IMG/VR virus record: IMGVR_UViG_3300032046_000003
Location: 64,001 to 128,000 of that record
DNA from: a virus
Reading direction: 5' to 3' (one strand)
Length of the DNA stretch: 64,000 nt
Positions 1 to 64,000 of this stretch are shown one piece after another. The translations under genes and the position numbers were made by a program. Each line of letters opens with the position of its first letter. The stretch's first letter is position 1. Under the pieces are notes generated by a model, which saw only the letters and a program-made list of their open reading frames with translations, had not been told where the DNA came from and ran no database searches.

Positions 1-1
1 T

Positions 2-217
2 ATAAGGGCGGTAATTGGTGAATTGCCTAATGATCCAAAAACTAGAATACAAACTTTAATATTCAATAGAGACCCTAATTTTGGTAAAGCTTGGAATTTA
101 TTTGAAGCTAAGCAATGGACAAAATCACACAAAGACAGAATAAAAGTGAGTATAAATTTGAGAGATTTATTACAAAAATGTCAACAACTTATAACTGATA
201 AAGGAGTGAATCAATAA
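2..217 (+). CDS. 3' end of an upstream head-region gene (partial)
   Basis: The reading frame is open from the first bases of the window and stops at 215-217, so this is the C-terminal part of a longer protein whose start lies upstream. A TTG at 23 is in frame but has no ribosome site, so I do not treat it as the start. The visible 71 residues are basic and hydrophilic, with no motif I recognise. By position just ahead of the protease it could be the tail of a portal or minor head protein; that is inference from gene order only. Its stop overlaps the next start (TAATG), suggesting translational coupling. Confidence 0.6.
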   Translation: MRAVIGELPNDPKTRIQTLIFNRDPNFGKAWNLFEAKQWTKSHKDRIKVSINLRDLLQKCQQLITDKGVNQ

Positions 218-2187
218 TGTACCCTAATTTACTTATGCCTGGAAGAGTTAGTAAAACTGAAGTTTCTAAAAGTATAGACGATAATAAATTTGTTATTAGA
301 GGTTATGCTAGTGTTCCTATATTAGATTTGGAAAATGAAATTATAGCTACCGAAGCTTATGATGATGCTATAGAAACTGTAAAATCTAGAGCAGGACAAA
401 ATAGACCACTACCAATTTTTATAGAACATAGGAGAAAAGAATTATCTTTACCAGTGGGCAAAATAACCGATGCTGGCAAAGATGATAAAGGAATGTGGTT
501 TACAGGAGAAATAGCAGGAGGAATAATTGGGCAGCCTATAAGAGAATTAATCAAAGGTGGTTATTTATATGGATGTTCAATTGGAGGAGATGCCGTAAAG
601 ACCGTTCAATATTTTGATACACAACACAATAGAGATGCTAAGAAAATTACAAAGATGGCGTTTAGAGAATTATCTTTAACCGGTCTTCCAGTCAATGAGG
701 AGGCCGTATTTTCAATTTCCAAAAGTCTAAATAAGAACGAAAAGGAGGTGAGAAGATTAATGGATAAGTTAGACTCAGCGATAGATATGCAAAAATCTAT
801 TTCTCTATTAGAGAAGGCCGTGGAGCCCAACAATCTCGACGAACAGTCATTAAATCGAATAAAAGAAGCATTAAACAATTTAGCTAAATTGTTACAAATT
901 GATATTACTGACGAAGGCGGAGAGCAACAAGTTGAAACTCCACCTAAAACAGAAGAGTTGCAAAAACCCGGGATTATGAGTACCAATACCGAATCTACTA
1001 CTGGCGAAGAAAATCCCCAGGAAATAGGGCAGGGAATGGAATCTACAAATATCTCAGGTAACGCCTCGGGGAATACCTCGGGTGGAATGAACTCTGGAGT
1101 TGAAGGCAAATTAGCAATGATTGCCGAAAAACTCGATAAACTGATACAGATTGAAAGTGGCGAAGCTACTACTGATGAAAATGGTTCCCCTAAAGGCAAC
1201 CAAGAATTGGTTGAGGGCGACAAGAAGCCTGATGGTGAAACTGAATTAGTAGAAAACGATAAGAAGAATCAAGAGCCAAAAATGGTCGAAGGAAATAAAA
1301 AGGCTCAGGATAAAAAATCCGATAAAAAGAAAGATTTTAATAAATCTTTAAAAATACAAGGAGACGACGAAATGAGCGATTCTAGAATGGAATGTCCAAA
1401 TTGTGAATCTGTGTATAAAAGCACAGATGAATACGAAGTAAGACATTGCCCAGAATGTGGATCGTCTTTCGCCAAGAGCTCCGAAACAAAGGAGGAAACA
1501 AACAAAATGGAAACCGAAGAAGTAATATTCGAAGACGATCTTATGTGTGAGGACTGTGGCTCAGTATTTGGTAAATCGTTATCGTACGAAGCCAATTATT
1601 GTCCAAAATGCGGTAAATCATTAGCTACCGTGGCTATTGCGCAATCACCTAAGGGTGCAAGTACGCAAAGACCTACGCAAAGCAAAATGAATGTTGGCAA
1701 AACCAACATAGACGATGTAGCTGTTGCCCAAAGTCCTAAAGGCGCATCAACTCAATACAAGAATAAGAGCGAAGCAGCAGAAGATATAGAGAAAAATCTT
1801 GAATTAGAGAATCCGCCTCTAGAAGATACTGGGGAATCAGTTTCAGAGTGGAAAGACGGCAATTATATACCAGCAGATAAAAAGGAAAGAGTAGATATGG
1901 AAGACGAAGATATAAATGTTGCACGTCCTAGTGGAAAACCAATGTTGAGCTCAGCCGATCAGTCAAAATTCCGTACATACGGAACTGATAGGACAAAGTC
2001 GGTCAATGTTGAAGATAGATTAGAATCTATCGAGAAAACATTGGAAAAGGTATTAGATAAATCTGATGGCAGAAAGTCTAATATTCCGTCTGAAAGTATA
2101 GAAAAATCTTCTCAATCTTCAGCAGCTCCTACGCAAGACAGTATTGACAGAAGCTTTGCTAGGATGATACTGGGCAGCGAGAAGTAA
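217..2187 (+). CDS. HK97-type prohead protease fused to scaffold-like region
   Basis: A 656-residue protein. Residues 1-180 look like a U35/HK97 prohead serine protease: a conserved His (H71 in IEHRRKELSLPVGK) and a Ser in YGCSIGGDA (S121), followed by the typical FRELSLTGLPVNEEA stretch. This domain would mature the capsid during head assembly. Residues from about 180 on are low-complexity, Glu/Lys/Ser/Asn-rich and partly helical, as in scaffolds. They carry two CxxC-x14-CxxC zinc ribbons (C393/C396/C411/C414 and C444/C447/C462/C465) and a repeated AQSPKGAST motif. A ribosome site AAAGGAG at 200-206 supports the ATG. The zinc ribbons are unusual for a scaffold. Three further in-frame starts with good ribosome sites lie inside the gene. 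The protease assignment is firm; the scaffold role is inferred from position and composition. Confidence 0.85.
   Translation: MYPNLLMPGRVSKTEVSKSIDDNKFVIRGYASVPILDLENEIIATEAYDDAIETVKSRAGQNRPLPIFIEHRRKELSLPVGKITDAGKDDKGMWFTGEIAGGIIGQPIRELIKGGYLYGCSIGGDAVKTVQYFDTQHNRDAKKITKMAFRELSLTGLPVNEEAVFSISKSLNKNEKEVRRLMDKLDSAIDMQKSISLLEKAVEPNNLDEQSLNRIKEALNNLAKLLQIDITDEGGEQQVETPPKTEELQKPGIMSTNTESTTGEENPQEIGQGMESTNISGNASGNTSGGMNSGVEGKLAMIAEKLDKLIQIESGEATTDENGSPKGNQELVEGDKKPDGETELVENDKKNQEPKMVEGNKKAQDKKSDKKKDFNKSLKIQGDDEMSDSRMECPNCESVYKSTDEYEVRHCPECGSSFAKSSETKEETNKMETEEVIFEDDLMCEDCGSVFGKSLSYEANYCPKCGKSLATVAIAQSPKGASTQRPTQSKMNVGKTNIDDVAVAQSPKGASTQYKNKSEAAEDIEKNLELENPPLEDTGESVSEWKDGNYIPADKKERVDMEDEDINVARPSGKPMLSSADQSKFRTYGTDRTKSVNVEDRLESIEKTLEKVLDKSDGRKSNIPSESIEKSSQSSAAPTQDSIDRSFARMILGSEK
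741..750 (+). promoter_or_regulatory. Internal Shine-Dalgarno for a nested scaffold start
   Basis: AAAGGAGGTG lies 9 bases before an in-frame ATG at 760 (residue 182), exactly where the protease domain ends. It is one of the best ribosome sites in this region. Confidence 0.6.
760..2187 (+). CDS. Nested scaffold-like product from internal in-frame start
   Basis: Translation from the ATG at 760 would give a 475-residue protein identical to residues 182-656 of the protease fusion, without the protease domain. The start follows a near-perfect ribosome site at 741-750. In phage lambda the scaffold Nu3 is made the same way inside the protease gene C, so a separately made scaffold is a natural reading. 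Two more in-frame ATGs with ribosome sites, at 1372 (AAGGAG at 1358-1363) and 1507 (AAAGGAGG at 1488-1495), each fall just before one zinc ribbon, so shorter products are possible. The sequence shows the sites; that they are used is inference. Confidence 0.5.
   Translation: MDKLDSAIDMQKSISLLEKAVEPNNLDEQSLNRIKEALNNLAKLLQIDITDEGGEQQVETPPKTEELQKPGIMSTNTESTTGEENPQEIGQGMESTNISGNASGNTSGGMNSGVEGKLAMIAEKLDKLIQIESGEATTDENGSPKGNQELVEGDKKPDGETELVENDKKNQEPKMVEGNKKAQDKKSDKKKDFNKSLKIQGDDEMSDSRMECPNCESVYKSTDEYEVRHCPECGSSFAKSSETKEETNKMETEEVIFEDDLMCEDCGSVFGKSLSYEANYCPKCGKSLATVAIAQSPKGASTQRPTQSKMNVGKTNIDDVAVAQSPKGASTQYKNKSEAAEDIEKNLELENPPLEDTGESVSEWKDGNYIPADKKERVDMEDEDINVARPSGKPMLSSADQSKFRTYGTDRTKSVNVEDRLESIEKTLEKVLDKSDGRKSNIPSESIEKSSQSSAAPTQDSIDRSFARMILGSEK
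1356..1374 (+). promoter_or_regulatory. Second internal ribosome site and ATG
   Basis: ACAAGGAG at 1356-1363 precedes an in-frame ATG at 1372 by 8 bases. The product would begin 7 residues before the first zinc ribbon of the scaffold region. Confidence 0.4.
1488..1509 (+). promoter_or_regulatory. Third internal ribosome site and ATG
   Basis: AAAGGAGG at 1488-1495 precedes an in-frame ATG at 1507 by 11 bases. The product would begin 13 residues before the second zinc ribbon. Confidence 0.35.
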
Positions 2188-2210
2188 TCTCGACTCAAAC
2201 AAAAAAACAA

Positions 2211-2226
2211 GTGAGACAAATCTCAC
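2211..2226 (+). other. Perfect 6-bp hairpin in the capsid gene leader
   Basis: GTGAGA, a CAAA loop and TCTCAC form a perfect stem-loop between the protease/scaffold gene and the capsid gene. No T-run follows, so it is more likely a processing or stability element than a terminator. Confidence 0.4.
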
Positions 2227-2279
2227 GAAATTAATAATGCTGCGGTCAACTGGGAGAAGACTACCGCGAAATAAAAAAC

Positions 2280-2312
2280 TTCCTCCAAAAAATCATAAAC
2301 AAAAGGGGGGAA
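2280..2312 (+). promoter_or_regulatory. Possible SD-sequestering hairpin before capsid gene
   Basis: TTCCTCC at 2280-2286 can pair with GGGGGAA at 2306-2312 (7 bp including one U-G), leaving a 19-base loop. The purine arm is the ribosome site of the capsid ATG at 2320. This could modulate capsid translation. The pairing is visible; any regulatory effect is inference. Confidence 0.3.
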
Positions 2313-2319
2313 AAATAAA

Positions 2320-2387
2320 ATGGCTAGTTTAGAAAAAGCTCTGTCGTCAATAAGCGGACAGGGCGGAGATGTAATTATACCTCAGCT
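2320..2387 (+). CDS. Major capsid protein, exon 1
   Basis: Exon 1 encodes residues 1-22 (start MASLEKALSSISGQ, end IIPQ) plus two bases of a Leu codon. ATG 2320 follows a GGGGGG-rich ribosome site. Reading on past 2387 meets a stop two codons later (CTT AAT TAA). The spliced coding sequence is the join of 2320-2387, 3305-3562 and 4415-5036, which is 948 bases or 315 residues and gives one uninterrupted frame. The joined protein has the usual place and style of an HK97-fold major capsid protein. The 5' splice site follows CTCAGCT, which pairs with the intron guide GGCTGA at 2398-2403 (U-G at the splice site, as in group I introns). Confidence 0.8.
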
Positions 2388-3304
2388 TAATTAAGCAGGC
2401 TGACTTGCAGGTGACTGCAATGAAAAAAGATTGCTATATCGGAAAAAGTCGAATGGACTATTAAGTGGGTCTAAGATTAAATTGATCATTTAATCGACGG
2501 AGCTCCAACTCCTAGACCCTTTTAATACTTGGAGGTATTATAATGGAATTATTAGAATGTAAAATTTGTGGACATAAAACTAAACAATTACATAATCATA
2601 TAAAATTTACTCATAAAATGAGTAGTAAAGAATATAAAGAAAAGTTTAATGTTAAGACATTATGTATTATTTGGAATAAAGGTCAAACTAGAAAAACAAA
2701 TTCAATTGTTGCTAAATATGGTGATTCTGCTACAAAAAGTGGTAAACATAGAAAACCACAACCATTATATTTCAAATGTTGGAATAAAGGATTAACAGTA
2801 GATACAGATGAAAGAATGGCTAGACTAAATGTAAAAGCTCAAAAAGCAGTTGCACAAACATTTAAAAGAAAGAATTATATATCTAGTTTAGATGAGAAAC
2901 TATATGTGTTATTAAATAAAAATAACATAAAATATGATCCACAAAAAAGTGTTACTATTGATAATAAATATGTTACGATTTTAGATGCATTTGTAGAACC
3001 TAACATTTGTATTTATGTTGATGGTAATTACTGGCATTCAATTCCAAGAGTAAAAAATAGAGATTCATTTTTTACAGATAAGTTAATAAAAATTGGATTT
3101 AAAGTAATAAGAATATGGGAAAATGAATTCGATAATTCCGAGGAAAGACTCTTAAATTTTATAAGAGAATCCGTAGAGACTATACGCAATCCTCTCAATA
3201 TTTGAGATGAAGATATAGTCCGAACTGAAAATATAAACCAATAAATTTCAGAGTTAATTAGAAATAATTAACCATCTAAAGACGGTAGATGTAACAACTG
3301 GTTG
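2388..3304 (+). ncRNA. Group I intron 1 in the capsid gene (IA-like, td-like)
   Basis: A 917-base self-splicing intron is inferred from structure. P1: exon CTCAGCT pairs with GGCTGA at 2398-2403. P2: TTGCAG, GTGA, CTGCAA at 2405-2420. P4-P6: a closed hairpin set from GGGTCTAAG to TAGACCC just before the endonuclease gene. P7: GACTATA 3178-3184 with TATAGTC 3214-3220. P9: CTGAAA with TTTCAG, then TTAATTA with TAATTAA. P10: AGCA 2394-2397 pairs with the exon 2 start TGCT. The last intron base is G3304. The second capsid intron has the same elements with compensating changes (CTGCAA/TTGCAG in P9). The start strongly resembles the phage T4 td intron. The host gene frame is restored exactly by this splice. 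Confidence 0.85.
2543..3205 (+). CDS. Intron-encoded homing endonuclease, Vsr/EDxHD-like
   Basis: A 220-residue protein inside intron 1, after the ribosome site TTGGAGG. N-terminal CKICGHKTKQLHNHIKFTH is a CxxC...H...H zinc finger of the kind seen in homing endonucleases, followed by WNKG-type NUMOD3-like DNA-binding repeats. The C-terminal part ILDAFVEP, IYVDGNYWH, RD and IRIWENEF resembles the very-short-patch-repair (Vsr/EDxHD) nuclease fold. It would cut intronless capsid genes to spread the intron. The last codons (ESVETIR) are also the P7 strand of the ribozyme core. Base composition is very AT-rich (about 18% GC in bases 2881-2940). The fold assignment is by motif only. Confidence 0.75.
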   Translation: MELLECKICGHKTKQLHNHIKFTHKMSSKEYKEKFNVKTLCIIWNKGQTRKTNSIVAKYGDSATKSGKHRKPQPLYFKCWNKGLTVDTDERMARLNVKAQKAVAQTFKRKNYISSLDEKLYVLLNKNNIKYDPQKSVTIDNKYVTILDAFVEPNICIYVDGNYWHSIPRVKNRDSFFTDKLIKIGFKVIRIWENEFDNSEERLLNFIRESVETIRNPLNI

Positions 3305-3562
3305 TGCTGACCAGATAATTCCGGTTATCCGTCAGAAATCTTACATGAGGCAATTCTTACAAAGTTTCAATATGCCGACAGAAACGTACAGGTTTCCTAA
3401 GTTAACAACTGGGAATACCGTGTATTATGTTGGAGAAACTGCCTCTGCTCCTGAAAGTTTAATGGCTACGGGGACTGTAGAACTCAACGCGAAAAAGCTC
3501 ATGGTGGCATTAGCGGTCAGTGCTGAATTAGAAGAAGATGCGGTTCTGCCAATCGTTCCCGT
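3305..3562 (+). CDS. Major capsid protein, exon 2
   Basis: Exon 2 continues the capsid protein in frame after intron 1 (joined residues LADQIIPVIRQKSYMRQF). It covers the N-terminal arm and E-loop-like region of an HK97-type subunit, ending VLPIVP plus two bases of a Val codon at 3562. A free-standing reading from the ATG at 3345 would miss its first 13 residues and run into the intron, ending with a false tail. The 5' splice site of intron 2 follows CCGT (3559-3562), which pairs with GCGG 3573-3576. Exon identity rests on frame continuity and intron pairing; it was not tested by splicing. Confidence 0.8.
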
Positions 3563-4414
3563 AAATAATATTGCGGCTTTCTCAATAAATTGAGATCGAA
3601 AATTTGACTATATCGGTGAAGGTCTTATGGAAAAAAGTTATGGGGCTAAGATTGAATTAGCTATTTAATCGACGGTGCCTAATCACCAAGCCCCTTATAT
3701 CTATTAGGAGATTATATGAATAAAGGACAATTTAAAAAAGGGCATAAAGGATATTGGTTCGGAAAGCGTAGAAGCAAAGAAACTATCAGTAAAATAAAAT
3801 TAACTGAGAAAGAACAGTTTAGAAATGGTATACGAAAACCTTGGAATAAGGGATTAAAAGGCGATAAAAGATGCGTTTGGAATGAGGGACTAACAAAAGA
3901 CACAAACGCAGGCATTAAAAAAATAAGTGATTCTAAGAAGGGTAAAACTTTCAAAGAAATCGCAAAGAATGTTAATCCCGAAGAATGGAAAAAGAAAGTA
4001 GCAAGGCATGGTGAAAACAATGGAAGTTGGCGCGGTGGCATAAGTTGGTATCATGGAAAAGATTGGAAAGCAATAAGTAAAAGTTATCGTAAGAAAAACC
4101 CAATTTGTAAAAAATGCAATAAGAAAGTTAAAATTGTTCACCATATATTACCGTATATTGTATTTAAGAGTGATAAAGAATTGATGTCTTTATGCAGAGG
4201 TTGTCATAGAAGTATAGAGAATTTACTAGATAAGTTTTTTAAGATAACACCGAGGAAAGACTGGAGTAATCCAGAATCCGTAGAGACTATACGTCAAATA
4301 ACTAAAGATTGGTTAGTTAATGATATAGTCCGAACTGCAAATATAATCCAATAAATTGCAGAAGTAATTAGAAATAATTACTCATTTATAGAAATATAAA
4401 TTGTAACATAATTG
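3563..4414 (+). ncRNA. Group I intron 2 in the capsid gene
   Basis: An 852-base intron with the same architecture as intron 1. P1: exon CCGT with GCGG 3573-3576. P2: TCTCAA, TAAA, TTGAGA. The CTATATCGG segment and the P4-P6 block from GGGGCTAAG to AAGCCCC are shared with intron 1. P7: GACTATA 4285-4291 with TATAGTC 4324-4330. P9: CTGCAA with TTGCAG, then TAATTA with TAATTA. P10: TATT 3569-3572 with exon 3 AATA 4415-4418. The last base is G4414. P1 has only four pairs, so the exact splice position is a little less sure than for intron 1, but frame, terminal G and P10 agree. Confidence 0.8.
3716..4354 (+). CDS. Intron-encoded HNH homing endonuclease
   Basis: A 212-residue protein in intron 2, start ATG after TAGGAGATT. 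The N-terminus has several NUMOD3-like repeats (KKGHKGYWFGKRRSKETISKIK-type, PWNKGL, WNEGLTKDT). NGSWRGGISW precedes a zinc-supported HNH nuclease: CKKCNKK, then the HH of IVHHILPY, then CRGCHRSIE. It probably recognises the capsid gene at the intron 2 site. The final 28 residues (from PESVETIR to NIIQ) are read straight through the P7 to P9 ribozyme core. It is unrelated in catalytic fold to the intron 1 endonuclease, so the two introns carry different mobility genes on similar ribozymes. Confidence 0.85.
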   Translation: MNKGQFKKGHKGYWFGKRRSKETISKIKLTEKEQFRNGIRKPWNKGLKGDKRCVWNEGLTKDTNAGIKKISDSKKGKTFKEIAKNVNPEEWKKKVARHGENNGSWRGGISWYHGKDWKAISKSYRKKNPICKKCNKKVKIVHHILPYIVFKSDKELMSLCRGCHRSIENLLDKFFKITPRKDWSNPESVETIRQITKDWLVNDIVRTANIIQ

Positions 4415-5036
4415 AATAAGGGATGATATGGCAAAAGCATTTGCTCTTGCTGAGGAAAATGTTTTCATCAATGGAGACACAACTCACACTGCAACTGCAA
4501 CGGATCCTTCATCTGGAACTGATGCAAACTGGTATGTTAATGACCAAAGATTGGCTTTTAACGGATTAAGAAAGGTAGCATGTGGCACTTCAGTTGATGC
4601 TGGAAGTGGTGCTCTTACTTTAGCTGATATTTCGGCAGGTATTCAAAACTTAGACGTCTTCGGACGCGATAAGTCAGAGTTACTGTTGATTGTTTCACTT
4701 AGAGAAGAAAACACTCTTCGTCAATTGTTAGGTATCAACCTTGCTGTTAACCAGCTTGGTTTAACCGGCACAGCGCTTCCTGGAGAAATAGGTAAGGTAT
4801 GGGGCGTTCCAGTAGTTGCAACGAATTTACTCGCAATAGATTCTGACAATGAATCGGAAGCTTTAATTCTTAACAGAAATGCAGCGATTATCGGCGATCG
4901 TAGGATATTTACTATCAAGTCTTCGGACGAGGTATTAATACGTACTGATCAATTGTTAATTGTGGCTTCTGAAAGGTTAGCTTTCAATGCTCAATACTGT
5001 CAAGCGGTTGTTAAAATAGTTAACATCGCGGCCTAA
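4415..5036 (+). CDS. Major capsid protein, exon 3
   Basis: Exon 3 completes the capsid protein. The joined sequence reads PVIRDDMAKAFALAEENVFING, split here as VIRDDMAKAF and ALAEENVFING; this is a recognisable HK97-family segment at the start of the P domain. It ends at a TAA at 5034-5036. A stop (TGA 4413-4415 in this frame) lies just before the exon, so the frame can only be entered by splicing or from the internal ATG 4428, which lacks a good ribosome site. The protein forms the icosahedral shell and would be processed by the protease encoded upstream. A stable hairpin follows the stop. Confidence 0.85.
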
Positions 5037-5056
5037 GTCTAAATGTAATTAAGGGT

Positions 5057-5082
5057 GGGAGGTAGATTTACCTCTGCCTCCC
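5057..5082 (+). other. Stable hairpin after the capsid gene
   Basis: GGGAGGTAGA 5057-5066 pairs with TCTGCCTCCC 5073-5082 (10 bp, one U-G) around a 6-base loop. Only a short weak T-run follows, so it may be a partial terminator or a 3' stabiliser of the abundant capsid mRNA. Confidence 0.5.
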
Positions 5083-5108
5083 ATCTAGTTTAAAATAGGA
5101 GAAATAAA

Positions 5109-5546
5109 ATGTCAAAAGTACTAACAGATTTTAATTTATTACTGAATTGGAAAAAAGAAAAAAAAGTATATAAAATAGTTAAAAATTATCCAATAAATTT
5201 ACCTGAGGAAGTCATTAACTATTTAAAAATAAAATATCCGCAGAATCAAATTAAAATAGTTGATGTAGCACCCATAGCGCCTGTACCATCTATTCCTATT
5301 AATGTTCAAAAAGAACCTAGTGATATGATTCTTGAGGATTTAATAGTACAGTCAAAAATAATCAGTAGTGTTAACGCAGACCCAATAAAAACCACTATAG
5401 AACAAGCTTTAAACAAAGGCATTATAATAAGAAAAGGTGTATGGTATGAGTTTGAGGGCGAAAATATATGTAAAGGAATTAATAAATTAAAAGATAAGCT
5501 TGAAAATGACATGGAACTGTTAAATAAAATTCATAATAAATTATAA
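5109..5546 (+). CDS. Small protein with RecA C-terminus-like segment
   Basis: A 145-residue protein after a TAGGAG ribosome site. The first two thirds (YKIVKNYPINLPEEVINYLK, then a Pro/Ile-rich linker) are unknown to me. The last 45 residues resemble the C-terminal domain of bacterial RecA: KGVWYEFEGENICKG matches the RecA pattern GxWYxYxGExIGQG, followed by a Leu/Asn/Glu helix like RecA's tail. No RecA ATPase core is present. It sits between capsid and neck genes, where a head completion or decoration protein would be expected. The similarity is by eye and function is unknown. Confidence 0.5.
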   Translation: MSKVLTDFNLLLNWKKEKKVYKIVKNYPINLPEEVINYLKIKYPQNQIKIVDVAPIAPVPSIPINVQKEPSDMILEDLIVQSKIISSVNADPIKTTIEQALNKGIIIRKGVWYEFEGENICKGINKLKDKLENDMELLNKIHNKL

Positions 5547-5555
5547 GGAATAAAA

Positions 5556-6722
5556 ATGAAATCATCTTTTACATGGAATTTTTCTAATCCGAGTGATTAT
5601 ACATATAACACTTCAAAAATAACTTTTGCTACAGATATTAATGGTGATGATTATATCACTTTAACTAATCCTGCTGATATGACATTTCCTTATATTATAA
5701 ATGCCACTGGAGTATATTTTACATTTATAAATAAAATAACTACTGTAGAAACTGATACTGTATCAGGTGCCGTAATAAGGTATCAATTAAGTCAAAATGG
5801 AGAAGACTGGTATTTTTATAACACGTCAACAGCACTCTGGGAATTAACAGCCGTAACAACAGGAACTTATTCTGAAATAGTTTCAGCTTCTAATTCTGAT
5901 GTTGAACTTAGTAAGGCTATATGCGAAAAATTTGCTACACAAGTTGATTCAGGAAAATTATATTGGAAAGCATTCTTGATGAGCGACGGCAACAATTCGC
6001 CTCGACTTTATTCTTTTAAATTTGATTTTGAACAATACTATACAACTATAAAATTAATAAGGGATTTAATGAGTCCATATGGATTAAGGGCAAGAGATCC
6101 AATAAGTGGATTATATTGCGTTGATACAGATTTTCTTTCAGATGATAAAATAAGAGCTTATATTCCATTAGCAGATTCATATATTAATAGTTCGTGTTTT
6201 AGAGACTTTTATTATCATAGAGATGTTGTAGAGTTCCACGATGGTAATAATACTGAAGGCATGATTACTTATTTCTTCCCTATAACCAAAATATCGCATG
6301 TTATAATGTATAACCAATTATTACAGGCTATGAGAACATTCCTGGACTTTGAAATAATTATACATCCTGAATGGGGTGAGCTTTTTCTACCACCAGCATA
6401 TCCCGCATTCTTATCGGATAAACCGTCAAGGGCCATATTTGGCAATATATTCATATATGGAAAACGTAACGTTGAAATCATGTATGACTACGGATATGAT
6501 GTGCCTTTAGAAGACATACAGCAAGCGGCCTCAAAATATGCCGGCATATTGGTTCTTCAAGCTTATTGGGCTTGGCTGACAAGAGGAATCCAATCAAGAA
6601 GCTTTGATGGATATTCAGAATCTTATATGCAAAAACCATTCGAAGGTATAACTGAGATTTGGAGAAAAGAAATAGAGATGATTATCAATACCAATAGAAA
6701 GCAATTCCAGAGGTCAATTTAA
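5556..6722 (+). CDS. Putative head completion/neck (connector) protein
   Basis: A 388-residue protein. The N-terminal 160 residues are beta-rich (SFTWNFSNPSDY, alternating Thr/Ile/Tyr strands) and look like an Ig/lectin-like virion domain. The C-terminal half is helical, with RDLMSPYGLRARDPISGLY and a late YGYDVPLEDIQQAASKY helix, typical of phage head-tail connector (gp6-like) proteins that bind below the portal. Gene order (capsid, this, neck genes, sheath) supports that. The fusion of a beta domain to a connector-like domain is unusual. The stop overlaps the next gene's ATG (TTTAATGG). Role inferred from position and helix pattern. Confidence 0.5.
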   Translation: MKSSFTWNFSNPSDYTYNTSKITFATDINGDDYITLTNPADMTFPYIINATGVYFTFINKITTVETDTVSGAVIRYQLSQNGEDWYFYNTSTALWELTAVTTGTYSEIVSASNSDVELSKAICEKFATQVDSGKLYWKAFLMSDGNNSPRLYSFKFDFEQYYTTIKLIRDLMSPYGLRARDPISGLYCVDTDFLSDDKIRAYIPLADSYINSSCFRDFYYHRDVVEFHDGNNTEGMITYFFPITKISHVIMYNQLLQAMRTFLDFEIIIHPEWGELFLPPAYPAFLSDKPSRAIFGNIFIYGKRNVEIMYDYGYDVPLEDIQQAASKYAGILVLQAYWAWLTRGIQSRSFDGYSESYMQKPFEGITEIWRKEIEMIINTNRKQFQRSI

Positions 6723-8977
6723 TGGAGATAATGGAACTTTCTGTACTTGAAGAGGCAATGGATATATTAAAAGCTGGAGTTGGGATGCCAAAACTGCCAT
6801 CTGCAGGTGGAGGCATGTCCATGAAACCTCATAAGTACGTTAGAAAGGACCCTGATTATTTTGGTCCTGGTAAACATAGATATTGGTATAAAACTCCTTC
6901 AGGTGATTTAGTATCATCTGATAAAGAAGTTCAAGAGGGACAAGAATTAAAACCTGAAGAGGCTCAAAAAAAGCCTGCGGCTATGGCTCCTGAAGAGCAA
7001 AAACAGCTTGGCAACAAGATAAAAGATTTAATGGCTAATGTTAAACAAAAGCTTGGTGGAATGCCTGCTGAAAAAACGCCAGCACCTATTGCAGCAACTC
7101 AACCTCAAATTTCAGGTGCTGCTGAAGATGTAGAGTTTTTAAGGAACACAATGCCATATTTGGATAATTTGGCAGAAAAACTTAAAAATACCATTGTTCA
7201 ATCTGAAGCAGAGGGCTTAAAACAAGAAATATTAAACAATTATGTGGGTAGATTTAGAGATTTAGTGTATGAAAAAATGCACAAATTACCACCTGGACAA
7301 ACTGTTGGTAAAACTGATACAATAAAAACTGAAAAAGATATTGAAAAACTTGAAAATATGAAGCGTGAAGCTTATATGAATAAAGATATGAAACAAGCTA
7401 AGAGAATAGATATGAGAATAACTGAAATTTCTCAAGCCGAGGCTGCTTTAGAAGAAGACAAGTTGAAACAGCAATATGCCTCTGAGATAAAAGATAGAAC
7501 AGAAAATCCCCAAAAGTATTATCAGAAAAATCAAGATGTTAAAGCAAAATCTTTAAGCGTAAGCAATAGTGTAAAAATTAAGGAAAAACAAGCCGTTAAT
7601 GATTACTATTTGTATTCTATAAACAAAGAGCAAAGGGATGCGGGAAAGTCGGAGTTTAAAAATATAGATGATTATTATACTCAAGTTGGAAGCGCCATAG
7701 ACAGCGTAATTAAAACTGCGGCGATCTCTAAATATAGCATCAACGCTAAAACGGGCGATGTTAAACTTTGGGGCACTAAGGAAGAAATAGAGGCTAATGC
7801 TAATAAGGTGCTTGAGTTGACTAAAAACTCTGCGACAAATGTTAGTTATGAGAAAATTGGCCTTGAAGAAGGGAAATTAAGGGGCATATTGAAATTCTCT
7901 AATTTGAGGACTGTGCCTCTGTATAAACCCTATAAAACGAGCGCGGTAGACGTGGCCCAAGATATATCTAGCAAAACTTTAGACGGAAATAAGACTGCCA
8001 GACGATGTATGGGAATAGGTAAAGACGGCAAGCCCATACTGCAAGAATTGACCGGAGAAAAAGGACATAATGCTAGAATGGTTTACGCGTCAAAAGGAAG
8101 CGGAAAGACTGAGATGATTGAGGGAACAATTATGTCAGCTTTAGAGGGTAATTCAGATGGCACATATAGAGCGGTTGTTGTTGATCCTGTTGGAGCAACA
8201 TTCTCAATATTAAAAGCGGATGATGCGAGTTTATCTCCCGAACAAAAAAATTATAAAAACAAATTAAACAATTGGATTAAAACAGGAAGACTGACGGTGT
8301 TTTCAGATAAGGTCGACCAAAACAATTACAAAGACTTCTATAAGAAAACCACAGATTATATAAATAAGGAAAGAGCTCTGCAGGCATCATCGAGAGGTTC
8401 TGACAACAATTTGTACAACAGCCCATACGTTCAAGGCGCGATAGACATACATATGGATGAATTACAAGTATTAAATGGCTTTGCAGAAAAAGACCCGGAA
8501 ATGAAAACTAAACTATACAGCTTAATACGCAATATAGCAAACAATGATTCCAGAAAAAACTTAATGCCTATTACCTGTTATGCGCAAATGCCAAACACTA
8601 AAATGAACTCTGCTATTGGAGCGAGTTGGGACGCTATAGAAAGTATAGGCTCGGCTGCTTATAGAGCCATAGGAAGCACTCATGGAATAGCTTCGGCAAA
8701 AGAATTTAAAAAAGCAGCTGCGAATGAAATTACATCATATGATATGAATTCGCATACTGCAGATTATTATGACCAAATGGTAGTTGGCCCTTCTATAAAA
8801 GACGCCTTTGGCGAAATTAAAGGCAATACGGAACCAACTAATAATTCAAACGCTAAAGAACAACAAATACCTGTATCAATGAAAGAGGGATATACTAAAG
8901 AAACGATGCCTACTGGACCCAACGTAATAGACGCAGCGAAAGTCGGTAAAAAAACATTACCAATTAAAAGGACTTAA
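6722..8977 (+). CDS. P-loop ATPase (HerA/FtsK-like) in the neck gene cluster
   Basis: A 751-residue protein. Near the N-terminus HKYVRKDPDYFG and KHRYWYKTP form a phage HKY-R-x-P linker motif seen in minor head proteins. Residues about 90-440 are Lys/Glu/Gln-rich and probably coiled coil. Residues about 430-700 form a P-loop NTPase: Walker A ASKGSGKT at 456-463, a VVVDPVG strand, and Walker B IDIHMDE at 574-580 (D579, E580). A later ITCYAQMPN strand is reminiscent of the sensor strand of HerA/FtsK DNA pumps. It is not a terminase: no large-terminase nuclease domain is seen and the position is after the capsid gene. A DNA translocation or injection role is speculation. Confidence 0.65.
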   Translation: MEIMELSVLEEAMDILKAGVGMPKLPSAGGGMSMKPHKYVRKDPDYFGPGKHRYWYKTPSGDLVSSDKEVQEGQELKPEEAQKKPAAMAPEEQKQLGNKIKDLMANVKQKLGGMPAEKTPAPIAATQPQISGAAEDVEFLRNTMPYLDNLAEKLKNTIVQSEAEGLKQEILNNYVGRFRDLVYEKMHKLPPGQTVGKTDTIKTEKDIEKLENMKREAYMNKDMKQAKRIDMRITEISQAEAALEEDKLKQQYASEIKDRTENPQKYYQKNQDVKAKSLSVSNSVKIKEKQAVNDYYLYSINKEQRDAGKSEFKNIDDYYTQVGSAIDSVIKTAAISKYSINAKTGDVKLWGTKEEIEANANKVLELTKNSATNVSYEKIGLEEGKLRGILKFSNLRTVPLYKPYKTSAVDVAQDISSKTLDGNKTARRCMGIGKDGKPILQELTGEKGHNARMVYASKGSGKTEMIEGTIMSALEGNSDGTYRAVVVDPVGATFSILKADDASLSPEQKNYKNKLNNWIKTGRLTVFSDKVDQNNYKDFYKKTTDYINKERALQASSRGSDNNLYNSPYVQGAIDIHMDELQVLNGFAEKDPEMKTKLYSLIRNIANNDSRKNLMPITCYAQMPNTKMNSAIGASWDAIESIGSAAYRAIGSTHGIASAKEFKKAAANEITSYDMNSHTADYYDQMVVGPSIKDAFGEIKGNTEPTNNSNAKEQQIPVSMKEGYTKETMPTGPNVIDAAKVGKKTLPIKRT

Positions 8978-8979
8978 CA

Positions 8980-9738
8980 ATGGTTATATGCACTTCCTTC
9001 CGCGAAAAAGGAATACAAGAAATGGTAAACAGAGGTGGAATAACTGTTACTATTTACAACTCTATACCTTGTACTGGTGATACAATAAGCGTTAGTGGTG
9101 AATTACAACAATTTAACTTAGCTTTAAATGGAGATGAATCTGCCACCTTATACGGTTCACAAAGTATAATAGGGGCAAACACTGATTGGACTTTTACCGG
9201 TACTGATGTAATTTCAGGTACATTAATAATTACTGATAGTTCCGGCGCTTCAGCATATTTAGAAAATATTGATTATACCATTGATTATAATAGTGCAATC
9301 GTCACAGAAAAACCTTTTGGAAGTTTAGTAGACTTGGACATTATAAAATGCAGTTATAATTATCATATAGATTGCGTGGACGAAAAAACAGGCGGGCCTA
9401 ACAGATTGTGCAGAACGTGCATAGACCCTGATCAAGGCGCATTTTCTACAGGAGCATTATATCCCGTTGCGACCACTATGATGGCCTTATTCCATATACC
9501 CAACTATGATAGCCCTTTTGAGAAGAGTGGAGTTTGGAAGCTAGGAGATGGTGTAGTAACTGTTCCTTATGATGTAACTGTAAACGCTAAAAATCATTCA
9601 GATGGTGGATTCTTCTGTCAAGATAAAATTAAGATACATGGACAAGATGGCGTATGGAAAGTTATGTCAATGCCGCAAACAATTCAAATGGGAGAGTTTC
9701 TCGGAAAAAGAATTCATGTAAGGAAAATTGATTTTTAA
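8980..9738 (+). CDS. Putative neck or head-closure structural protein
   Basis: A 252-residue, beta-rich protein of unknown function. The first ATG (8980) has a weak ribosome site, and an in-frame ATG at 9022 (MVNRGGITVTIYN) may be the real start. Residues about 40-115 resemble the small beta module (YLENIDYTIDY) that recurs in several virion proteins here. A four-Cys centre (CVDEK, then LCRTCIDPD) suggests a bound metal. It lies between the ATPase and a gp10-like protein, so it probably belongs to the neck. Its stop overlaps the next start. Confidence 0.45.
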   Translation: MVICTSFREKGIQEMVNRGGITVTIYNSIPCTGDTISVSGELQQFNLALNGDESATLYGSQSIIGANTDWTFTGTDVISGTLIITDSSGASAYLENIDYTIDYNSAIVTEKPFGSLVDLDIIKCSYNYHIDCVDEKTGGPNRLCRTCIDPDQGAFSTGALYPVATTMMALFHIPNYDSPFEKSGVWKLGDGVVTVPYDVTVNAKNHSDGGFFCQDKIKIHGQDGVWKVMSMPQTIQMGEFLGKRIHVRKIDF

Positions 9739-10190
9739 TGTTTAACGGCGATGCAGCTTTGCAAGCTAGATTTGATAGCACTATTGAAGAAGAATTTCAA
9801 AAAGGCGAACAAGTAATCGTAAACACTATTGCTGAAGTTGGAATAAAAAGACGAACAGGGTATCTTTTAAATTCGGTGAGATATTTAGGGCAAATAGAAC
9901 CAGGTACTTTTAGATATGTAATTGAGGCTCCATATGCTTCGTATTTGAATAGAGGATATGGGCCGTTCAGCATGATTGACAGCAGACTGGGGAAGGTAAT
10001 ACCAATGAGAGACGCGAATGGTAGATTGATATTTAGAAGGGTATCTATGAATCCAACAAAAACTAACAAAAACTGGATGCATCCTGGGTGGGAAGAAACC
10101 AATTTCGTAGAAATAGCCAAAGAGAAAATACAGCAGAGCATAGTAACGAGAGTACAGGAATTTTTAACAGAACTCGAACCGGAACTATAA
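9738..10190 (+). CDS. HK97 gp10-like tail completion/neck protein
   Basis: A 150-residue protein with the features of the HK97 gp10/minor tail family: RTGYLLNSVRY, then an aromatic YASYLNRGYG segment, and MHPGWEE near the C-terminus followed by an amphipathic helix. These proteins join the tail to the head. Length and position before the tail terminator-like gene and sheath fit well. It overlaps the previous stop (TTTTTAATG). A freestanding endonuclease gene is inserted right after its stop. Confidence 0.7.
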   Translation: MFNGDAALQARFDSTIEEEFQKGEQVIVNTIAEVGIKRRTGYLLNSVRYLGQIEPGTFRYVIEAPYASYLNRGYGPFSMIDSRLGKVIPMRDANGRLIFRRVSMNPTKTNKNWMHPGWEETNFVEIAKEKIQQSIVTRVQEFLTELEPEL

Positions 10191-10191
10191 T

Positions 10192-10926
10192 ATGAAACAA
10201 AAAACTGGGCCCAAATTATTATTAAGAATAACTAAATTATGTTCATGCGGTTGTAATGAAGCCTTCATTTGTAAAATAACTTCTAAACAAAAATATATAA
10301 ATGGACATTGTAGAAAAGGTACACACTTTTCTGATATTTCTAAAAATAAAATGCGAAAAGAAAATAATTATCATTGGATTACAATAGAAACTAGATTTTG
10401 TAAATGTGGTTGTGGTAAATCATTTGAATGTAAAATAAATTCAAAAAAACAATATATTCATGGGCATTACTGTGTTGGTAAAATTAGTAAAGCAAAGGGA
10501 AAAATTATAGTTCCTAGAGAAACACGAACATGTGTTTGTGGTTGTAGGTTAACTTTTAAATGTAGAACAACTTCTACTAAAAAATGTTTAAATAGAGAAC
10601 ATAAAGGAAAATTACACAGTAAGTTAGTTGGCGGAGAAAATAATGGTAATTGGCAAGGTGGAAAATCTTTTGAGATATACCCACAAGCTTTTAGCAAATC
10701 TTTAAAAGAAAGAATCAGAACAAAAGACAATCACACTTGCCAAGAATGTAAGTTTATAGAAAATCAATTAGAAAAAAAACTCCATATTCATCATATAGAT
10801 TATAACAAACAAAACAATGATGAAAATAATTTAATAAGTCTTTGTAATTCATGTCACGCTCAAACTAATTTTAAGAGAAAAGATTGGACTAAATATTTAA
10901 AAAATAAAATATTGGAGACAATATAA
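10192..10926 (+). CDS. Freestanding HNH homing endonuclease
   Basis: A 244-residue protein beginning one base after the previous stop. It has three copies of a CxCGC...C...GH zinc module (CSCGCNEAF, CKCGCGKSF, CVCGCRLTF), then a NUMOD-like NGNWQGGKS, and an HNH nuclease: CQECK, IHHIDYN, CNSCHAQ. Its last codons (ATATTGGAGACAATATAA) contain the GGAG ribosome site of the following gene. The coding sequence is much more AT-rich than its neighbours, in keeping with a mobile gene. It does not interrupt a coding frame, so it is freestanding rather than intronic. Confidence 0.85.
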   Translation: MKQKTGPKLLLRITKLCSCGCNEAFICKITSKQKYINGHCRKGTHFSDISKNKMRKENNYHWITIETRFCKCGCGKSFECKINSKKQYIHGHYCVGKISKAKGKIIVPRETRTCVCGCRLTFKCRTTSTKKCLNREHKGKLHSKLVGGENNGNWQGGKSFEIYPQAFSKSLKERIRTKDNHTCQECKFIENQLEKKLHIHHIDYNKQNNDENNLISLCNSCHAQTNFKRKDWTKYLKNKILETI

Positions 10927-11484
10927 ATGGCAATAATTGACGCAAAATATGCAATTTGGCTTTTATTAAGAAATGAATTTAATAGACTTCATACTTTATA
11001 TCCTGAAAAGATAGACGTAAAGGTGGTCACTGCATATCCTCGCACAGTTGAAGAAATAGACAAAAAAGCCATTATAACTATTTCTAGGGTAACCGCTCCA
11101 GAGGAAATGAGATTTGTTACAGATTTATTAATTCAAGAAGCCCAAACGCAAAGTATGTTAAACCAAAGAGGCAATTTTCAAACGGATGTCTTTGAAATAG
11201 CAATATGGACTTTAGACGCCCAATATAGAGATGATTTGTATCTATTAACAAGACAAATTTTGTTCGAAAAGAAAAAAACAGAATTACTAGATAAGTTTCA
11301 ATTTATTAAATTTTATAGAGTCGGTGGCAGCGATCAAGAATTAGATATTGCCAAATTACCTAGAACAATATACAGGGCGGTATTAACGTATTTGACTCAG
11401 ACTCAATTAGCGCAGTCAACAACAGATGAGTTGGTAGAAGCAATAACAGTAAGTACGATAATGACATCGGGTCAAAATATATAG
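10927..11484 (+). CDS. Putative tail terminator/neck protein
   Basis: A 185-residue mixed alpha/beta protein between the gp10-like gene and the sheath gene, the usual site of the tail terminator that caps the tube and sheath. Features are an N-terminal amphipathic helix (AIWLLLRNEFNRLHTLYP), a central strand set (DVFEIAIWTLD) and a helix RDDLYLLTRQILFEKK, resembling tail-completion folds. No catalytic motif is present. Its ribosome site is supplied by the end of the upstream endonuclease gene. Role inferred from order and fold-like pattern. Confidence 0.5.
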   Translation: MAIIDAKYAIWLLLRNEFNRLHTLYPEKIDVKVVTAYPRTVEEIDKKAIITISRVTAPEEMRFVTDLLIQEAQTQSMLNQRGNFQTDVFEIAIWTLDAQYRDDLYLLTRQILFEKKKTELLDKFQFIKFYRVGGSDQELDIAKLPRTIYRAVLTYLTQTQLAQSTTDELVEAITVSTIMTSGQNI

Positions 11485-11497
11485 GAGGAGCAAAGTT

Positions 11498-11695
11498 ATG
11501 ATAGAAATAAAAGAAAGTCTGGAAGATAGGGGGGCAAATGACAGTATAAGCTTTTTAGAGTTTACTCTAGAAATAGATAAGCAATATGTTCAAGCATTAA
11601 AAGTTTTTGCCAATGTAAAGAATCAAAATGAAGAAAAGACAAGAAAAGAATGGAAAAGTATTTACAAAAATTTATTGGTTAAAAGAACGAATTAA
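11498..11695 (+). CDS. Small hypothetical protein
   Basis: A 65-residue, charged, largely helical protein after a strong GGAGGAG ribosome site. It ends just before the sheath gene, with which it is surely co-translated. No recognisable family; could be a small tail assembly factor. Confidence 0.5.
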   Translation: MIEIKESLEDRGANDSISFLEFTLEIDKQYVQALKVFANVKNQNEEKTRKEWKSIYKNLLVKRTN

Positions 11696-11710
11696 TAAGG
11701 AGGAAAAACA

Positions 11711-13111
11711 ATGAGTCCAACATTCAATGGAAAGTTTTTTAGAGTTCCGCAAGTTTCTATAAAAACAGATATATCTGGACTAACATCTACAGCGCTGGCC
11801 CCCGGTGGAATTGTAGCTATGTTAGGTTCAGCTGAAGGCGGGGAACCAAATCAGGTTACAAGATTTACTGACCCAATATCCGCCGCTAATGTTTTTAGAG
11901 GTGGGGATTTATTAGACGCCGCTACAGCCGCTTGGCAACATGGGGCACAAATAATTTATTTAACAAGAATAGGTGATGCAACTCAATCTACTCTTACTAT
12001 AAATGATGCTTCAAGCGCTGCAGTTGTAACGTTTACGTCTAAAGATTACGGTGCATATACAAATGATATAAGAGCAAAGGTCGAAGCAGCCACAACAAGT
12101 GGTAGTAAGATTACAATTCAGTTTTATGATAGCTTGACTAATAGAACGACATTAGAGGTTGGAGATAATTTGGCAAATGGTACAGCAATATCGGCCTATT
12201 TTAATGCAAATTCTAATTTAGTTGACACTGTGACAGCTTCAGCAAGTGGTATTCCTGCTAATATAACATATACCAATTTTGCAAGTGGTTCTGATGGAAC
12301 ACCTTTAATAACAAGTGATTGGACTACAGGATTAAATTTATATGCTACAGAATTTGTTAACATATTACATCCTGCGGGTTCTACAGATGCTACTGTTCAT
12401 GCTTTATTTCAAACACACGTTGAAACGTATTCTAGCCAAAAGGCAGAAAGAACAGCAATAGTCGGAGCCGCAATAGGAGACCCAGTTGGAGCTATAGGCA
12501 CAACCAATTCTTATGTAGATAGGGCCTATAACATGAATTCAGAAAGAATGGTTTTTGTTGTTCCTGGTACTGATGGTAAATCTGCGGCTTATACTGCTGC
12601 AAAGATAGTTGGAAAAGCAGCAGGAGTGGACGTAGCGACGCCGTTAACGTATCAAACAATAACCGCATCAGCAATTGAAAAGAAGTTTTCAGAATCTGAG
12701 AAAGATACTTTAGTTCAATATGGTGTATTGGCTATTGAAGAAGTTCCAGCCGGTCGAAGAATTGTGAGAGGAATAACTACAGTTCAAGACCCATCTATAA
12801 CAGATGAAGACCCATTCAAAGAGTACAGTGTTCTTAGAATAAGAGATTACGTCAATAGTAACTTAAGGTCGATACTAGAGACAACTTATATCGGTAAGAA
12901 AGGAGTATTCGGGGTTGAAAGTCAAATGCAGTCTACCACATCTTCAGTTTTAGGTAAGTTGAAAGAAGCTGAGATTATACAAGGTTATAGGAATATAACC
13001 GTTACGAAGGACCCAAATAATCCAAAAGTATTTTATATAAGTTTCCAAGTAGCGCCAATAAGTCCGATAGATTGGATATTTGTGACAACAGAGTTCGTTA
13101 ACACGATATAA
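11711..13111 (+). CDS. Tail sheath protein
   Basis: A 466-residue protein with hallmarks of contractile sheaths: GKFFRVPQVSIKTD at the N-terminus, then APGGIVAMLGSAEGGEPN, RFTDPISAANVFRGGDLLDAATAAW, and a C-terminal domain with DYVNSNLRSILETTYIGKK and a final strand ending FVTTEFVNTI. It forms the contractile outer tube of a myovirus tail. The start follows AAGGAGG. A stable hairpin follows the stop, as after the capsid gene. This gene is the clearest evidence that the phage is a myovirus. Confidence 0.9.
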   Translation: MSPTFNGKFFRVPQVSIKTDISGLTSTALAPGGIVAMLGSAEGGEPNQVTRFTDPISAANVFRGGDLLDAATAAWQHGAQIIYLTRIGDATQSTLTINDASSAAVVTFTSKDYGAYTNDIRAKVEAATTSGSKITIQFYDSLTNRTTLEVGDNLANGTAISAYFNANSNLVDTVTASASGIPANITYTNFASGSDGTPLITSDWTTGLNLYATEFVNILHPAGSTDATVHALFQTHVETYSSQKAERTAIVGAAIGDPVGAIGTTNSYVDRAYNMNSERMVFVVPGTDGKSAAYTAAKIVGKAAGVDVATPLTYQTITASAIEKKFSESEKDTLVQYGVLAIEEVPAGRRIVRGITTVQDPSITDEDPFKEYSVLRIRDYVNSNLRSILETTYIGKKGVFGVESQMQSTTSSVLGKLKEAEIIQGYRNITVTKDPNNPKVFYISFQVAPISPIDWIFVTTEFVNTI

Positions 13112-13121
13112 CAGAATGACA

Positions 13122-13165
13122 GAGACGGGTGGGTGTAGGTTATTTGTCTATGATCCGCCCGTCTC
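13122..13165 (+). terminator. Hairpin after the sheath gene (weak terminator?)
   Basis: GAGACGGGTGG 13122-13132 pairs with CCGCCCGTCTC 13155-13165 (11 bp, one U-G) around a 22-base loop. Only TTT follows, so read-through is likely; it may protect the sheath mRNA. Confidence 0.5.
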
Positions 13166-13203
13166 TTTAAAAAGGAGGGAAAATAACTGCTGGAGATTAT
13201 TAT

Positions 13204-14076
13204 ATGAAAGAATCTAATGTAATTGAAGGAATTGATTATATAATTTGTCCAATATGTAAAAATAAAATAAAAAAACTTACAACTTCTCATTTAAAAAGAC
13301 ATTCAATCGCTTTTAGTATTTTTAAGAAACAATTTCCAAATCAACAGTTAGTATGCAAAAATACAAGCAAATTAATTGGAGATTTACAATTGGGCAAAAA
13401 TAATCATCAATATGGCAAACCTTCTTGGAATAAAGGCCTAACTAAAGCAATAGATCGTAGAGTCGCTAAATATTCCGAATCTATTAGTAAAACGCAAAAT
13501 GGTAAAACTTATGAAGAAAGATTTGGTATAGAAAATTCTAAAAAGCACAGGAATAACATAAGTAAAGCTATGATGAATCGTTATGTTTCTGGTGTAACTA
13601 GAGCCAAGATTGGTAAAGCAAATAGTGGAAAAATAAGAACAGAAGAACACAAATGTAACATGAGAATTGCCCAAAATAGATCAGAAATTAAATTAAAAAA
13701 AAGATTGGCCATTTGTAAAAATATTAAAAAGAATGGTGGACTTTTCGCAGGTTATAATTCAAATGCCTGTGAAATTTTCAAACAGTTTGATGAATTAAAT
13801 AATACTAATGGAATTTTTGCAACAAATCCTTATGAGTTCCAGATTTTAGGTTATTCTCTCGACTATATAAACTTCGATAAAAAGCTTATAATAGAAATAG
13901 ATGAAAAGCATCACTTTGACAAAAACGGACTATTAAAATCTAAAGATGTAATTCGTCAAAGAGAAATACAAGAACTATATTCAGGTTTTAAATTTTTAAG
14001 ATTTAGGGAGGAAAATATGAGTAAAATATTGGAAATGAAAGTAGAAAATTTTAAAGGAGGTGGTATTTGTGAGTAA
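13204..14076 (+). CDS. Freestanding homing endonuclease, EDxHD/Vsr-like
   Basis: A 290-residue protein. The N-terminal CPICKNKIKKLTTSHLKRH zinc finger resembles that of the intron 1 endonuclease. NUMOD3-like repeats follow (PSWNKGLTKAID, GKTYEERFGIENSKK, RAKIGKANSGK). The catalytic part GYSLDYINFDKKLIIEIDEKHH, split here as GYSLDYINFDKK and LIIEIDEKHH, followed by D and RQREIQ, matches the EDxHD style. The last codons (NFKGGGICE) encode the AAAGGAGGTGG ribosome site of the tube gene, and the frames overlap by eight bases. Upstream an unused AAAAAGGAGGG site remains at 13168-13178, as if the tube gene's original ribosome site was left behind by the insertion. Confidence 0.8.
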   Translation: MKESNVIEGIDYIICPICKNKIKKLTTSHLKRHSIAFSIFKKQFPNQQLVCKNTSKLIGDLQLGKNNHQYGKPSWNKGLTKAIDRRVAKYSESISKTQNGKTYEERFGIENSKKHRNNISKAMMNRYVSGVTRAKIGKANSGKIRTEEHKCNMRIAQNRSEIKLKKRLAICKNIKKNGGLFAGYNSNACEIFKQFDELNNTNGIFATNPYEFQILGYSLDYINFDKKLIIEIDEKHHFDKNGLLKSKDVIRQREIQELYSGFKFLRFREENMSKILEMKVENFKGGGICE

Positions 14077-14668
14077 CTTAGTAGGTGCGCCGCTTACAGC
14101 AATTACAGCTAATCTATTGTTTTTCGGAAAGTCTATAGGCGAATTGCAGTCTTTGTCTTGGAATGAAAATAACAATTATCGTAGGTTAAGTGCGATAGGC
14201 AACGGGGTTGATGCTATACACGTTCCTGGAGTTGCTCAATATGATTTAACAGCCAGAAGAGCGTTGTTAGAGACGGATTTGGTTTTAGATTTATTGTATA
14301 CTCTTAAACAGGGAGACTTTGCCGGCAAAACGCCATTTGTTGGAGTTGCTCCAAATAATACTAATCAAACTTCTTTATTAGCAGCCTCAGTTACGCCACA
14401 AGATTTAGTCAATGCTATTATTGCAGGTGGAGGCGGTATAGATTTGGGAGACAAAATAGTCAACTTGTATTTTGATGTGCAAATTCAAAATTCACAAGGC
14501 GCTCCAATTATGACATTTGAAGACTGCTCTTTGAATACCAGAAGAGCAACATTGGACGTTGGTGGAGTTATAATCATGTCAGATGTAACTTTATTAGCCA
14601 GAAAGAGGAAAATAGCTACAGATTCTAATAGGGCTGCAGAGTTATTAAGAGCTTTGCCAGTCGTATAA
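14069..14668 (+). CDS. Tail tube-like protein 1
   Basis: A 199-residue protein starting at GTG 14069, chosen because AAAGGAGGTGG lies at the right distance; an in-frame GTG at 14060 overlaps that site and is less likely. It starts LVGAPLTAITANLLFFGKSIGELQ and shares this with the next tube-like gene (PLTALTANITFDGQKIGQLQ). It follows the sheath, where the tube is expected. The family fold is the beta-barrel that hexamerises into the inner tail tube. Three paralogues follow one another here; this first one is the best candidate for the main tube protein. Confidence 0.7.
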   Translation: MSNLVGAPLTAITANLLFFGKSIGELQSLSWNENNNYRRLSAIGNGVDAIHVPGVAQYDLTARRALLETDLVLDLLYTLKQGDFAGKTPFVGVAPNNTNQTSLLAASVTPQDLVNAIIAGGGGIDLGDKIVNLYFDVQIQNSQGAPIMTFEDCSLNTRRATLDVGGVIIMSDVTLLARKRKIATDSNRAAELLRALPVV

Positions 14669-14693
14669 CAACATAAAGGAAAAATAAAATGCC

Positions 14694-14746
14694 GGGCCTA
14701 AGGTTGACCTCATGAATCAATCGACGGTGCTTGTACACCAAGGCCC
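14694..14746 (+). ncRNA. Group I intron core remnant (P4-P6 only)
   Basis: GGGCCTAAGG to AAGGCCC, with AATCGACGG inside, reproduces the P4-P6 block found before the endonuclease genes in both capsid introns. P1-P3 and P7-P9 are missing, so it cannot splice. It sits directly after an AAAGGAAA...ATGCC sequence that duplicates the start of the next tube gene. Confidence 0.65.
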
Positions 14747-14769
14747 TAAATCTTTACAAGGAGATTAAT

Positions 14770-14868
14770 ATGAGTTCATTTATAAAAGGGCATATTGCTT
14801 GGAACAAAGGATTAACCAAAGAGACAAATGAATAAAATATTAGAAATTAAAATTAATAAAGGAAACTT
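14770..14868 (+). pseudogene. Deleted homing endonuclease remnant
   Basis: ATG 14770 after AAGGAGATT starts a 21-codon frame reading SSFIKGHIAWNKGLTKETNE, the usual N-terminus with its NUMOD3-like WNKGLT. It then meets, in another frame, NKILEIKINKG, which matches the C-terminal tail of the other endonucleases here (SKILEMKVENFKGG; NKILQIKIGG). The whole nuclease domain is gone. The tail still supplies the ATAAAGGAAA ribosome site for the gene at 14869. This is a fossil HEG trapped at a gene junction. Confidence 0.65.
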
Positions 14869-15414
14869 ATGCCTGGAATTATAGGATCTCCATTAACCGC
14901 GTTAACCGCAAATATAACTTTTGACGGTCAAAAAATAGGACAACTGCAAGAGATAACTGTGGAGGAAAACTACAACTTAAAGCCTATTGAACAAATAGGT
15001 TCTAGCTACATCACTGAGTTCTTACCTGGTACGTATAGCGGAAGAATCGTTGCTGCTCGTGCTTTGATCGAAGGAGATTTATTTTTTGATAAACTTACTC
15101 CCGGCTTAACTTCTTCACAAGCACTTACAACAGTAGCAAACGATATGCTAGGTGATGGCTCAGTCAACATAAGTCCCGTAATAAAAGTGTTCGAAGGGAT
15201 AAACGACTTTTGGAATCAGATTTTTTTAGGAAAGGCAACAAAAGACAGAATAAACTTTGTTGTTTATTTTGATATAGAGTTGATAAATCCTAATAATGAA
15301 ATATTTGCAAAGTATTCTAAATGTGCAATATCCGCAAAAACGCTTTCAGTACAGTTAAATAATATAGTTATTATGCAGAATATTACATGTCTTTTCCAAA
15401 ATAGGTCAGTATAA
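14869..15414 (+). CDS. Tail tube-like protein 2
   Basis: A 181-residue paralogue of the previous tube protein: GSPLTALTANITFDGQKIGQLQ at the N-terminus and a C-terminal strand pair IVIMQNITCLFQNR, which matches VIIMSDVTLLARKR in paralogue 1. The conserved ends with a divergent middle suggest a shared barrel with a different insertion. It may form a tube end ring or a tail-tip adaptor. The stop overlaps the start of an inserted endonuclease gene. Confidence 0.6.
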   Translation: MPGIIGSPLTALTANITFDGQKIGQLQEITVEENYNLKPIEQIGSSYITEFLPGTYSGRIVAARALIEGDLFFDKLTPGLTSSQALTTVANDMLGDGSVNISPVIKVFEGINDFWNQIFLGKATKDRINFVVYFDIELINPNNEIFAKYSKCAISAKTLSVQLNNIVIMQNITCLFQNRSV

Positions 15415-16046
15415 TGAAAAATAAAAGACATGGTAAAACAGGAAGACACTGGAAGTTATCTGGAGAAACTAAAAAACGCCAAAGTGAGGCCAAAATAGGA
15501 GATAAGAATCCATCATATGGTAAGCCTGCATATAATAGAGATGTTTCATCATCTGAACAATCTAAACTAAAAAATAGATTAGCTCATTTGGGTAAAAAAC
15601 AATCCAAAGAAATTATAGAAAAACGATTTGCCTGGTTAAAGGATAATAACAAAAGATTAGAAACTAATAAAAAAAGAAGTAAATCTTTGTCTGGAAGAAT
15701 TCAATCTGATGAACATAGACTTAATTCTAGAAAAGCTGCTATTAATAGAATTACGAGAAATAATGGAATTTGCAGACCTAATTTTAATCCAAAAGCATGT
15801 GAATTTTTTAAAAGCTATGATGAACATAATAATACAAACGGACAATATGCAACTAGTGGTGGAGAATATGAAATAAAAGATTTGGGTTATTTTCTTGACT
15901 ATATTAATTTTGATAAAAAACTTATAATGGAATTTGATGAGAAATATCATGATAAACGAAAAGATAAAGACGTAATTCGTCAAAAAGAGATTCAGCAATT
16001 ATATCCAGATTTTAAATTTATAAGAATAAAACAGGAGAGCATATAA
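15414..16046 (+). CDS. Freestanding homing endonuclease, EDxHD/Vsr-like
   Basis: A 210-residue protein. Basic N-terminus with NUMOD3-like KIGDKNPSYGKPAYNRD. A central block NPKACEFFKSYDEHNNTNGQY is shared with three sibling endonucleases. The catalytic segment GYFLDYINFDKK, LIMEFDEKYH, RQKEIQ is the EDxHD type. It starts at an ATG overlapping the stop of tube paralogue 2, and its last codons (AAACAGGAGAGCATATAA) supply the ribosome site of tube paralogue 3. No zinc module is present at its N-terminus, unlike its siblings. Confidence 0.8.
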   Translation: MKNKRHGKTGRHWKLSGETKKRQSEAKIGDKNPSYGKPAYNRDVSSSEQSKLKNRLAHLGKKQSKEIIEKRFAWLKDNNKRLETNKKRSKSLSGRIQSDEHRLNSRKAAINRITRNNGICRPNFNPKACEFFKSYDEHNNTNGQYATSGGEYEIKDLGYFLDYINFDKKLIMEFDEKYHDKRKDKDVIRQKEIQQLYPDFKFIRIKQESI

Positions 16047-16047
16047 G

Positions 16048-16731
16048 GTGTATATCCGTCAGGTAATTACAGCCCAAAACTGCATTGTAGAAATGCCCAA
16101 GGGACATGAATGCGGATATTTGCAGAACTTAACTATAAATGCCAATTATAATTTACAGCCCGTAAGAAATTTGTATCAGCATACAATTCAACATCATGCT
16201 TTAGGCATAGTTGAATATAACGCAACAGCCCAGAGAGCCTTTGTAGAATTAGATTCTATTTTTGGTAATGATAAAAATATTTTGGATTTCTTGAATGGTA
16301 TACAAGGAATAAAGAATACTGTTGGAAATTTAAATAGCGCTGGAGACCAATTGAGGCAATTTATGGATAGCGTCGGAACTGTGGCAAGATCGATATATGA
16401 TTTTGCTACTAGTTTTACAACTCCCAAAATTGATGAAATAGAAGACACTATAAATAAACTTTTAACTGGTGAAAAGAATATTGGAGATTTATTTACAATA
16501 TTTGAATTTGATATAAGAGTAACAAATCCAATTGTAAAATTTCCAAATTTCGAGAGTTCAGAACTTAACGAGTTTTTAAACAGAACAATAGGGAACAGAC
16601 AAGAATTATATATTTTAAATGGATGTAAGGTTTCGTCTAGAAGTACAATAATCACACCCGCTAATGTGGCGGTAATGGAGAATATAAATATAGTCGCTAG
16701 GAATCTTACAGACTCGGTTTTTAAACAGTAA
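16048..16731 (+). CDS. Tail tube-like protein 3
   Basis: A 227-residue third paralogue, starting at GTG 16048 with AGGAG supplied by the upstream endonuclease gene. Its N-terminal strand pattern (ECGYLQNLTINANYNLQPVRNLY) and its C-terminal VAVMENINIVARNL match the other two. A longer middle insertion (residues about 90-150) is helical. Such enlarged tube paralogues often cap the tube at the baseplate. Role inferred. Confidence 0.55.
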   Translation: MYIRQVITAQNCIVEMPKGHECGYLQNLTINANYNLQPVRNLYQHTIQHHALGIVEYNATAQRAFVELDSIFGNDKNILDFLNGIQGIKNTVGNLNSAGDQLRQFMDSVGTVARSIYDFATSFTTPKIDEIEDTINKLLTGEKNIGDLFTIFEFDIRVTNPIVKFPNFESSELNEFLNRTIGNRQELYILNGCKVSSRSTIITPANVAVMENINIVARNLTDSVFKQ

Positions 16732-16745
16732 AGGGGGGTGCAGAA

Positions 16746-17240
16746 ATGGAAGAAGAAAAAAAAGTAGAAGATAAAAAAGAAGTACAAGAATTGGATCCTA
16801 TTAAGTTGGCAAAAATAGAATTGGGCAAAGATTACAAGGCTACGATAACCACATGTTTGATAGATGAAAAGGATAAAAATAGGAGAATTAACTTTCAATT
16901 TTCGGTTCACGTGCCTTCGGTTAAAGAAGAGCTTCAGGTTAATGTTAGAGAGCAAGAAATAATTGGAAGTAATTTAAACAATATGTTGGTATTGACAGCC
17001 GTAAGGATGATAGCTGTTTTAGACATAGTGGTCGATGGGATAACAATGATTGATGATGAGGGTAAGGCTATAGTTATTGATTTATCATTCTGGCAAATGA
17101 TACAACAAATGAAGGCTGTGGGAAGAGCTTACAAAGAAATAGTTATTCCTTTATATACTAAATTTATGGAATTTCAACAATCTATAGAAACTGACTTTGA
17201 TTCATTAAAAAAAGCATTAGCACAGCTTGGGAAGAAATAA
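16746..17240 (+). CDS. Tail assembly chaperone (gpG-like)
   Basis: A 164-residue protein, strongly acidic/basic at the N-terminus and helical at the C-terminus, located between the tube genes and the tape measure, where all long-tailed phages keep their chaperone pair. Near its end the codons TTA AAA AAA form an A AAA AAA slip site (17207-17213). Most ribosomes would read on to the TAA at 17240 and make this short form; some slip back to make the GT fusion. The ribosome site AAAGGGGGG precedes the ATG. Confidence 0.75.
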   Translation: MEEEKKVEDKKEVQELDPIKLAKIELGKDYKATITTCLIDEKDKNRRINFQFSVHVPSVKEELQVNVREQEIIGSNLNNMLVLTAVRMIAVLDIVVDGITMIDDEGKAIVIDLSFWQMIQQMKAVGRAYKEIVIPLYTKFMEFQQSIETDFDSLKKALAQLGKK

Positions 17241-17282
17241 AATTCAAAATTTGGCAAAAATATGGGCTGCCCTGGGCTGTGC
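17207..17282 (+). promoter_or_regulatory. Programmed -1 ribosomal frameshift element
   Basis: The slip heptamer A AAA AAA at 17207-17213 sits in the right frame. After a 6-base spacer a 12-bp stem follows: 17220-17231 (GCACAGCTTGGG) with 17271-17282 (CCTGGGCTGTGC), three pairs being G-U, around a 39-base loop. Slip site, spacer and stem all match the standard design. Confidence 0.75.
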
Positions 17283-17506
17283 AAGATACCACTGCTATGC
17301 AATATCTTTTGTTATGTGCGCATGCTGTATTAGAACAAGAAAAACAAAATAGTGGTGGAATAAGCGAAGTTGATGCAAATGATATTTGGAATAAGAAAAT
17401 AGAAGAAGCCAATGAGAGAGCTGATCAAAGAAGAAAATCAAAAGAAGAATTAGTAAAAGAAGCCCAAGATAAAATAATTAGACAAATAGAGGAAAATAAA
17501 AAATAA
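17213..17506 (+). CDS. Tail assembly chaperone GT extension (via -1 frameshift)
   Basis: This is the -1 frame half of the chaperone fusion. The product is the join of 16746-17213 and 17213-17506, giving 253 residues. After the slip it reads SISTAWEEIKFKIWQKYGLP and continues to a Lys/Glu-rich helical end. A GTG at 17279 inside the frame is the only possible independent start and has no ribosome site. GT-type proteins bridge the tape measure and tube subunits during tail assembly. The stop overlaps the tape measure ATG. Confidence 0.75.
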   Translation, partial: SISTAWEEIKFKIWQKYGLPWAVQDTTAMQYLLLCAHAVLEQEKQNSGGISEVDANDIWNKKIEEANERADQRRKSKEELVKEAQDKIIRQIEENKK

Positions 17507-19308
17507 TGCCATCAGAGTTTTTTGATATTTTTACAGGCAGTCCTGGAAGAAGAGCAGAATCTGTTCATAGCGCGGCTATGTCAGATCAACAGCAAAGAGA
17601 TATTCTTAATACATTTAAAGATGTTGCGAATATATTAAAAACCAGCGCTGACCAAAATGCTAGATTAGCTAGAGGTGAAATGCAATTACCTCAGCAAAGT
17701 GCTACAGTTGATGTGTTAAGAAATGTACCTAGAGCGGTAGAAGGTGCAATAGGAGATTATTTTAGGAAACAAGGAATTACGCCTGAACTTTATTCTGGCG
17801 AAATTGGAAAAGCGTCTATGCAAATGGCTAGAGGGGGAGCGCCTTCTCTACCTAAGTTTGAAGATGAAATATCTAAAATAACTTCAACAATTCGTCAAAT
17901 GAATGATGAAGCCGGAAGAGCTTCTTCAAGTGGTGGATTTTGGCGTCAAGCTTTAATGGGTGGAGTTGGTGGAGCCGCAATGGTTGGTGGGATGATGAGC
18001 GGTAATCTTATAGAGATAATGTCGGGAGCATTAAATGCCGGGCAATCTATAAGAGGCGCTTTTGAAAAAGGTGGAGCGAGAGGAGCGGCAGGAGCAACAG
18101 GACAAACTCTTATAGGGATGGCTTTGGCAGCCGGTCAAGCCGCTTTTCAAGAAGCACAGCAATATGTACCACAAGCTTTAGAAGCAGGTTATACAATTTC
18201 AAGAATTAGAGGATTGGGTGGTGGATTAACTCAAGGCGAAGCCGGTATGGGTCAATTAATGGGAATGGGTAGATTAGGCGGAGCCCAAGTTCTTTCAGCT
18301 CAACAAATATTACAAGGTACAGAAATGTTTGCTCAAACTGGTGGAGGTAGTGCGGCTCAATTAACAGAATTTACTGGAAGAATGAGAGACTTTTTTGTAG
18401 TGTATGGTCAAGCTGGAGTTCAATTATTACAAGCTGCAAGAAACTTACAACAATGGGTACCCGATGGTGATATGTCTAAGGCTTTTGAAGATGCTATAAA
18501 TAAATCAAGAGCCGTAGGAATAGAATCTCCTCAACTACAAATTGAGAGAGCTTCGGCTCTTGCTCAGGTTGGTAAACAACTTGCAATAACTGATTATAGA
18601 AATATTGGTGGCCGAATAACTGCTGTTGCAGATACAACATCCGCTTTAGCAAATATAGGATTAGGTGGTCAAGCTGGAGTTTCTGCTGTACAAGAACTTG
18701 GACAAGGATTTGGTGGAGCTTTACACAATGCTTCTCAATTTGCATTTTTAAGAGCAGCGGGAATATCAAATCAAAGAATATTTGAAATAGGAACTGGTAA
18801 AGTTCCAATAACTGCCAAAGAAATAGAAGCTGTATCTAAATTTACTATGAAAGGCGTAGGTGCATTACCTGAATTTGCTCAATTAGCCGCTTTACAAAGT
18901 ATACCAATGTTTCAAGGACCTGAGGCTGCTGCGGCTATTGAAAGAATGGACATAGCTCCAGAAGTTAAAGCAAGATTATTAGGAACTAGACATAGTCAAG
19001 CTTCTGTAACTGAACAAGCTAAATCTACAGTTACTGATACAAGATTCAAAGGTGTTGTGGATGCATACGGTGGAACATTAAAATTAGAATCAGAAAAAAT
19101 CGGTAAAGGCTTTACTGAGGGAATGACAACCTTATTAAATACGTCTACAAATATTAAAGGTGCGGGTCAAAAAATAGTTGATGGGGCATCAACATTCGCT
19201 GGAGCGGTTAGTCATTTTGGTAAAATAGTAACCAGCATGTCTTCTTCTACAGGAGGAACCATATCTACTGGTAAACAATCTATAATCGGCAAGCCTCAAA
19301 GGAAATAA
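17506..19308 (+). CDS. Tape measure protein
   Basis: A 600-residue protein directly after the chaperones. It is Gly/Ala/Gln-rich with long predicted helices and a hydrophobic glycine segment (ALMGGVGGAAMVGGMMSG, about residues 145-165) typical of tape measures, which set tail length and are ejected with DNA. At 600 residues it implies a rather short tail by the usual one-helix rule. No lytic domain (lysozyme or peptidase) is visible. The start ATG overlaps the previous stop. Confidence 0.75.
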   Translation: MPSEFFDIFTGSPGRRAESVHSAAMSDQQQRDILNTFKDVANILKTSADQNARLARGEMQLPQQSATVDVLRNVPRAVEGAIGDYFRKQGITPELYSGEIGKASMQMARGGAPSLPKFEDEISKITSTIRQMNDEAGRASSSGGFWRQALMGGVGGAAMVGGMMSGNLIEIMSGALNAGQSIRGAFEKGGARGAAGATGQTLIGMALAAGQAAFQEAQQYVPQALEAGYTISRIRGLGGGLTQGEAGMGQLMGMGRLGGAQVLSAQQILQGTEMFAQTGGGSAAQLTEFTGRMRDFFVVYGQAGVQLLQAARNLQQWVPDGDMSKAFEDAINKSRAVGIESPQLQIERASALAQVGKQLAITDYRNIGGRITAVADTTSALANIGLGGQAGVSAVQELGQGFGGALHNASQFAFLRAAGISNQRIFEIGTGKVPITAKEIEAVSKFTMKGVGALPEFAQLAALQSIPMFQGPEAAAAIERMDIAPEVKARLLGTRHSQASVTEQAKSTVTDTRFKGVVDAYGGTLKLESEKIGKGFTEGMTTLLNTSTNIKGAGQKIVDGASTFAGAVSHFGKIVTSMSSSTGGTISTGKQSIIGKPQRK

Positions 19309-19312
19309 TTAA

Positions 19313-21325
19313 ATGGTTCAAGAGACAGGTCCTCAATATTTTATTAGGATATTCACATCAGATGGAGAAATAAATCCTAATAATATATTTTCTATAAATA
19401 CAAGCAAAGATTTATATTCAGATACGGGTAGTTGGTCAATAGAAATGAATTATGACCAACACTTTTTTGATAAATCTATACAAAATTCAGTTACATATAG
19501 TCAAGATTCAGTATTTTTTAAAGTAAAACCTATGGATTATGTTGAGATATACTTATCTCATCAGTTGCCTGAAACTGGATTTGGTGTATATGATATAAAT
19601 GGACAATTTGTAAGAAATTTTGATGAAACTGTAAATTCTTCAGGTTCAAGAATAAAACAAGATTTAACAACAACCTCATCTTTAGATATAGTCGAAAGAA
19701 TATTAAATCCTCATTTAGTTTTCTGTGGATTTGTAGATGCCGTAGACAACAATTTTGCTATAGGCGAAAATTCAACAAATAACAGAGTGATTATAAGAGG
19801 CAGATGCCTATCTAAATTTTTAATTAACCATCATCTATTTTTTAATTTTCCATTTTCTGACTTATTATTAAAACAAGTTGAGGGTCAAATAGCTTTATTA
19901 GGATTAAGACCAAATGAGGCCATAGATTTAGTATTATCGACATATTGCCAAGCAGTATTATCTAACAATGAAGTAAAATTTGTCAAACAGTCTGTTGTTG
20001 ACAAAGCTGGAGGAATAGCTGCTTATACTAAAAAAATAGAAAAAACACCTGCTCATATTATAGTTTGGGGAGACGAAAAAGATTCTGAATATTTTAGTCA
20101 AATAATACACAATGCTGATCCTAGTTTTAATAACATATACTGGGGAACAAATTTAGATTCAGCAAGAAGCGCTAATGTGCCTAATGGAGAATTAATTCCT
20201 CAAAAAGGATATTTTGATTGGGGAAGAATGGAATATGTAGACTCTATAAATAGAAACATATTTAATATTTCTTCTGATTCACCTGTGTTTAATTTATGCA
20301 AACAAAGCGCTCAATTACCATTTAATGAATTCTTTGTAGATGAAGTAGGAAATGTGGTAATGAGAAAAGCATTAGATGCATGGGATTATAATTCTCAAAG
20401 CACCATTGATACTCAACAAAACAAACTAATAAAAGATTGGGTTGAATTAAAAGAAGAAGATATAATAAGCTGGAATTTTTCAATTAGCGACGATGAACTT
20501 AAAACTTTGATTCTTTCTATACCATGTGCATCTGTTTTTGCAAATGCTCCTATAATGGCAGGCACTGTTGGGATGGCCCCGGTTTTGGAAGAAACTGTGC
20601 AAGAATTTGCTAAGGAATCTGAAAAGAGTTTTAAAGATGATTTGCAAACTTTACAATTAAAAAACAAAGGTACGCTTACTTCGTCAGAATCAGCAAAACA
20701 AAAACAAGAATTAATAAATACTTTACAGCAAATAAGACAAAAACAAAAATTTCATTTAGACCATTATGATTTATCAACTAGAGAAGGAATATTAGCATTT
20801 TGGGCAAGATATGGAATAAGACCTGAATCTATAAATGATTTATATTCAGATACTTTTAGTAAGTTTTATACATCGGCTTGGAGTCTATTTCAAAAATATG
20901 CAAATTTTTGGTGGAAAGGTACTTTTATAGTTACCGGAGATGCTAAATATAAAATAGGCCAAAAAGGTAAAATAAGAAATTTTGCTAAAGATGCTAATAA
21001 TGTTATAAGAAATTTTAACTTTTATATACATGGTGTAAGTCATAAATTTACTTGGGGAGAACATTGGATTACTCAAATAACTTTTACTAGAGGCGAGATA
21101 GAAAACACGCAAATAAGTCAAAGCATTAAGCCCATACAAATAAAATATTCTAATCAACCTAATAAAAAATTACCAGTTAATCCTGCAACAAAAGCTGTTC
21201 AAAAAGTTATTACTGGTGATAATACGTATATATCTTCTACTAATAATCAAACAGGTATTGGTGATATAATACTTACTGGAACTGTTCAAAGTGTAACAGA
21301 TCCTAATCGTCAGTTTAACGAATAA
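19313..21325 (+). CDS. Baseplate hub-like protein (gp27/gpD type)
   Basis: A 670-residue protein. N-terminal beta domain (YFIRIFTSDGEINPNN), then a hub-like domain with FCGFVDAVDN and VIIRGRCLSKFL, the pattern of gp27/late-control-D proteins (a self-contained beta barrel that trimerises at the tube end). The C-terminal NFYIHGVSHKFTWGEHW and TQITFTRGE strands are also typical of hub proteins. A central insertion (about residues 410-470) is Lys/Gln-rich. It sits just before the OB-fold spike gene, as expected. Confidence 0.65.
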   Translation: MVQETGPQYFIRIFTSDGEINPNNIFSINTSKDLYSDTGSWSIEMNYDQHFFDKSIQNSVTYSQDSVFFKVKPMDYVEIYLSHQLPETGFGVYDINGQFVRNFDETVNSSGSRIKQDLTTTSSLDIVERILNPHLVFCGFVDAVDNNFAIGENSTNNRVIIRGRCLSKFLINHHLFFNFPFSDLLLKQVEGQIALLGLRPNEAIDLVLSTYCQAVLSNNEVKFVKQSVVDKAGGIAAYTKKIEKTPAHIIVWGDEKDSEYFSQIIHNADPSFNNIYWGTNLDSARSANVPNGELIPQKGYFDWGRMEYVDSINRNIFNISSDSPVFNLCKQSAQLPFNEFFVDEVGNVVMRKALDAWDYNSQSTIDTQQNKLIKDWVELKEEDIISWNFSISDDELKTLILSIPCASVFANAPIMAGTVGMAPVLEETVQEFAKESEKSFKDDLQTLQLKNKGTLTSSESAKQKQELINTLQQIRQKQKFHLDHYDLSTREGILAFWARYGIRPESINDLYSDTFSKFYTSAWSLFQKYANFWWKGTFIVTGDAKYKIGQKGKIRNFAKDANNVIRNFNFYIHGVSHKFTWGEHWITQITFTRGEIENTQISQSIKPIQIKYSNQPNKKLPVNPATKAVQKVITGDNTYISSTNNQTGIGDIILTGTVQSVTDPNRQFNE

Positions 21326-21335
21326 AGGAATTAAA

Positions 21336-22079
21336 ATGCCAGAAGAATATACATCTTTATTTTTAGATAATACATTATTTATAGCTCAGGTTATACAAGT
21401 ATATCCTAAGAGAGTTGTGGGAAAACAACAAATATCAAATAATGTGGAAGTTGAAATTGTTCACGAGGCTTATACAATAGATGTAAAACCAGCAGCTCAT
21501 AGATTAGCAATACAAGGAGTTAGAGTAATAACATCAAATACCGGCGGTAGTAATAAAATTTTAAAATCAGGTGAAGTCTATATGCCCTCTATTGGAGATT
21601 GGGTTGTATGTGCATATTTAGAGGGGTACCCTGATTTTGCAGTTTGTTTGGGAGCAATATACAATCCCGGTATAAATGAACCTTCAGAGCAAGGTGAAGT
21701 TATTGAAGATTATGTAATTCATCATCAATCTGATTCTTTTATAAGAATGAGAAATTTAGAAAAAGCTGTCAATCCTTCGTCAACAATATCACGATCAGAA
21801 ATAAAAATAAATCATAAAACGGGGACTAAAATAGAATTAACAGAACCTAGTGTAAATAAATGCGAATGTAATATTTTACATAATTCTGGTACACTATTTA
21901 AAATAGACGTGGATGGTAACATAGAGATATACACTAAAAAAGACATTAAGGTTCTGGGGAAAAGCGTAGTTCTGGGCGATGAAGCAAAAGCGCAAGGAGT
22001 CCAAACTGCTCAAACAATTGGATTTTGTCGTTTCACTGGAGAGCCATTTCAGGGACTGCCTAATATAAAGGCTGGTTAA
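21336..22079 (+). CDS. Baseplate spike protein (OB-fold, gpV/gp5-like)
   Basis: A 247-residue protein. Residues about 60-115 look like the OB-fold of spike proteins (SGEVYMPSIGDWVVCAYLEG, then DFAVCLGAIYNP). The C-terminal third has alternating strands (TGTKIELTE, GTLFKIDVDGNIEIYTKK, DIKVLGKSVVLG) expected of a trimeric beta-helix tip. The protein forms the central needle under the hub. No lysozyme domain is present. Confidence 0.7.
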   Translation: MPEEYTSLFLDNTLFIAQVIQVYPKRVVGKQQISNNVEVEIVHEAYTIDVKPAAHRLAIQGVRVITSNTGGSNKILKSGEVYMPSIGDWVVCAYLEGYPDFAVCLGAIYNPGINEPSEQGEVIEDYVIHHQSDSFIRMRNLEKAVNPSSTISRSEIKINHKTGTKIELTEPSVNKCECNILHNSGTLFKIDVDGNIEIYTKKDIKVLGKSVVLGDEAKAQGVQTAQTIGFCRFTGEPFQGLPNIKAG

Positions 22080-22082
22080 AAA

Positions 22083-22865
22083 ATGAAATGGACAAAATTA
22101 AAACTATCTAACTATATTACAACATCTGCATTAGGAAAAAGTGAAATAACTTTAAAAAATGGTGGTCTTTCTAATGCAACTAAAGATATTATTTTGGGCA
22201 TATCTAGCGGATTAGTTCAAAGTCATTCAGACTGGCAAAATACAGTAATGATAAACAACATTCAAGCTAATGGAGGAACATGCTCCGCGCTTGGACCATT
22301 AATAACTCCAGCTACAGGAATTGCTTTAATGGGGTTATGGTCACAAAAATTAAGTCCTAATGTTGTTAAATCTAATATAATAAATCAATTTCCGAGCAAA
22401 ACCATAGTTGAGTTAAAATCATATTTTAAGAATTTGTGCGAATCGATTGCAAGCGGATTTGTTGTGTCTTTTAATCAATGGTTAGATACGACCAGTATTA
22501 ACAATATAATAATAACCGGTGGAATATGTTCATGTCAATCACCTCCAAGTTCTCCCATAGGTTCTTATTCTAATGGAATAGGCAATCTTTCAATTTTAGA
22601 AGGTAATATTCCAGTAAAACTTCAAAAATCAGTTATTAAAAATAACATAATTGCGTATTTAAAAGGCACTGTTAGATTAAATGAATCTGGTAATGCAACT
22701 AAATATTTGTTGCAATTTATAGATTCAGTTTCAGAAGGTATAATAAATATGCATAATGAATGGCTTTCAGGTACTCAAATCATAAATATTCAAGTTAACG
22801 GGGGAACATCAACATTTTTAGGGCCACTCATATCATCAATAGGAAGTAATGGAGTTATAAAATAA
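22083..22865 (+). CDS. Baseplate-region protein with three internal repeats
   Basis: A 260-residue protein of unknown family made of three divergent repeats of about 80 residues. Each ends in the same unit: SSGLVQSHSDWQ with INNIQANGGTCSALGPL; ASGFVVSFNQW with INNIIITGGICSCQSPP; SEGIINMHNEWL with IINIQVNGGTSTFLGPL. One gene therefore encodes a pseudo-trimer, possibly matching the threefold spike encoded just upstream. The ribosome site is weak and translation is probably coupled to the previous gene. Function unknown. Confidence 0.5.
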   Translation: MKWTKLKLSNYITTSALGKSEITLKNGGLSNATKDIILGISSGLVQSHSDWQNTVMINNIQANGGTCSALGPLITPATGIALMGLWSQKLSPNVVKSNIINQFPSKTIVELKSYFKNLCESIASGFVVSFNQWLDTTSINNIIITGGICSCQSPPSSPIGSYSNGIGNLSILEGNIPVKLQKSVIKNNIIAYLKGTVRLNESGNATKYLLQFIDSVSEGIINMHNEWLSGTQIINIQVNGGTSTFLGPLISSIGSNGVIK

Positions 22866-24565
22866 TGCCAACATTTACATCAATACCATCTGGATTTAAT
22901 GAAAGTTTAGACTCAACAACAGATTTTATAGGTGGAACTTATACAAATTATGCTAAGCCATTTCAAAATTTAACAAGTGCTGTTTATGTAAAACAATCTG
23001 GACAAGATATTCCATACACTTTACAAGATATTGATTTAGATGGCCAATTAGAAATTGTAGTTGGTAGTGCTACAGGGACAGTTCTAGTTAGTTATAATTA
23101 TCAAAACGGAACATCACCTTATAACCAAGCAATAGAAATAACTGTTTTTAATCCAACTGGTACACATAATAATTATATAACAGTCTCTAATTTTCCTATT
23201 ATAACTATTACCACACCTGTAACCGGCACTATTGATGGCGTGGGAAATCAACTAATCAGAATTGGCAATATGTCTGGTAAAATTGATTCAAGTTATATTT
23301 ATGATTCCGGTGAACTTGGAACCATGGCTGCATCGGCAGTTAGTAAAAATCAAGAAAAATTAGATTTACAAGATTCTATTACAAGTTTATATAACACAAA
23401 GAATGACAAATTAAAAGAACATAATGTTAATATAAAATTTTCAGTATTTTATAACGAAGGTTACGACTATGTAGTATCTTTTCCTAATGAAAGCCAATTT
23501 TATCAAGACGAATTTGATTCTATAGGGACTTGGCAATGGTTAACATACGGGCCTTTGCAATCAACTTGGTATTATTATGGCGGAAATTCTGAAATTTATT
23601 ACGATAAATTAGAGAAAGAGCTTACTTATAATAGACAAGAAATTACTACTTCTACCTTAGAAGGCTATCAGCAGCAAATAAAAATTCCAAGAGGTTCATT
23701 AACATTAACAATTCCTGCATCTTCTAATTATAGCGGAATTGCAGTACCCGACAAAGCTATTGATGGACAAATAGGATTAACAAATGCTTATCAAAGTAGA
23801 AATTTAAATCCTGCGACAGTGTATATACAGCTTGATCAGCCTGCTTATTTAACCAAAATTAGAATAAATCCCTCTCCTGAATCTGTACTTGAAAGAATTG
23901 AAAGCGTAAAATTATCAGATACCCAATTTGGAAGTTATATAGAGCTTTTAAAAAATCCCATAGATGTGGCTAATGAATGGATAGATATAGATACTTCTTC
24001 GGGAAATAGTTTGGGAATAACAATACAAGATGATAATTCACAAGATTTAATTTATTTGCCTAAGAAGCAATGGATTGCTGTAAAAGTATATAGGTCTTTA
24101 GAAAGTGATGTTTGGATAAATGAAATAGAGATTTACAAGGCAAATTACAGTACAATCCAACAAACATTTTTAGACAATACTTGGGCTTTTTATAATCAAA
24201 ATCTAGTTGACGCTGCTAGAGTTTATGGACCTAATGTTGGATGGGACACGATTCCTCCTACGGGAAGAGCAACTTGGTCCCAAGCCAGATTTGCTTCAAC
24301 TTTAACGGGTGGTCCTTCAGGCGGAATTACAACTAGACAACAAGCAATAAGTGCTTGGTTGGCAAGACCAGAAATTCAATCAATAATAGCTCAAGTTAAC
24401 GCCGAGGGCGATGGCATATATTTAAATAATCAAAAAAGATTGTGGAGGGATAAATTTAATAATAGCGTTACTCAACAATTTAGTTTACAAAATTCTATTA
24501 ATGACAACGCGGTTAGCATAGTAAAAATAAATTCAGAGCTCAACGATTATTCTAGATATATATAG
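22865..24565 (+). CDS. Baseplate/tail protein with discoidin-like domain
   Basis: A 566-residue beta-rich virion protein. The N-terminal 100 residues contain the recurring small beta module (VYVKQSGQDIPY and TVLVSYNYQNG). Residues about 280-430 look like a discoidin (F5/8 type C) carbohydrate-binding domain: YSGIAVPDKAIDG, TVYIQLDQPAYLTKIRINP, ending KKQWIAVKVYRS and WINEIEIYKA. Helices near the end could be a coiled coil. It may bind the cell surface near the baseplate. Followed immediately by an inserted endonuclease gene. Confidence 0.55.
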   Translation: MPTFTSIPSGFNESLDSTTDFIGGTYTNYAKPFQNLTSAVYVKQSGQDIPYTLQDIDLDGQLEIVVGSATGTVLVSYNYQNGTSPYNQAIEITVFNPTGTHNNYITVSNFPIITITTPVTGTIDGVGNQLIRIGNMSGKIDSSYIYDSGELGTMAASAVSKNQEKLDLQDSITSLYNTKNDKLKEHNVNIKFSVFYNEGYDYVVSFPNESQFYQDEFDSIGTWQWLTYGPLQSTWYYYGGNSEIYYDKLEKELTYNRQEITTSTLEGYQQQIKIPRGSLTLTIPASSNYSGIAVPDKAIDGQIGLTNAYQSRNLNPATVYIQLDQPAYLTKIRINPSPESVLERIESVKLSDTQFGSYIELLKNPIDVANEWIDIDTSSGNSLGITIQDDNSQDLIYLPKKQWIAVKVYRSLESDVWINEIEIYKANYSTIQQTFLDNTWAFYNQNLVDAARVYGPNVGWDTIPPTGRATWSQARFASTLTGGPSGGITTRQQAISAWLARPEIQSIIAQVNAEGDGIYLNNQKRLWRDKFNNSVTQQFSLQNSINDNAVSIVKINSELNDYSRYI

Positions 24566-24575
24566 GAAATAAATT

Positions 24576-25232
24576 ATGAATAAAAACAAATATTGCAAAT
24601 GCGGTTGTAAACAAATAGTTAATAATAAATTTGTTCAAGGTCATAATAGCAAGGGTAAAAATAATCCTATGTATGGTAAACATCATTCTGTAAAAACTAT
24701 AAAAAAAATGAGTCAATCTCGCAAAGGTAAAATTTATATTGCTAGAGAAACTCGTTATTGCAAATGTGATTGTGGATTTTCAAAAGAAGTGAAAATAAAT
24801 TCTAAATGGAAATTTAAAAGAGGACATGGTGGTATAGGAAAAAATAATTCTATGTACGGTAAGCCTTCTCCTAATAAGGGTAAAAAAATTAAACCTTGTT
24901 CTGAAAAAAGAAAGAAAATAAATAGATTTTTAGCTATTAAAAGAATAGAGGAAAATCATGGAATTTGTATGCCGGGATATAACAAAAAAGCATGCGAGTT
25001 TTTTAAGAATTATGACGAGAAAAACAATACCAAAGGTCATTATGCTGTTTACGGTGGTGGAGAACATTATATTAAAGAGCTCGGTTATTGGCCTGATTAC
25101 ATAAACTTTGATAAAAAAATAATAATAGAGTTTGATGAAAAATATCATAATAAAAGACTTGAGAAAGACGCTATTAGACAGCAACAAATTCAGAAATTAT
25201 ACCCAGATTTTGAATTTAGGAGAATGAAATAA
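24576..25232 (+). CDS. Freestanding homing endonuclease, EDxHD/Vsr-like
   Basis: A 218-residue protein. Two N-terminal zinc modules (CKCGCKQIV...GH and CKCDCGFSKE...GH) are like those of the HNH protein at 10192. NUMOD3-like repeats follow (GKNNPMYGKHH, GKNNSMYGKPSPNKG). The C-terminal NKKACEFFKNYDEKNNTKGHY block and catalytic GYWPDYINFDKK, IIIEFDEKYH, RQQQIQ match its siblings. So the DNA-binding part is shared with an HNH enzyme and the nuclease with the EDxHD group, a sign of domain shuffling. The last codons (TTTAGGAGAATGAAATAA) give the next gene its ribosome site. Confidence 0.8.
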   Translation: MNKNKYCKCGCKQIVNNKFVQGHNSKGKNNPMYGKHHSVKTIKKMSQSRKGKIYIARETRYCKCDCGFSKEVKINSKWKFKRGHGGIGKNNSMYGKPSPNKGKKIKPCSEKRKKINRFLAIKRIEENHGICMPGYNKKACEFFKNYDEKNNTKGHYAVYGGGEHYIKELGYWPDYINFDKKIIIEFDEKYHNKRLEKDAIRQQQIQKLYPDFEFRRMK

Positions 25233-26611
25233 TGGCGCAATTAACGTCTGATAAATATAAACCACCGATGCTTGTATTAGAGTACTTCGAAAAAGTGCCT
25301 GGATTGGGGGTGCCATCAGTACAATCAACTCGAGAATTATCTAATATAACTAAAATTATAACTGATAGTTTGAGCAATAACGAAACAATAGCAAAATATA
25401 CTGAAGAGACCCAAAAAATTAATTTACCTAAAGCTGCTGATATTGGAGCTAGTCCTAGCGCTGGTAAATATGGATTAAATCAAATACAAAATTCAGGTCA
25501 AAAGTTTTCCAAAGTAAAAAGCATAACATCTTCTGATGTAAATCAATCAGGTACTCCATTTGATAATAGCTCTACTGAATCTGGATTATCAAAACTAGAT
25601 ATACAAACTGCAAGAAATTTGTATTCACAAGGTAGAATTCAAAGAGTAGATGAGGGTGTGTGGGTTAGATTAAGTACACCCACCGGAACTTTAAGTTATC
25701 CTACACCGCATATTTTGCTTGCTAATGTTCCTTCGGCGACTGAATACGTATATCCCGCGGCAGCGCCAGGAAGCACTACTCCAGGTGACACAAGCGTTAA
25801 TTATTCTACTAATAAAAAAGGAAGATATAAAAAACAATTTGGCGGAGATGATACTTTTAGGGTATTAATGTTAGAAGATGATGCTAGAAATATAACACCA
25901 AGTGGAGATGGAAGAATATGGGTTGTAATAAGATATTATAAGGGATGGAATTCTACAATTGATGAAGACACAATAACTTTAGGATTACCTATTCAAACTG
26001 ACAATTCTGCTGATACAATTTTTACAAAAACAGTTTCATTAATTTTAAACAAAAAACAAAGAGATGCTTTACTTAATCTTTCTAAAAATGCTGATGCAGC
26101 AAAAAGGCTATTAGACCAAAATTTATATGTTATAGATTTTCAAGCAATATCAACTCATAGTGATAACTTTGGTTTTGGTATTGAACGATTTGATTTTTCA
26201 GGTGATTCTAGAAAAACTGTTCAACAAACACGTGGCAAATATACCACCTTTGATATAGCTGAAGATAACTTTTTTGTTGATACGTGGGCTAAGGCGCCAG
26301 AAAGCATAACACTATCTGGTGTAATAGAGCTTCCATATGGATATGAAAGCAATGTTACGACTCTTAATGGCAGTACAATAGCCGGAAAAGATGGTTCATT
26401 TTTAAATATGATAGAAAAATTCTTTTTGTGGAATAATAATCCTAATAGAGTTAATAGGGGCGATTATATGATGCTTAGAGATTTATATCGTAAGCAAAAT
26501 TATAAGGTTACGTTTAAATCTAGAAGATATTCACAATCTGTAGAAAGACAAAGTTTGGTGCCTTTTGAATTTAATTTTATAGTATTAGATACAATTTCAG
26601 GAGATTATTAA
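25232..26611 (+). CDS. Putative baseplate structural protein
   Basis: A 459-residue protein. N-terminal low-complexity Ser/Asn/Thr region (about residues 1-200), then a beta domain with GRIWVVIRYYKGW, and a C-terminal domain with WAKAPESITLSGVIELPYG and RDLYRKQNYKVTFKSRRY, resembling tail proteins that connect hub and wedge (gp53- or LysM-adjacent-like). No catalytic motif. Position between spike-region genes and the gp25-like wedge suggests a baseplate part. The first base is the end of the endonuclease stop (TAATGG). Confidence 0.45.
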   Translation: MAQLTSDKYKPPMLVLEYFEKVPGLGVPSVQSTRELSNITKIITDSLSNNETIAKYTEETQKINLPKAADIGASPSAGKYGLNQIQNSGQKFSKVKSITSSDVNQSGTPFDNSSTESGLSKLDIQTARNLYSQGRIQRVDEGVWVRLSTPTGTLSYPTPHILLANVPSATEYVYPAAAPGSTTPGDTSVNYSTNKKGRYKKQFGGDDTFRVLMLEDDARNITPSGDGRIWVVIRYYKGWNSTIDEDTITLGLPIQTDNSADTIFTKTVSLILNKKQRDALLNLSKNADAAKRLLDQNLYVIDFQAISTHSDNFGFGIERFDFSGDSRKTVQQTRGKYTTFDIAEDNFFVDTWAKAPESITLSGVIELPYGYESNVTTLNGSTIAGKDGSFLNMIEKFFLWNNNPNRVNRGDYMMLRDLYRKQNYKVTFKSRRYSQSVERQSLVPFEFNFIVLDTISGDY

Positions 26612-27492
26612 TGGTAGATACTTCTATTTATGGAGTTGATGTGTTTTTAGATAACGGAGACTTAGCGGTTACTAATTCTAGCGATTTACACCCCATATTA
26701 TCTTTAGACAATTTGGCTCAAGCAGTATCAAACGCTTTGTCGACTGAGCAAGGCAATATTTTTTATAATCTAGACTATGGCATTAATTTGCTTGGTATTG
26801 TGGGAGAAAAAAATACACTGGCCCAACAAGAAAGACTAAGAACCGAAATATCTAGAGTATTAAAAATGGAGCCAAGAATAGAAAGAGTAGAGGTATTAAC
26901 TATAACTACTAATACTGAAAATCCTAGAGAATTAGATATTTATATAAAAATTAAGCCTATAGAATCCACATCAAGCATAGAAGTTAATTTAGTATTTCCT
27001 TTCTCATTTTTTCCTGTTACTACAAATTCTGTTACGAGTGAAATACAAACTAGTACAGATGCTTTGACAATTTATACTCAGTATTCCATATATAATATTG
27101 TTGGTGTATTTTTAATAACTGATACTAATAAAACAGGCACTAATTACTTTACTGGCGGATTTGTGAGCGATAATAAAATCACCTTAGGCACTTCACTTCC
27201 AAGTTCTAATTCACAGGTACAGATTGATTATATAACTCTAGACGTTTTAATGAGTAATATTCAAATTACCCAAATATTAAATGAAAAAGCTTTGACCCTA
27301 GACGGTATTGTAGCAACATTGGCTCATACAATATATGATGTTACAGACGCATATTTGGCCTCTGATACTGCCAAAACTGGAACAGATTATGCCTCTGGAA
27401 GTACATTTGATAAAAATATTTTAACACTAGGAACTACTACTTTACCGAACACGCAAATTAATGTAGATTATTCTACCGTAGATAATATATAG
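26611..27492 (+). CDS. Baseplate wedge protein (gp25/W-like) with extra beta domains
   Basis: A 293-residue protein. Residues 1-130 fit the gp25/gpW family: LDNLAQAVSNALSTEQGNI, NLDYGINLLGIVG, and the helix LAQQERLRTEISRVLKMEPRIE followed by a strand. Gp25 proteins start sheath assembly on the baseplate. The C-terminal 150 residues add two copies of a small beta module (VFLITDTNKTGTNYF and AYLASDTAKTGTDYA, each ending in VDY), not part of usual gp25. That extension is odd and is shared with other virion proteins here. Confidence 0.75.
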   Translation: MVDTSIYGVDVFLDNGDLAVTNSSDLHPILSLDNLAQAVSNALSTEQGNIFYNLDYGINLLGIVGEKNTLAQQERLRTEISRVLKMEPRIERVEVLTITTNTENPRELDIYIKIKPIESTSSIEVNLVFPFSFFPVTTNSVTSEIQTSTDALTIYTQYSIYNIVGVFLITDTNKTGTNYFTGGFVSDNKITLGTSLPSSNSQVQIDYITLDVLMSNIQITQILNEKALTLDGIVATLAHTIYDVTDAYLASDTAKTGTDYASGSTFDKNILTLGTTTLPNTQINVDYSTVDNI

Positions 27493-27503
27493 GAGAAAAA
27501 ATT

Positions 27504-28877
27504 ATGAGCCCAGTTGAATTTCGCACACAAAATCGCATTTTTCAAAATCTCCGCGCTTTCCTTAGCAATTCTGGTTCAGCTCTTACAGACTTCAACGTAG
27601 GAAGTGTTATTAATAGTGTGCTTTATGCATTTAGTAATGGATTAGCCAGTTTATATGCTACATTACAAAATGTTTATGATGGAACTTTTGTTGCAAGAGC
27701 TACTGGAGACGATTTAGATAATAGGGTGACAGATTTTAATTTGACAAGACGCTTAGCCACCAGGGCAACAGGCAATGTGACTTTTTATAGAAGTCTGCCT
27801 TCAACCAGCGATGTTATAATAACTGTAGGCACGCGTGTAAAAACCATAACAACAAATTTAATACAAGGCGTAGAATTTCTTACAACTTCGCAAAAATTAA
27901 TTCAAACGCAGATTGTGGCCGAGCCATATACATTTTTAACAGGCCAAACAAATATTAATTTAATTTCTAGAAAAGTATATGATATAAATACTGTAACAGG
28001 AACAGCAGCGAGTGTGTCGGGGTATACTTTTATAAAAAATACAGATTACAGTTTAAATTCAGCCGACGCCTCTCAAGCTAAAATACAGTGGCTTGGTGGC
28101 GGAGTTTCTCCCGATGATTCTACGGTTTTTTATGTAACGTATCAACCTTTATCAGTAGATGTTCCCGTACAATCTTCAGGCGCAGGAGCTTTTGGCAATG
28201 TTGCAACAAGTACTATAGTCAATGTTCCTTCAAAACCCGCAGGCGTAGAAGAAGTTATAAATTACGAATCCACAAGCGGAGGAACCGATATTGAAACCGA
28301 CGATCAATTAAGAATTAGAGTGCCGCTGTATTTGAGCTCACTATCAAAATCGACTAAAAATGCTATACAGGCTGCGGCTTTATCGGTAAATGGAATTCAA
28401 AATGCAAACATATACGAATCCGATCCTCCAAATGGATTTGTTACCATATTTATAGATGACGGTTCCGGCGGAGCAAGCTTAGAAATGATAAGAAACGTAA
28501 AAGATAAAATTGATGGAACCATAAATGGAGTTGAAACCGGAAGCGCGACCGCCATGAGGGCTTGCGGATTGGGAGTGAACGTCCTGGCCCCAACAGTTAA
28601 AGACATTACAATTTCTCTTACTGCATTTATTGATACCGGTTTTGACTCTACTTCGGTTAGCATCGATATTGAAACAACCATAAATCAGTATTTAAATGCG
28701 TTTGTTACGGGCCAAAGTATATTGAGGGCCTCTTTGATAGAAAAAATCATGGGAGTACAGGGAGTTAAAAATATAGATTTATCAGTGTTGACTGTCAACG
28801 GGGCTTTAACAGGAGACACTACTGTGGGAACTAATGAGGTGGCGCGTCTATTTTCTATTAATATTTTAACGAGATAA
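27504..28877 (+). CDS. Baseplate J-like protein (gp6/gpJ)
   Basis: A 457-residue protein with J-type features: N-terminal helices (SALTDFNVGSVINSVLYAFSN), the R-A-TGDDLDNRV motif, GNVTFYRSLPSTSDVIITVGTRV, and the late ETDDQLRIRVPLYLSSLSKSTK and ALSVNGIQNANIYE segments. J/gp6 proteins form the baseplate wedge ring next to gp25, and the order (gp25-like, J, I-like) is the standard one. Confidence 0.85.
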   Translation: MSPVEFRTQNRIFQNLRAFLSNSGSALTDFNVGSVINSVLYAFSNGLASLYATLQNVYDGTFVARATGDDLDNRVTDFNLTRRLATRATGNVTFYRSLPSTSDVIITVGTRVKTITTNLIQGVEFLTTSQKLIQTQIVAEPYTFLTGQTNINLISRKVYDINTVTGTAASVSGYTFIKNTDYSLNSADASQAKIQWLGGGVSPDDSTVFYVTYQPLSVDVPVQSSGAGAFGNVATSTIVNVPSKPAGVEEVINYESTSGGTDIETDDQLRIRVPLYLSSLSKSTKNAIQAAALSVNGIQNANIYESDPPNGFVTIFIDDGSGGASLEMIRNVKDKIDGTINGVETGSATAMRACGLGVNVLAPTVKDITISLTAFIDTGFDSTSVSIDIETTINQYLNAFVTGQSILRASLIEKIMGVQGVKNIDLSVLTVNGALTGDTTVGTNEVARLFSINILTR

Positions 28878-28878
28878 T

Positions 28879-30267
28879 ATGAGTTTAGATAACATAAGAA
28901 AATTACTTTTAAATAGTCTATCAAATATTTTCAATAAGGCCGCCTCAACCAGAAATTATCAATTAATGACCGCAGTCGCCAATGAATTAACCGATAATGA
29001 AAACAATATTGAGCAAATGAGGAGAGCCTCTACTATAAATGAGGCCATAAGCGGAGACCTCGATTTACACGGAACCACTCTAAATGTAAAAAGAATATAT
29101 TTAGAAGACGATGAAGCCTATAGAATTAGATTATTAGAAAGCTATGATAGACCTCAGGTTACTTCTTCAAATTTAAAAGAATTGGCTGAATTTTATGTTG
29201 GTTCCACAGTAATTAAAGAAGAATATATAAAAGATAGATGGTGGCTTGGTGGAAACTTATGGCCAGTTACAGAAATCGAAATTGTTCCTGCTATAACCAG
29301 CACCATTGCTCAAACTACGAGCGGCGCTTTAACAAATACAATGCCGGAATGTTGGAGCATTTTAGACATATTGCATACGGGCACAAATTATTGTTCTGGG
29401 TGTTCTTTTACCAATAATTCATCTGGTGCTTTAATAACTCTGACCACTCCGGTTACCGCTGGAGATTTATTACAAGTAGTTTATACTTTAGATGCTATTA
29501 CATCGGGAAGTAATATAGATTGGGTGCCGCATGGATTTTTAGGATATGACGCCATAATCCATCATAGGGTATTGTCGAATAATTACGACCTAATAACATC
29601 CAATATAAGAAATATAACTATACAAACCAATATGCTTCCAGGGTATGCAGTATATACATCATTATTTAATATCGACACAGGCATAATATATGGATGGCAA
29701 AATACTGTTGATAGCGACGGGCAAATTATATTAGATGAAAACACTAGAGTTGATAATTTGGTAGTAGACGAATATCAAATAGCTGATGATGTTAATCAAG
29801 TTTCAGTGAATCATTCTATAGCAAAAGTAGTTAGCGTATATTTGGCGATTGATGTCAATCATACCGGCACTAATTACGCGACAACTAATAATTTTAATGG
29901 CAATACTGTAATATTAGATATACCGCTTCCAAGCAAAACCGCAGTCATAGTTAATTATAACAGGTACCCAATTCAAAATTATAGAGATTTTAATATAGAT
30001 AATTTTGTAAAAACAGGCGATGAAGATTTAAGATTTACTATGGAGTTTCAGTTAAATGCGGACTTTATAAAATACAATACTGCCAAATATTCTCAAATAT
30101 CTTGGGGGCAATTGGCCAACGATAATATAAGTTTGGTTGCTGAGGCAATTGACATAGCAAAAGCGGCCGGTATAAAAACCAAATTGATAATCGTATCAAA
30201 AGGAGCCATATACGGACAAGTAAGTTCTGTATATGCCCAAGTATTCTACGGCGGACAATATTATTAA
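28879..30267 (+). CDS. Baseplate wedge/tail protein I-like
   Basis: A 462-residue protein. The N-terminal 100 residues are helical (RKLLLNSLSNIFNK, MTAVANELTDNENNI, then HGTTLNVKRIYLEDDEAYRIRL), as in I-type proteins that attach fibres to the wedge. The middle and end carry the same small beta module twice (LDILHTGTNYC and YLAIDVNHTGTNYA) and a final DIAKAAGIKTKL helix-strand. Position right after J supports the role. Confidence 0.6.
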   Translation: MSLDNIRKLLLNSLSNIFNKAASTRNYQLMTAVANELTDNENNIEQMRRASTINEAISGDLDLHGTTLNVKRIYLEDDEAYRIRLLESYDRPQVTSSNLKELAEFYVGSTVIKEEYIKDRWWLGGNLWPVTEIEIVPAITSTIAQTTSGALTNTMPECWSILDILHTGTNYCSGCSFTNNSSGALITLTTPVTAGDLLQVVYTLDAITSGSNIDWVPHGFLGYDAIIHHRVLSNNYDLITSNIRNITIQTNMLPGYAVYTSLFNIDTGIIYGWQNTVDSDGQIILDENTRVDNLVVDEYQIADDVNQVSVNHSIAKVVSVYLAIDVNHTGTNYATTNNFNGNTVILDIPLPSKTAVIVNYNRYPIQNYRDFNIDNFVKTGDEDLRFTMEFQLNADFIKYNTAKYSQISWGQLANDNISLVAEAIDIAKAAGIKTKLIIVSKGAIYGQVSSVYAQVFYGGQYY

Positions 30268-30896
30268 TGCCCACTGGAATTTATATAAGAACAGAATATC
30301 ACAAAAGAATAAATAGCAAAAGTCATAAAAACCAAATTCCTTGGAATAAAAATAAGAAAGGTTCACAAATATCTTCTAGAAAAGGTAAGACTTTAGAAGA
30401 AGAATATGGTGTTGAGAGAGCAAAAGAAATAAGTATAAAGTTAAGTAAATGGCAAAAAGGTAAAATATATGAACAGACTATGGGTAGCAAAATAGCCAAA
30501 GAATGTAGAAGAAAACAAAGGTTAAAGGCCATTGAGAGAATAAATAAAAACTATGGTAAATGTTGTCCTAATTATAATCCTAAAGCTTGCGAAATATTTA
30601 AACAATTCGATGAGAAAAATAATACTCAAGGTTATTATGCCATGTATGGTAATGGAGAACATTACATTGAAGAACTTGGTTATTTTCTAGACTACATTAA
30701 TTTTGACAAAAAACTGATAATAGAAGTTGATGAAAAACATCACTTTGATAAAAGTGGTTTATTAAAATCTAAAGATATTAAACGTCAACAAGAAATAAAA
30801 AATTTATATCCTGATTTTAATTTTTTAAGATTCGAAGAAAAAGATATAAATAAAATTTTACAAATTAAAATAGGGGGGGTTTCATGGATAAGTTAA
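30267..30896 (+). CDS. Freestanding homing endonuclease, EDxHD/Vsr-like
   Basis: A 209-residue protein. It carries two GKT/GKI-type DNA-binding repeats (GKTLEEEYGVERAKEI and GKIYEQTMGSKIAKEC), then NPKACEIFKQFDEKNNTQGYY and catalytic GYFLDYINFDKK, LIIEVDEKHHFDK and RQQEIK. Closest sibling in the window is the protein at 13204. It starts at an ATG overlapping the stop of the I-like gene, and its last codons (ATAGGGGGGGTTTC) provide the ribosome site of the next gene, which begins inside its frame at 30884. Confidence 0.8.
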   Translation: MPTGIYIRTEYHKRINSKSHKNQIPWNKNKKGSQISSRKGKTLEEEYGVERAKEISIKLSKWQKGKIYEQTMGSKIAKECRRKQRLKAIERINKNYGKCCPNYNPKACEIFKQFDEKNNTQGYYAMYGNGEHYIEELGYFLDYINFDKKLIIEVDEKHHFDKSGLLKSKDIKRQQEIKNLYPDFNFLRFEEKDINKILQIKIGGVSWIS

Positions 30897-31510
30897 ACTT
30901 TTATGATATGCAACACGTTGCTGCAGAAGACATGGGGCAGATATATTTAGATGCAGAAAGCTTTGCAGTTCAACATCTAAAAGACTTTCATTCTACTAAA
31001 ACTCAATTTGTTCTTGGTAGTGCCATATACGGTCCGTCATCTTTGCAGGTTTTATCAACTACTTATCCGTCATTGACCGTAGAGGTTTCCGGCGGAGTCG
31101 GTTATGACGCTTGGCAGAGAGTAGAAATTACATCTACAGAAAGCTTGACCATTGCAAATATACCTCCAAATAGCGGCGGAGGATTAATAATAACTAGAAT
31201 AGACTTGATCTACATAAATAAAACTGATATAGATGCGTTTCCTTTTACACTAGACTTTATAGACGCTAATAGGAACATATTCCAGGAAACTAAAAATACC
31301 CGCAATTTGGGCAGCTACGAACTAATACAGTTGCAAGGCACTTATAATATTGGAGGCGCTACTCCGCCGGCAATTCCTGCGGGGGTTATACCTTTGGCCT
31401 ATATTTATCTTCGTGATAATACTAACAAGATATATAATGCCGACACCAGCTCACTCAATGAAGGGTACATTGTTGACGCGCGAACAGTAGTTTATGCAAC
31501 TACTATTTAG
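30884..31510 (+). CDS. Baseplate-proximal tail fibre/adaptor protein
   Basis: A 208-residue beta-rich protein. N-terminal helix (LNFYDMQHVAAEDMGQIY), then strands such as VSGGVGYDAWQRVEIT and a C-terminal PAGVIPLAYIYLRDNTNKIY, typical of phage fibre-attachment or collar proteins. It overlaps the end of the upstream endonuclease gene. It is followed by another inserted endonuclease and then the first fibre. Precise function unknown. Confidence 0.5.
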   Translation: MDKLNFYDMQHVAAEDMGQIYLDAESFAVQHLKDFHSTKTQFVLGSAIYGPSSLQVLSTTYPSLTVEVSGGVGYDAWQRVEITSTESLTIANIPPNSGGGLIITRIDLIYINKTDIDAFPFTLDFIDANRNIFQETKNTRNLGSYELIQLQGTYNIGGATPPAIPAGVIPLAYIYLRDNTNKIYNADTSSLNEGYIVDARTVVYATTI

Positions 31511-31521
31511 GAGTAAATAAT

Positions 31522-32280
31522 ATGACATCGGGCGTTTACATAAGAACTGAAGATAATATAAAAAACTTAAAAGGCAGAAAAAGTTGGAATGAAGGACTTA
31601 CTACTAAAACTGATATAAGATTAATAAAAGCTGGAGAAAGAATAAAAGCAACTAGAATAAAGAATCATTCTTATTTTAGTTGTCGTAAAGGCAAAACTTT
31701 AGAACAAGAATATGGACTTGAAAGAACTAAAGAAATTAGAAAGAACTTAAGTGATTCTCATAAAGGAAATGAAGGTTATTGGAAAGATAAAAAACGTTCA
31801 AAAAAAGATAGAAAAAAAATGAGTGCGGCTAAAATGAACAAAACCTATGAAGAAAGAATGGGTATTGAAAAAGCAAAAGAATGTAAAAGAAAACTAAGTA
31901 AGGCTAAGAGTGGCCAAAATAATCCCATGTATGGTAAACCAACTCCAATTGGTTCTGGAAATTGTAAATGGTATGAATATAATGGCGAAAATTTACAAGG
32001 TACGTATGAATTAAGATTTGCTAAATTATGTGATAAAAATAATATAAGATGGGAAAAAATGCATAAAGTTTTACCTTATATTATTAATAATAGAAAGAGA
32101 AATTACTTACCTGATTTTAAAGTTTGGTTTGATAAAGAACCTGTTTATATAGAAACTAAAGGATATTTTGATGAAAAATCGCAAATAAAAATGAATTTAG
32201 TTAGACAACAGTATCCTGATAAAATATTTATAATTGCTGACGAGAATATATTAAAGATGTATGAGGAGATGACAATATGA
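31522..32280 (+). CDS. Freestanding PD-(D/E)xK-like homing endonuclease
   Basis: A 252-residue protein. N-terminal repeats (RKSWNEGLTTKTD, GKTLEQEYGLERTKEI, NKTYEERMGIEKAKEC, GQNNPMYGKPTPIG) are the same DNA-binding units as in the other HEGs. The nuclease part differs: LQGTYELRFAKLCDKNNI, then NYLPDFKVW and VYIETKGYFDEKS, giving an E...D...ExK pattern as in PD-(D/E)xK enzymes. So this is the third nuclease type in the window. The last codons (GAGGAGATGACAATATGA) supply the ribosome site of the fibre gene, whose ATG overlaps the stop. Confidence 0.8.
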   Translation: MTSGVYIRTEDNIKNLKGRKSWNEGLTTKTDIRLIKAGERIKATRIKNHSYFSCRKGKTLEQEYGLERTKEIRKNLSDSHKGNEGYWKDKKRSKKDRKKMSAAKMNKTYEERMGIEKAKECKRKLSKAKSGQNNPMYGKPTPIGSGNCKWYEYNGENLQGTYELRFAKLCDKNNIRWEKMHKVLPYIINNRKRNYLPDFKVWFDKEPVYIETKGYFDEKSQIKMNLVRQQYPDKIFIIADENILKMYEEMTI

Positions 32281-33566
32281 CTACTAGATTTCCGGATAAT
32301 TACGATGTTTACTCTGTAAAAATAGACAACGTGACCGATATTCGAGCTGCTGACATTAATGATTTGCAAGATGCAGTCAATGCAATAGAAAATGAGCTTG
32401 GGGCAAATGTAGCCGGTTTGAGTCAACCTTCAGGCTGGAATTTGGCCAACAGATTGGGCGTATTCGTAAATGATAACGGTACTTTTAAGGCCGGAATCAT
32501 TACAGCATCTGATATTCCGTCAGGTTCAATATCAAATACAAAAATATATCATAATGATACTTTTGAATTTAAATCTGTAAAAGCTGGAAGGCATATCGAC
32601 GGTACTTATGGTTATACCGGAAGCGGCCCAGGAACAATGGCCGGCGTGACTATAGACGCCGCTGGAAACGTATTCATAGACGGAAACCTAACTGTTAGAG
32701 GGGCTGAAACAGTTTCGGCAACAGAAACCTTAATATCGAATTTACAAGTTGATGGTAGTTCATATTTAGGAAATGCGGCAAGTGATATAGTTGAAATAAC
32801 TGGTACTACCAGGCCGGCCGCTTCCTCATTATATGATTTGGGGGACCCAACTCACAGATTTAAAACAGCCTATATTGATGTTCTATTAGGCCAAAGTACG
32901 GGCGGAGACGTTTTGACGGTGGCAACGTCAGGAACGTTTGATAATACTATAGCGATAAAATCTAGCACTGACACATCTTCAGGAGACAGCCTGGCTTTTA
33001 TAGGATTAAAAAGCGGAGATCTAGTTATTCAATCTGCCACGGGACAAAATTTATTGTTGCAACCGTATGAGGGCAAGGTTATGATAAATACCGACACGCC
33101 CACATCGGACTTATCGATTGGCGGAAACACGTATATGGGCGGAAACGCGTACATAGACGGGGATGTCACAATAACCGGCACATTGACGGCGGCATCCACG
33201 GCGGCTATTCAAAAAATAGCGGCCTGCTGGGATTTGGGAACGGACGCCTTCGTTTCTAACGGAGTATTCGAGATATTAATACCATATGATATAACAATTA
33301 CCCAGATCATAGCGTACGCTGACACCGCGCCCACGGGGGCTGATTTGCTTATTGACGTTTTAAAAAATGGAACGACAATTTTCACAGATCAATCCAAAAG
33401 AACTAAGATAGTCGACGGAAACAACGCGAGCGACATAACCACTGGCATTCCCGACATAGCGCCTGCGAGCGCTGGAGACAGAATTAGGGTGGACATATCC
33501 CAAGTAGGCGCCACAATTGCAGGGGGGAATCACCTGACTGTGACCTTATACGGAGGTGTAGTTTAA
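32277..33566 (+). CDS. Tail fibre protein 1
   Basis: A 429-residue fibre. The N-terminal FPDNYDVYSVKIDN and LQDAVNAIENELG segment matches the fibre at 34775 (FPAGYDTFTTKLDN, LQDATGKIELELG) and is probably the baseplate attachment. The middle has repeated Gly/Asn/Asp-rich strands (GNVFIDGNLTVRG, GGNTYMGGNAYIDGDVTITG) of a fibrous trimer. The last 120 residues, from AACWDLGT to IAGGNHLTVTLYGG, are a receptor-tip-like domain shared with the 34775 fibre. The 3' half is clearly GC-richer than the rest of the window. Confidence 0.7.
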   Translation: MTTRFPDNYDVYSVKIDNVTDIRAADINDLQDAVNAIENELGANVAGLSQPSGWNLANRLGVFVNDNGTFKAGIITASDIPSGSISNTKIYHNDTFEFKSVKAGRHIDGTYGYTGSGPGTMAGVTIDAAGNVFIDGNLTVRGAETVSATETLISNLQVDGSSYLGNAASDIVEITGTTRPAASSLYDLGDPTHRFKTAYIDVLLGQSTGGDVLTVATSGTFDNTIAIKSSTDTSSGDSLAFIGLKSGDLVIQSATGQNLLLQPYEGKVMINTDTPTSDLSIGGNTYMGGNAYIDGDVTITGTLTAASTAAIQKIAACWDLGTDAFVSNGVFEILIPYDITITQIIAYADTAPTGADLLIDVLKNGTTIFTDQSKRTKIVDGNNASDITTGIPDIAPASAGDRIRVDISQVGATIAGGNHLTVTLYGGVV

Positions 33567-34339
33567 TGGCAGTTATTTCTTTGAACTCCCCGAAGAGTTG
33601 CCTGTGGAAATTTGAAGGAACCGGTTCCCCGGCCACCCAAACAGATAGCTGGGGCCATGCAAATTTGTCTATATACGGAAATCCGGGCCAGATGGATCCC
33701 TCCTGGATGACAGATCCCCCAGGATCTTTTACGGCATCGGGCATGTACGGCGGGACGAACGATGGCTGGAGCCATGTTGATAGCTCTATATTTAGAATAG
33801 GCACGGGGGACTTTTTGTTTGTGGTCGTTTATTACGAAAAAGGACTTACCGGCGATTCTAACGCCATAATGTCAAAAGCGAATTGGGACATTGATGGCAA
33901 CAATTGGTTTAATGCGTTAACTGGCGGCGGCGGTGTTGGAAATATAACGTTTAGATTCGGGAGCAGCCTATACGGAACACCCGGCGGGGTTATTCCAACG
34001 GGTCAATGGTCAATGGTGGTTTTTGAAAGAAGGGGGACTGCCTTAAAGGTGTGGGCCCACAATCTTTCGACCAACACTTTCAATGAAACGCCGAAAATTT
34101 CTGCCACCAATTCCCAATCGGCCGGGGCTAATGACTCAGTATTCATGTTGGGAGAAAATGAAGGTTTCGGTAAATATGGAATCCAATGGGAGGATTCATG
34201 CAATCAATACCTGGACCATGTGATATGGGCCAACGGCGTGTCTATTCCCGATTCGCACCAGAGGTTCTTATATAACGAAATTTATAATAAGCGTTCAGAC
34301 GGGATGTATTACATACCGGGAGGAGCCGTGCTGCTATGA
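33566..34339 (+). CDS. Concanavalin/LamG-like lectin tail protein
   Basis: A 257-residue protein with a LamG/concanavalin-type beta-sandwich pattern: CLWKFEGTGSPATQTDSWG at the start, GDFLFVVVYYEKG, QWSMVVFERRGTALKVWAHN, and a late YLDHVIWANGVSIPD segment. Such proteins bind glycans. It lies between two fibres and could be a separate tip adhesin or a chaperone-like partner. Sampled bases 33661-33720 are 50% GC against about a third in the tail genes. Start overlaps the previous stop (TTTAATGG). Confidence 0.65.
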   Translation: MAVISLNSPKSCLWKFEGTGSPATQTDSWGHANLSIYGNPGQMDPSWMTDPPGSFTASGMYGGTNDGWSHVDSSIFRIGTGDFLFVVVYYEKGLTGDSNAIMSKANWDIDGNNWFNALTGGGGVGNITFRFGSSLYGTPGGVIPTGQWSMVVFERRGTALKVWAHNLSTNTFNETPKISATNSQSAGANDSVFMLGENEGFGKYGIQWEDSCNQYLDHVIWANGVSIPDSHQRFLYNEIYNKRSDGMYYIPGGAVLL

Positions 34340-34773
34340 TTGAAATAAAAAAACTAACAATAAGCAGGGCCCAGGAAATGATTGACATCAGCTATGATTT
34401 TTTGACAAAATTAAACATCGAGGCGGGCGGCGTTGCCCCCCTAAAAGAGCAGTTTTTAAAGTGGTTCACTTCTAATTTTAACGCCTATGGCATTGTTGAC
34501 AATGAGATATTGCAGGGGTTTATAGCCTACACTGTTGAAATTGATCGCTATGAACCATATTTTTGGTTCATTAAAGAAGAGTTCAGGGGCAAGGGGTATG
34601 ACAATGACATGTTGTCTTTAGTGGAAAAAAACGCCGATGAAGAAAACAAGCCCGTGCTTGTTTTCATACACAAGGTCATGAAAAGCGAAATAGACTATGC
34701 AACGAGAAGGGGATATATAATCGTGTCAGAAAAACCAGATGGCTTTTGGATGAAAAAAACAACAGGAGGCTAA
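34336..34773 (+). CDS. GNAT-family N-acetyltransferase
   Basis: A 145-residue protein with a GNAT fold pattern: N-terminal helix, strand ILQGFIAYTVEID, then YFWFIKEEFRGKGYDNDMLSLVEK, in which RGKGY is the acetyl-CoA pyrophosphate-binding turn, and the final strand/helix CDYATRRGYIIVSEKPD-like end (here DYATRRGYIIV). Its ATG overlaps the lectin stop (ATGA), so it is translated with the fibre genes. It may modify a fibre protein or a host surface component; the substrate is unknown. The canonical QxxGxG/A motif is only loosely kept. Confidence 0.65.
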   Translation: MIEIKKLTISRAQEMIDISYDFLTKLNIEAGGVAPLKEQFLKWFTSNFNAYGIVDNEILQGFIAYTVEIDRYEPYFWFIKEEFRGKGYDNDMLSLVEKNADEENKPVLVFIHKVMKSEIDYATRRGYIIVSEKPDGFWMKKTTGG

Positions 34774-34774
34774 A

Positions 34775-37519
34775 ATGAGCAGCAATTTCCCAGCAGGTTA
34801 TGATACATTCACGACAAAATTAGATAATATCGACAGAATATACGCAGATCATGTGAACAAGCTGCAAGACGCAACCGGCAAAATAGAACTTGAGTTGGGC
34901 CTGGGCGCCAAAGGAGCCGCCGCCAATTTGACCGATAGGCTGGCGACAGCTCATGATGGCTATGGAAACATAGTCGACTATTATTACAACACTAGTGGAA
35001 GCACCTTAGTCCCAGGTCAGGTTGTAATTGTAGACACTTTAGCTACTCTGTCTATAACTTTGAGTGGCGGAATAAACAACCCTGATGCCTTGGGAGTTGT
35101 CACTGAAACAACTTTGGCCGGAGAATTAACGCCTGTTTGCACTCATGGGACTATTGCCGCATATTTAACGGCCGAATTGTCAAATATAAACATTGGAGAC
35201 ACTTTAACCACAGCCTTACAGGCCGGATTTGCCACAAGATCAGACAACTTAACTAGGACCATTTTGGGCAGATCCAATGTTTCACTAACGGTTGGATCTT
35301 CTGGGATTTATTCTATTGCAATAGGCGGCGGATTCGGGGGATTATCAAATCACGCTCATGCCGGCGCAAATGATGGAGGATTGCTCGGAGATGATGTGGT
35401 AGATTCTAGAATATTAAAAGATGCTGATGATTATACAATGGCCAATCTTATAACTACCGTAGACGCACATGTGATGGGCAAACTTACAGTCGACGGGGCG
35501 ATCGACCCCACGGAACTAGACATGGGCGACGATCATCCAATATATTTTGACACAGCCAAACTTAATTATTTTTGGTATGATTCGGGCCTAAGCGGAATCA
35601 TAGGCGTTTCTAATTATTGGAACATTTCTAATACCAATTTGACCACTGGCATTAATATATCGAATACAAACATAAGCCTTACAACCGGGAATGTTATAGC
35701 AAACATATCGACTACGGAACTTCTTACACAAAGCATAGGCGTTCCGACAACCATATCGACACTTCCCGTAGGGGGGGGTTTTTCTTCATTCGGAATATCG
35801 TTGACAACTGGCAGTTCGACTGTTGATTCGGGGGATATAACCCTACAGACAGGAGCGGCGAGCGGAATCAGGGGGACGATAATTCTAGATTCTGATATAG
35901 TTGATGTGATGGGCATAGCCTCTTACAATGTCCACCCCTCGTTCACCCAAGACACGGAAATAGTCGACAAAAAATACGTAGACGATGCGGCCACAGGACT
36001 TAATCTGGGAACTGCCGCGGTAAAAGACACCGGTACTATTGACGGAACCATTCCTTTGATTGGCGCGGGAGACAAGCTTCCCAGCAGTATAATTCCCGCG
36101 GTTAACATTAATGACACTTACGTGGTGGGAAGCTCGGGGGATCAATTGGCGCTTACGGTGGTTCAGGGAGATGTGGCCGTAAGAACCGATGAAAACAAAT
36201 CTTATATTAATACGACTGGCAACAATGCCAGCATGTCTGATTGGCAGGAATTATTAAGTCCGGGCAACGTTTTGGTTGTCAACGGGCAAACAGGAATAGT
36301 TGTTTTAACCGCGGATGATGTCGGGGCGGTTAGTAATACAGGCGATGAAACAATAGACGGAATAAAAACCTTCACTTCGTTTATAGTTACGCCAACAGAG
36401 GCGCCTTCGGCGGATTATCAAGTGGCGAATAAAAAATACGTGGATGACAGAAGTGCTACGGGCAGTCTTTGGAGTAGGGCCACTCCGTATACTTATCTTG
36501 ACAATGCCGCTGATTATGTTGGCATAAACACCCCGGTCCCTTGGCAAAATTTAACTATTAACGGCAGCGGATCCGATGTGGGCTTGGCCGTCGGGGATAA
36601 AGCATTATTTACCGGGGGACTAGTAAGACACGCCGTTGTGGGAAAACCCGCTGCCGCCGGTGGATGGACAGCAGGAGCTGGTTTTATTGACATTGTAGAA
36701 CAAACAACTGATGGAGATGCGACTGCTGGTAAACAAGGAACGAGAATGACTTTTTATACGACTAAAAGAAGTGGAGCGGGTGCTCTGACATTAAATCCCG
36801 CCATGTGCATAGGCGCCAATGGATTTGTAAGAATAGGAAATAAAGATTATGGATTTGGAGGCGTAGAAGAGCCTTATACTAAATTTACTGTTCATGCCGA
36901 CACTGGATATGACGCGGCCAGATTTGTTTGTGATGCGGGATATAGCGCTTTTTCAGTTGGTGCTGCTGGCAAAATTACGATAGATTCGGTAGGAAACCCT
37001 GGCGGTAGATTTTCTATATTAGATAACGGAGCTGTCGGCATAGGAACCGCAGCGCCTGCGGCCAAATTGTCCATTGAGGGCGGCTGCCACGTAGGCGGTA
37101 CATCGGACCCGGGAGATGATAATTTAACAGTTGATGGAACCTTATTGGTAGTAGGACAGGCGCGGGGAACCGCATTATCCGCCTGTTGGGATTTGGGAAC
37201 TAGCGCCTCTGTTACTAATGGAGTATTTATAATGTTAGTTCCATACCCTATAACTGTTACTAGCTTTATAGCTTATGCTCAAACAGCGCCTACCGGCGGA
37301 AGCGGGATAACCATTGACGTGACCAAGAATGGGACGAGCATATTTCCTACAAATCCAAAGGTTAATATCGCAAGCGGCGCCAATACGAGTTCGGGCGGCG
37401 TGCCGAATACAGTCTCGTTTACAACGGGAGATATAATGTCCGTAAATATCACAACAGTTGGCACTACGATCGCGGGAGGCAATCATTTGCTCGTTGACTT
37501 CTATGGAGTAAAGGCTTAA
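34775..37519 (+). CDS. Tail fibre protein 2 (long)
   Basis: A 914-residue fibre. N-terminal attachment segment as in the 32277 fibre. Two KKYVDD fibre motifs (TEIVDKKYVDDAATG, YQVANKKYVDDRSA) mark coiled-coil starts. A knob-like domain GPGG-poor and Gly/Asn-rich fills residues about 600-780. The C-terminal tip, from SACWDLGTSAS to GGNHLLVDFYG, is a duplicate of the 32277 tip. It probably recognises the host surface. Composition changes along the gene, from GC-rich in the first half to AT-richer near 36.7-37.0 kb, suggesting mosaic origin. Confidence 0.7.
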   Translation: MSSNFPAGYDTFTTKLDNIDRIYADHVNKLQDATGKIELELGLGAKGAAANLTDRLATAHDGYGNIVDYYYNTSGSTLVPGQVVIVDTLATLSITLSGGINNPDALGVVTETTLAGELTPVCTHGTIAAYLTAELSNINIGDTLTTALQAGFATRSDNLTRTILGRSNVSLTVGSSGIYSIAIGGGFGGLSNHAHAGANDGGLLGDDVVDSRILKDADDYTMANLITTVDAHVMGKLTVDGAIDPTELDMGDDHPIYFDTAKLNYFWYDSGLSGIIGVSNYWNISNTNLTTGINISNTNISLTTGNVIANISTTELLTQSIGVPTTISTLPVGGGFSSFGISLTTGSSTVDSGDITLQTGAASGIRGTIILDSDIVDVMGIASYNVHPSFTQDTEIVDKKYVDDAATGLNLGTAAVKDTGTIDGTIPLIGAGDKLPSSIIPAVNINDTYVVGSSGDQLALTVVQGDVAVRTDENKSYINTTGNNASMSDWQELLSPGNVLVVNGQTGIVVLTADDVGAVSNTGDETIDGIKTFTSFIVTPTEAPSADYQVANKKYVDDRSATGSLWSRATPYTYLDNAADYVGINTPVPWQNLTINGSGSDVGLAVGDKALFTGGLVRHAVVGKPAAAGGWTAGAGFIDIVEQTTDGDATAGKQGTRMTFYTTKRSGAGALTLNPAMCIGANGFVRIGNKDYGFGGVEEPYTKFTVHADTGYDAARFVCDAGYSAFSVGAAGKITIDSVGNPGGRFSILDNGAVGIGTAAPAAKLSIEGGCHVGGTSDPGDDNLTVDGTLLVVGQARGTALSACWDLGTSASVTNGVFIMLVPYPITVTSFIAYAQTAPTGGSGITIDVTKNGTSIFPTNPKVNIASGANTSSGGVPNTVSFTTGDIMSVNITTVGTTIAGGNHLLVDFYGVKA

Positions 37520-37555
37520 TAATATTTTAAACACAAGTTTAAGAAAGGCGCAAAA

Positions 37556-37717
37556 ATGGATTTAAATGAAATACTTAAATACATAAGCACTATAGGCTTT
37601 CCTATAGTTGTGGCTAGTTATTTATTATTATATGTGACTAAAGAAATTTCAGATCTTAATGATGCTGTTACCAAGTTGGACACTTTTATACGAATAAAAC
37701 TTGGGGGTGAAAAATAA
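37556..37717 (+). CDS. UviB/YvrJ-like small holin-like protein
   Basis: A 53-residue protein, too short for most gene finders, starting at ATG 37556 after AAGAAAGG. One hydrophobic segment GFPIVVASYLLLYV near the N-terminus is followed by a charged amphipathic helix (KEISDLNDAVTKLD). This matches the layout of YvrJ/UviB/BhlA holin-like proteins of Gram-positive phages. The stop overlaps the next ATG (TAATG), forming a two-gene membrane cassette that could permeabilise the membrane at lysis. Family call is by pattern. Confidence 0.65.
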   Translation: MDLNEILKYISTIGFPIVVASYLLLYVTKEISDLNDAVTKLDTFIRIKLGGEK

Positions 37718-38007
37718 TGGACGTAAGCATAGGAAATGTTATTGGACTTGCACTAACCAGTTTAGTCACAGGCGGATTTTTAAATCAATGGATATTAAAG
37801 AGAAAATTTAATGGCGAGAGTTTAAAGTTTTTATTAGTATCATGTATAGCCTTGTTTATGATATGTGGGTACTTGTATTTCACGCAAGAATATTTGCACA
37901 AAATAGTTCTGTTTATAGGGTTAAACTCTTTAGCTCCTATGAGTTTGGGAATATTCATGGACGAGAAATACATTAGTACGTGGATTTATGGCAAAAATAA
38001 GAGGTAA
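37717..38007 (+). CDS. Membrane protein, probable holin
   Basis: A 96-residue protein with three likely membrane segments: IGNVIGLALTSLVTGGFL, FLLVSCIALFMICGYLYF and IVLFIGLNSLAPMSLGIF, and a basic C-terminus (GKNKR). This is the size and topology of class I holins. It overlaps the UviB-like gene by one base, and the pair lies inside the fibre block. No endolysin sits next to it; candidate wall-acting proteins are further on at 46937 and 49979. Confidence 0.6.
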   Translation: MDVSIGNVIGLALTSLVTGGFLNQWILKRKFNGESLKFLLVSCIALFMICGYLYFTQEYLHKIVLFIGLNSLAPMSLGIFMDEKYISTWIYGKNKR

Positions 38008-38011
38008 ATAA

Positions 38012-39655
38012 ATGGGTAAAACAGGCACAGGGCAACCTTTTGTATCTCCAGAAGATATAGTACAAAGACGCTGGGAACAAACAATAGACGCCGATAGGGT
38101 CACATTGATTGATTCTAGCGGTAACGTTATTAGTGCCCTCAATCCTTTGCCCACCAGTGCGACTATTTCTATAAGTGGTGGCGTGACTGTCGGTGGCCAG
38201 ATGGAGTTAAAAGACGGAGGCGGCAGCAATTTGGCCGCAATAGACGCTAATGGCGCCTTATCTGTAAAAATTCAAGACGATTCTGGGAATATTGCCTCTG
38301 TCACAAATGATTCATTAAATGTAAATATTAATTCAGCTACCTGCACTCAAGCTGTAAGTGGAACAATTAACGCTATACAAAGTGGGAATTGGACTGTAAC
38401 TTCTAATGTGAGTGCGGGCACACAAGCAGTCAGTGGAACATTAATTGTAATTCAACCAAATGGCACAAATTTACATATAGTAGTAGATTCAGGGGATTTG
38501 AATGTATTAAACACTGTGGCTGTTTCAGGAACAATAATCGCAGATCAAGGCGGAAATTGGAACGTAACGGCTAATGCAGGAAGCGGCACATTCGATATAA
38601 GCGGAAACATTAATGCTGCCCAAAGTGGAGCTTGGAGTGTTAATGCTAACGCGGGAACTGGAACTTTTATCATAAGTGGTAGTGTTGATGCTGTCCAAAG
38701 CGGGATTTGGAACGTTAATGCCAATATGGGCACAAGCACCTTTAATGTAAGCGGAGATGTTAACGCAATTCAAAGTGGAGATTGGACAGTAACAGCCAAT
38801 GTAGGCGCGGGGACTCAAGCTGTTTCGGGAACTATAACAGTATTACAGCCCGATGGAAATGATTTGCATGTCGTTGTTGATTCTGGGAATATTGATATAG
38901 CCAATACGGTGGCTGTTAGTGGCATAATATTTGTCCAGCAAGATGGAGATTGGAGTATAACTTCTAACGCGGGTGCCGGAACTTTTGCTATAAGCGGTGA
39001 TATAAGTAATATTACTGGAATAATTTCTTTGCCAACTGGGGCTGCGACTTCTACTTTACAGGCATCTGGAAATGCTATTTTAATTAATGGCGCACAAGTC
39101 ACACAAATGCAAGGGTATATTAATGACACTGTTTTAAGAACAGCGAGAGTAGACAGCGCGACTCATGTAATAAAAACAATAGAGTATGAGCACTCAGAAA
39201 TTCATGATGGTGACATGTTTGTTTGTTCTAATATAGTATCAAGTTTGGGGGCGGGAGCGACTCATACAGTAATAATTAATACCCCCGATACTACAAAATG
39301 GGTTCATGCTGTTTTTGCAATAGATGCTGGCAATGAATGTACAATAGCAATTTATGAGACAGTAACGACACTTACCGATGGCACGGCTCTTACGGCAATC
39401 AACAGGAATAGAAATAGTGCAACAACCCCAACAATAACAGCTTTTCACACACCAACTAATTTAAGTTTAGCAGGAGCAACATTAATTTATACAAGAAGAT
39501 TCGGTGAAACAACTACAGGAGAGTCAACTAGAGGAGTTCACGAGTTTATATTAAAACAAGGAACAAAATACGCTGTGCAAATAACCAATAATGCCACTAC
39601 TGCGGACAATTTCGGATATTATGCTGACTGGTACGAGCATACGGATAAAAACTAG
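38012..39655 (+). CDS. Tail fibre/structural protein with tandem repeats
   Basis: A 547-residue protein. The start MGKTGTGQPF is shared with the 43770 fibre and probably marks a common attachment site. Residues about 110-345 are eight tandem units of 23-31 residues built on QSGxWxVxANxGxGTFxISG (for example NWNVTANAGSGTFDISG, AWSVNANAGTGTFIISG). Two longer units (LHIVVDSGDLNVLNTVAVSG, LHVVVDSGNIDIANTVAVSG) recur, showing a larger duplication. The C-terminal 170 residues form a separate beta domain that may bind the receptor. Confidence 0.65.
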   Translation: MGKTGTGQPFVSPEDIVQRRWEQTIDADRVTLIDSSGNVISALNPLPTSATISISGGVTVGGQMELKDGGGSNLAAIDANGALSVKIQDDSGNIASVTNDSLNVNINSATCTQAVSGTINAIQSGNWTVTSNVSAGTQAVSGTLIVIQPNGTNLHIVVDSGDLNVLNTVAVSGTIIADQGGNWNVTANAGSGTFDISGNINAAQSGAWSVNANAGTGTFIISGSVDAVQSGIWNVNANMGTSTFNVSGDVNAIQSGDWTVTANVGAGTQAVSGTITVLQPDGNDLHVVVDSGNIDIANTVAVSGIIFVQQDGDWSITSNAGAGTFAISGDISNITGIISLPTGAATSTLQASGNAILINGAQVTQMQGYINDTVLRTARVDSATHVIKTIEYEHSEIHDGDMFVCSNIVSSLGAGATHTVIINTPDTTKWVHAVFAIDAGNECTIAIYETVTTLTDGTALTAINRNRNSATTPTITAFHTPTNLSLAGATLIYTRRFGETTTGESTRGVHEFILKQGTKYAVQITNNATTADNFGYYADWYEHTDKN

Positions 39656-39852
39656 TGCCATCATCAAAAGATATATTACAAGAAATTAGAGATAAACAGA
39701 ATAGTTTTACTGTTATTAGCTTCACTTATAATGTAGACAAAACTATTCACACAATGATTGAATTTTGTCCTGCAAGCGGTGTGACTAGAACGTCAACTTT
39801 CGCTTATAATGTCGACGGAACAATAGACACAGTAACAGTAGTATACTCATGA
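39655..39852 (+). CDS. Small fibre-associated protein
   Basis: A 65-residue protein starting at GTG 39655, which overlaps the previous stop (TAGTG). An N-terminal helix is followed by two copies of a strand motif (FTYNVDKTIHTM and FAYNVDGTIDTV). Similar small proteins occur next to phage fibres. Function unknown. Confidence 0.5.
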   Translation: MPSSKDILQEIRDKQNSFTVISFTYNVDKTIHTMIEFCPASGVTRTSTFAYNVDGTIDTVTVVYS

Positions 39853-40100
39853 TAGATATAACCAAGCCAAGATATGAAAGAATAGGAGAATGCGGGAGAT
39901 GCGGCGAATGTTGCGCAAATGAGGAATGCGAATATCTTAAAATAGAAAATAAAATATATACTTGTATGATTTATGATGATCCCAATAGACCTGAAAAATG
40001 CAAGATATTTCCGGCTAATCCTCCAATAGTATTCAAAAAATGTAAATATAAATTTTATGATAAATGGGAAAATATAACTCTAAAGGCCGGTGAAATATAA
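39849..40100 (+). CDS. YkgJ-like cysteine cluster protein
   Basis: An 83-residue protein with ECGRCGECC, then C, YTCMIYD, RPEKCKIFP and a final Cys. This CxxCxxCC...C...C...FP layout is that of the YkgJ (zinc/iron-sulphur cluster) family. It overlaps the previous gene (ATGA) and precedes a spike gene, so it is made with fibre proteins. A second member lies at 63198 in the replication block. Its role in a phage is unknown; it could be a metal-dependent modification or folding factor. Confidence 0.65.
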   Translation: MIDITKPRYERIGECGRCGECCANEECEYLKIENKIYTCMIYDDPNRPEKCKIFPANPPIVFKKCKYKFYDKWENITLKAGEI

Positions 40101-41693
40101 ATGGGCACAGTAGCGGTTGCGGGAACAGCTTACACACAAATAAGTACTTGTGATACTACGACAGCGGGGGGAGCTTGGAGTGGAACAACGCCTACTGCTG
40201 ATACAGGCGCTTTTAAAGAAGGAGCGGGTTCGCTGTCTTTTATAGTTAAGACTTCAGGAAACAATGATATGATATTCACTCCCACTACTCCAGTAAATCT
40301 ATTGAACAAGCATTTAAGATTCTGGATTATTTCAACACACGGAGCTCTATTAAATACCTATGCCGCGGGTGGAATACAAATAGGATTAACAGGCGATTCT
40401 GGTACCCATCAAGGCTTTTGGCTGATTTCCGGCAAAAGTGGTACTTATCCATATCCAGGCGGCTGGTATAATTGTGTATTAGATACTTCTTTAGCCGCTG
40501 ATTCGGGAACAAAGCCGACCGATATGACGTCTATTTCTGTTATTACAATTAGAATCAATCTAACAGGCGCTGGTAAAAATTCCGCGAATACCTGGATAGA
40601 TAATATTTGTGTGTGTGACGGATTAACCGTATATGGGGATAATGGCGGAGCTTATATGGATTTTGATACTATTAATACTAAAGAAGAAACTGCTGTTGGT
40701 GGGGGCTGGGGAGTATTAAGAAAAATAGGAGGACAATATTTCTTAACAGGAGGCTTAACTTTTGGAGATACAGCGGGTACAGCGACTAAGTTTCAGGCAA
40801 AATCACAAATAGCAGTATTCGAGAATAGAAAAGTAGCTAGCACACTTTATGGGATAACAGTGGTTGATAGCGGAGGGGGGGCGAGTACGACAGAGTTTAT
40901 TCTAGGTTCTAAAGCAGGAACGGCAGGAATAGAAGGCTGCGTTATAAGAGTCCAAGATTCTACGCAAACTCCTAAGTTCAAAATAGACGGCGGAACAGAT
41001 GCAGATGTCGATAATTTTAAGCTTTATGGCACTACATTTTTTGATGCTTCTACCTTTAAATTTCCGGCGAATTCAGCAAATGTGGAAGTATTGAATTGCA
41101 ATTTTGAGACAAGCGATGAAGTGTTGGCAACAACTTGTGTTATAAAGAACTGCAATTTTATTTCAGCAAACGATGAGGGGGTTGCATTAATATCAGGAAA
41201 TACACACAACATAACTTATAGTAATTTTATGAATTGCCCCTATGGAATAAGAATTCCAACGGCAGGTACTTATTCTTTTAATGGATTGAAATTTATAAAC
41301 AACACTAAAGATATAGATAATACAAGCGGCGGAACAGTTCATTTAGATTGTAGTAATTTAGCCGATCCAACAACATATACAGGAACTGTAGAAATAGATA
41401 ATCCGGTTGTTTTAACTCTAACAAGTATAGCGTCTGGCAGCGAAGTAAGAATTTATACTCACGGAACAACGACAGAATTAGACGGGATAGAAAATACGGC
41501 CACAGCTGATCCTAATGATGCTGCAAAAACTATTTTTATTTATAATTATACTTATGCGGCAAGTACCTATGTAGACATTGCTATTCATAAAGCAGACAAA
41601 ATTTATTATAGAATAGAAAATTATAATTTAGGGACAAGTAATGCTAGTCTTCCGATCAGTCAACAGACAGACAGACAATATAGTAATCCATAA
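40101..41693 (+). CDS. Tail spike/fibre with beta-helix pattern
   Basis: A 530-residue protein. Residues about 1-170 form a jelly-roll-like domain (LRFWIISTHGALLN, GWYNCVLDTSLAAD). Residues about 250-420 have short repeating turns (VEVLNCNFETSDE, CVIKNCNFISAND, NITYSNFMNCPYGI, FNGLKFINNTKDI), as in right-handed parallel beta-helices of tail spikes. The C-terminus ends YSNP, like the protein at 41903. It may cleave or bind surface polysaccharide; no catalytic residues can be assigned. Confidence 0.6.
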   Translation: MGTVAVAGTAYTQISTCDTTTAGGAWSGTTPTADTGAFKEGAGSLSFIVKTSGNNDMIFTPTTPVNLLNKHLRFWIISTHGALLNTYAAGGIQIGLTGDSGTHQGFWLISGKSGTYPYPGGWYNCVLDTSLAADSGTKPTDMTSISVITIRINLTGAGKNSANTWIDNICVCDGLTVYGDNGGAYMDFDTINTKEETAVGGGWGVLRKIGGQYFLTGGLTFGDTAGTATKFQAKSQIAVFENRKVASTLYGITVVDSGGGASTTEFILGSKAGTAGIEGCVIRVQDSTQTPKFKIDGGTDADVDNFKLYGTTFFDASTFKFPANSANVEVLNCNFETSDEVLATTCVIKNCNFISANDEGVALISGNTHNITYSNFMNCPYGIRIPTAGTYSFNGLKFINNTKDIDNTSGGTVHLDCSNLADPTTYTGTVEIDNPVVLTLTSIASGSEVRIYTHGTTTELDGIENTATADPNDAAKTIFIYNYTYAASTYVDIAIHKADKIYYRIENYNLGTSNASLPISQQTDRQYSNP

Positions 41694-41702
41694 GGAAAAA
41701 AT

Positions 41703-41906
41703 ATGCACAAAATAATAAAAACAACGGATGAGAAATATTTAGGAAGATTGATTGACATAAATAATCAAAACGTGTTATTAAATGATTTTATTTTTAAGAT
41801 TGCTAAAGTAACGTATCGAGATGATATTATCGAATTAAGTAATGGAGATTATATAATAGAAGTCGAATTAATAAATGAGTTAAAAAATAAGGAGGAAACA
41901 AAATGA
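41703..41906 (+). CDS. Small hypothetical protein in fibre block
   Basis: A 67-residue acidic protein of alternating strands (YLGRLIDINNQNVLL, DDIIELSNGDYII) with a basic tail. Starts after TAAGGAAAAA. Its stop region contains the GGAGG ribosome site for the next gene, whose ATG overlaps. No family recognised. Confidence 0.5.
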   Translation: MHKIIKTTDEKYLGRLIDINNQNVLLNDFIFKIAKVTYRDDIIELSNGDYIIEVELINELKNKEETK

Positions 41907-43279
41907 CTGCGTTAATAATAGACCCAGATAATCTAGTCGATCCTACTAGTATAGCTATTGATGTAGGAGCAAAAACTGTTCAGTTAATCAAAGCAGGAAA
42001 TTTGGGAGATGAAGGGGTAACCATAAAATGTGTTTACTCAAAATTGAAGGAATTGTGGAAGAGTGATACGACATATATTAAGTATCCATTTCCAATGGGT
42101 CCAATCACAGATGAACAGTTTGAAATGGTCAATGGTTGGGATTGGAAAGATGATACTACGAGATATTTGTTAAGAACGGGTGGCTGGGCGGTAAAAGACG
42201 CGGGTGGCATAAGTTTAGAAGAATGGGCTGGAATAGTTTCGTTAGGCTCGATTGATTCAGATGATCAAGCTTATTTTTTGCAATCAGATACAGTGGCAGT
42301 TTCTGGCTTTCAGTTAACAGGACCTATAAATCAAGCGATAAAAGTTTATGGTGACGGATCGCATGGGAGTATTGATTATAGAGGTTATTTGAAAATTTAT
42401 TGCAGAATTTATCAAAAGTCTTATGCTTTCTCTCAAATAAGTGACATCGGTGTTGCTTCATTAACTTATCAAGCATACAGGTTTCCATTGGCAAATGCAG
42501 CTGATATTAAAATTACGCATAATGATGCAGCAATGTCAGGAGTTCCATATTCAGGAATGGATATAACTTGGTCTGCAGCACCAGTACAGAGAGACATAGG
42601 CGGAACTAATAGAGATTTCCATGTAATAATTGATGGAAATAATGCCACAGCAGAACAAATTTACGAATATGTTCAGTATCAATTAAGACAAGTGGGAGAT
42701 ATAGACGCTGGCGCCGGAGAACAATTAGGACAGAAAACAGGAACATTGTTAAATTTTGTTGGTGATACTCTTTATACAAATGAAGTAACAGAGGGTGGAG
42801 TATTTATTGATAATTATCTACCAGCAGATATTAATAGATTAGTTTTTATTGATGATTTAGGGGAATCAAGAACATTTCCTTATACAGCAGTGTTAACATT
42901 AAATTTCGGTGACAATTTGAAGAACGATCCAAACGCAAAATATTGGGTTTACTTCACCAATGATGATGCTGGATCTAATGCTGGGTATGATTATGGAACA
43001 AGTGATGCAATATTAGTAGAAGATGCTTCAGAAATAACCATGACTGCCGGTGTTAGCGGAGCATCATCTGTTCAGTTAACGTTTGCTTATGATACAAATG
43101 AACAAAGAGGAAATACAGCTCCAAATGAATCACCAGCTGATGATGCACTAATAACTTGTGTAGCTATTGGATTATCAACAGGACAGTTTGTAAAAGCTAC
43201 AGGAACAATAGCAAAAAGTACAGCAAATAGCGTTTCACTTGTCGCGCCTCTGGAAAGAAATTACAGCAACCCTGCGTAA
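41903..43279 (+). CDS. Structural protein of the fibre block
   Basis: A 458-residue protein. It has a phage virion pattern seen next to long fibres: LIDPDNLVDP at the start, YPFPMGPITDEQFEMVNGWDW, an LRTGGWAV segment, and a C-terminal domain ending in ERNYSNP. No catalytic motif. It precedes the 43290 protein, whose DVVDLYSRWKDW motif normally travels with this one. Probably part of a fibre or baseplate-associated assembly. Confidence 0.5.
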   Translation: MTALIIDPDNLVDPTSIAIDVGAKTVQLIKAGNLGDEGVTIKCVYSKLKELWKSDTTYIKYPFPMGPITDEQFEMVNGWDWKDDTTRYLLRTGGWAVKDAGGISLEEWAGIVSLGSIDSDDQAYFLQSDTVAVSGFQLTGPINQAIKVYGDGSHGSIDYRGYLKIYCRIYQKSYAFSQISDIGVASLTYQAYRFPLANAADIKITHNDAAMSGVPYSGMDITWSAAPVQRDIGGTNRDFHVIIDGNNATAEQIYEYVQYQLRQVGDIDAGAGEQLGQKTGTLLNFVGDTLYTNEVTEGGVFIDNYLPADINRLVFIDDLGESRTFPYTAVLTLNFGDNLKNDPNAKYWVYFTNDDAGSNAGYDYGTSDAILVEDASEITMTAGVSGASSVQLTFAYDTNEQRGNTAPNESPADDALITCVAIGLSTGQFVKATGTIAKSTANSVSLVAPLERNYSNPA

Positions 43280-43289
43280 GGATTGAATA

Positions 43290-43751
43290 ATGGGATATAG
43301 TTTTGATGGAATAACAAAAATAATTACGTTAACTTCTGGAACTACAGAGATTGATGTGGTTGATTTATACTCCCGTTGGAAAGATTGGATTAAATCTAAC
43401 GGGAGTAAGTTTCCTCAAGCTATATACGTCGTAGGAGGAGACCCGGTTAATGAAAGCGCCGGTATTTATGTCACTAGTTACTTTTTCCTTTTAAATGGAT
43501 GGAGAATAAAACCACAAGAAGCAAATCATACTCTTAATGTAATAGGCGGAGTGCTATTGGTGGATGGTGGTGGAGATCCTTTTATAGACACAAACGGGTA
43601 TTATATAGTTAGGATAAACTATTCGCAACCCACTAGAACAGAAACCATTAAGTTGCCGGGAGGCAGCGGACTAACGAGTGATGAGCACAGTAAGCTTTAT
43701 GATACGAATCAAAAGGTAGGCGTTACACAAGCGTTGGTAATGATAAAATAA
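43290..43751 (+). CDS. Conserved-type phage virion protein
   Basis: A 153-residue protein with a motif set common to many phage tail regions: IDVVDLYSRWKDWI, KFPQAIYVVGGDPV, FFLLNGWRIKPQEANHTLNV and LLVDGGGDPFIDTNG. It is small and beta-rich, function not known, usually next to tail fibres. The start has a weak ribosome site; translation is probably coupled to the gene upstream. Confidence 0.55.
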   Translation: MGYSFDGITKIITLTSGTTEIDVVDLYSRWKDWIKSNGSKFPQAIYVVGGDPVNESAGIYVTSYFFLLNGWRIKPQEANHTLNVIGGVLLVDGGGDPFIDTNGYYIVRINYSQPTRTETIKLPGGSGLTSDEHSKLYDTNQKVGVTQALVMIK

Positions 43752-43769
43752 GAGATAGGGAGAAAAAAA

Positions 43770-46700
43770 ATGGGACTAACTGGAACTGGACAACCTTTTA
43801 CAACAGCAATATCAGGAGGTACTACCCCCACCCCCACTTATCTCACTTCTATTACAGGCGCAGAACTAGATAACGTATTTACAGGACCTAGTGGATTTCT
43901 TAAAAAAATAGGAACAGCATCTTATATTTTAGATACTTCACCTAGTGGCGGAGGATATTGGGATAGAACTGGAACTATAATTCAGCAACATACTTTAGCA
44001 GATAATTTAGAACTATATAATATTGTGCCTACAAAAGTTTTTGGTGTTGATGGAGCAACTGGCAATACATATATAAAAGGGAGTATGTCTACTGATAACA
44101 TAGCTTCCTATACGGCACATCCATCTTTTTCTACAGATACTCAAATTATTGATAAAAAATATGTAAATGATCAAGATATAATAACTTTATCTCAAGCCAA
44201 AACATACTCAGAAACAGCGAGCGGCAATTCTTATGGCCAAAGCGTTTCCTATACCAATGCAGCTTCTGCTAACTTAGTAAGTTATATAGACCAGCGAGAT
44301 ATTTATTTTAACAATTTATCAATATCATATACAAATTCAGCCTCGTCTGATTTAATAGCTTATACTGACACGGCTTCAGGAAATTTAGTTAACTATATCG
44401 ATTCAAAAGTAGCTGCTCAAAATGAACTTAAAGAAGTTTTGGCCAACGGTAATTCTGCCGGCTTATATCAGATAGACATGAATTTTAACAAAATTATAAA
44501 TGTTGATACCCCTACGGCCAGCGGAAATGCCGCTAATAAATTATATGTAGATTCTGCCGTAGCAGCAGGCGGTGGTTGTAATTGGATTGATGATAATGAC
44601 ATATTATATCCGACTATTTCTACAAATAGCGTTGGTTTAAACAATGATAGCAAATTATATTTTGATACTGCTAAAGTTAATTCTATTTATTATGACGCTA
44701 TTTCAAATAATATGTTGGTTATGCAGACTCCTGATAATGCTGGTATTTTAATAACAACAGATCCTGAAACTTGGTATAATTCACTCGTCATACAACAGGG
44801 TTGGGTGTGGTTGTCAGCACAAGACCATAGCGGTCCTGCGGGGACTTGGCATAGTGGATATTCAAATTTTTGGTATGATTCATCTCACGCGTATTCTCAA
44901 CTTGGGGCTACTAATGGGGCGATAGTGTCTGAACTTTCAATGAGAGAAGACCAAATAGATTTATTTATTAGGCAAGGAAGCCCAGATAGTACAAAAATAT
45001 TAATGACTCTTACAGATTTATCTTTGAAAGATAGTCATTTGAGTTCACTTATTCCTCTTTCACAAACAGGAACTGCAGGATTAGCAGGATTTACAGCAAC
45101 ATCTATTATTGGCGCTTTAAATGAATTAAAGGCTGGAGCAGCTGCTCAAAACGAACTTAAAGAAGTTCTTGCTAATGGTAATGATGCCAATAATATAAAA
45201 ATTACAAATTTAGGCGATCCTACGCAGCCTAAAGATGCTACTAATAAACAGTATGTTGATACAGTTGCAGCAGACGCAAGTGGAAATTCTTATGTTCAAT
45301 CAATTACTTATACTAACACGGCTACGGGCAGTCTTAAGGTTTACGTTGACAATCAAGATTTATCTATTTTGTCTCAGTCAAAAACCTATTCAGAGACAGC
45401 CTCGGGTAATGCCTATGCTCAAAGCGTTACTCACACTGATTCTGCAACTGCAAGCCTAAAAGTTTATGTAGATAACCAAGATTTGTCAATACTTGCCCAG
45501 TCAAAAACATATTCAGAGACAGCAAGCGGCAACGCTTACAATCAAAGTGTGACTTACACCAATACCGCTTCATCAAGTCTTCTGGCTTATGATGTCATAC
45601 AAGACGCCGCTTTATTAAGTCAATCTTACACTTATACAAATGCTTCATCAGCTAGTTTTGTTTCCAAATCAGGGGACACTATGACGGGAGATTTAGCCAT
45701 AGATTCAACTGCTCCTGAATATAAGCTGACTGATACAAACGATACAAGACTGACCAGAATTGCAACGCTTAATCAGGCCAATTTATATCATGAAGTGTCG
45801 GTCGGCGGGGCAGACGGAACGGGCGGGGCTATTACACATTCCGGCGGTTATACTGTTCATACTTTTACTTCAAATGGAACATTTACAATCGGAGCTACTA
45901 TAGATGCAAAAGTACTTGTAGTAGCTGGTGGCGGTTCAGGTGGCCATAACTTAGGCGGTGGCGGTGGAGCAGGTGGCTATGTGTATGATGGTTCTTATGA
46001 AATTACTGCCGGTTCTTATGATGTTACTGTTGGAACTGGCGGCGCAGGTGTAACTGCCGGGGATGGAAATAAAGGTAATGATTCTGAATTTGAAACACTG
46101 ACTGCGGCAGAGGGTGGCGGTGCTGGTGGTGGATATGGTGATGGAAACGGAAAAAATGGTGGTTGCGGTGGTGGAGGCGGTGGCGATACTGGTACAGCAG
46201 GTAGCGGAACCCAGCAATATGATGGTGGAGATGGTGCTCCTTTATCTACTTATTTTATTGCAGGTGGCGGTGGAGGCGGTTCTGAAGTAGGAGAAGACGC
46301 GGGCAGTGTTATAATAAACTATGGCGGTGCTGGTGGAGATGGAGTTGTAAATCCTATTGCAGAGTCAACTACGGGTGAACTTGTTTCAGGAGATTATTAC
46401 CTATGCGGTGGTGGAGGCGGTGGAGGTTATCAGCCACAAAATGATTCTCATCCAGGACCAGGAGGCAAAGGCGGAGGAGGAGCTGGAGGTTATACTACCA
46501 ACCAAAATGGAACTGATGGTACTGATACTTATGGCGCTGGCGGAGGAGGAACTGCTGCTGGAGGAGGAGGAACTTCTGGCAAAGGTGGAAATGGGGTTGT
46601 AATAATAGCTTATATTCCCGCTGCAAGCACAGTAGAAGAAATAAGTATAATTGATTCAAGAGACTCAGCGGGTGTCAGTGAATATGGTGTAACTACTTTT

Positions 46701-46928
46701 GGCGATAGCCGCGGTGAAACAATTTTACAGGGATCGAGGCTAGTACTTGGAACTGGGGCCTTATCAACTACTGCAACAACGGGATTTGCTTATGTTTCAA
46801 CTTGTACAGGAGCGCCTTCGGGAGTTCCTACGGCCACTACTGGGATGGTGCCCATAGTTTATGATTCTTCGAATAATTACCTTTATGTCTATAACGGCGG
46901 TTGGAAGAAGAATTCACAATTTAGTTAA
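43770..46928 (+). CDS. Long tail fibre with coiled-coil repeats and glycine-rich tip
   Basis: A 1052-residue fibre. The start MGLTGTGQPF is shared with the 38012 protein. Residues about 110-220 and 490-640 hold repeats of SQSKTYSETASGNAY plus QSVTYT, likely trimeric coiled coil, with AQNELKEVLANGN twice. KKYVND and NKLYVD fibre motifs are present. Residues about 710-950 are extremely Gly-rich (GGGSGG, GGGGGAGGY, GGCGGGGGGD, GGGGGGGYQ), as in polyglycine-II receptor-binding domains of phage adhesins. A 79-base DNA stretch is repeated in the next fibre gene. Confidence 0.7.
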   Translation: MGLTGTGQPFTTAISGGTTPTPTYLTSITGAELDNVFTGPSGFLKKIGTASYILDTSPSGGGYWDRTGTIIQQHTLADNLELYNIVPTKVFGVDGATGNTYIKGSMSTDNIASYTAHPSFSTDTQIIDKKYVNDQDIITLSQAKTYSETASGNSYGQSVSYTNAASANLVSYIDQRDIYFNNLSISYTNSASSDLIAYTDTASGNLVNYIDSKVAAQNELKEVLANGNSAGLYQIDMNFNKIINVDTPTASGNAANKLYVDSAVAAGGGCNWIDDNDILYPTISTNSVGLNNDSKLYFDTAKVNSIYYDAISNNMLVMQTPDNAGILITTDPETWYNSLVIQQGWVWLSAQDHSGPAGTWHSGYSNFWYDSSHAYSQLGATNGAIVSELSMREDQIDLFIRQGSPDSTKILMTLTDLSLKDSHLSSLIPLSQTGTAGLAGFTATSIIGALNELKAGAAAQNELKEVLANGNDANNIKITNLGDPTQPKDATNKQYVDTVAADASGNSYVQSITYTNTATGSLKVYVDNQDLSILSQSKTYSETASGNAYAQSVTHTDSATASLKVYVDNQDLSILAQSKTYSETASGNAYNQSVTYTNTASSSLLAYDVIQDAALLSQSYTYTNASSASFVSKSGDTMTGDLAIDSTAPEYKLTDTNDTRLTRIATLNQANLYHEVSVGGADGTGGAITHSGGYTVHTFTSNGTFTIGATIDAKVLVVAGGGSGGHNLGGGGGAGGYVYDGSYEITAGSYDVTVGTGGAGVTAGDGNKGNDSEFETLTAAEGGGAGGGYGDGNGKNGGCGGGGGGDTGTAGSGTQQYDGGDGAPLSTYFIAGGGGGGSEVGEDAGSVIINYGGAGGDGVVNPIAESTTGELVSGDYYLCGGGGGGGYQPQNDSHPGPGGKGGGGAGGYTTNQNGTDGTDTYGAGGGGTAAGGGGTSGKGGNGVVIIAYIPAASTVEEISIIDSRDSAGVSEYGVTTFGDSRGETILQGSRLVLGTGALSTTATTGFAYVSTCTGAPSGVPTATTGMVPIVYDSSNNYLYVYNGGWKKNSQFS
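44116..44194 (+). repeat. 79-bp near-identical repeat, copy 1
   Basis: By eye 77 of 79 bases match 47727-47805. It encodes the HPSFSTDTQIIDKKYVNDQD segment, so fibre genes share it at DNA as well as protein level, which points to recent duplication or recombination. Confidence 0.7.
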
Positions 46929-46936
46929 GGAGGAAT

Positions 46937-47422
46937 ATGAAAGGCGATCTTTTACTTTGCACTTGGAATAGCCCTTCAATTAATAAGATATTAAATTGGT
47001 TTATTACATTTTTTATAAAAAATAAATATGTTCATATAGCAGTAGCCGCGGATGATTATGATGCCATAATCGAGGCTACACCCAGTGGTGTTCATCAAAC
47101 TAAAAATTACTGGGTAAATTATGACGTCTATAGAATAGATGACATAATGGAATATCAGATTGACACTGCTTTAAATTTTGCCAGGAAACAAATAGGGGAT
47201 TGGTACGATTGGAAAGCGCTGATTTATTTAATGTGGTTGTATGTAACTTTTCAAAGAAATAAAATAAATGAATGGAACGATAAAAATAAGTGGTTTTGCA
47301 GTGAATTAGTAGCTAGTATGTTTAGAAAATCTGGTAAAACATTGTGTCCTAATATACCAGATTCTAATACTACGCCAGCAGATATTGCTAATTCAAAAAT
47401 AGTTCATAAGGAGGAAAATTAA
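46937..47422 (+). CDS. Permuted NlpC/P60-like (YiiX/YebB-type) protein
   Basis: A 161-residue protein with a permuted papain-like pattern: GDLLLC at the N-terminus, YVHIAVAAD with H33, IIEATPSGVHQT with E46, a YDWKALIYL helix, and WFCSELVA with C121. The order His, Glu, Cys is that of circularly permuted NlpC/P60 enzymes. These cut peptides or acyl bonds, and phage versions may attack peptidoglycan. It lies between two fibre genes after AAGGAGG. It could be a virion-bound wall enzyme or part of lysis; the substrate is not evident. Confidence 0.65.
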   Translation: MKGDLLLCTWNSPSINKILNWFITFFIKNKYVHIAVAADDYDAIIEATPSGVHQTKNYWVNYDVYRIDDIMEYQIDTALNFARKQIGDWYDWKALIYLMWLYVTFQRNKINEWNDKNKWFCSELVASMFRKSGKTLCPNIPDSNTTPADIANSKIVHKEEN

Positions 47423-49957
47423 ATGCCGATAGCGATATTCCCAGCAGGAAAATATAAATGTACGGTGGCTGATACTACGGTAACGGCTGACAGCTTTATT
47501 TCTGTGACTTTTAAAGATAATACTGGGGCACAATTTGGCGCAGGAGTTGTACGCTATATAGACAAACATCCTGGCGTAGGTTTCACTGTAAATTTGAGCA
47601 CCACTGCTCAGCGAGCTACTGCTTTTGATTACGAAGTAGAAAACGCTACAGGGCCTGGCGGAATACCTAGTTTGCAACAAGTGACGGGCTCAGGCACGAC
47701 GACTTCTAATACTATATCCTATACATCACATCCATCTTTTTCTACAGATACTCAAATTATTGATAAAAAATACGTAAATGATCAAGATATAACAACTTTA
47801 TCTCAGTCAAAAACCTATTCAGAGACAGCGAGCGGAAATGCTTACGATCAATCAGCGACTTACACTGATGATGTAAGCGCTAGTTTAATTTATTACATCA
47901 ATACAAAAACTGCGACTCTCTCAGGCGGAACAGGTATTTCTTATGATAATAGCACAGGTACAATAACTAATTCTGCTCCTGACCAAGTTGTAAGCTTGAC
48001 GAGTGGAACGGGGATAAGCATTTCAGGAGCATATCCTAGTTTTACAATCACAGGCACTTCATCAACATCAGGTGTGAGCGGGGATGTATATTGGTTCAGG
48101 GACGGTACTGATTTAACCCCTATAAATGTCGGCGACAATATTGCTTTAACTGATTATGCTAACTTATATTTTGATACTGCCAGAACTGTTAGAGCTTATT
48201 ATTATCAAGCAACTCAAGCTTTGGCTTTTAGAGGGGCTGGAGCCATTGACATGCTGGCTACAGATATTTTTGCTAATAGTAGTGGTTTCGTAGCCGATGG
48301 CAATACGGTTCAAATGTATAATGCAAATGGCGGGCCTGCGGTAACTTTATTGAATGATGGCAATCTTCGTTTTACTTTATACGCCGGCAAAATGGCTTAT
48401 TATAATGCTCATCCTACATTTAGTTATGACACTCAACTTACAGACAAAAAATATGTAGACGATTTAATCGCTGGAATATCATCAGGGGTAACTTGGCAAA
48501 CATCGGTTCTTGATAAAGATTTATCAGAGCCTCCTATAGGTCCGGTAAGTGGAGATAGATATATTGTAACTGTTTCGGCATCAGGCGCTTGGGTGGGACA
48601 GGAAAACAACATAACCGAATATAATGGCATAAGCTGGGATTTTACGATACCAGAAATAGGGTGGGCTTGTTTTGTTGAAGACGAAGAGTCTATGTACCTG
48701 TGGGTTGGAACTGATTGGATAAAAATGGGCTCGGCCATAAGCCACATGAGCCTTAAAGACCTGGAGTGGTCTTTGGCGGGGCACACAATTGACACGTCTT
48801 TGGATATGCAAGATAATATTATTTATTTTGATATTGCAAAGCTTAATTATATGGGTTATATGGACGCCGGCGGGGCCGATGCTCTTTGGACAGTCGCCCC
48901 AATAAATCCTGGTAGCGCTGATGTCACAGGCTGGTGGGTCAGTACACCTGATTGGGGATATAATTTCGGCTATTGTGATGGATATATTGGATTTTCAGGC
49001 GGTGCAATAGGGGGAAACGCCGGTATATCAATAATCACTTCAGATCCTTCTATGACGCTGCAAGTTTCTTCTGCCACCCCCGGAAAAGGCGATATAGACA
49101 TCCTTAATAATTCGGCGGGCGTAGGGGCAAATATAAACTTCCAAGGCGGATATAGTAGTGGACATGGGATGACTATCGACAAATACGGCAAAGTTACATT
49201 AAGAACTCCAACGGGAGCTACAGGATTGCCTTCTTTGTATATTTACGGCTCTCTAGATATGCACACAACTAGTCCAATTTATCTTGATGATAATATGCAC
49301 CATAAGATATACTCTGATTCTTCGCAGATTTATATAGAGACTTTGTATCCTAATGCTTATGGTATAGTTCTTTGTAACGATCACGCGGGTAGAGCTGGAT
49401 GGATACAAGTAACCGGTGGTTATACTTATATATGGGCAGGATATTATAATGGCTACGATACTCAGTTTGGTGGAGAATTATATTTTAGGGATAACAGAAT
49501 GACAGGGTCTGGAATTCCTTTAACCGAAGGTTCTGCAGGTCAAGCTCTCGTAGGATTTACTGCGATTTCTTTAATTGGAGCTTTGAATGAATTAAAGATA
49601 TGGAACAGAATAGGTTCAACTTTAACACCTGTTACTACAGGAGATTATATAGATGTAGGTGCTATAAAGACTGATGGAAGCGTGTTTCTCGCTACGGACA
49701 TTGACAGGCATACTGTTACTTTGGCCGATATAGCCAGCGGCGATTATTACGAGATAGTCTGGAACAAAGCCACTATGGACAAAATCGTAGAGATTACAGC
49801 AGTGTATTATGATTTAAATGCTACTACAGTTTATAGTTTAATGTCTTCTTATACAGATGCTTTAGCTGTTGAATATAATGGCTCAATAATTACAGTTAAC
49901 TGCACAGGCATGGTTGAAAATGATATTATTACTGTAAAGATTACCTACGAAAAATAG
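47423..49957 (+). CDS. Long tail fibre protein
   Basis: An 844-residue fibre. The N-terminal 80 residues are a beta domain (AGKYKCTVADTTVTADSF). It continues with the shared HPSFSTDTQIIDKKYVNDQD and SQSKTYSETASGNAY segments, a second HPTFSYDTQLTDKKYVDD motif, and Gly/Asp-rich strands. The C-terminal 100 residues (ALNELKIWNRIGST onward) are a beta domain ending in VENDIITVKITYEK. Closely related to the 43770 fibre in its shaft but with a different tip, so the two could give alternative host binding. Confidence 0.7.
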   Translation: MPIAIFPAGKYKCTVADTTVTADSFISVTFKDNTGAQFGAGVVRYIDKHPGVGFTVNLSTTAQRATAFDYEVENATGPGGIPSLQQVTGSGTTTSNTISYTSHPSFSTDTQIIDKKYVNDQDITTLSQSKTYSETASGNAYDQSATYTDDVSASLIYYINTKTATLSGGTGISYDNSTGTITNSAPDQVVSLTSGTGISISGAYPSFTITGTSSTSGVSGDVYWFRDGTDLTPINVGDNIALTDYANLYFDTARTVRAYYYQATQALAFRGAGAIDMLATDIFANSSGFVADGNTVQMYNANGGPAVTLLNDGNLRFTLYAGKMAYYNAHPTFSYDTQLTDKKYVDDLIAGISSGVTWQTSVLDKDLSEPPIGPVSGDRYIVTVSASGAWVGQENNITEYNGISWDFTIPEIGWACFVEDEESMYLWVGTDWIKMGSAISHMSLKDLEWSLAGHTIDTSLDMQDNIIYFDIAKLNYMGYMDAGGADALWTVAPINPGSADVTGWWVSTPDWGYNFGYCDGYIGFSGGAIGGNAGISIITSDPSMTLQVSSATPGKGDIDILNNSAGVGANINFQGGYSSGHGMTIDKYGKVTLRTPTGATGLPSLYIYGSLDMHTTSPIYLDDNMHHKIYSDSSQIYIETLYPNAYGIVLCNDHAGRAGWIQVTGGYTYIWAGYYNGYDTQFGGELYFRDNRMTGSGIPLTEGSAGQALVGFTAISLIGALNELKIWNRIGSTLTPVTTGDYIDVGAIKTDGSVFLATDIDRHTVTLADIASGDYYEIVWNKATMDKIVEITAVYYDLNATTVYSLMSSYTDALAVEYNGSIITVNCTGMVENDIITVKITYEK
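47727..47805 (+). repeat. 79-bp near-identical repeat, copy 2
   Basis: Second copy of the 44116-44194 repeat, differing by two transitions; it encodes the same fibre segment. Confidence 0.7.
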
Positions 49958-49978
49958 TACTCTAAGGGTGGTGATTTT

Positions 49979-50701
49979 ATTAGAAATCTTTTAATATTAG
50001 TCATGTTGGTGTTTTTAATATGCCCAGTATATGCTGCCAAGGATTACGGGAAGCAATTGCAAGGCGATGTAAGGAATACTAAAAGAGAGATAAAAAGAGA
50101 AATAACAAACCTGAAGAATCAGCTGACTAAAAACGGCACCGCAGAAGAAATCCCTGAATGGTACCCGAACGCCGACGGTTCGCTGATGACATTTCCGCTG
50201 AAAGAAGAAGACTGCTTCATGGTAGGCGACAGGGTTTCCATCACGAGCTGGTATACACTTGTTAGGTCGGACACTAATGGCCTGACGTATAAAGCCTTAA
50301 ATATACCGGCGAGGCCAAATTCCCCTGTTTACGCCATAGCGGACGGTCTTGTGACAGCTACCGGCGACGCTAGATTTTTCAGGCCTGAAAGGCGTCCTTA
50401 CACAGGAATGTTCATAGAGATAACGTCTAAATCGGGACTGGTGGTTTCGTATGAGCATTTGAACGATTGGAGCGTTTGCAGGGGCGATTATGTTTTGGCA
50501 GGAGACGAGATAGGCTGTGTAGGCGGTTCGGGCAGGACAACAGGATTCCACTTGAGACTGGTAGGCGTATATGAAAAATACCCTGTGTGTTTAAGCGAGG
50601 TATTCGTGGACAAAAGGCACAGCAAAAACTTGACCAAGTATTTCGGCAAGAAGTGGTACCCGATTGCCCCTGGAGACTTGGAACATGTGGGCATCAAGTA
50701 A
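49979..50701 (+). CDS. Secreted M23-like protein with degenerate zinc site
   Basis: The ATG at 50003 has no ribosome site. An ATT at 49979, seven bases after AAGGGTGGTG, extends the protein by 8 residues to IRNLLILVMLVFLICPVYA, a good signal peptide with a basic start. I prefer this non-ATG start with moderate confidence. The domain resembles M23 peptidases (SPVYAIADGLV, VVSYEHLNDW, GDEIGCVGGSGRTTGFHL), but counted from 50003 the expected His-x3-Asp is Tyr96 and Asn100 and the HxH is H183-L-R185; only H152 and H183 remain. It is therefore probably a non-catalytic wall-binding protein. The gene is GC-rich (52% in 50161-50220). Confidence 0.6.
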   Translation: MRNLLILVMLVFLICPVYAAKDYGKQLQGDVRNTKREIKREITNLKNQLTKNGTAEEIPEWYPNADGSLMTFPLKEEDCFMVGDRVSITSWYTLVRSDTNGLTYKALNIPARPNSPVYAIADGLVTATGDARFFRPERRPYTGMFIEITSKSGLVVSYEHLNDWSVCRGDYVLAGDEIGCVGGSGRTTGFHLRLVGVYEKYPVCLSEVFVDKRHSKNLTKYFGKKWYPIAPGDLEHVGIK

Positions 50702-50723
50702 TACTATAATAATTCCACTAGAT

Positions 50724-50754
50724 AGAGCAGGATTAAACTCCCTGCTCTTTTTTT
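50724..50754 (+). terminator. Strong rho-independent terminator ending the late block
   Basis: AGAGCAGG 50724-50731 pairs perfectly with CCTGCTCT 50741-50748 around a 9-base loop and is followed by a run of T to 50754. It separates the 50-kb late region from the early-type region. Confidence 0.9.
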
Positions 50755-50759
50755 GTCAT

Positions 50760-50788
50760 TTTACAGTTGTGAGTTTATATGTTATTAT
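50760..50788 (+). promoter_or_regulatory. Promoter P1 (TTTACA-17-TATTAT, extended -10)
   Basis: TTTACA 50760-50765, 17-bp spacer, TATTAT 50783-50788 with TG one base upstream. It lies right after the terminator and four bases before the ATG of the next gene. Confidence 0.75.
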
Positions 50789-50792
50789 ATAT

Positions 50793-50990
50793 ATGTACCC
50801 AGTCGATCATCTAGAGGCGCAGTTCCTCACTCCGCGACTTAAAATAAAAGCAGATGTAAAAGGAGTTAAGAAACTGTCTTTCCGACGGCACATATCGGAA
50901 TGCTTTGAGGTTATGGCAAATGGTTTATTCTACCTTAATGCCAAAGACGAGCCCGAGAGGATTGATAACCTCAATTATGCTCAATTCTAA
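50793..50990 (+). CDS. Small protein, possibly leaderless
   Basis: A 65-residue protein beginning at ATG 50793. There is no ribosome site, and the -10 box of promoter P1 ends four bases before the ATG, so the message would start at or near the start codon. The sequence is basic (PRLKIKADVKGVKKLSFRRH) with an acidic end. The frame is open further upstream, but that part runs through the terminator and promoter and is not coding. No family recognised. Confidence 0.45.
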   Translation: MYPVDHLEAQFLTPRLKIKADVKGVKKLSFRRHISECFEVMANGLFYLNAKDEPERIDNLNYAQF

Positions 50991-51071
50991 AAATTACAAA
51001 TGAATCTATAGTCTCTCTTAAACACCTTACTAGTGTATTTCCTCCGGCACATCCAAAACATAAAATAACAG

Positions 51072-51100
51072 TTTACATCTTGACACAAATACATTATAAT
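51072..51100 (+). promoter_or_regulatory. Promoter P2 (TTTACA-17-TATAAT)
   Basis: TTTACA 51072-51077, 17-bp spacer, TATAAT 51095-51100. The ATG of the CCA-enzyme gene is at 51107, where the transcript is expected to begin. Confidence 0.8.
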
Positions 51101-51106
51101 ATATAT

Positions 51107-52432
51107 ATGAAACAAGAAAATACAAAATTGACCGAGCTGTTGATTAAGTTATTTGATAAAGATATTTATCAGGTCGGCGGCGTAGTCAGAGACGAGATTC
51201 TAAACAGGCCTTGTAAGGACATGGATTTTCTCGTCATAAATCGTGATTATAATTCTATAGCTAATGATCTGTCTTATTATGGTAAAACCTATTTGGTGGG
51301 CAAAAGCTTCGGTATAATAAAATTCAAGCCCAATGAAATGGATATAACAGTTGATATTGCAATTCCACGGACTGAAAAGAGCGTGGGGGTAGGACACCGG
51401 GATTTTGAGGTTAACACTAAAAACGTCAGTCTTCAGGACGATTTGGACAGGCGAGATTTTACCATGAATGCATTGGCAAAAAATTTATTGACAGGGAAGA
51501 TAACAGATATAGTTGAAGGTCAAAGAGACATAGACAAAAAATTGATATGTGTGATAACGTCAAAGTCTTTTACAGAAGACCCGCTTAGGATGATAAGAGC
51601 CTGCAGGTTCGCCTCACAATTGAATTTTCAAATAGGCTGGACCACGCAAAATCTTATAATTGAAAGCGCTGAGCTAATAAAGACAATAAGTGGAGAACGC
51701 ATACAGGAAGAACTGAACAAAATTTTGGTGTCAGACAAACCCTCAATAGGATTAAGGTATTTATCAAAACTAGGATTAATGATGTATATTGTGCCTGAAG
51801 TGGAACTTTTAAACGGCATAGAACAACCAAAAAAATATCATATGTATGATGCATTTATTCACACTATGGAAACCGTCGATCAAATAAAAAATGACTTGAC
51901 GCTAAGACTGACAGCTCTGTTGCACGATGTAGGGAAGGTAGACACCCAGACTATTGAGAATGGCGAGATACATTTTTATGAGCACGAAGACACAAGCGTT
52001 ATGAGAGCGCGAGATGTTATGTTGAGGTTAAAATATCCTAATGATATATCCGATAGGGTCCTGTTGCTGATCAAGCATCATTTGGTAGACTTGAACCTGT
52101 CAAGAAAAGGCATTAGGAAATTGATTGCGGCTGTAGGCGTTGATAATATATATGATTTACTAGAGCATAAGCGAGCTGATAAATTAGCCTCACTGCCAGA
52201 TAATGAACAGTTGGAAGATATAGAGACTCTTAAATTAAAAGTAGAAAAAGAAATAAAAAACGAAAGCGCCTTCTCTATCAAGGATTTAGACATATCAGGA
52301 GAAGACATTATGAAAATACTTAATATTCCCCCGGGGCCTAAAGTTGGCGAAGTACTTAAGTCACTGTTTGATAAGGTTATGGATAATCCTGAACTCAACG
52401 AAAAAGAGACCTTAATTAAATTAGTAGTTTAA
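51107..52432 (+). CDS. CCA-adding enzyme / tRNA nucleotidyltransferase with HD domain
   Basis: A 441-residue protein. Class II nucleotidyltransferase motifs: VGGVVRD at 23-29, KDMDF with catalytic D38 and D40, RRDFTMNALA, and EDPLRMIRACRFASQL. A C-terminal HD domain follows (LLHDVGK, H273-D274), as in bacterial CCA/HD enzymes. It would add or repair the CCA end of tRNAs, cytosolic. The start is ATG 51107; an upstream TTG at 51080 lies between the -35 and -10 boxes and cannot be in the message. There is no ribosome site, so it may be leaderless. No tRNA gene is seen in this window. Confidence 0.85.
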   Translation: MKQENTKLTELLIKLFDKDIYQVGGVVRDEILNRPCKDMDFLVINRDYNSIANDLSYYGKTYLVGKSFGIIKFKPNEMDITVDIAIPRTEKSVGVGHRDFEVNTKNVSLQDDLDRRDFTMNALAKNLLTGKITDIVEGQRDIDKKLICVITSKSFTEDPLRMIRACRFASQLNFQIGWTTQNLIIESAELIKTISGERIQEELNKILVSDKPSIGLRYLSKLGLMMYIVPEVELLNGIEQPKKYHMYDAFIHTMETVDQIKNDLTLRLTALLHDVGKVDTQTIENGEIHFYEHEDTSVMRARDVMLRLKYPNDISDRVLLLIKHHLVDLNLSRKGIRKLIAAVGVDNIYDLLEHKRADKLASLPDNEQLEDIETLKLKVEKEIKNESAFSIKDLDISGEDIMKILNIPPGPKVGEVLKSLFDKVMDNPELNEKETLIKLVV

Positions 52433-52456
52433 GTCTTCAAACAAGTGCATTATAAT
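52428..52456 (+). promoter_or_regulatory. Promoter P3 (TTTAAG-17-TATAAT)
   Basis: TTTAAG 52428-52433 overlaps the end of the CCA-enzyme gene; TATAAT 52451-52456 within TGCATTATAATA. Confidence 0.7.
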
Positions 52457-52477
52457 AAGTATAAGGAGATGAATAAA

Positions 52478-52705
52478 ATGACAGAACATGAAAAAGCATT
52501 GAGAAGAAATTTGATAGAAGATATGTATATTCAAATGCGAAGTGGATTAACTAAGGACATTAAACGAAATGCAGCAATCGGTATCATAGCAGAACTCAAA
52601 GGAATGGATTACGCTAGGAAACAAAAACAATATCAATTTGTTAACATCGCAGCCCGGCTATATAAGGAATATATAAAAGAATTCGACGAGGCAAAAAATG
52701 ATTGA
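52478..52705 (+). CDS. Small hypothetical protein
   Basis: A 75-residue helical, basic protein (EHEKALRRNLIEDMYIQMRSG). ATG 52478 is chosen because AAGGAG at 52463-52468 is 9 bases away; the ATG at 52469 touches that site. First gene after promoter P3. No family recognised. Confidence 0.6.
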   Translation: MTEHEKALRRNLIEDMYIQMRSGLTKDIKRNAAIGIIAELKGMDYARKQKQYQFVNIAARLYKEYIKEFDEAKND

Positions 52706-52970
52706 CATAGGATATTTTGGAAGAGCACATGAGAATGGGCATAGTGTTAAAAATAGTAAAGTTCATGCTATTTATAAAGGTAGGGTTTTATGTGGATATA
52801 AGCCCCATGAAACTATGAAATTTCAATGGTGTTCAACAGATGTAATGTTTAGCTATATTGAATGTCCTATTTGTAAAAAGAAAGCGGATAAAATTTGGGA
52901 CATATTAAATCCCACAATAAAATCTGGGGGACAATCATTTTTAGAATTAGCCAAAAGGGGAATGATATAA
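52698..52970 (+). CDS. Small hypothetical protein with CxxC
   Basis: A 90-residue protein overlapping the previous gene by eight bases. His-rich N-terminal half (RAHENGHSVKNSKVHAIYKG) and a CPICKKKAD knuckle near residue 58. Possibly a small zinc protein. Function unknown. Confidence 0.55.
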   Translation: MIDIGYFGRAHENGHSVKNSKVHAIYKGRVLCGYKPHETMKFQWCSTDVMFSYIECPICKKKADKIWDILNPTIKSGGQSFLELAKRGMI

Positions 52971-53129
52971 ATGAATATTATAGAACGATTTAAGAGATGG
53001 CATTTGAAATTAAAGAGAAAGAAAAGGGGGTTAAATAGAAATGAGCGAAATAGAAACTGGGGAATTGAAAATATTGTGTCCGTTCTGCGAAGCTCCTTAT
53101 ACGGCCAAAATGAAAGAAGATTTACATGA
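52971..53129 (+). CDS. Possible small basic protein (doubtful)
   Basis: A 52-residue frame, very Arg/Lys-rich (ERFKRWHLKLKRKKRG). It starts at an ATG right after the previous stop, with AAAAGGGG at 52952-52959. It overlaps the next gene in another frame by 89 bases, so it may be chance; only its first half could be useful. Confidence 0.25.
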   Translation: MNIIERFKRWHLKLKRKKRGLNRNERNRNWGIENIVSVLRSSLYGQNERRFT

Positions 53130-53235
53130 AACAGAAGGTTGTGATACATGTGGTTATGGTGAAGAGATACGCGGAACAATAACTATAACTTGCTCAAATT
53201 GTGGAAAAGTAGTTTATAAGAAAGAATATAATTGA
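53041..53235 (+). CDS. Small zinc-ribbon protein
   Basis: A 64-residue protein with three Cys pairs: CPFC, CDTC and CSNC, so one complete zinc ribbon plus a spare pair. The start follows AAAGGGGG. Typical of small phage zinc proteins that act as RNA- or protein-binding accessories; function unknown. Confidence 0.6.
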   Translation: MSEIETGELKILCPFCEAPYTAKMKEDLHETEGCDTCGYGEEIRGTITITCSNCGKVVYKKEYN

Positions 53236-53246
53236 GGAGGTAAAAA

Positions 53247-53354
53247 GTGACATCAGAAACAATCATAAAAACAATCGTATTAATTATTGGTGTTCCTTAT
53301 TTTTTATGGTGGAATTGGAAAAAAATGGCAGAACACTGGAACGATAAGTGGTGA
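53247..53354 (+). CDS. Small single-pass membrane protein
   Basis: A 35-residue protein starting at GTG 53247 after a strong GAGGAGG. One hydrophobic segment (IVLIIGVPYFLWW) is followed by a charged, Trp-rich tail. It fits neatly between its neighbours (gap of 6 bases to the next ATG). Function unknown. Confidence 0.5.
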   Translation: MTSETIIKTIVLIIGVPYFLWWNWKKMAEHWNDKW

Positions 53355-53360
53355 AAATAA

Positions 53361-53633
53361 ATGTATAAATTAATGATAGCGAAAAACAAAGTGACCCAAA
53401 AATGTGAAGTTTGCCACAAGAAAATCAATAGAGGCAGAAAAATATATATTGTAGGCGAAATAATAGCTTGTAAAATGAGCAAATTAAAAGACATTTGGAA
53501 TACATGGGGCAAATGTTGTTCAAAACTTTGTATAGATGATCTTGTATATTCAAAATATTATAAGGATAAGCCGATCGAAGATTCAATAAATCAGTTCAAA
53601 TCTTCCAATATATGCATTATAATATATACATAA
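53361..53633 (+). CDS. Small Cys-rich (treble-clef-like) protein
   Basis: A 90-residue protein with CEVCHKKINRGRKIY and later CCSKLC, a pattern of small treble-clef zinc fingers. Its last 13 codons overlap promoter P4, so coding and promoter sequence share bases. Function unknown. Confidence 0.55.
   Translation: MYKLMIAKNKVTQKCEVCHKKINRGRKIYIVGEIIACKMSKLKDIWNTWGKCCSKLCIDDLVYSKYYKDKPIEDSINQFKSSNICIIIYT
53595..53623 (+). promoter_or_regulatory. Promoter P4 (TTCAAA-17-TATAAT)
   Basis: TTCAAA 53595-53600 and TATAAT 53618-53623 inside TGCATTATAATATA. It lies within the end of the preceding coding sequence. Confidence 0.75.
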
Positions 53634-53655
53634 GGAAATGAAAGGAAGGGTTAAA

Positions 53656-53952
53656 ATGAAACAAGAAAATTTATCAGAAGCAAATAAGATACTACATAAT
53701 CTATATAATATAGAACAAATATTGGTCAAACAAGGACTGAAACCATTCTTTTATTACGGCAAAAGGAAATTAAGAGTTAAGAAATTCGCAATAGTAAAAG
53801 CATTAATGTGGGCATATAAAACTCGCAAGCCTATAACAATAATGAATAAGAAAAACATGCCGTCAATATTACAGAGAAAACCCGAAGATTACAGGCAGAA
53901 AGTTATGACGAGTTTGCAAGAATACAGGGAGTTTGAAAAGAAGTTAAGTTAA
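53656..53952 (+). CDS. Hypothetical basic protein
   Basis: A 98-residue protein from ATG 53656, chosen for the AAGGAAGGG site at 53642-53650. Lys/Arg/Tyr-rich and helical (FYYGKRKLRVKKFAIVKALMW). First gene behind P4, followed by the DUF932-like gene with which it forms a two-gene unit. No family recognised. Confidence 0.55.
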   Translation: MKQENLSEANKILHNLYNIEQILVKQGLKPFFYYGKRKLRVKKFAIVKALMWAYKTRKPITIMNKKNMPSILQRKPEDYRQKVMTSLQEYREFEKKLS

Positions 53953-53965
53953 GGAGGAGATAAAA

Positions 53966-54745
53966 ATGGAAACAATGAATATGGAGAGTATTAAGTTGAA
54001 GGCCCCAGCGGTATTTGCAACGTCCCCGGTGAAAGAAGCTTCAGATAGGTATTATTTTATATCCACAAAAGAGATAATAGACACATTAAAGACATTTGGC
54101 TGGCAGGTGACAAGCGCCCAGCAACAGGGAACACATAAACACAATGCTCATAGACAAAATTTTAAGAGGCATTTGTTAAGGTTCAGGAATCCCGAGATTG
54201 CAACCGGAGAAAACATACCAGAAATAGTTGTAATGAATTCACACGATCGAAGCACAAGATTCAAATTTTATGCGGGCATATTTAGGACAGTGTGCATGAA
54301 CGGCTTAATAATTGCCGAGACCAAAGTATCGGGGTTAAACAAAAAACACATTGGTCATATAGATATTGTTAATGAGTTTATAGAGTCTACAATAGAGAAG
54401 ACCACAGAGACGCTTTCAAAGATCAGAGAATATAAGAACACAAAACTTACTCAAGCTGAAAGGATAAGCATTGCCAGACAAGCCATAAGAATACACTGGT
54501 CACATTCAAGCTTTATTACGCCTGAACAAGTGCTGGAACCTCGCAGAGAGGAAGATAAGGGAACTGATTTATGGACCACCTTTAACGTTATTCAAGAGAA
54601 CATAATGAAAGGCGGAATGAGCAAACAATTACATGATGGCAGAGTTCACACTACTAGAGAGGTAAAGAACGTTACCGAGATAGTTGGATTTAATATCAAA
54701 CTGTGGAAGCTGTTTAAATTTGATATACTCGATGAAAGTATATAA
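53966..54745 (+). CDS. DUF932-like phage/plasmid protein
   Basis: A 259-residue protein matching the DUF932 family pattern: PEIVVMNSHDRSTRFKFYAGIFRTVCMNGLI (given here as PEIVVMNSHDRSTRF and AGIFRTVCMNGLI), then helices, and DLWTTFNVIQENIMKGG near the C-terminus. The family is common on plasmids and phages and its biochemical role is not settled. Start after AAGGAGG. Made with the small gene upstream from P4. Confidence 0.7.
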   Translation: METMNMESIKLKAPAVFATSPVKEASDRYYFISTKEIIDTLKTFGWQVTSAQQQGTHKHNAHRQNFKRHLLRFRNPEIATGENIPEIVVMNSHDRSTRFKFYAGIFRTVCMNGLIIAETKVSGLNKKHIGHIDIVNEFIESTIEKTTETLSKIREYKNTKLTQAERISIARQAIRIHWSHSSFITPEQVLEPRREEDKGTDLWTTFNVIQENIMKGGMSKQLHDGRVHTTREVKNVTEIVGFNIKLWKLFKFDILDESI

Positions 54746-54753
54746 ATTAACTG

Positions 54754-54782
54754 TGTACATTTAAAGATCCAAATGTTATAAT
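54754..54782 (+). promoter_or_regulatory. Promoter P5 (TGTACA-17-TATAAT, extended -10)
   Basis: TGTACA 54754-54759, 17-bp spacer, TATAAT 54777-54782 with TG one base upstream. Confidence 0.75.
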
Positions 54783-54790
54783 ATATTTAG

Positions 54791-54838
54791 AGGAGGTGAA
54801 GATTATAAGAAATGAGTTATTGTTTTAGTAAAGTATAA
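54791..54838 (+). promoter_or_regulatory. Orphan Shine-Dalgarno with possible leader peptides
   Basis: AGGAGGTGA at 54791-54799 is a near-perfect ribosome site about 50 bases before the true site of the HTH gene. Short frames start at GTG 54796 (11 codons) and ATG 54812 (8 codons). It may be a leader peptide or ribosome standby site. Confidence 0.3.
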
Positions 54839-54856
54839 AAAATAGGAGGAATTAAA

Positions 54857-55573
54857 ATGGTTGAAGAGATTAGACAGATACGTAGTAGAAGGGTAACAGA
54901 TCCTGTTGCAAAACAGAAAATAGTTTCAGATTATAAAGCGGGTAAAAAAATGAATCTTGATTATGCAATAGCGCTTAAAACATCTGCATCTGAAATAAAA
55001 GCTATTTTGCAAGAAGAGGGCGTGTATAAGGCGCTACCCAATAGGCGGAATCCTTGGAATTTTGATAAAAATTGGGAAATAATAAAGCAGGTATTAAAAA
55101 ATGGTGCGACCAATAAGGAAATATGTGATAATTTTAGAATCACATTAAAAACTCTAACAAATAGATTAAGTAAGAAAAAATATAAAGTTAGAAGAATTGT
55201 TAGGCCAGATGTTAGAGCAAAGGTTATTTCTCTTCATATCGCAGGTAAAAAGCCTAAAGATATAATTAGAAAAGTAGGAGCTAGCAGAATAAGCGTTTAT
55301 AGTATTATAAGTGCTTATAAAAAGTCGATGCTTAGAAATGTACCAACAGCCTCTATTTCTAGACCAGCAGTTGCCTTATCTACTTTACCGGCACAAACTA
55401 ATATAGAAGACGTCGCTAAACAAACTTCTAATATTGTTAAGGCAACCATGGAAATTATGACATTTCCAGAAGTTGTTGTTGAAAAAAGTGATGGTACAAA
55501 AATTACATATAAAAATGTTTCTCATGCACATTTAGTTAAAGCAGGTATAGTTGATATAACTAAATCACACTGA
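54857..55573 (+). CDS. Triple helix-turn-helix DNA-binding protein
   Basis: A 238-residue basic protein with three successive HTH-like units: residues about 10-60 (KQKIVSDYKAGKKM), about 70-115 (NGATNKEICDNFRITLKTL) and about 120-160 (AGKKPKDIIRKVGASRISVYSI), of the type in resolvases and sigma-like regulators. An Ala/Thr-rich linker leads to a C-terminal beta segment. A single gene between promoter P5 and a terminator, as expected for a regulator. It may control the promoter family found here; that is a guess. Confidence 0.6.
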   Translation: MVEEIRQIRSRRVTDPVAKQKIVSDYKAGKKMNLDYAIALKTSASEIKAILQEEGVYKALPNRRNPWNFDKNWEIIKQVLKNGATNKEICDNFRITLKTLTNRLSKKKYKVRRIVRPDVRAKVISLHIAGKKPKDIIRKVGASRISVYSIISAYKKSMLRNVPTASISRPAVALSTLPAQTNIEDVAKQTSNIVKATMEIMTFPEVVVEKSDGTKITYKNVSHAHLVKAGIVDITKSH

Positions 55574-55591
55574 AGAAATACTTAAATAGAT

Positions 55592-55625
55592 GGGTGGAGT
55601 ATAAATATCCGCCCTCTATTTTTTT
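55592..55625 (+). terminator. Rho-independent terminator
   Basis: GGGTGGA 55592-55598 pairs with TCCGCCC 55608-55614 (one U-G), extended by AGA/TCT with one bulged base. A T-run to 55625 follows. Confidence 0.8.
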
Positions 55626-55628
55626 CAG

Positions 55629-55657
55629 TTCAAGTTTCTTTTAATATGCATTATAAT
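55629..55657 (+). promoter_or_regulatory. Promoter P6 (TTCAAG-17-TATAAT)
   Basis: TTCAAG 55629-55634 directly after the terminator; TATAAT 55652-55657 inside TGCATTATAATATA. Confidence 0.8.
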
Positions 55658-55688
55658 ATAATTATAGAGAATGTTAAAGGAGATTAAA

Positions 55689-55874
55689 ATGAATAGGATA
55701 GATGAAAAAAACTTGATAATGGAAGACTTAAGAAGAGCAGTAGAAAATCTACGGTCGGTTGAAAAAAAGAAAAAATTTAAAAGTGACGTAGATGAACTCG
55801 ATCATAAGGCGTCATTAGAACATGCAAAATTTAGAGTATCATATCTTAGAAAGCAATTAGAGGAGGCAAGTTAA
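55689..55874 (+). CDS. Small coiled-coil protein
   Basis: A 61-residue, highly charged helical protein (Lys/Glu/Arg heptads). ATG 55689 follows AAAGGAGA; the in-frame ATG at 55671 lacks a ribosome site. The next ATG follows its stop by no gap (TAAATG). Function unknown. Confidence 0.55.
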   Translation: MNRIDEKNLIMEDLRRAVENLRSVEKKKKFKSDVDELDHKASLEHAKFRVSYLRKQLEEAS

Positions 55875-56165
55875 ATGTACAATTTTTTAATAGAGAATAG
55901 TAGATTAATAACGACGATATTCCAAATATTAATAGGGTTCGCGGCTCTAATAGTATTGTTTTTTACAATAGTGGATTATTTTACTGATAAAATTGGCAGA
56001 ATTGAAATAGGCAGGAGCCTCGCCACCCCAGCTGATCAATGCGCCAACTGTAGCTATAAAGTATATTTTCAAATAGGTCACTATCTTATAGGCAAATGGG
56101 AAAATAAAGGTCGTGTTTATTCTTATCCAAAATGGCATATTTGCCATTTAAGTAGGTTTTTTTAA
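55875..56165 (+). CDS. Small membrane protein with CxxC
   Basis: A 96-residue protein with one membrane segment (IFQILIGFAALIVLFFTIV) and a following cytosolic or external part with CANCSYK. The end overlaps the next ATG (TTTAATGG). Function unknown. Confidence 0.55.
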   Translation: MYNFLIENSRLITTIFQILIGFAALIVLFFTIVDYFTDKIGRIEIGRSLATPADQCANCSYKVYFQIGHYLIGKWENKGRVYSYPKWHICHLSRFF

Positions 56166-56677
56166 TGGACGCGGCCATAAAAACAAGTTTACAAAGACAG
56201 ATAGAGCAAGAGGGTGACAGCAAATTTTGGCGTAAAGACGGATATTATTGTTTGATTATGCGCACTCCTGAGTTGAAGACTTTATGTGGATATGTTGGTG
56301 TTCCTAGGACCTCAACTCTTTATGGCCACGATGTTTTCAGCAACAGTAAAACTAAGATTCAAAAAGACATAAATAAGATTCGCGTTCATGGGGGTTTGAC
56401 ATTTTCAGGTAAATTTGAAAAAAAAGAAGGCCTACCTTTTGAATCTTTGTCTTCAGATATTTGGTGGTTTGGTTTCGATACTGCGCATTTTCAAGATTTA
56501 GTTCCGAGTATGGAATTGTTTCCAGCCATGCAGAGAAAAAATATGCAGTATAGAGATATTAAATATGTGGAGACTGAAGTAAACAATCTACTTTCTCAAA
56601 TTAAAAAAATAGATGATAAACACTATTCATGGTTTTGGAATCTAATAGATAAATTAATTCATTTACAAGTGTTATAA
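56165..56677 (+). CDS. Conserved-type protein with HGGLTF and WWFGFDTAH motifs
   Basis: A 170-residue protein with a pattern I know from many phage and bacterial hypothetical proteins: YCLIMRTPELKTLCGYVGVP, VHGGLTFSG and WWFGFDTAHFQDLVP. The conserved His and Asp residues could bind a metal, but no function is established to my knowledge. Its 3' end overlaps promoter P7. Confidence 0.6.
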   Translation: MDAAIKTSLQRQIEQEGDSKFWRKDGYYCLIMRTPELKTLCGYVGVPRTSTLYGHDVFSNSKTKIQKDINKIRVHGGLTFSGKFEKKEGLPFESLSSDIWWFGFDTAHFQDLVPSMELFPAMQRKNMQYRDIKYVETEVNNLLSQIKKIDDKHYSWFWNLIDKLIHLQVL

Positions 56678-56690
56678 TATGTGTTATAAT
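56662..56690 (+). promoter_or_regulatory. Promoter P7 (TTTACA-17-TATAAT, extended -10)
   Basis: TTTACA 56662-56667 lies in the end of the preceding gene; TATAAT 56685-56690 has TG one base upstream. Another TGTTATAAT at 56670-56678 has no good -35. Confidence 0.8.
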
Positions 56691-56710
56691 AATATTAGAG
56701 GAGAATCATA

Positions 56711-57361
56711 ATGAGCATGGATATAAATAATCTCAGCAACGAAGAGGTCTTAAAATTAACGGAATCTGATATAGATAAATATATCAAATATGAGTGCGCC
56801 GAAGATGGAATCAAATTTGAACCTGCTCCAATAAAGCCAGAATTAACAGACAAAATAAAGCCCACAGTGGAGTGCTTTATAATGCCAAGCATGATAGTTC
56901 AAGATAAACAATTAGCACAAAATGCGCTTGATATTTTGACAGAAGGTCAAACTTTCCACGAAGAATATGATTATGCCGGGGCGGGATATGACTATAAATA
57001 TCTGGAGCCATTTAATTTTCAAATATCATCAAAAATGCTTTATGATAAAAACATTATTGATGGTTTATCAGAAAAATTAAAAAGATTTAAAATACAAAAA
57101 GAAGAATATAGCGTATTACACGCCGCCTATGAAGAAAATAAAAAGAAATATGATGTAATATCTAAAAATATTTATGCCTATATAGACAACATAAAAGAGA
57201 AATTTGAAAAAAGAAACAAATACCAAAAAACATATAACGAGTATCTCTCTTTAACAGGCGGAGACGAGCATATAGCCAAGACATTCTTTATTAAAGCATA
57301 CCCGGAGGCAGAAGAGATTTTGTTTTCGGTCGAATCAAACATATTAAAAGAGTCGATATGA
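56711..57361 (+). CDS. Hypothetical protein
   Basis: A 216-residue acidic protein with helical C-terminal half (KLKRFKIQKEEYSVLHAAYEEN). Start after AGAGGAG. No motif recognised. Overlaps the next gene (ATATGAG). Probably cytosolic. Confidence 0.55.
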   Translation: MSMDINNLSNEEVLKLTESDIDKYIKYECAEDGIKFEPAPIKPELTDKIKPTVECFIMPSMIVQDKQLAQNALDILTEGQTFHEEYDYAGAGYDYKYLEPFNFQISSKMLYDKNIIDGLSEKLKRFKIQKEEYSVLHAAYEENKKKYDVISKNIYAYIDNIKEKFEKRNKYQKTYNEYLSLTGGDEHIAKTFFIKAYPEAEEILFSVESNILKESI

Positions 57362-57645
57362 GTAATTTAGAGACTTGGAAAACTGCTGATGGCAAATATA
57401 TCATTATAAAAGACATGGAAGACGAACATCTAATTAATGCTTTCAAATATGTTGTTAACAGAATAGAATATTTAACAGCAGATCATATGAAAATTCCTAG
57501 TAAATGGATTAAATACTGGAACATATTTAAGCAAGAGATGGACGACAGAGGTTTAAATGAATTTTTTGATCAACTAGGCAGCAATTATAAAGGAGAAACT
57601 TACCAAAAGCTGTCCAAATTAGGCATAAAGAACGAGTCTATTTAG
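57358..57645 (+). CDS. Small phage protein of a common type
   Basis: A 95-residue protein of a kind frequent in Gram-positive phages: WKTADGKYIIIKDMEDEHLINAF-like start (WKTADGKYIIIKDM, HLINAFKYV) and a WIKYWNIFKQEM helix. Function unknown. Its start overlaps the stop of the gene before. Confidence 0.55.
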   Translation: MSNLETWKTADGKYIIIKDMEDEHLINAFKYVVNRIEYLTADHMKIPSKWIKYWNIFKQEMDDRGLNEFFDQLGSNYKGETYQKLSKLGIKNESI

Positions 57646-57674
57646 TTCAAGTTCAGCAAATTATGCATTATAAT
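57646..57674 (+). promoter_or_regulatory. Promoter P8 (TTCAAG-17-TATAAT)
   Basis: TTCAAG 57646-57651 begins right after a stop codon; TATAAT 57669-57674 inside TGCATTATAATATA. Confidence 0.8.
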
Positions 57675-57697
57675 ATACTTATAAGGGGTTGATAAGA

Positions 57698-57916
57698 TTG
57701 AGTATGTCTAAAGAAGAATGTAGAATGAGTTCGAGTTCGGAAATAGAATGTGAATGCGGAGAGACGGTGTTCGTCGAAGATTTAGGCGATACTCCAATGT
57801 ATTTAAGTGGTGAATGTGAAAAATGCGGAAGGCAATATGGTGGAAATGGCTTGGCAGGATTTGAATGTGAAAATGAACATGAGATAGCAGGCAAAGAGAA
57901 AAAAAATGGACATTAA
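57698..57916 (+). CDS. Small zinc-ribbon protein
   Basis: A 72-residue protein with ECECGETVF and CEKCGRQYGG, one zinc ribbon, and an acidic tail. I choose TTG 57698, nine bases from AAGGGG; ATG 57704 and TTG 57689 are alternatives. The end overlaps the next gene. Confidence 0.5.
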   Translation: MSMSKEECRMSSSSEIECECGETVFVEDLGDTPMYLSGECEKCGRQYGGNGLAGFECENEHEIAGKEKKNGH

Positions 57917-58139
57917 AAAAACACTAGATGAGCGTCCGGAAAAAATATACCCTTCGGTGGAAGAGACTAGGGATATACTCAAAAACAACCCCACGTTTAT
58001 ATCGACATTAATTGCGATAGCGCTAGTTAACGATATAAAATTAGAACCAGCAATAGCGCTCATTACATGCTTATTTCACAATGGGTTGGTTGACATGGGC
58101 GCGCTGTATCATTTTGTAAAAAGAATTAAGAACAAGTAA
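57906..58139 (+). CDS. Small hypothetical protein
   Basis: A 77-residue helical protein with a hydrophobic centre (FISTLIAIALVNDIKLEPAIALI). It may be a small membrane or packed helical protein. Overlaps the gene before it. Confidence 0.5.
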   Translation: MDIKKTLDERPEKIYPSVEETRDILKNNPTFISTLIAIALVNDIKLEPAIALITCLFHNGLVDMGALYHFVKRIKNK

Positions 58140-58152
58140 TTAGAGGGGAATT

Positions 58153-58404
58153 ATGAATCAGGCGCTTATATTTTCAACCATATCGGGCTCGATAAACATA
58201 TTGTTGGTATTATATTATATATGGTTGACTTTGAAAATAATGTGGCCATTGCAAAATAAAGTTGAGCATATGGGAAGGACAATGAACGAACAATCAGCAG
58301 TATTAAGTTCATGTGTTCATACTATAGATGGCTCAGAAAAACAAATGGCAATTTTATATAAGGTGTTAAAACAAAAGCAAGATGTCTTTAATGAAAGTCT
58401 ATAA
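58153..58404 (+). CDS. Small single-pass membrane protein
   Basis: An 83-residue protein: N-terminal membrane segment (INILLVLYYIWLTLKIMW) followed by a helical tail. Start after AGAGGGG. Function unknown. Confidence 0.5.
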   Translation: MNQALIFSTISGSINILLVLYYIWLTLKIMWPLQNKVEHMGRTMNEQSAVLSSCVHTIDGSEKQMAILYKVLKQKQDVFNESL

Positions 58405-58405
58405 T

Positions 58406-58414
58406 AAGGAGGTG
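58406..58414 (+). promoter_or_regulatory. Orphan Shine-Dalgarno
   Basis: AAGGAGGTG follows the previous stop but no sensible frame starts after it (GTG CAT TAG). The real site for the next gene is AGAGGGG about 40 bases on. Similar to the orphan site at 54791. Confidence 0.3.
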
Positions 58415-58460
58415 CATTAGTATTAAGTAGCGATTATTTTACAGAGAGGGGAATGTAAAA

Positions 58461-58691
58461 ATGACAACAACGAAGCATTTTCCAAAGTACATTAAAGAGA
58501 TAGAAAAACACGATAAATACGCCAAATACAACCGTTCTCACGAAATACCTAGTCTAAATTCAAACTCAGGCCACGGATTAATGCTAAGGGACATATTAAG
58601 ATTAAGAGATATTGCAGATGTGATCGATGTTTTGATTGATAGCGATTTTGGCAGCACAGAAACAATAAAGGAGAAGGATGAAAAAAAGTAG
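58461..58691 (+). CDS. Small hypothetical protein
   Basis: A 76-residue charged protein. The central GHGLMLRDILRLRDIADVIDVL helix (given as GHGLMLRDILRL and RDIADVIDVLI) is the only ordered-looking part. Start after AGAGGGG. No family recognised. Confidence 0.5.
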   Translation: MTTTKHFPKYIKEIEKHDKYAKYNRSHEIPSLNSNSGHGLMLRDILRLRDIADVIDVLIDSDFGSTETIKEKDEKK

Positions 58692-58694
58692 TCA

Positions 58695-58723
58695 TTTTAC
58701 AAAGTTAAAGAAATATGATATAA
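58695..58723 (+). promoter_or_regulatory. Promoter P9 (TTTACA-17-TATAAT, extended -10)
   Basis: TTTACA 58695-58700, 17-bp spacer, TATAAT 58718-58723 with TG one base upstream. Confidence 0.8.
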
Positions 58724-58752
58724 TAATATTAGAATAGATGAGGAGGTGAAAG

Positions 58753-59139
58753 ATGACTATAGTGAAAGCAAGGATTCCACACGGTAAATTTGGATATATA
58801 GAAATAGAGAGACAAATCGCCAATCAGGCCGAAGAGCAGAAAAACATCGATGATCTAAAAGTATTAATACAAGAAAATTCATTTTATGAGGACGATTCAA
58901 ACATCAATCCAGAAGTAGTTGTAGAGGGCAAAGTTTGCCCTAAATGTCAAAGTAGCTTGGTTGAGCAAATTGCAATCTCACCTAAAACAAATAAACCTTT
59001 TCACAGAGTAAAATGCATAAACAACGTTATGCTCCCAGAAGGCGTTAAACCAGATGCTAATGGAGAAATTGTAGTAAAAGGCAAAAAAATTAAGTATTGT
59101 GACCATATTACCTGGATAGCTGTATCATTGAAACCGTAA
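58753..59139 (+). CDS. Zinc-binding hypothetical protein
   Basis: A 128-residue protein with CPKCQSSLVEQ, then KCIN and YCDH, forming one likely zinc site in its C-terminal half. Start after AGGAGGTGAA. A single gene behind P9. Function unknown. Confidence 0.55.
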   Translation: MTIVKARIPHGKFGYIEIERQIANQAEEQKNIDDLKVLIQENSFYEDDSNINPEVVVEGKVCPKCQSSLVEQIAISPKTNKPFHRVKCINNVMLPEGVKPDANGEIVVKGKKIKYCDHITWIAVSLKP

Positions 59140-59240
59140 TAGGCCAGAGGCATCCTGGGGATGCTCAGCTTAACGTTCTTTGTTAGTATGTTAGATTCTA
59201 TTAATGTCTAGTTTATGTAACCGGAGTGACCCGGCAAATG
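59140..59240 (+). other. Structured intergenic segment
   Basis: About 100 bases without a gene. It holds a short hairpin GCATCC-TGG-GGATGC (59150-59164, closable by GA/TC) without T-run and a CCGG...CCGG stretch near 59221-59234. I see no tRNA shape. It may act as a weak terminator for the P9 gene. Confidence 0.3.
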
Positions 59241-59269
59241 TTTACAAAGTCACAATTATATGTTATAAT
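59241..59269 (+). promoter_or_regulatory. Promoter P10 (TTTACA-17-TATAAT, extended -10)
   Basis: TTTACA 59241-59246, 17-bp spacer, TATAAT 59264-59269 with TG one base upstream. Confidence 0.8.
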
Positions 59270-59291
59270 AATTATAGAGAGGAGGTGAATC

Positions 59292-59486
59292 ATGACACAA
59301 TCAGCATTAGAGCAGCTTAAGGAGAAGATAACAGGTTTGGATTTCTTATATGCAAAGATAGCCGAGAAGCCTTATGGATCGGAAGTCACCATGGCTAGGA
59401 AGACATATCAAGAGATAAAAACCTTGGCCAACCTTGAAAGGAAAAGACTTACGACAGAAGCAAAGAAAGCTAAAGCCGCAAAGTAG
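59292..59486 (+). CDS. Small helical hypothetical protein
   Basis: A 64-residue protein with long charged helices and a Lys/Ala-rich tail (TEAKKAKAAK). Start after GAGAGGAGGTGAA. A single gene between P10 and a terminator. Function unknown. Confidence 0.55.
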   Translation: MTQSALEQLKEKITGLDFLYAKIAEKPYGSEVTMARKTYQEIKTLANLERKRLTTEAKKAKAAK

Positions 59487-59490
59487 TAAA

Positions 59491-59505
59491 TAACCGGTCC
59501 GGTTA
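59491..59505 (+). other. Perfect inverted repeat
   Basis: TAACCGG, one base, CCGGTTA: a perfect 7-bp inverted repeat just after a stop and before a terminator. It could be an operator-like site. Confidence 0.3.
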
Positions 59506-59513
59506 AATATTTA

Positions 59514-59552
59514 AGGGTGGGCTTAGCGCCTGGTTAGGCCCACTCTTTTTTT
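59514..59552 (+). terminator. Strong rho-independent terminator before replication module
   Basis: AGGGTGGGCTTA 59514-59525 pairs with TAGGCCCACTCT 59535-59546 (12 bp, two G-U), followed by a T-run to 59552. Confidence 0.9.
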
Positions 59553-59565
59553 AGAAAGAGGAACT

Positions 59566-60288
59566 ATGCACAAAGAAGATTTAAACACTTGTCCCGCGTG
59601 TGGAAGCATTAAAAAAGACACAAATCAAATAGACGAAAATACGGTTTGCGAATGCAGAAGACAAAAAAAATTAGCAGCGCTATATACTAGAACAAATATC
59701 CCGTATGAATATTGGTTCAAAGACTTGTCAGATTTTAATGGTAAAGAAGAATATAAGAAAGAGCTGGAAGATTACGTTGGCAATTTAGACAAATATTATA
59801 AGCATTCAATTGGATTATTTTTGTGGGGTAAAAATGGTACAGGTAAAACTCTATTGGCCATCGGCGCCTTAAAAGAAGTTTTAAAGAAAAAACATTCATG
59901 CTTCTTTGCGTCTTATTCAGAGATTGTCAAGCTTTTTACCAGCGGCTGGAAAAGTGACGTTGCAAAGTCAAACTTTGAAATGAATATAGAGAATTCGGAT
60001 TTTCTTGTTATAGACGATTTGGGCAAAGAATACAAAACTAATAACAATTTAACCGAAAGCGTGCTAGATGGCGTTATAAGATACAGAAAAGGTCCTACAA
60101 TAATCACTTCAAATAAAAACGTCGAAGAACTAAAAGAAACATATAGCAGCACATTCGGCGAATCACTCGCTTCGTTGATATACGGCAAGACAATTAATTT
60201 ACAAATTATGGGAACCGATTTTAGAAAAGACATTAGCAGCCGCCTTCGTGAAATAGTTAAACAAACTAACTATAGGTCTATAAAATAA
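59566..60288 (+). CDS. DnaC-like helicase loader (AAA+ ATPase)
   Basis: A 240-residue protein. N-terminal zinc cluster (CPACGSIKK, then CECRRQ), then an AAA+ ATPase with Walker A GKNGTGKT (residues 88-95) and Walker B FLVIDDLG, and a late SRLREIV sensor/arginine segment. This is the DnaC/DnaI-type loader that places the replicative helicase on the origin. The helicase gene follows three genes later. Start after AGAGGA. Confidence 0.85.
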   Translation: MHKEDLNTCPACGSIKKDTNQIDENTVCECRRQKKLAALYTRTNIPYEYWFKDLSDFNGKEEYKKELEDYVGNLDKYYKHSIGLFLWGKNGTGKTLLAIGALKEVLKKKHSCFFASYSEIVKLFTSGWKSDVAKSNFEMNIENSDFLVIDDLGKEYKTNNNLTESVLDGVIRYRKGPTIITSNKNVEELKETYSSTFGESLASLIYGKTINLQIMGTDFRKDISSRLREIVKQTNYRSIK

Positions 60289-60297
60289 GGAGAAAAA

Positions 60298-60693
60298 ATG
60301 AAAAGATGTTTGCAGGAAAAATTAATTAAGAGGTTCAAATTCTTAAGACCCGCAAAAGACATGGATCGCCATGCCTATAACTTATTCGGTATAGAATGCG
60401 GCGATGGATGGTTCAAATTACTATGGGAACTCTGTGCGAGGATAGAGGATGAGATGAAAAGGGAGCCTTCAAAAGAATTTATGGTGGCTCAAATCAAGGA
60501 AAAATTTGCAGGACTAAGATTTTATGTATATGGTGTTAACGATAAGATACGGGAATTGATAGATGGAGCGGAGAATAAGTCACTTAAGATTTGTGAGGAA
60601 TGTGGGAAGAAAGGCAAAATAGTAAAGATAAGAGGTTGGTTTATAACTTTATGTAAGGCTCATGCAGGTAAAAGGAAGGAGGCGAAAGAATGA
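60298..60693 (+). CDS. Conserved-type phage hypothetical protein (zinc)
   Basis: A 131-residue protein of a pattern common in phages: ECGDGWFKLLWELCARIE, AQIKEKFAGLRFYVYG and a C-terminal CEECGKKGKI with TLCKAH, forming a zinc knuckle. Function unknown; always small and near replication or accessory genes. Start after AAGGAGA. Confidence 0.6.
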   Translation: MKRCLQEKLIKRFKFLRPAKDMDRHAYNLFGIECGDGWFKLLWELCARIEDEMKREPSKEFMVAQIKEKFAGLRFYVYGVNDKIRELIDGAENKSLKICEECGKKGKIVKIRGWFITLCKAHAGKRKEAKE

Positions 60694-60908
60694 AAAGTAT
60701 AACAGAACGATTAGTTGAAAAATGTATAACTACCAGAAAATTAAAACAAGGAGATAGGACAAGACATTTGTATGAATTTGATATTGAGACTTTGGTAAAT
60801 GTGGTAGAGGAGCTAATCAATGATAATTGGATGAAAGGGCTGCAAGAGTTTCGCAAAAAGTTAATGTTCTGGAAATTGAGGAGGACAAACAATGAACGCA
60901 GAATATAG
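60690..60908 (+). CDS. Small hypothetical protein
   Basis: A 72-residue basic, helical protein overlapping its neighbours on both sides (ATGA at the start; 17 bases with the helicase gene). Probably translation-coupled to the helicase. No family recognised. Confidence 0.5.
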   Translation: MKSITERLVEKCITTRKLKQGDRTRHLYEFDIETLVNVVEELINDNWMKGLQEFRKKLMFWKLRRTNNERRI

Positions 60909-62163
60909 TTTAATTAATGCTGTTATTACTCAAGGGCATATAATACCATTATTAAAAAGAATAGATGCGTCATTCTTTGATGTAGAGCTGCATAAAAATG
61001 TGTATTTATTATTATTAGATTATTACAATAAATTCAAGAAAGTGGCCCCATCTTCAGTTATAAAACAAAAATACCCAGATTTCGAACCCATAGAAGAAAA
61101 TGGTCAAATTGACTTTTTCATAGATGAGATTATACAAAAGAAATGCGAGAGACGTTTAACAAGCATATTATCGGAAAGCGTCAATAAATTAAGAGAAGGC
61201 AAGTCTCAGGAAGTGATCGAATATATATCGTCGGAAGTCAAAGGGTTAAAAAACAGCATTCATACCGAAGAAGACATTGATATAACAAAAAACACAGAAA
61301 GAAGACTCGATAGATACATACAAACCGCGCAGGGTGCAAATCATGGCCTAATAGGGATTACTTCAGGCTTTAAGTCAGTGGACAATTTAACGGGCGGATT
61401 TAAAAACGGCGAGTTAATAGTTGTTATGGCCCCAACGGGAACAGGCAAAAGTTTCCTGTGTACACATTTTGCAAGAGCAGCTTGGCTGGCGGGATATAAG
61501 CCTTTGTATATTTCATTAGAGATGAGCGACATACAAATCTCATATCGATTTGACGCTTTAATTACAGGATTAAAACACAAGTTTATAAAACACGCCCAAT
61601 TAAATGAAGAGGATTTGACCAAATATAAAAAGCACTTGCAAGATATAAAAGAGGGAAGGCCCAGTTTCATTATATCAAATCCATCTAGGTGTACGCAAAA
61701 TACGGTTTATAATAAAATATTAGAGCACAAGCCAGATATTTGCGTGGTTGATTACATATCATTAATGCAAGATGAAAAGAAAAATAAAGATTGGCAGGCA
61801 GTTGATAGCATAATGAAAGATTTAAAAAATATAGCTAACGACAAACAAATATCCATACCAATAATTGCTATTGCCCAGGTTAATAGAGGTTTTGATAGAA
61901 ATTCTCAAGAGCTTCCACAGTTAGATGATGTAGCCCGATCAGACTCTATTTCTCATCACGCTGATATTGTTATAGCGATACACCAAAATACGGCCCTGAA
62001 AGACGAGTGTGAAATGTTGTTTGGTATAATAAAACAACGAGATGAAGAGAATATGCAGATGAAATTGCATTGGGATTTAAGAAATTCTATTATAGAAGAG
62101 CCCGAAGAACAAACAGCAACAACTGCAACTACTGAAAGAACAAATGAAGGGTTGTTTGATTGA
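60892..62163 (+). CDS. DnaB-like replicative helicase
   Basis: A 423-residue protein. N-terminal helical domain (LINAVITQGHIIPLLKRID) resembling the DnaB N-domain, then a RecA-fold ATPase: GLIGITSGFKSVDNLTGGFKNG, Walker A APTGTGKS (180-187), YISLEMSD, Walker B VVDYISLM and IAIAQVNRG. It unwinds DNA at the fork as a hexamer. Length is slightly shorter than bacterial DnaB. A Thr/Glu-rich tail ends EGLFD, possibly a partner-binding peptide. Confidence 0.9.
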   Translation: MNAEYSLINAVITQGHIIPLLKRIDASFFDVELHKNVYLLLLDYYNKFKKVAPSSVIKQKYPDFEPIEENGQIDFFIDEIIQKKCERRLTSILSESVNKLREGKSQEVIEYISSEVKGLKNSIHTEEDIDITKNTERRLDRYIQTAQGANHGLIGITSGFKSVDNLTGGFKNGELIVVMAPTGTGKSFLCTHFARAAWLAGYKPLYISLEMSDIQISYRFDALITGLKHKFIKHAQLNEEDLTKYKKHLQDIKEGRPSFIISNPSRCTQNTVYNKILEHKPDICVVDYISLMQDEKKNKDWQAVDSIMKDLKNIANDKQISIPIIAIAQVNRGFDRNSQELPQLDDVARSDSISHHADIVIAIHQNTALKDECEMLFGIIKQRDEENMQMKLHWDLRNSIIEEPEEQTATTATTERTNEGLFD

Positions 62164-62177
62164 TTAATTTGAAATAT

Positions 62178-62279
62178 ATGGAGAATAAAAAAGAATATTC
62201 AAATATTAATATTATTGTTATAGAAAATGATAATTATAAAGTATTTTCATCGTTATTTAAGGATAAATGTGCTAGCTAG
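62178..62279 (+). CDS. Possible 33-residue peptide upstream of primase
   Basis: A short frame starting at ATG 62178 with no clear ribosome site. It overlaps the preferred primase start by 11 bases and could be a coupling peptide or chance. Confidence 0.2.
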   Translation: MENKKEYSNINIIVIENDNYKVFSSLFKDKCAS

Positions 62280-63201
62280 GAATAAAAATTTTATAATAGA
62301 TTTTCTTCATTCTAGAAATATAAGAAGAATTAGAATTAGCGGAGATGAGGCAATTTTTTGTTGTCCTTTTCATGGAGATTCTAATCCTTCTATGAGTATG
62401 AATATTAAAAGTGGCTTATATAATTGTTTTTCATGTGGAGAAAAAGGATCAATAATAAGTTTTATTTCTAAAATAGATAGTATTAGCAAAGAAGATGCAA
62501 TAAAATCTTTAGGAGATTTAACTAGTAAGGATATAGCTTTGCTTAATTTAAAAAATGAGCTTGATGAATTATTAACAAGAGAAGAAGTAATCAAAGGTGC
62601 GAAACCATTGTGTTTTGAGAATGAAATTCTTAATAGTTATAAATATGACAATTATGATTATATGCTGAAGCGCAGATTTAATCTTCAGACTCTAAAGGAA
62701 TTTGAGATAGGCTTTGTTGATGATAAGGTAACGATTCCTGTTCGCGATGAAGGTAATAATTTGATCGCTGTATTGGGTAGAAGCGTAGATCCAAATTGTA
62801 GAGCCAAATATATGCCAATAGTTCCCGAGAAAGGTTATGAAAAGTCAAAAATATTGTTCGGCCTCAACAAAGTGAGCAGAGATGAGAAAACAGTTATATT
62901 AGTAGAGGGCCCTCTAGACGCTATGATGTGTTTTCAACTTGGTCATCCCGCAGTTGCAATTCAAGGAAGTAGTTTGTCTTCATATCAAGCTAAAATTCTT
63001 GTAAGACGTTTTGATAAAATTATAATATGTACTGATAACGATAAAACAGGGCATATAGCCGCTAAAAAAATAGTAGATGTTTTAAAATATCAAGTAAAGT
63101 GTTATTATTTTAAATATACGTCAGATGATATTAAGGATCCTGGCGGAATGACTAAAGAACAGATAGAGTGGGGAATAAAGCATATGGGCATAATTGTATG
63201 A
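62269..63201 (+). CDS. DnaG-type primase
   Basis: A 310-residue protein if started at GTG 62269 (AAGGA at 62259-62263); an upstream ATG at 62227 without a ribosome site would give 324. CHC2 zinc domain: CCPFHGDSNPSMSM, then YNCFSCGEKG. Toprim core: VILVEGPLDAMM and IIICTDNDKTGH with acidic metal ligands. It makes RNA primers for the helicase-driven fork. It is shorter than bacterial DnaG and has no C-terminal helicase-binding domain that I can see. Overlaps the next gene (ATGA). Confidence 0.85.
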   Translation: MLARNKNFIIDFLHSRNIRRIRISGDEAIFCCPFHGDSNPSMSMNIKSGLYNCFSCGEKGSIISFISKIDSISKEDAIKSLGDLTSKDIALLNLKNELDELLTREEVIKGAKPLCFENEILNSYKYDNYDYMLKRRFNLQTLKEFEIGFVDDKVTIPVRDEGNNLIAVLGRSVDPNCRAKYMPIVPEKGYEKSKILFGLNKVSRDEKTVILVEGPLDAMMCFQLGHPAVAIQGSSLSSYQAKILVRRFDKIIICTDNDKTGHIAAKKIVDVLKYQVKCYYFKYTSDDIKDPGGMTKEQIEWGIKHMGIIV

Positions 63202-63548
63202 GCAAATGTTTAAGATGTGGACAATGCTGCAAAGATGTGATGATTTCCACCAGTCCAAAAGGATTAAGAGAGGGATATAATAAGTGGAGAAAAGGCAAAA
63301 ATGATTATATTAAAGATGTTGATTTGATTTATCCAATGTTAATTTTTAAATTTTATTCTAGTAAAGATAAAAGATACCATTATGAATGTAAACATTTGAA
63401 ATTTAAAAACAAAAAAGCAATGTGTAGTATAGAGCAGTTTAAACCTGAAATGTGTAGTGGATTTCCATATTATATAAGAAAACTTAAAATGACTCTGGAC
63501 GTAGAAAAACCAAGTCAATATAAAAATTGTGGGTATAATCAATGCTAA
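63198..63548 (+). CDS. YkgJ-like cysteine cluster protein
   Basis: A 116-residue protein from ATG 63198, overlapping the primase stop. CLRCGQCCKDV at the N-terminus, then CKHLKF, CSIEQFKPEMCSGFP and NCGYNQC at the end: the YkgJ layout (CxxCxxCC...C...C...FP). Its place between primase and exonuclease suggests a link to nucleic-acid metabolism. The paralogue at 39849 lies in the fibre block. Confidence 0.7.
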   Translation: MSKCLRCGQCCKDVMISTSPKGLREGYNKWRKGKNDYIKDVDLIYPMLIFKFYSSKDKRYHYECKHLKFKNKKAMCSIEQFKPEMCSGFPYYIRKLKMTLDVEKPSQYKNCGYNQC

Positions 63549-64000
63549 TGCTTATAGACGGACACAACATGATGCACCGGGCTCACTGGGCCTACAGGCA
63601 CCTGTCAATAGATGAGCACACTCCAACAGGTATGATTTATGGGTTCTTAGTAATGACATTAACACTAATAAAAAAATATAAGCCTAAAGATTTAATTATA
63701 TGTTTTGATGGAGGCAGTGGCAAGAGAAAACTAATAGACCCCAATTACAAATCAAACAGAATGCCTCTTAAAAATGGATTCTTTCAACAATATGTCGCCA
63801 TAGTTCAGTTATTGAAGGACTTAGGCATGAAACAATGTTTGGTAGAAGGCGAAGAGGCGGACGATGTTATAGCAACCCTAGCCCAAAAATTAAAATCAAA
63901 AGATAAAGTAATAATAGTTTCAGGCGATCACGATTTTTTACAGTTGATAGATGATAACATATTAGTTTTGAGAGCAGGAAGCGACGACAAAATATATGAC
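63542..64000 (+). CDS. 5'-3' exonuclease / FEN-like nuclease (partial, runs off window)
   Basis: The first 153 residues of a FEN/PIN-type 5' nuclease, as in the N-terminal domain of DNA polymerase I: MLIDGHNMMHRAHWA, PTGMIYGFLVMT, LIICFDGG, KSNRMP, EGEEADDVIATLA and IVSGDHDFLQLI, with the conserved acidic metal ligands. It removes RNA primers or degrades host DNA. The gene continues beyond the window; whether it is fused to a polymerase cannot be seen. It starts inside the end of the YkgJ-like gene. Confidence 0.85.
   Translation, partial: MLMLIDGHNMMHRAHWAYRHLSIDEHTPTGMIYGFLVMTLTLIKKYKPKDLIICFDGGSGKRKLIDPNYKSNRMPLKNGFFQQYVAIVQLLKDLGMKQCLVEGEEADDVIATLAQKLKSKDKVIIVSGDHDFLQLIDDNILVLRAGSDDKIYD

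Follow-up and report, generated by a model that had tools for sequence, protein, structure and literature searches.

The question raised by this locus is how a virus can produce a complete major capsid protein from a gene that lies in three pieces, with an endonuclease gene in each of the two stretches between them. The locus belongs to a 64,000-nucleotide stretch of DNA (hereafter the window), corresponding to bases 64,001-128,000 of a 178,280-base virus record, whose gene content includes a tail sheath, baseplate proteins, a DnaB-like helicase and a primase; the tail sheath and baseplate genes indicate a tailed phage with a contractile tail. A terminase search with one Pfam family found none. 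A survey of genomes, one for each bacterial or archaeal species, returned no relatives of the capsid protein. Preceding the capsid gene is a 656-residue open reading frame (217-2187) with a head-maturation-protease-like N-terminal part and, far downstream, two CxxC zinc-ribbon-like motifs, an unusual combination. Shortly 3' of the capsid gene, a 751-residue frame (6722-8977) contains the Walker-A-like sequence GSGKTE and, on inspection by eye, resembles a DNA-translocating ATPase; a similar frame occupies the equivalent place in a relative, L004 (3603-5861).

A capsid gene in three exons

The reading best supported by the sequence is that the major capsid gene is interrupted by two putative group I introns with different predicted endonucleases, arranged as follows.

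2320..2387, + strand: capsid exon 1, 68 bases (22 codons + 2 nt), from spliced alignment to intact relatives
2388..3304, + strand: group I intron 1, 917 nt long, inserted in phase 2 after residue 22 and ending in G
2543..3205, + strand: endonuclease gene 1 in intron 1, Vsr-like (DUF559/MTES_1575) with a Ros/MucR-like zinc finger
3305..3562, + strand: capsid exon 2, 258 bases, from spliced alignment to intact relatives
3563..4414, + strand: group I intron 2, 852 nt long, inserted in phase 2 within codon 109 and ending in G
3716..4354, + strand: endonuclease gene 2 in intron 2, HNH with weak NUMOD3
4415..5036, + strand: capsid exon 3 including the stop codon, 622 bases, from spliced alignment to intact relatives

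When joined, the three exons read in frame and stop-free for 315 codons and yield a 315-residue HK97-type capsid protein that matches Pfam Phage_capsid (1.8e-31, residues 15-311) and the PHROG major head protein (7.5e-33). A spliced protein-to-DNA alignment, in which the profile came from intact relatives only and any intron after U and ending in G was permitted, gave exactly 2388-3304 and 3563-4414, each in phase 2. Each join allows two or three neighbouring cuts that yield an identical mRNA, and only the cut given here combines a 5' exon ending in U with an intron ending in G. The exon lengths proposed in an earlier note on this DNA (68, 258 and 622 bases) are thus exact, the 622 counting the stop and the 315 codons leaving it out, and the splice positions to which, in its argument, P10, the terminal G and the frame all point are those that this alignment returned.

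The uninterrupted gene exists in IMG/VR relatives L003 (88% identical), L005/L006 (73%) and L007 (70%), and three relatives run continuously across both joins, with PQLADQIIP or PRLADQIIP at the first and PIVPV(V/L)RD at the second. A differing sequence at the joins in related phages had been named beforehand as the observation that would speak against the proposal; the relatives carry PQLADQ/PRLADQ and PV(V/I/L)RD intact. With a dN/dS of about 0.04 between the window and L003 (synonymous sites being close to saturation), the joined protein is under strong purifying selection, which may in part be older than the intron insertions. Given that the sequences are metagenome contigs, one might suppose that the introns have decayed and that this copy of the gene is dead, chimeric or misassembled, a supposition rendered highly improbable by this dN/dS, by intact pairing in the intron cores, by interrupted copies on several independent contigs and metagenomes, and by the Phage_capsid matches across the whole record, which consist only of the two larger pieces of the interrupted gene.

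Ribozyme cores and intron-encoded endonucleases

The anatomy of the two introns was located at base level, as listed here.

2382..2387, + strand: P1 exon strand TCAGCU of intron 1; guide GGCTGA at 2398-2403, U·G at the splice site
2394..2397, + strand: P10 intron strand AGCA of intron 1; partner TGCT at 3305-3308
2429..2434, + strand: P3 5' strand GATTGC of intron 1; partner GCAATC at 3186-3191
2439..2444, + strand: P4 5' strand TCGGAA of intron 1; partner TTCCGA at 3136-3141
3136..3220, + strand: core of intron 1, with P4 3', P6, P7 5' (3178-3184), P3 3' (3186-3191), P8 and P7 3' (3214-3220)
3149-3154 / 3162-3167, + strand: P6 of intron 1, CTCTTA/TAAGAG
3225..3251, + strand: P9 of intron 1, CTGAAA/TTTCAG, then another hairpin at 3253-3272
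3559..3562, + strand: P1 exon strand CCGU of intron 2; guide GCGG at 3573-3576
3569-3572, + strand: P10 of intron 2, TATT; partner AATA at 4415-4418
3602..3608, + strand: P3 5' strand ATTTGAC of intron 2; partner GTCAAAT at 4293-4299
3613..3618, + strand: P4 5' strand TCGGTG of intron 2; partner CACCGA at 4248-4253
4248..4330, + strand: core of intron 2, with P4 3', P6, P7 5' (4285-4291), P3 3' (4293-4299), P8 and P7 3' (4324-4330)
4261-4265 / 4270-4274, + strand: P6 of intron 2, CTGGA/TCCAG
4335..4361, + strand: P9 of intron 2, CTGCAA/TTGCAG, then another hairpin at 4363-4382

The elements P1, P4, P6, P7, P9 and P10 that the earlier note had claimed are hence present in both introns, each of which forms a P3/P7 pseudoknot with GACUA...AUAGUC invariant among the aligned introns, and each of which has a 4-bp P10 and a terminal G (G3304 and G4414). 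In P3, P4, P6 and P9 the sequences differ between the two introns while the pairing is kept, and the compensating changes previously noticed in P9 are real (CTGAAA/TTTCAG versus CTGCAA/TTGCAG).

Covariation was measured in a set of 24 introns, drawn from the capsid genes of the window and its relatives, the control being 1000 permutations in which partners were swapped between introns. Mean pairing was 13.5 for P3 against 8.6 when swapped (sd 0.41, maximum 9.9) and 11.1 for P1 against 4.9 (sd 0.59, maximum 6.7), so that neither is due to chance; for P4 the difference (11.9 against 10.5, sd 0.35) is only mildly significant because P4 is alike in all introns. A covariance model of the 3' core, made without the window sequence, matches 3168-3301 (E 1.6e-12) and 4275-4413 (E 1.8e-12), the next match in the window standing at E 1.2 and none further at E<=1 over the 178-kb record. 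The pattern GACTA...GATATAGTC likewise occurs twice in the record, both times in the window introns, and not once in a reversed control. Rfam at its curated thresholds and a cmscan run on the region that admitted E values up to 10 missed both introns; the Intron_gpI scores of 18.0 and 16.6 bits, though the best in the record, lie below the cut-off of 50, probably because the endonuclease genes separate the two P4 strands, as the coordinates indicate, and endonuclease-free introns of relatives reach 58-83 bits. A BLAST search of 50,697 phage records with the intron sequences turned up a single weak match (Microcystis phage MaeS), with none for intron 2.

Inteins, group II introns and translational bypass all occur in phages; as an explanation of these two inserts they are the least probable of those we weighed. 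An intein is at odds with the in-frame stops in the inserts and with open reading frames that have their own starts, no group II family was reported whereas endonuclease-free relatives match the group I model, and a bypass of about 900 nt spanning two conserved ribozyme cores is not credible.

That the two introns carry different endonucleases, another point of the earlier note, agrees with the domain matches. Gene 1 is predicted to encode a Vsr-like nuclease (DUF559 at 2.8e-5, above the cut-off; MTES_1575 at 8.3e-6, below it) and gene 2 an HNH endonuclease (PHROG 1.1e-10; Pfam HNH weak, 0.15); PDB sequence searches with the endonucleases returned nothing useful. By their coordinates the 3' ends of both frames overlap the ribozyme cores, about the last 23 codons of gene 1 and 35 of gene 2 doubling as P4 3', P6, P7 and P3 3', and the motif ESVETIR is common to both proteins because the ends of the frames are ribozyme core sequence. 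Directly before the start of each endonuclease gene in the P5 region, in different introns, lies a hairpin of the form GGG(G/T)CTAAG...(A/G)CCCC or GACCC (2467-2519 and 3642-3694 in the window; 2158-2213, 3437-3492 and 4658-4711 in the relative L012), which may be the P5 stem or a control element for endonuclease translation. Six further endonuclease-like frames lacking an intron core lie between structural genes of the window (10192-10926, 13204-14076, 15414-16046, 24576-25232, 30267-30896 and 31522-32280), several of them mutually 37-66% identical over parts, so that they make up a family dispersed through the structural region.

The endonuclease frame in each insert, together with the several free-standing ones of this phage, could suggest that such genes have simply split the capsid gene and that its separate fragments assemble, as with split phage nrdA genes. 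We regard this as very unlikely: the inserts hold full ribozyme cores with covarying pairs, exon 1 encodes only 22 residues, and in L012 some exons are 11-18 nt long and 13 inserts lack an endonuclease gene.

It is instead very probable that the capsid mRNA is put together from three exons by way of two group I introns with homing endonucleases, the capsid gene serving as a repeated landing place. The gene would be transcribed with both introns inside, each of which would fold via its P3/P7 core; structure and conservation suggest that guanosine-driven cuts would then fall 3' of U2387 and U3562 and that exons 1, 2 and 3 would be ligated into the capsid mRNA. The Vsr-like and HNH endonucleases would presumably cut intronless capsid genes during co-infection and thereby spread each intron. 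Copies of the gene across the lineage hold different introns, some common in site and endonuclease, many endonuclease-free, and up to 16 in number.

Interrupted capsid genes across the lineage

At least seven copies of this capsid gene are interrupted, and the five alleles with mapped sites show 22 distinct positions and phases of insertion. Outside the window, L008/L009 has one intron, L011 two and L013 three; L014, which is cut by the contig end, has one at the same site as intron 2 of the window, and L004 apparently has two, one of them visible only as a 3' end at the contig edge. The extreme case is L012 (IMGVR_UViG_3300032053_000045, 80-7859), in which 16 introns separate 17 exons of 14, 11, 53, 13, 18, 28, 43, 92, 34, 73, 54, 344, 28, 30, 25, 39 and 17 nt, the last counted through the first base of the stop, that join into 305 codons followed by TAG; these introns were aligned with a closer profile (L005/L010), and the frame confirmed the first and the last. 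Thirteen of the 16 lack an endonuclease gene, and all 13 match Rfam Intron_gpI (E 1.3e-20 to 2.6e-7), with ten of them exceeding the curated cut-off. At residue 91 of L012 the intron has an endonuclease frame that looks broken by a stop.

L004 also shows a different arrangement at 93-1940, where the capsid frame has a natural-looking end (ESVVKIENISG*) followed by an endonuclease frame and a group I core, 3' of which stands a second capsid C-terminus (DAVVAIDNIAA*). The inserted element may carry a replacement gene end, so that the unspliced message could also yield a complete capsid protein.

The introns appear to be confined to this one gene. Over ten records of the lineage (612 kb in total, several being fragments), a model of the introns, R1, matched 25 times at E<=0.1, twice in the record of the window and 23 times in relatives, and Rfam matched 21 times at E<=1, on every occasion in the capsid gene, the match of L004 sitting in the intron that precedes its second capsid C-terminus; neither detected an intron in another gene of these 612 kb, with the qualification that the models either were built on capsid introns or perform poorly on endonuclease-bearing ones, so that introns of other types could escape. 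The introns of L011, left out when R1 was built, were found by R1 and, above the cut-off, by Rfam. On 64 distant capsid loci (510 kb) R1 found no intron.

In a tree of 25 introns, those of L012 fall into two main branches, intermixed with introns from other copies. A single founder for all L012 introns was rejected, as the two branches are mixed and copy labels are no more clustered than shuffled ones. At residues 102 and 126 the L012 intron groups with that of L013 as its sister (support 100/99 and 96/95). The endonucleases of these introns share 57-58% identity, compared with about 30% for most other sites, and this points to old introns or to homing at fixed sites. Other introns of L012, standing at different sites, are closest to one another (5/27/61; 37/46; 145/270/300), suggesting that introns have moved within the gene. 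Those at 37 and 46 are each preceded by TCGT, and those at 61 and 91 each by TGGT with near-identical first 20 bases; shared exon bases of this kind would fit reverse splicing, in what is a small sample. A tentative interpretation, which we think rather improbable as it stands, is that the capsid gene of this lineage acts as a dedicated sink in which introns arrive by homing and then multiply inside the gene, at sites that have in common the few exon bases with which the guide pairs; reverse splicing into the very abundant capsid mRNA is a possible route. If true, it would account for the 16 introns of L012, mostly endonuclease-free, and for none being detected in other genes.

Known systems and meaning

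The earlier note's view that two introns with different endonucleases in one short capsid gene are unusual has to be amended, since precedents exist. LittleE (of the Cluster J mycobacteriophages) and Tuc2009 have single capsid introns, and in LittleE, where RT-PCR demonstrated splicing, the 5' exon ends in U and the intron in G (PMC3706429), as here, although there is one intron per gene and the LAGLIDADG-like frame of LittleE lies on the other strand. The nearest precedent is the major capsid gene of a crAss-like Zeta phage (cMAG OLRF01000054), cut into five fragments by four inserts, three of them with group I-typical domains (Yutin 2021, PMC7886860); that phage belongs to another group, has fewer introns than L012 and has introns in many other core genes as well, whereas here they were detected in the capsid gene only. 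For Twort and the Bastillevirinae, up to three group I introns per gene, with small exons between them, have been reported, the genes concerned being polymerase, terminase and others, not capsid (PMC11878797 and references therein).

Outside phages, mitochondrial cox1 of Agaricus bisporus, with 18 group I introns and one group II and exons from 3 nt (PMC2987802), is likewise a single conserved gene serving as an intron reservoir, yet most of its introns retain the endonuclease gene that 13 of 16 lack in L012. In mirusviruses, introns that carry homing endonucleases, of HNH, Vsr-like and other types, also cluster in virion morphogenesis genes, the capsid gene included (PMC12768974); these are, however, spliceosomal introns of eukaryotic viruses and not ribozymes. 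The open-licence literature yielded no description of a phage gene holding as many as 16 introns.

The window introns are ordinary in kind, and the surprise is their concentration in the capsid gene alone across the lineage. The L012 gene, a 0.9-kb capsid gene in 17 exons, is the most heavily interrupted phage gene evidenced here, and because capsid protein is needed in bulk and quickly, 16 splicing events per message would demand very high efficiency. Annotation splits capsid genes of this kind or overlooks them, which bears on virus surveys based on the capsid. The lineage also makes it testable why mobile introns gather in one gene, be it for a conserved target, an abundant message or regulation.
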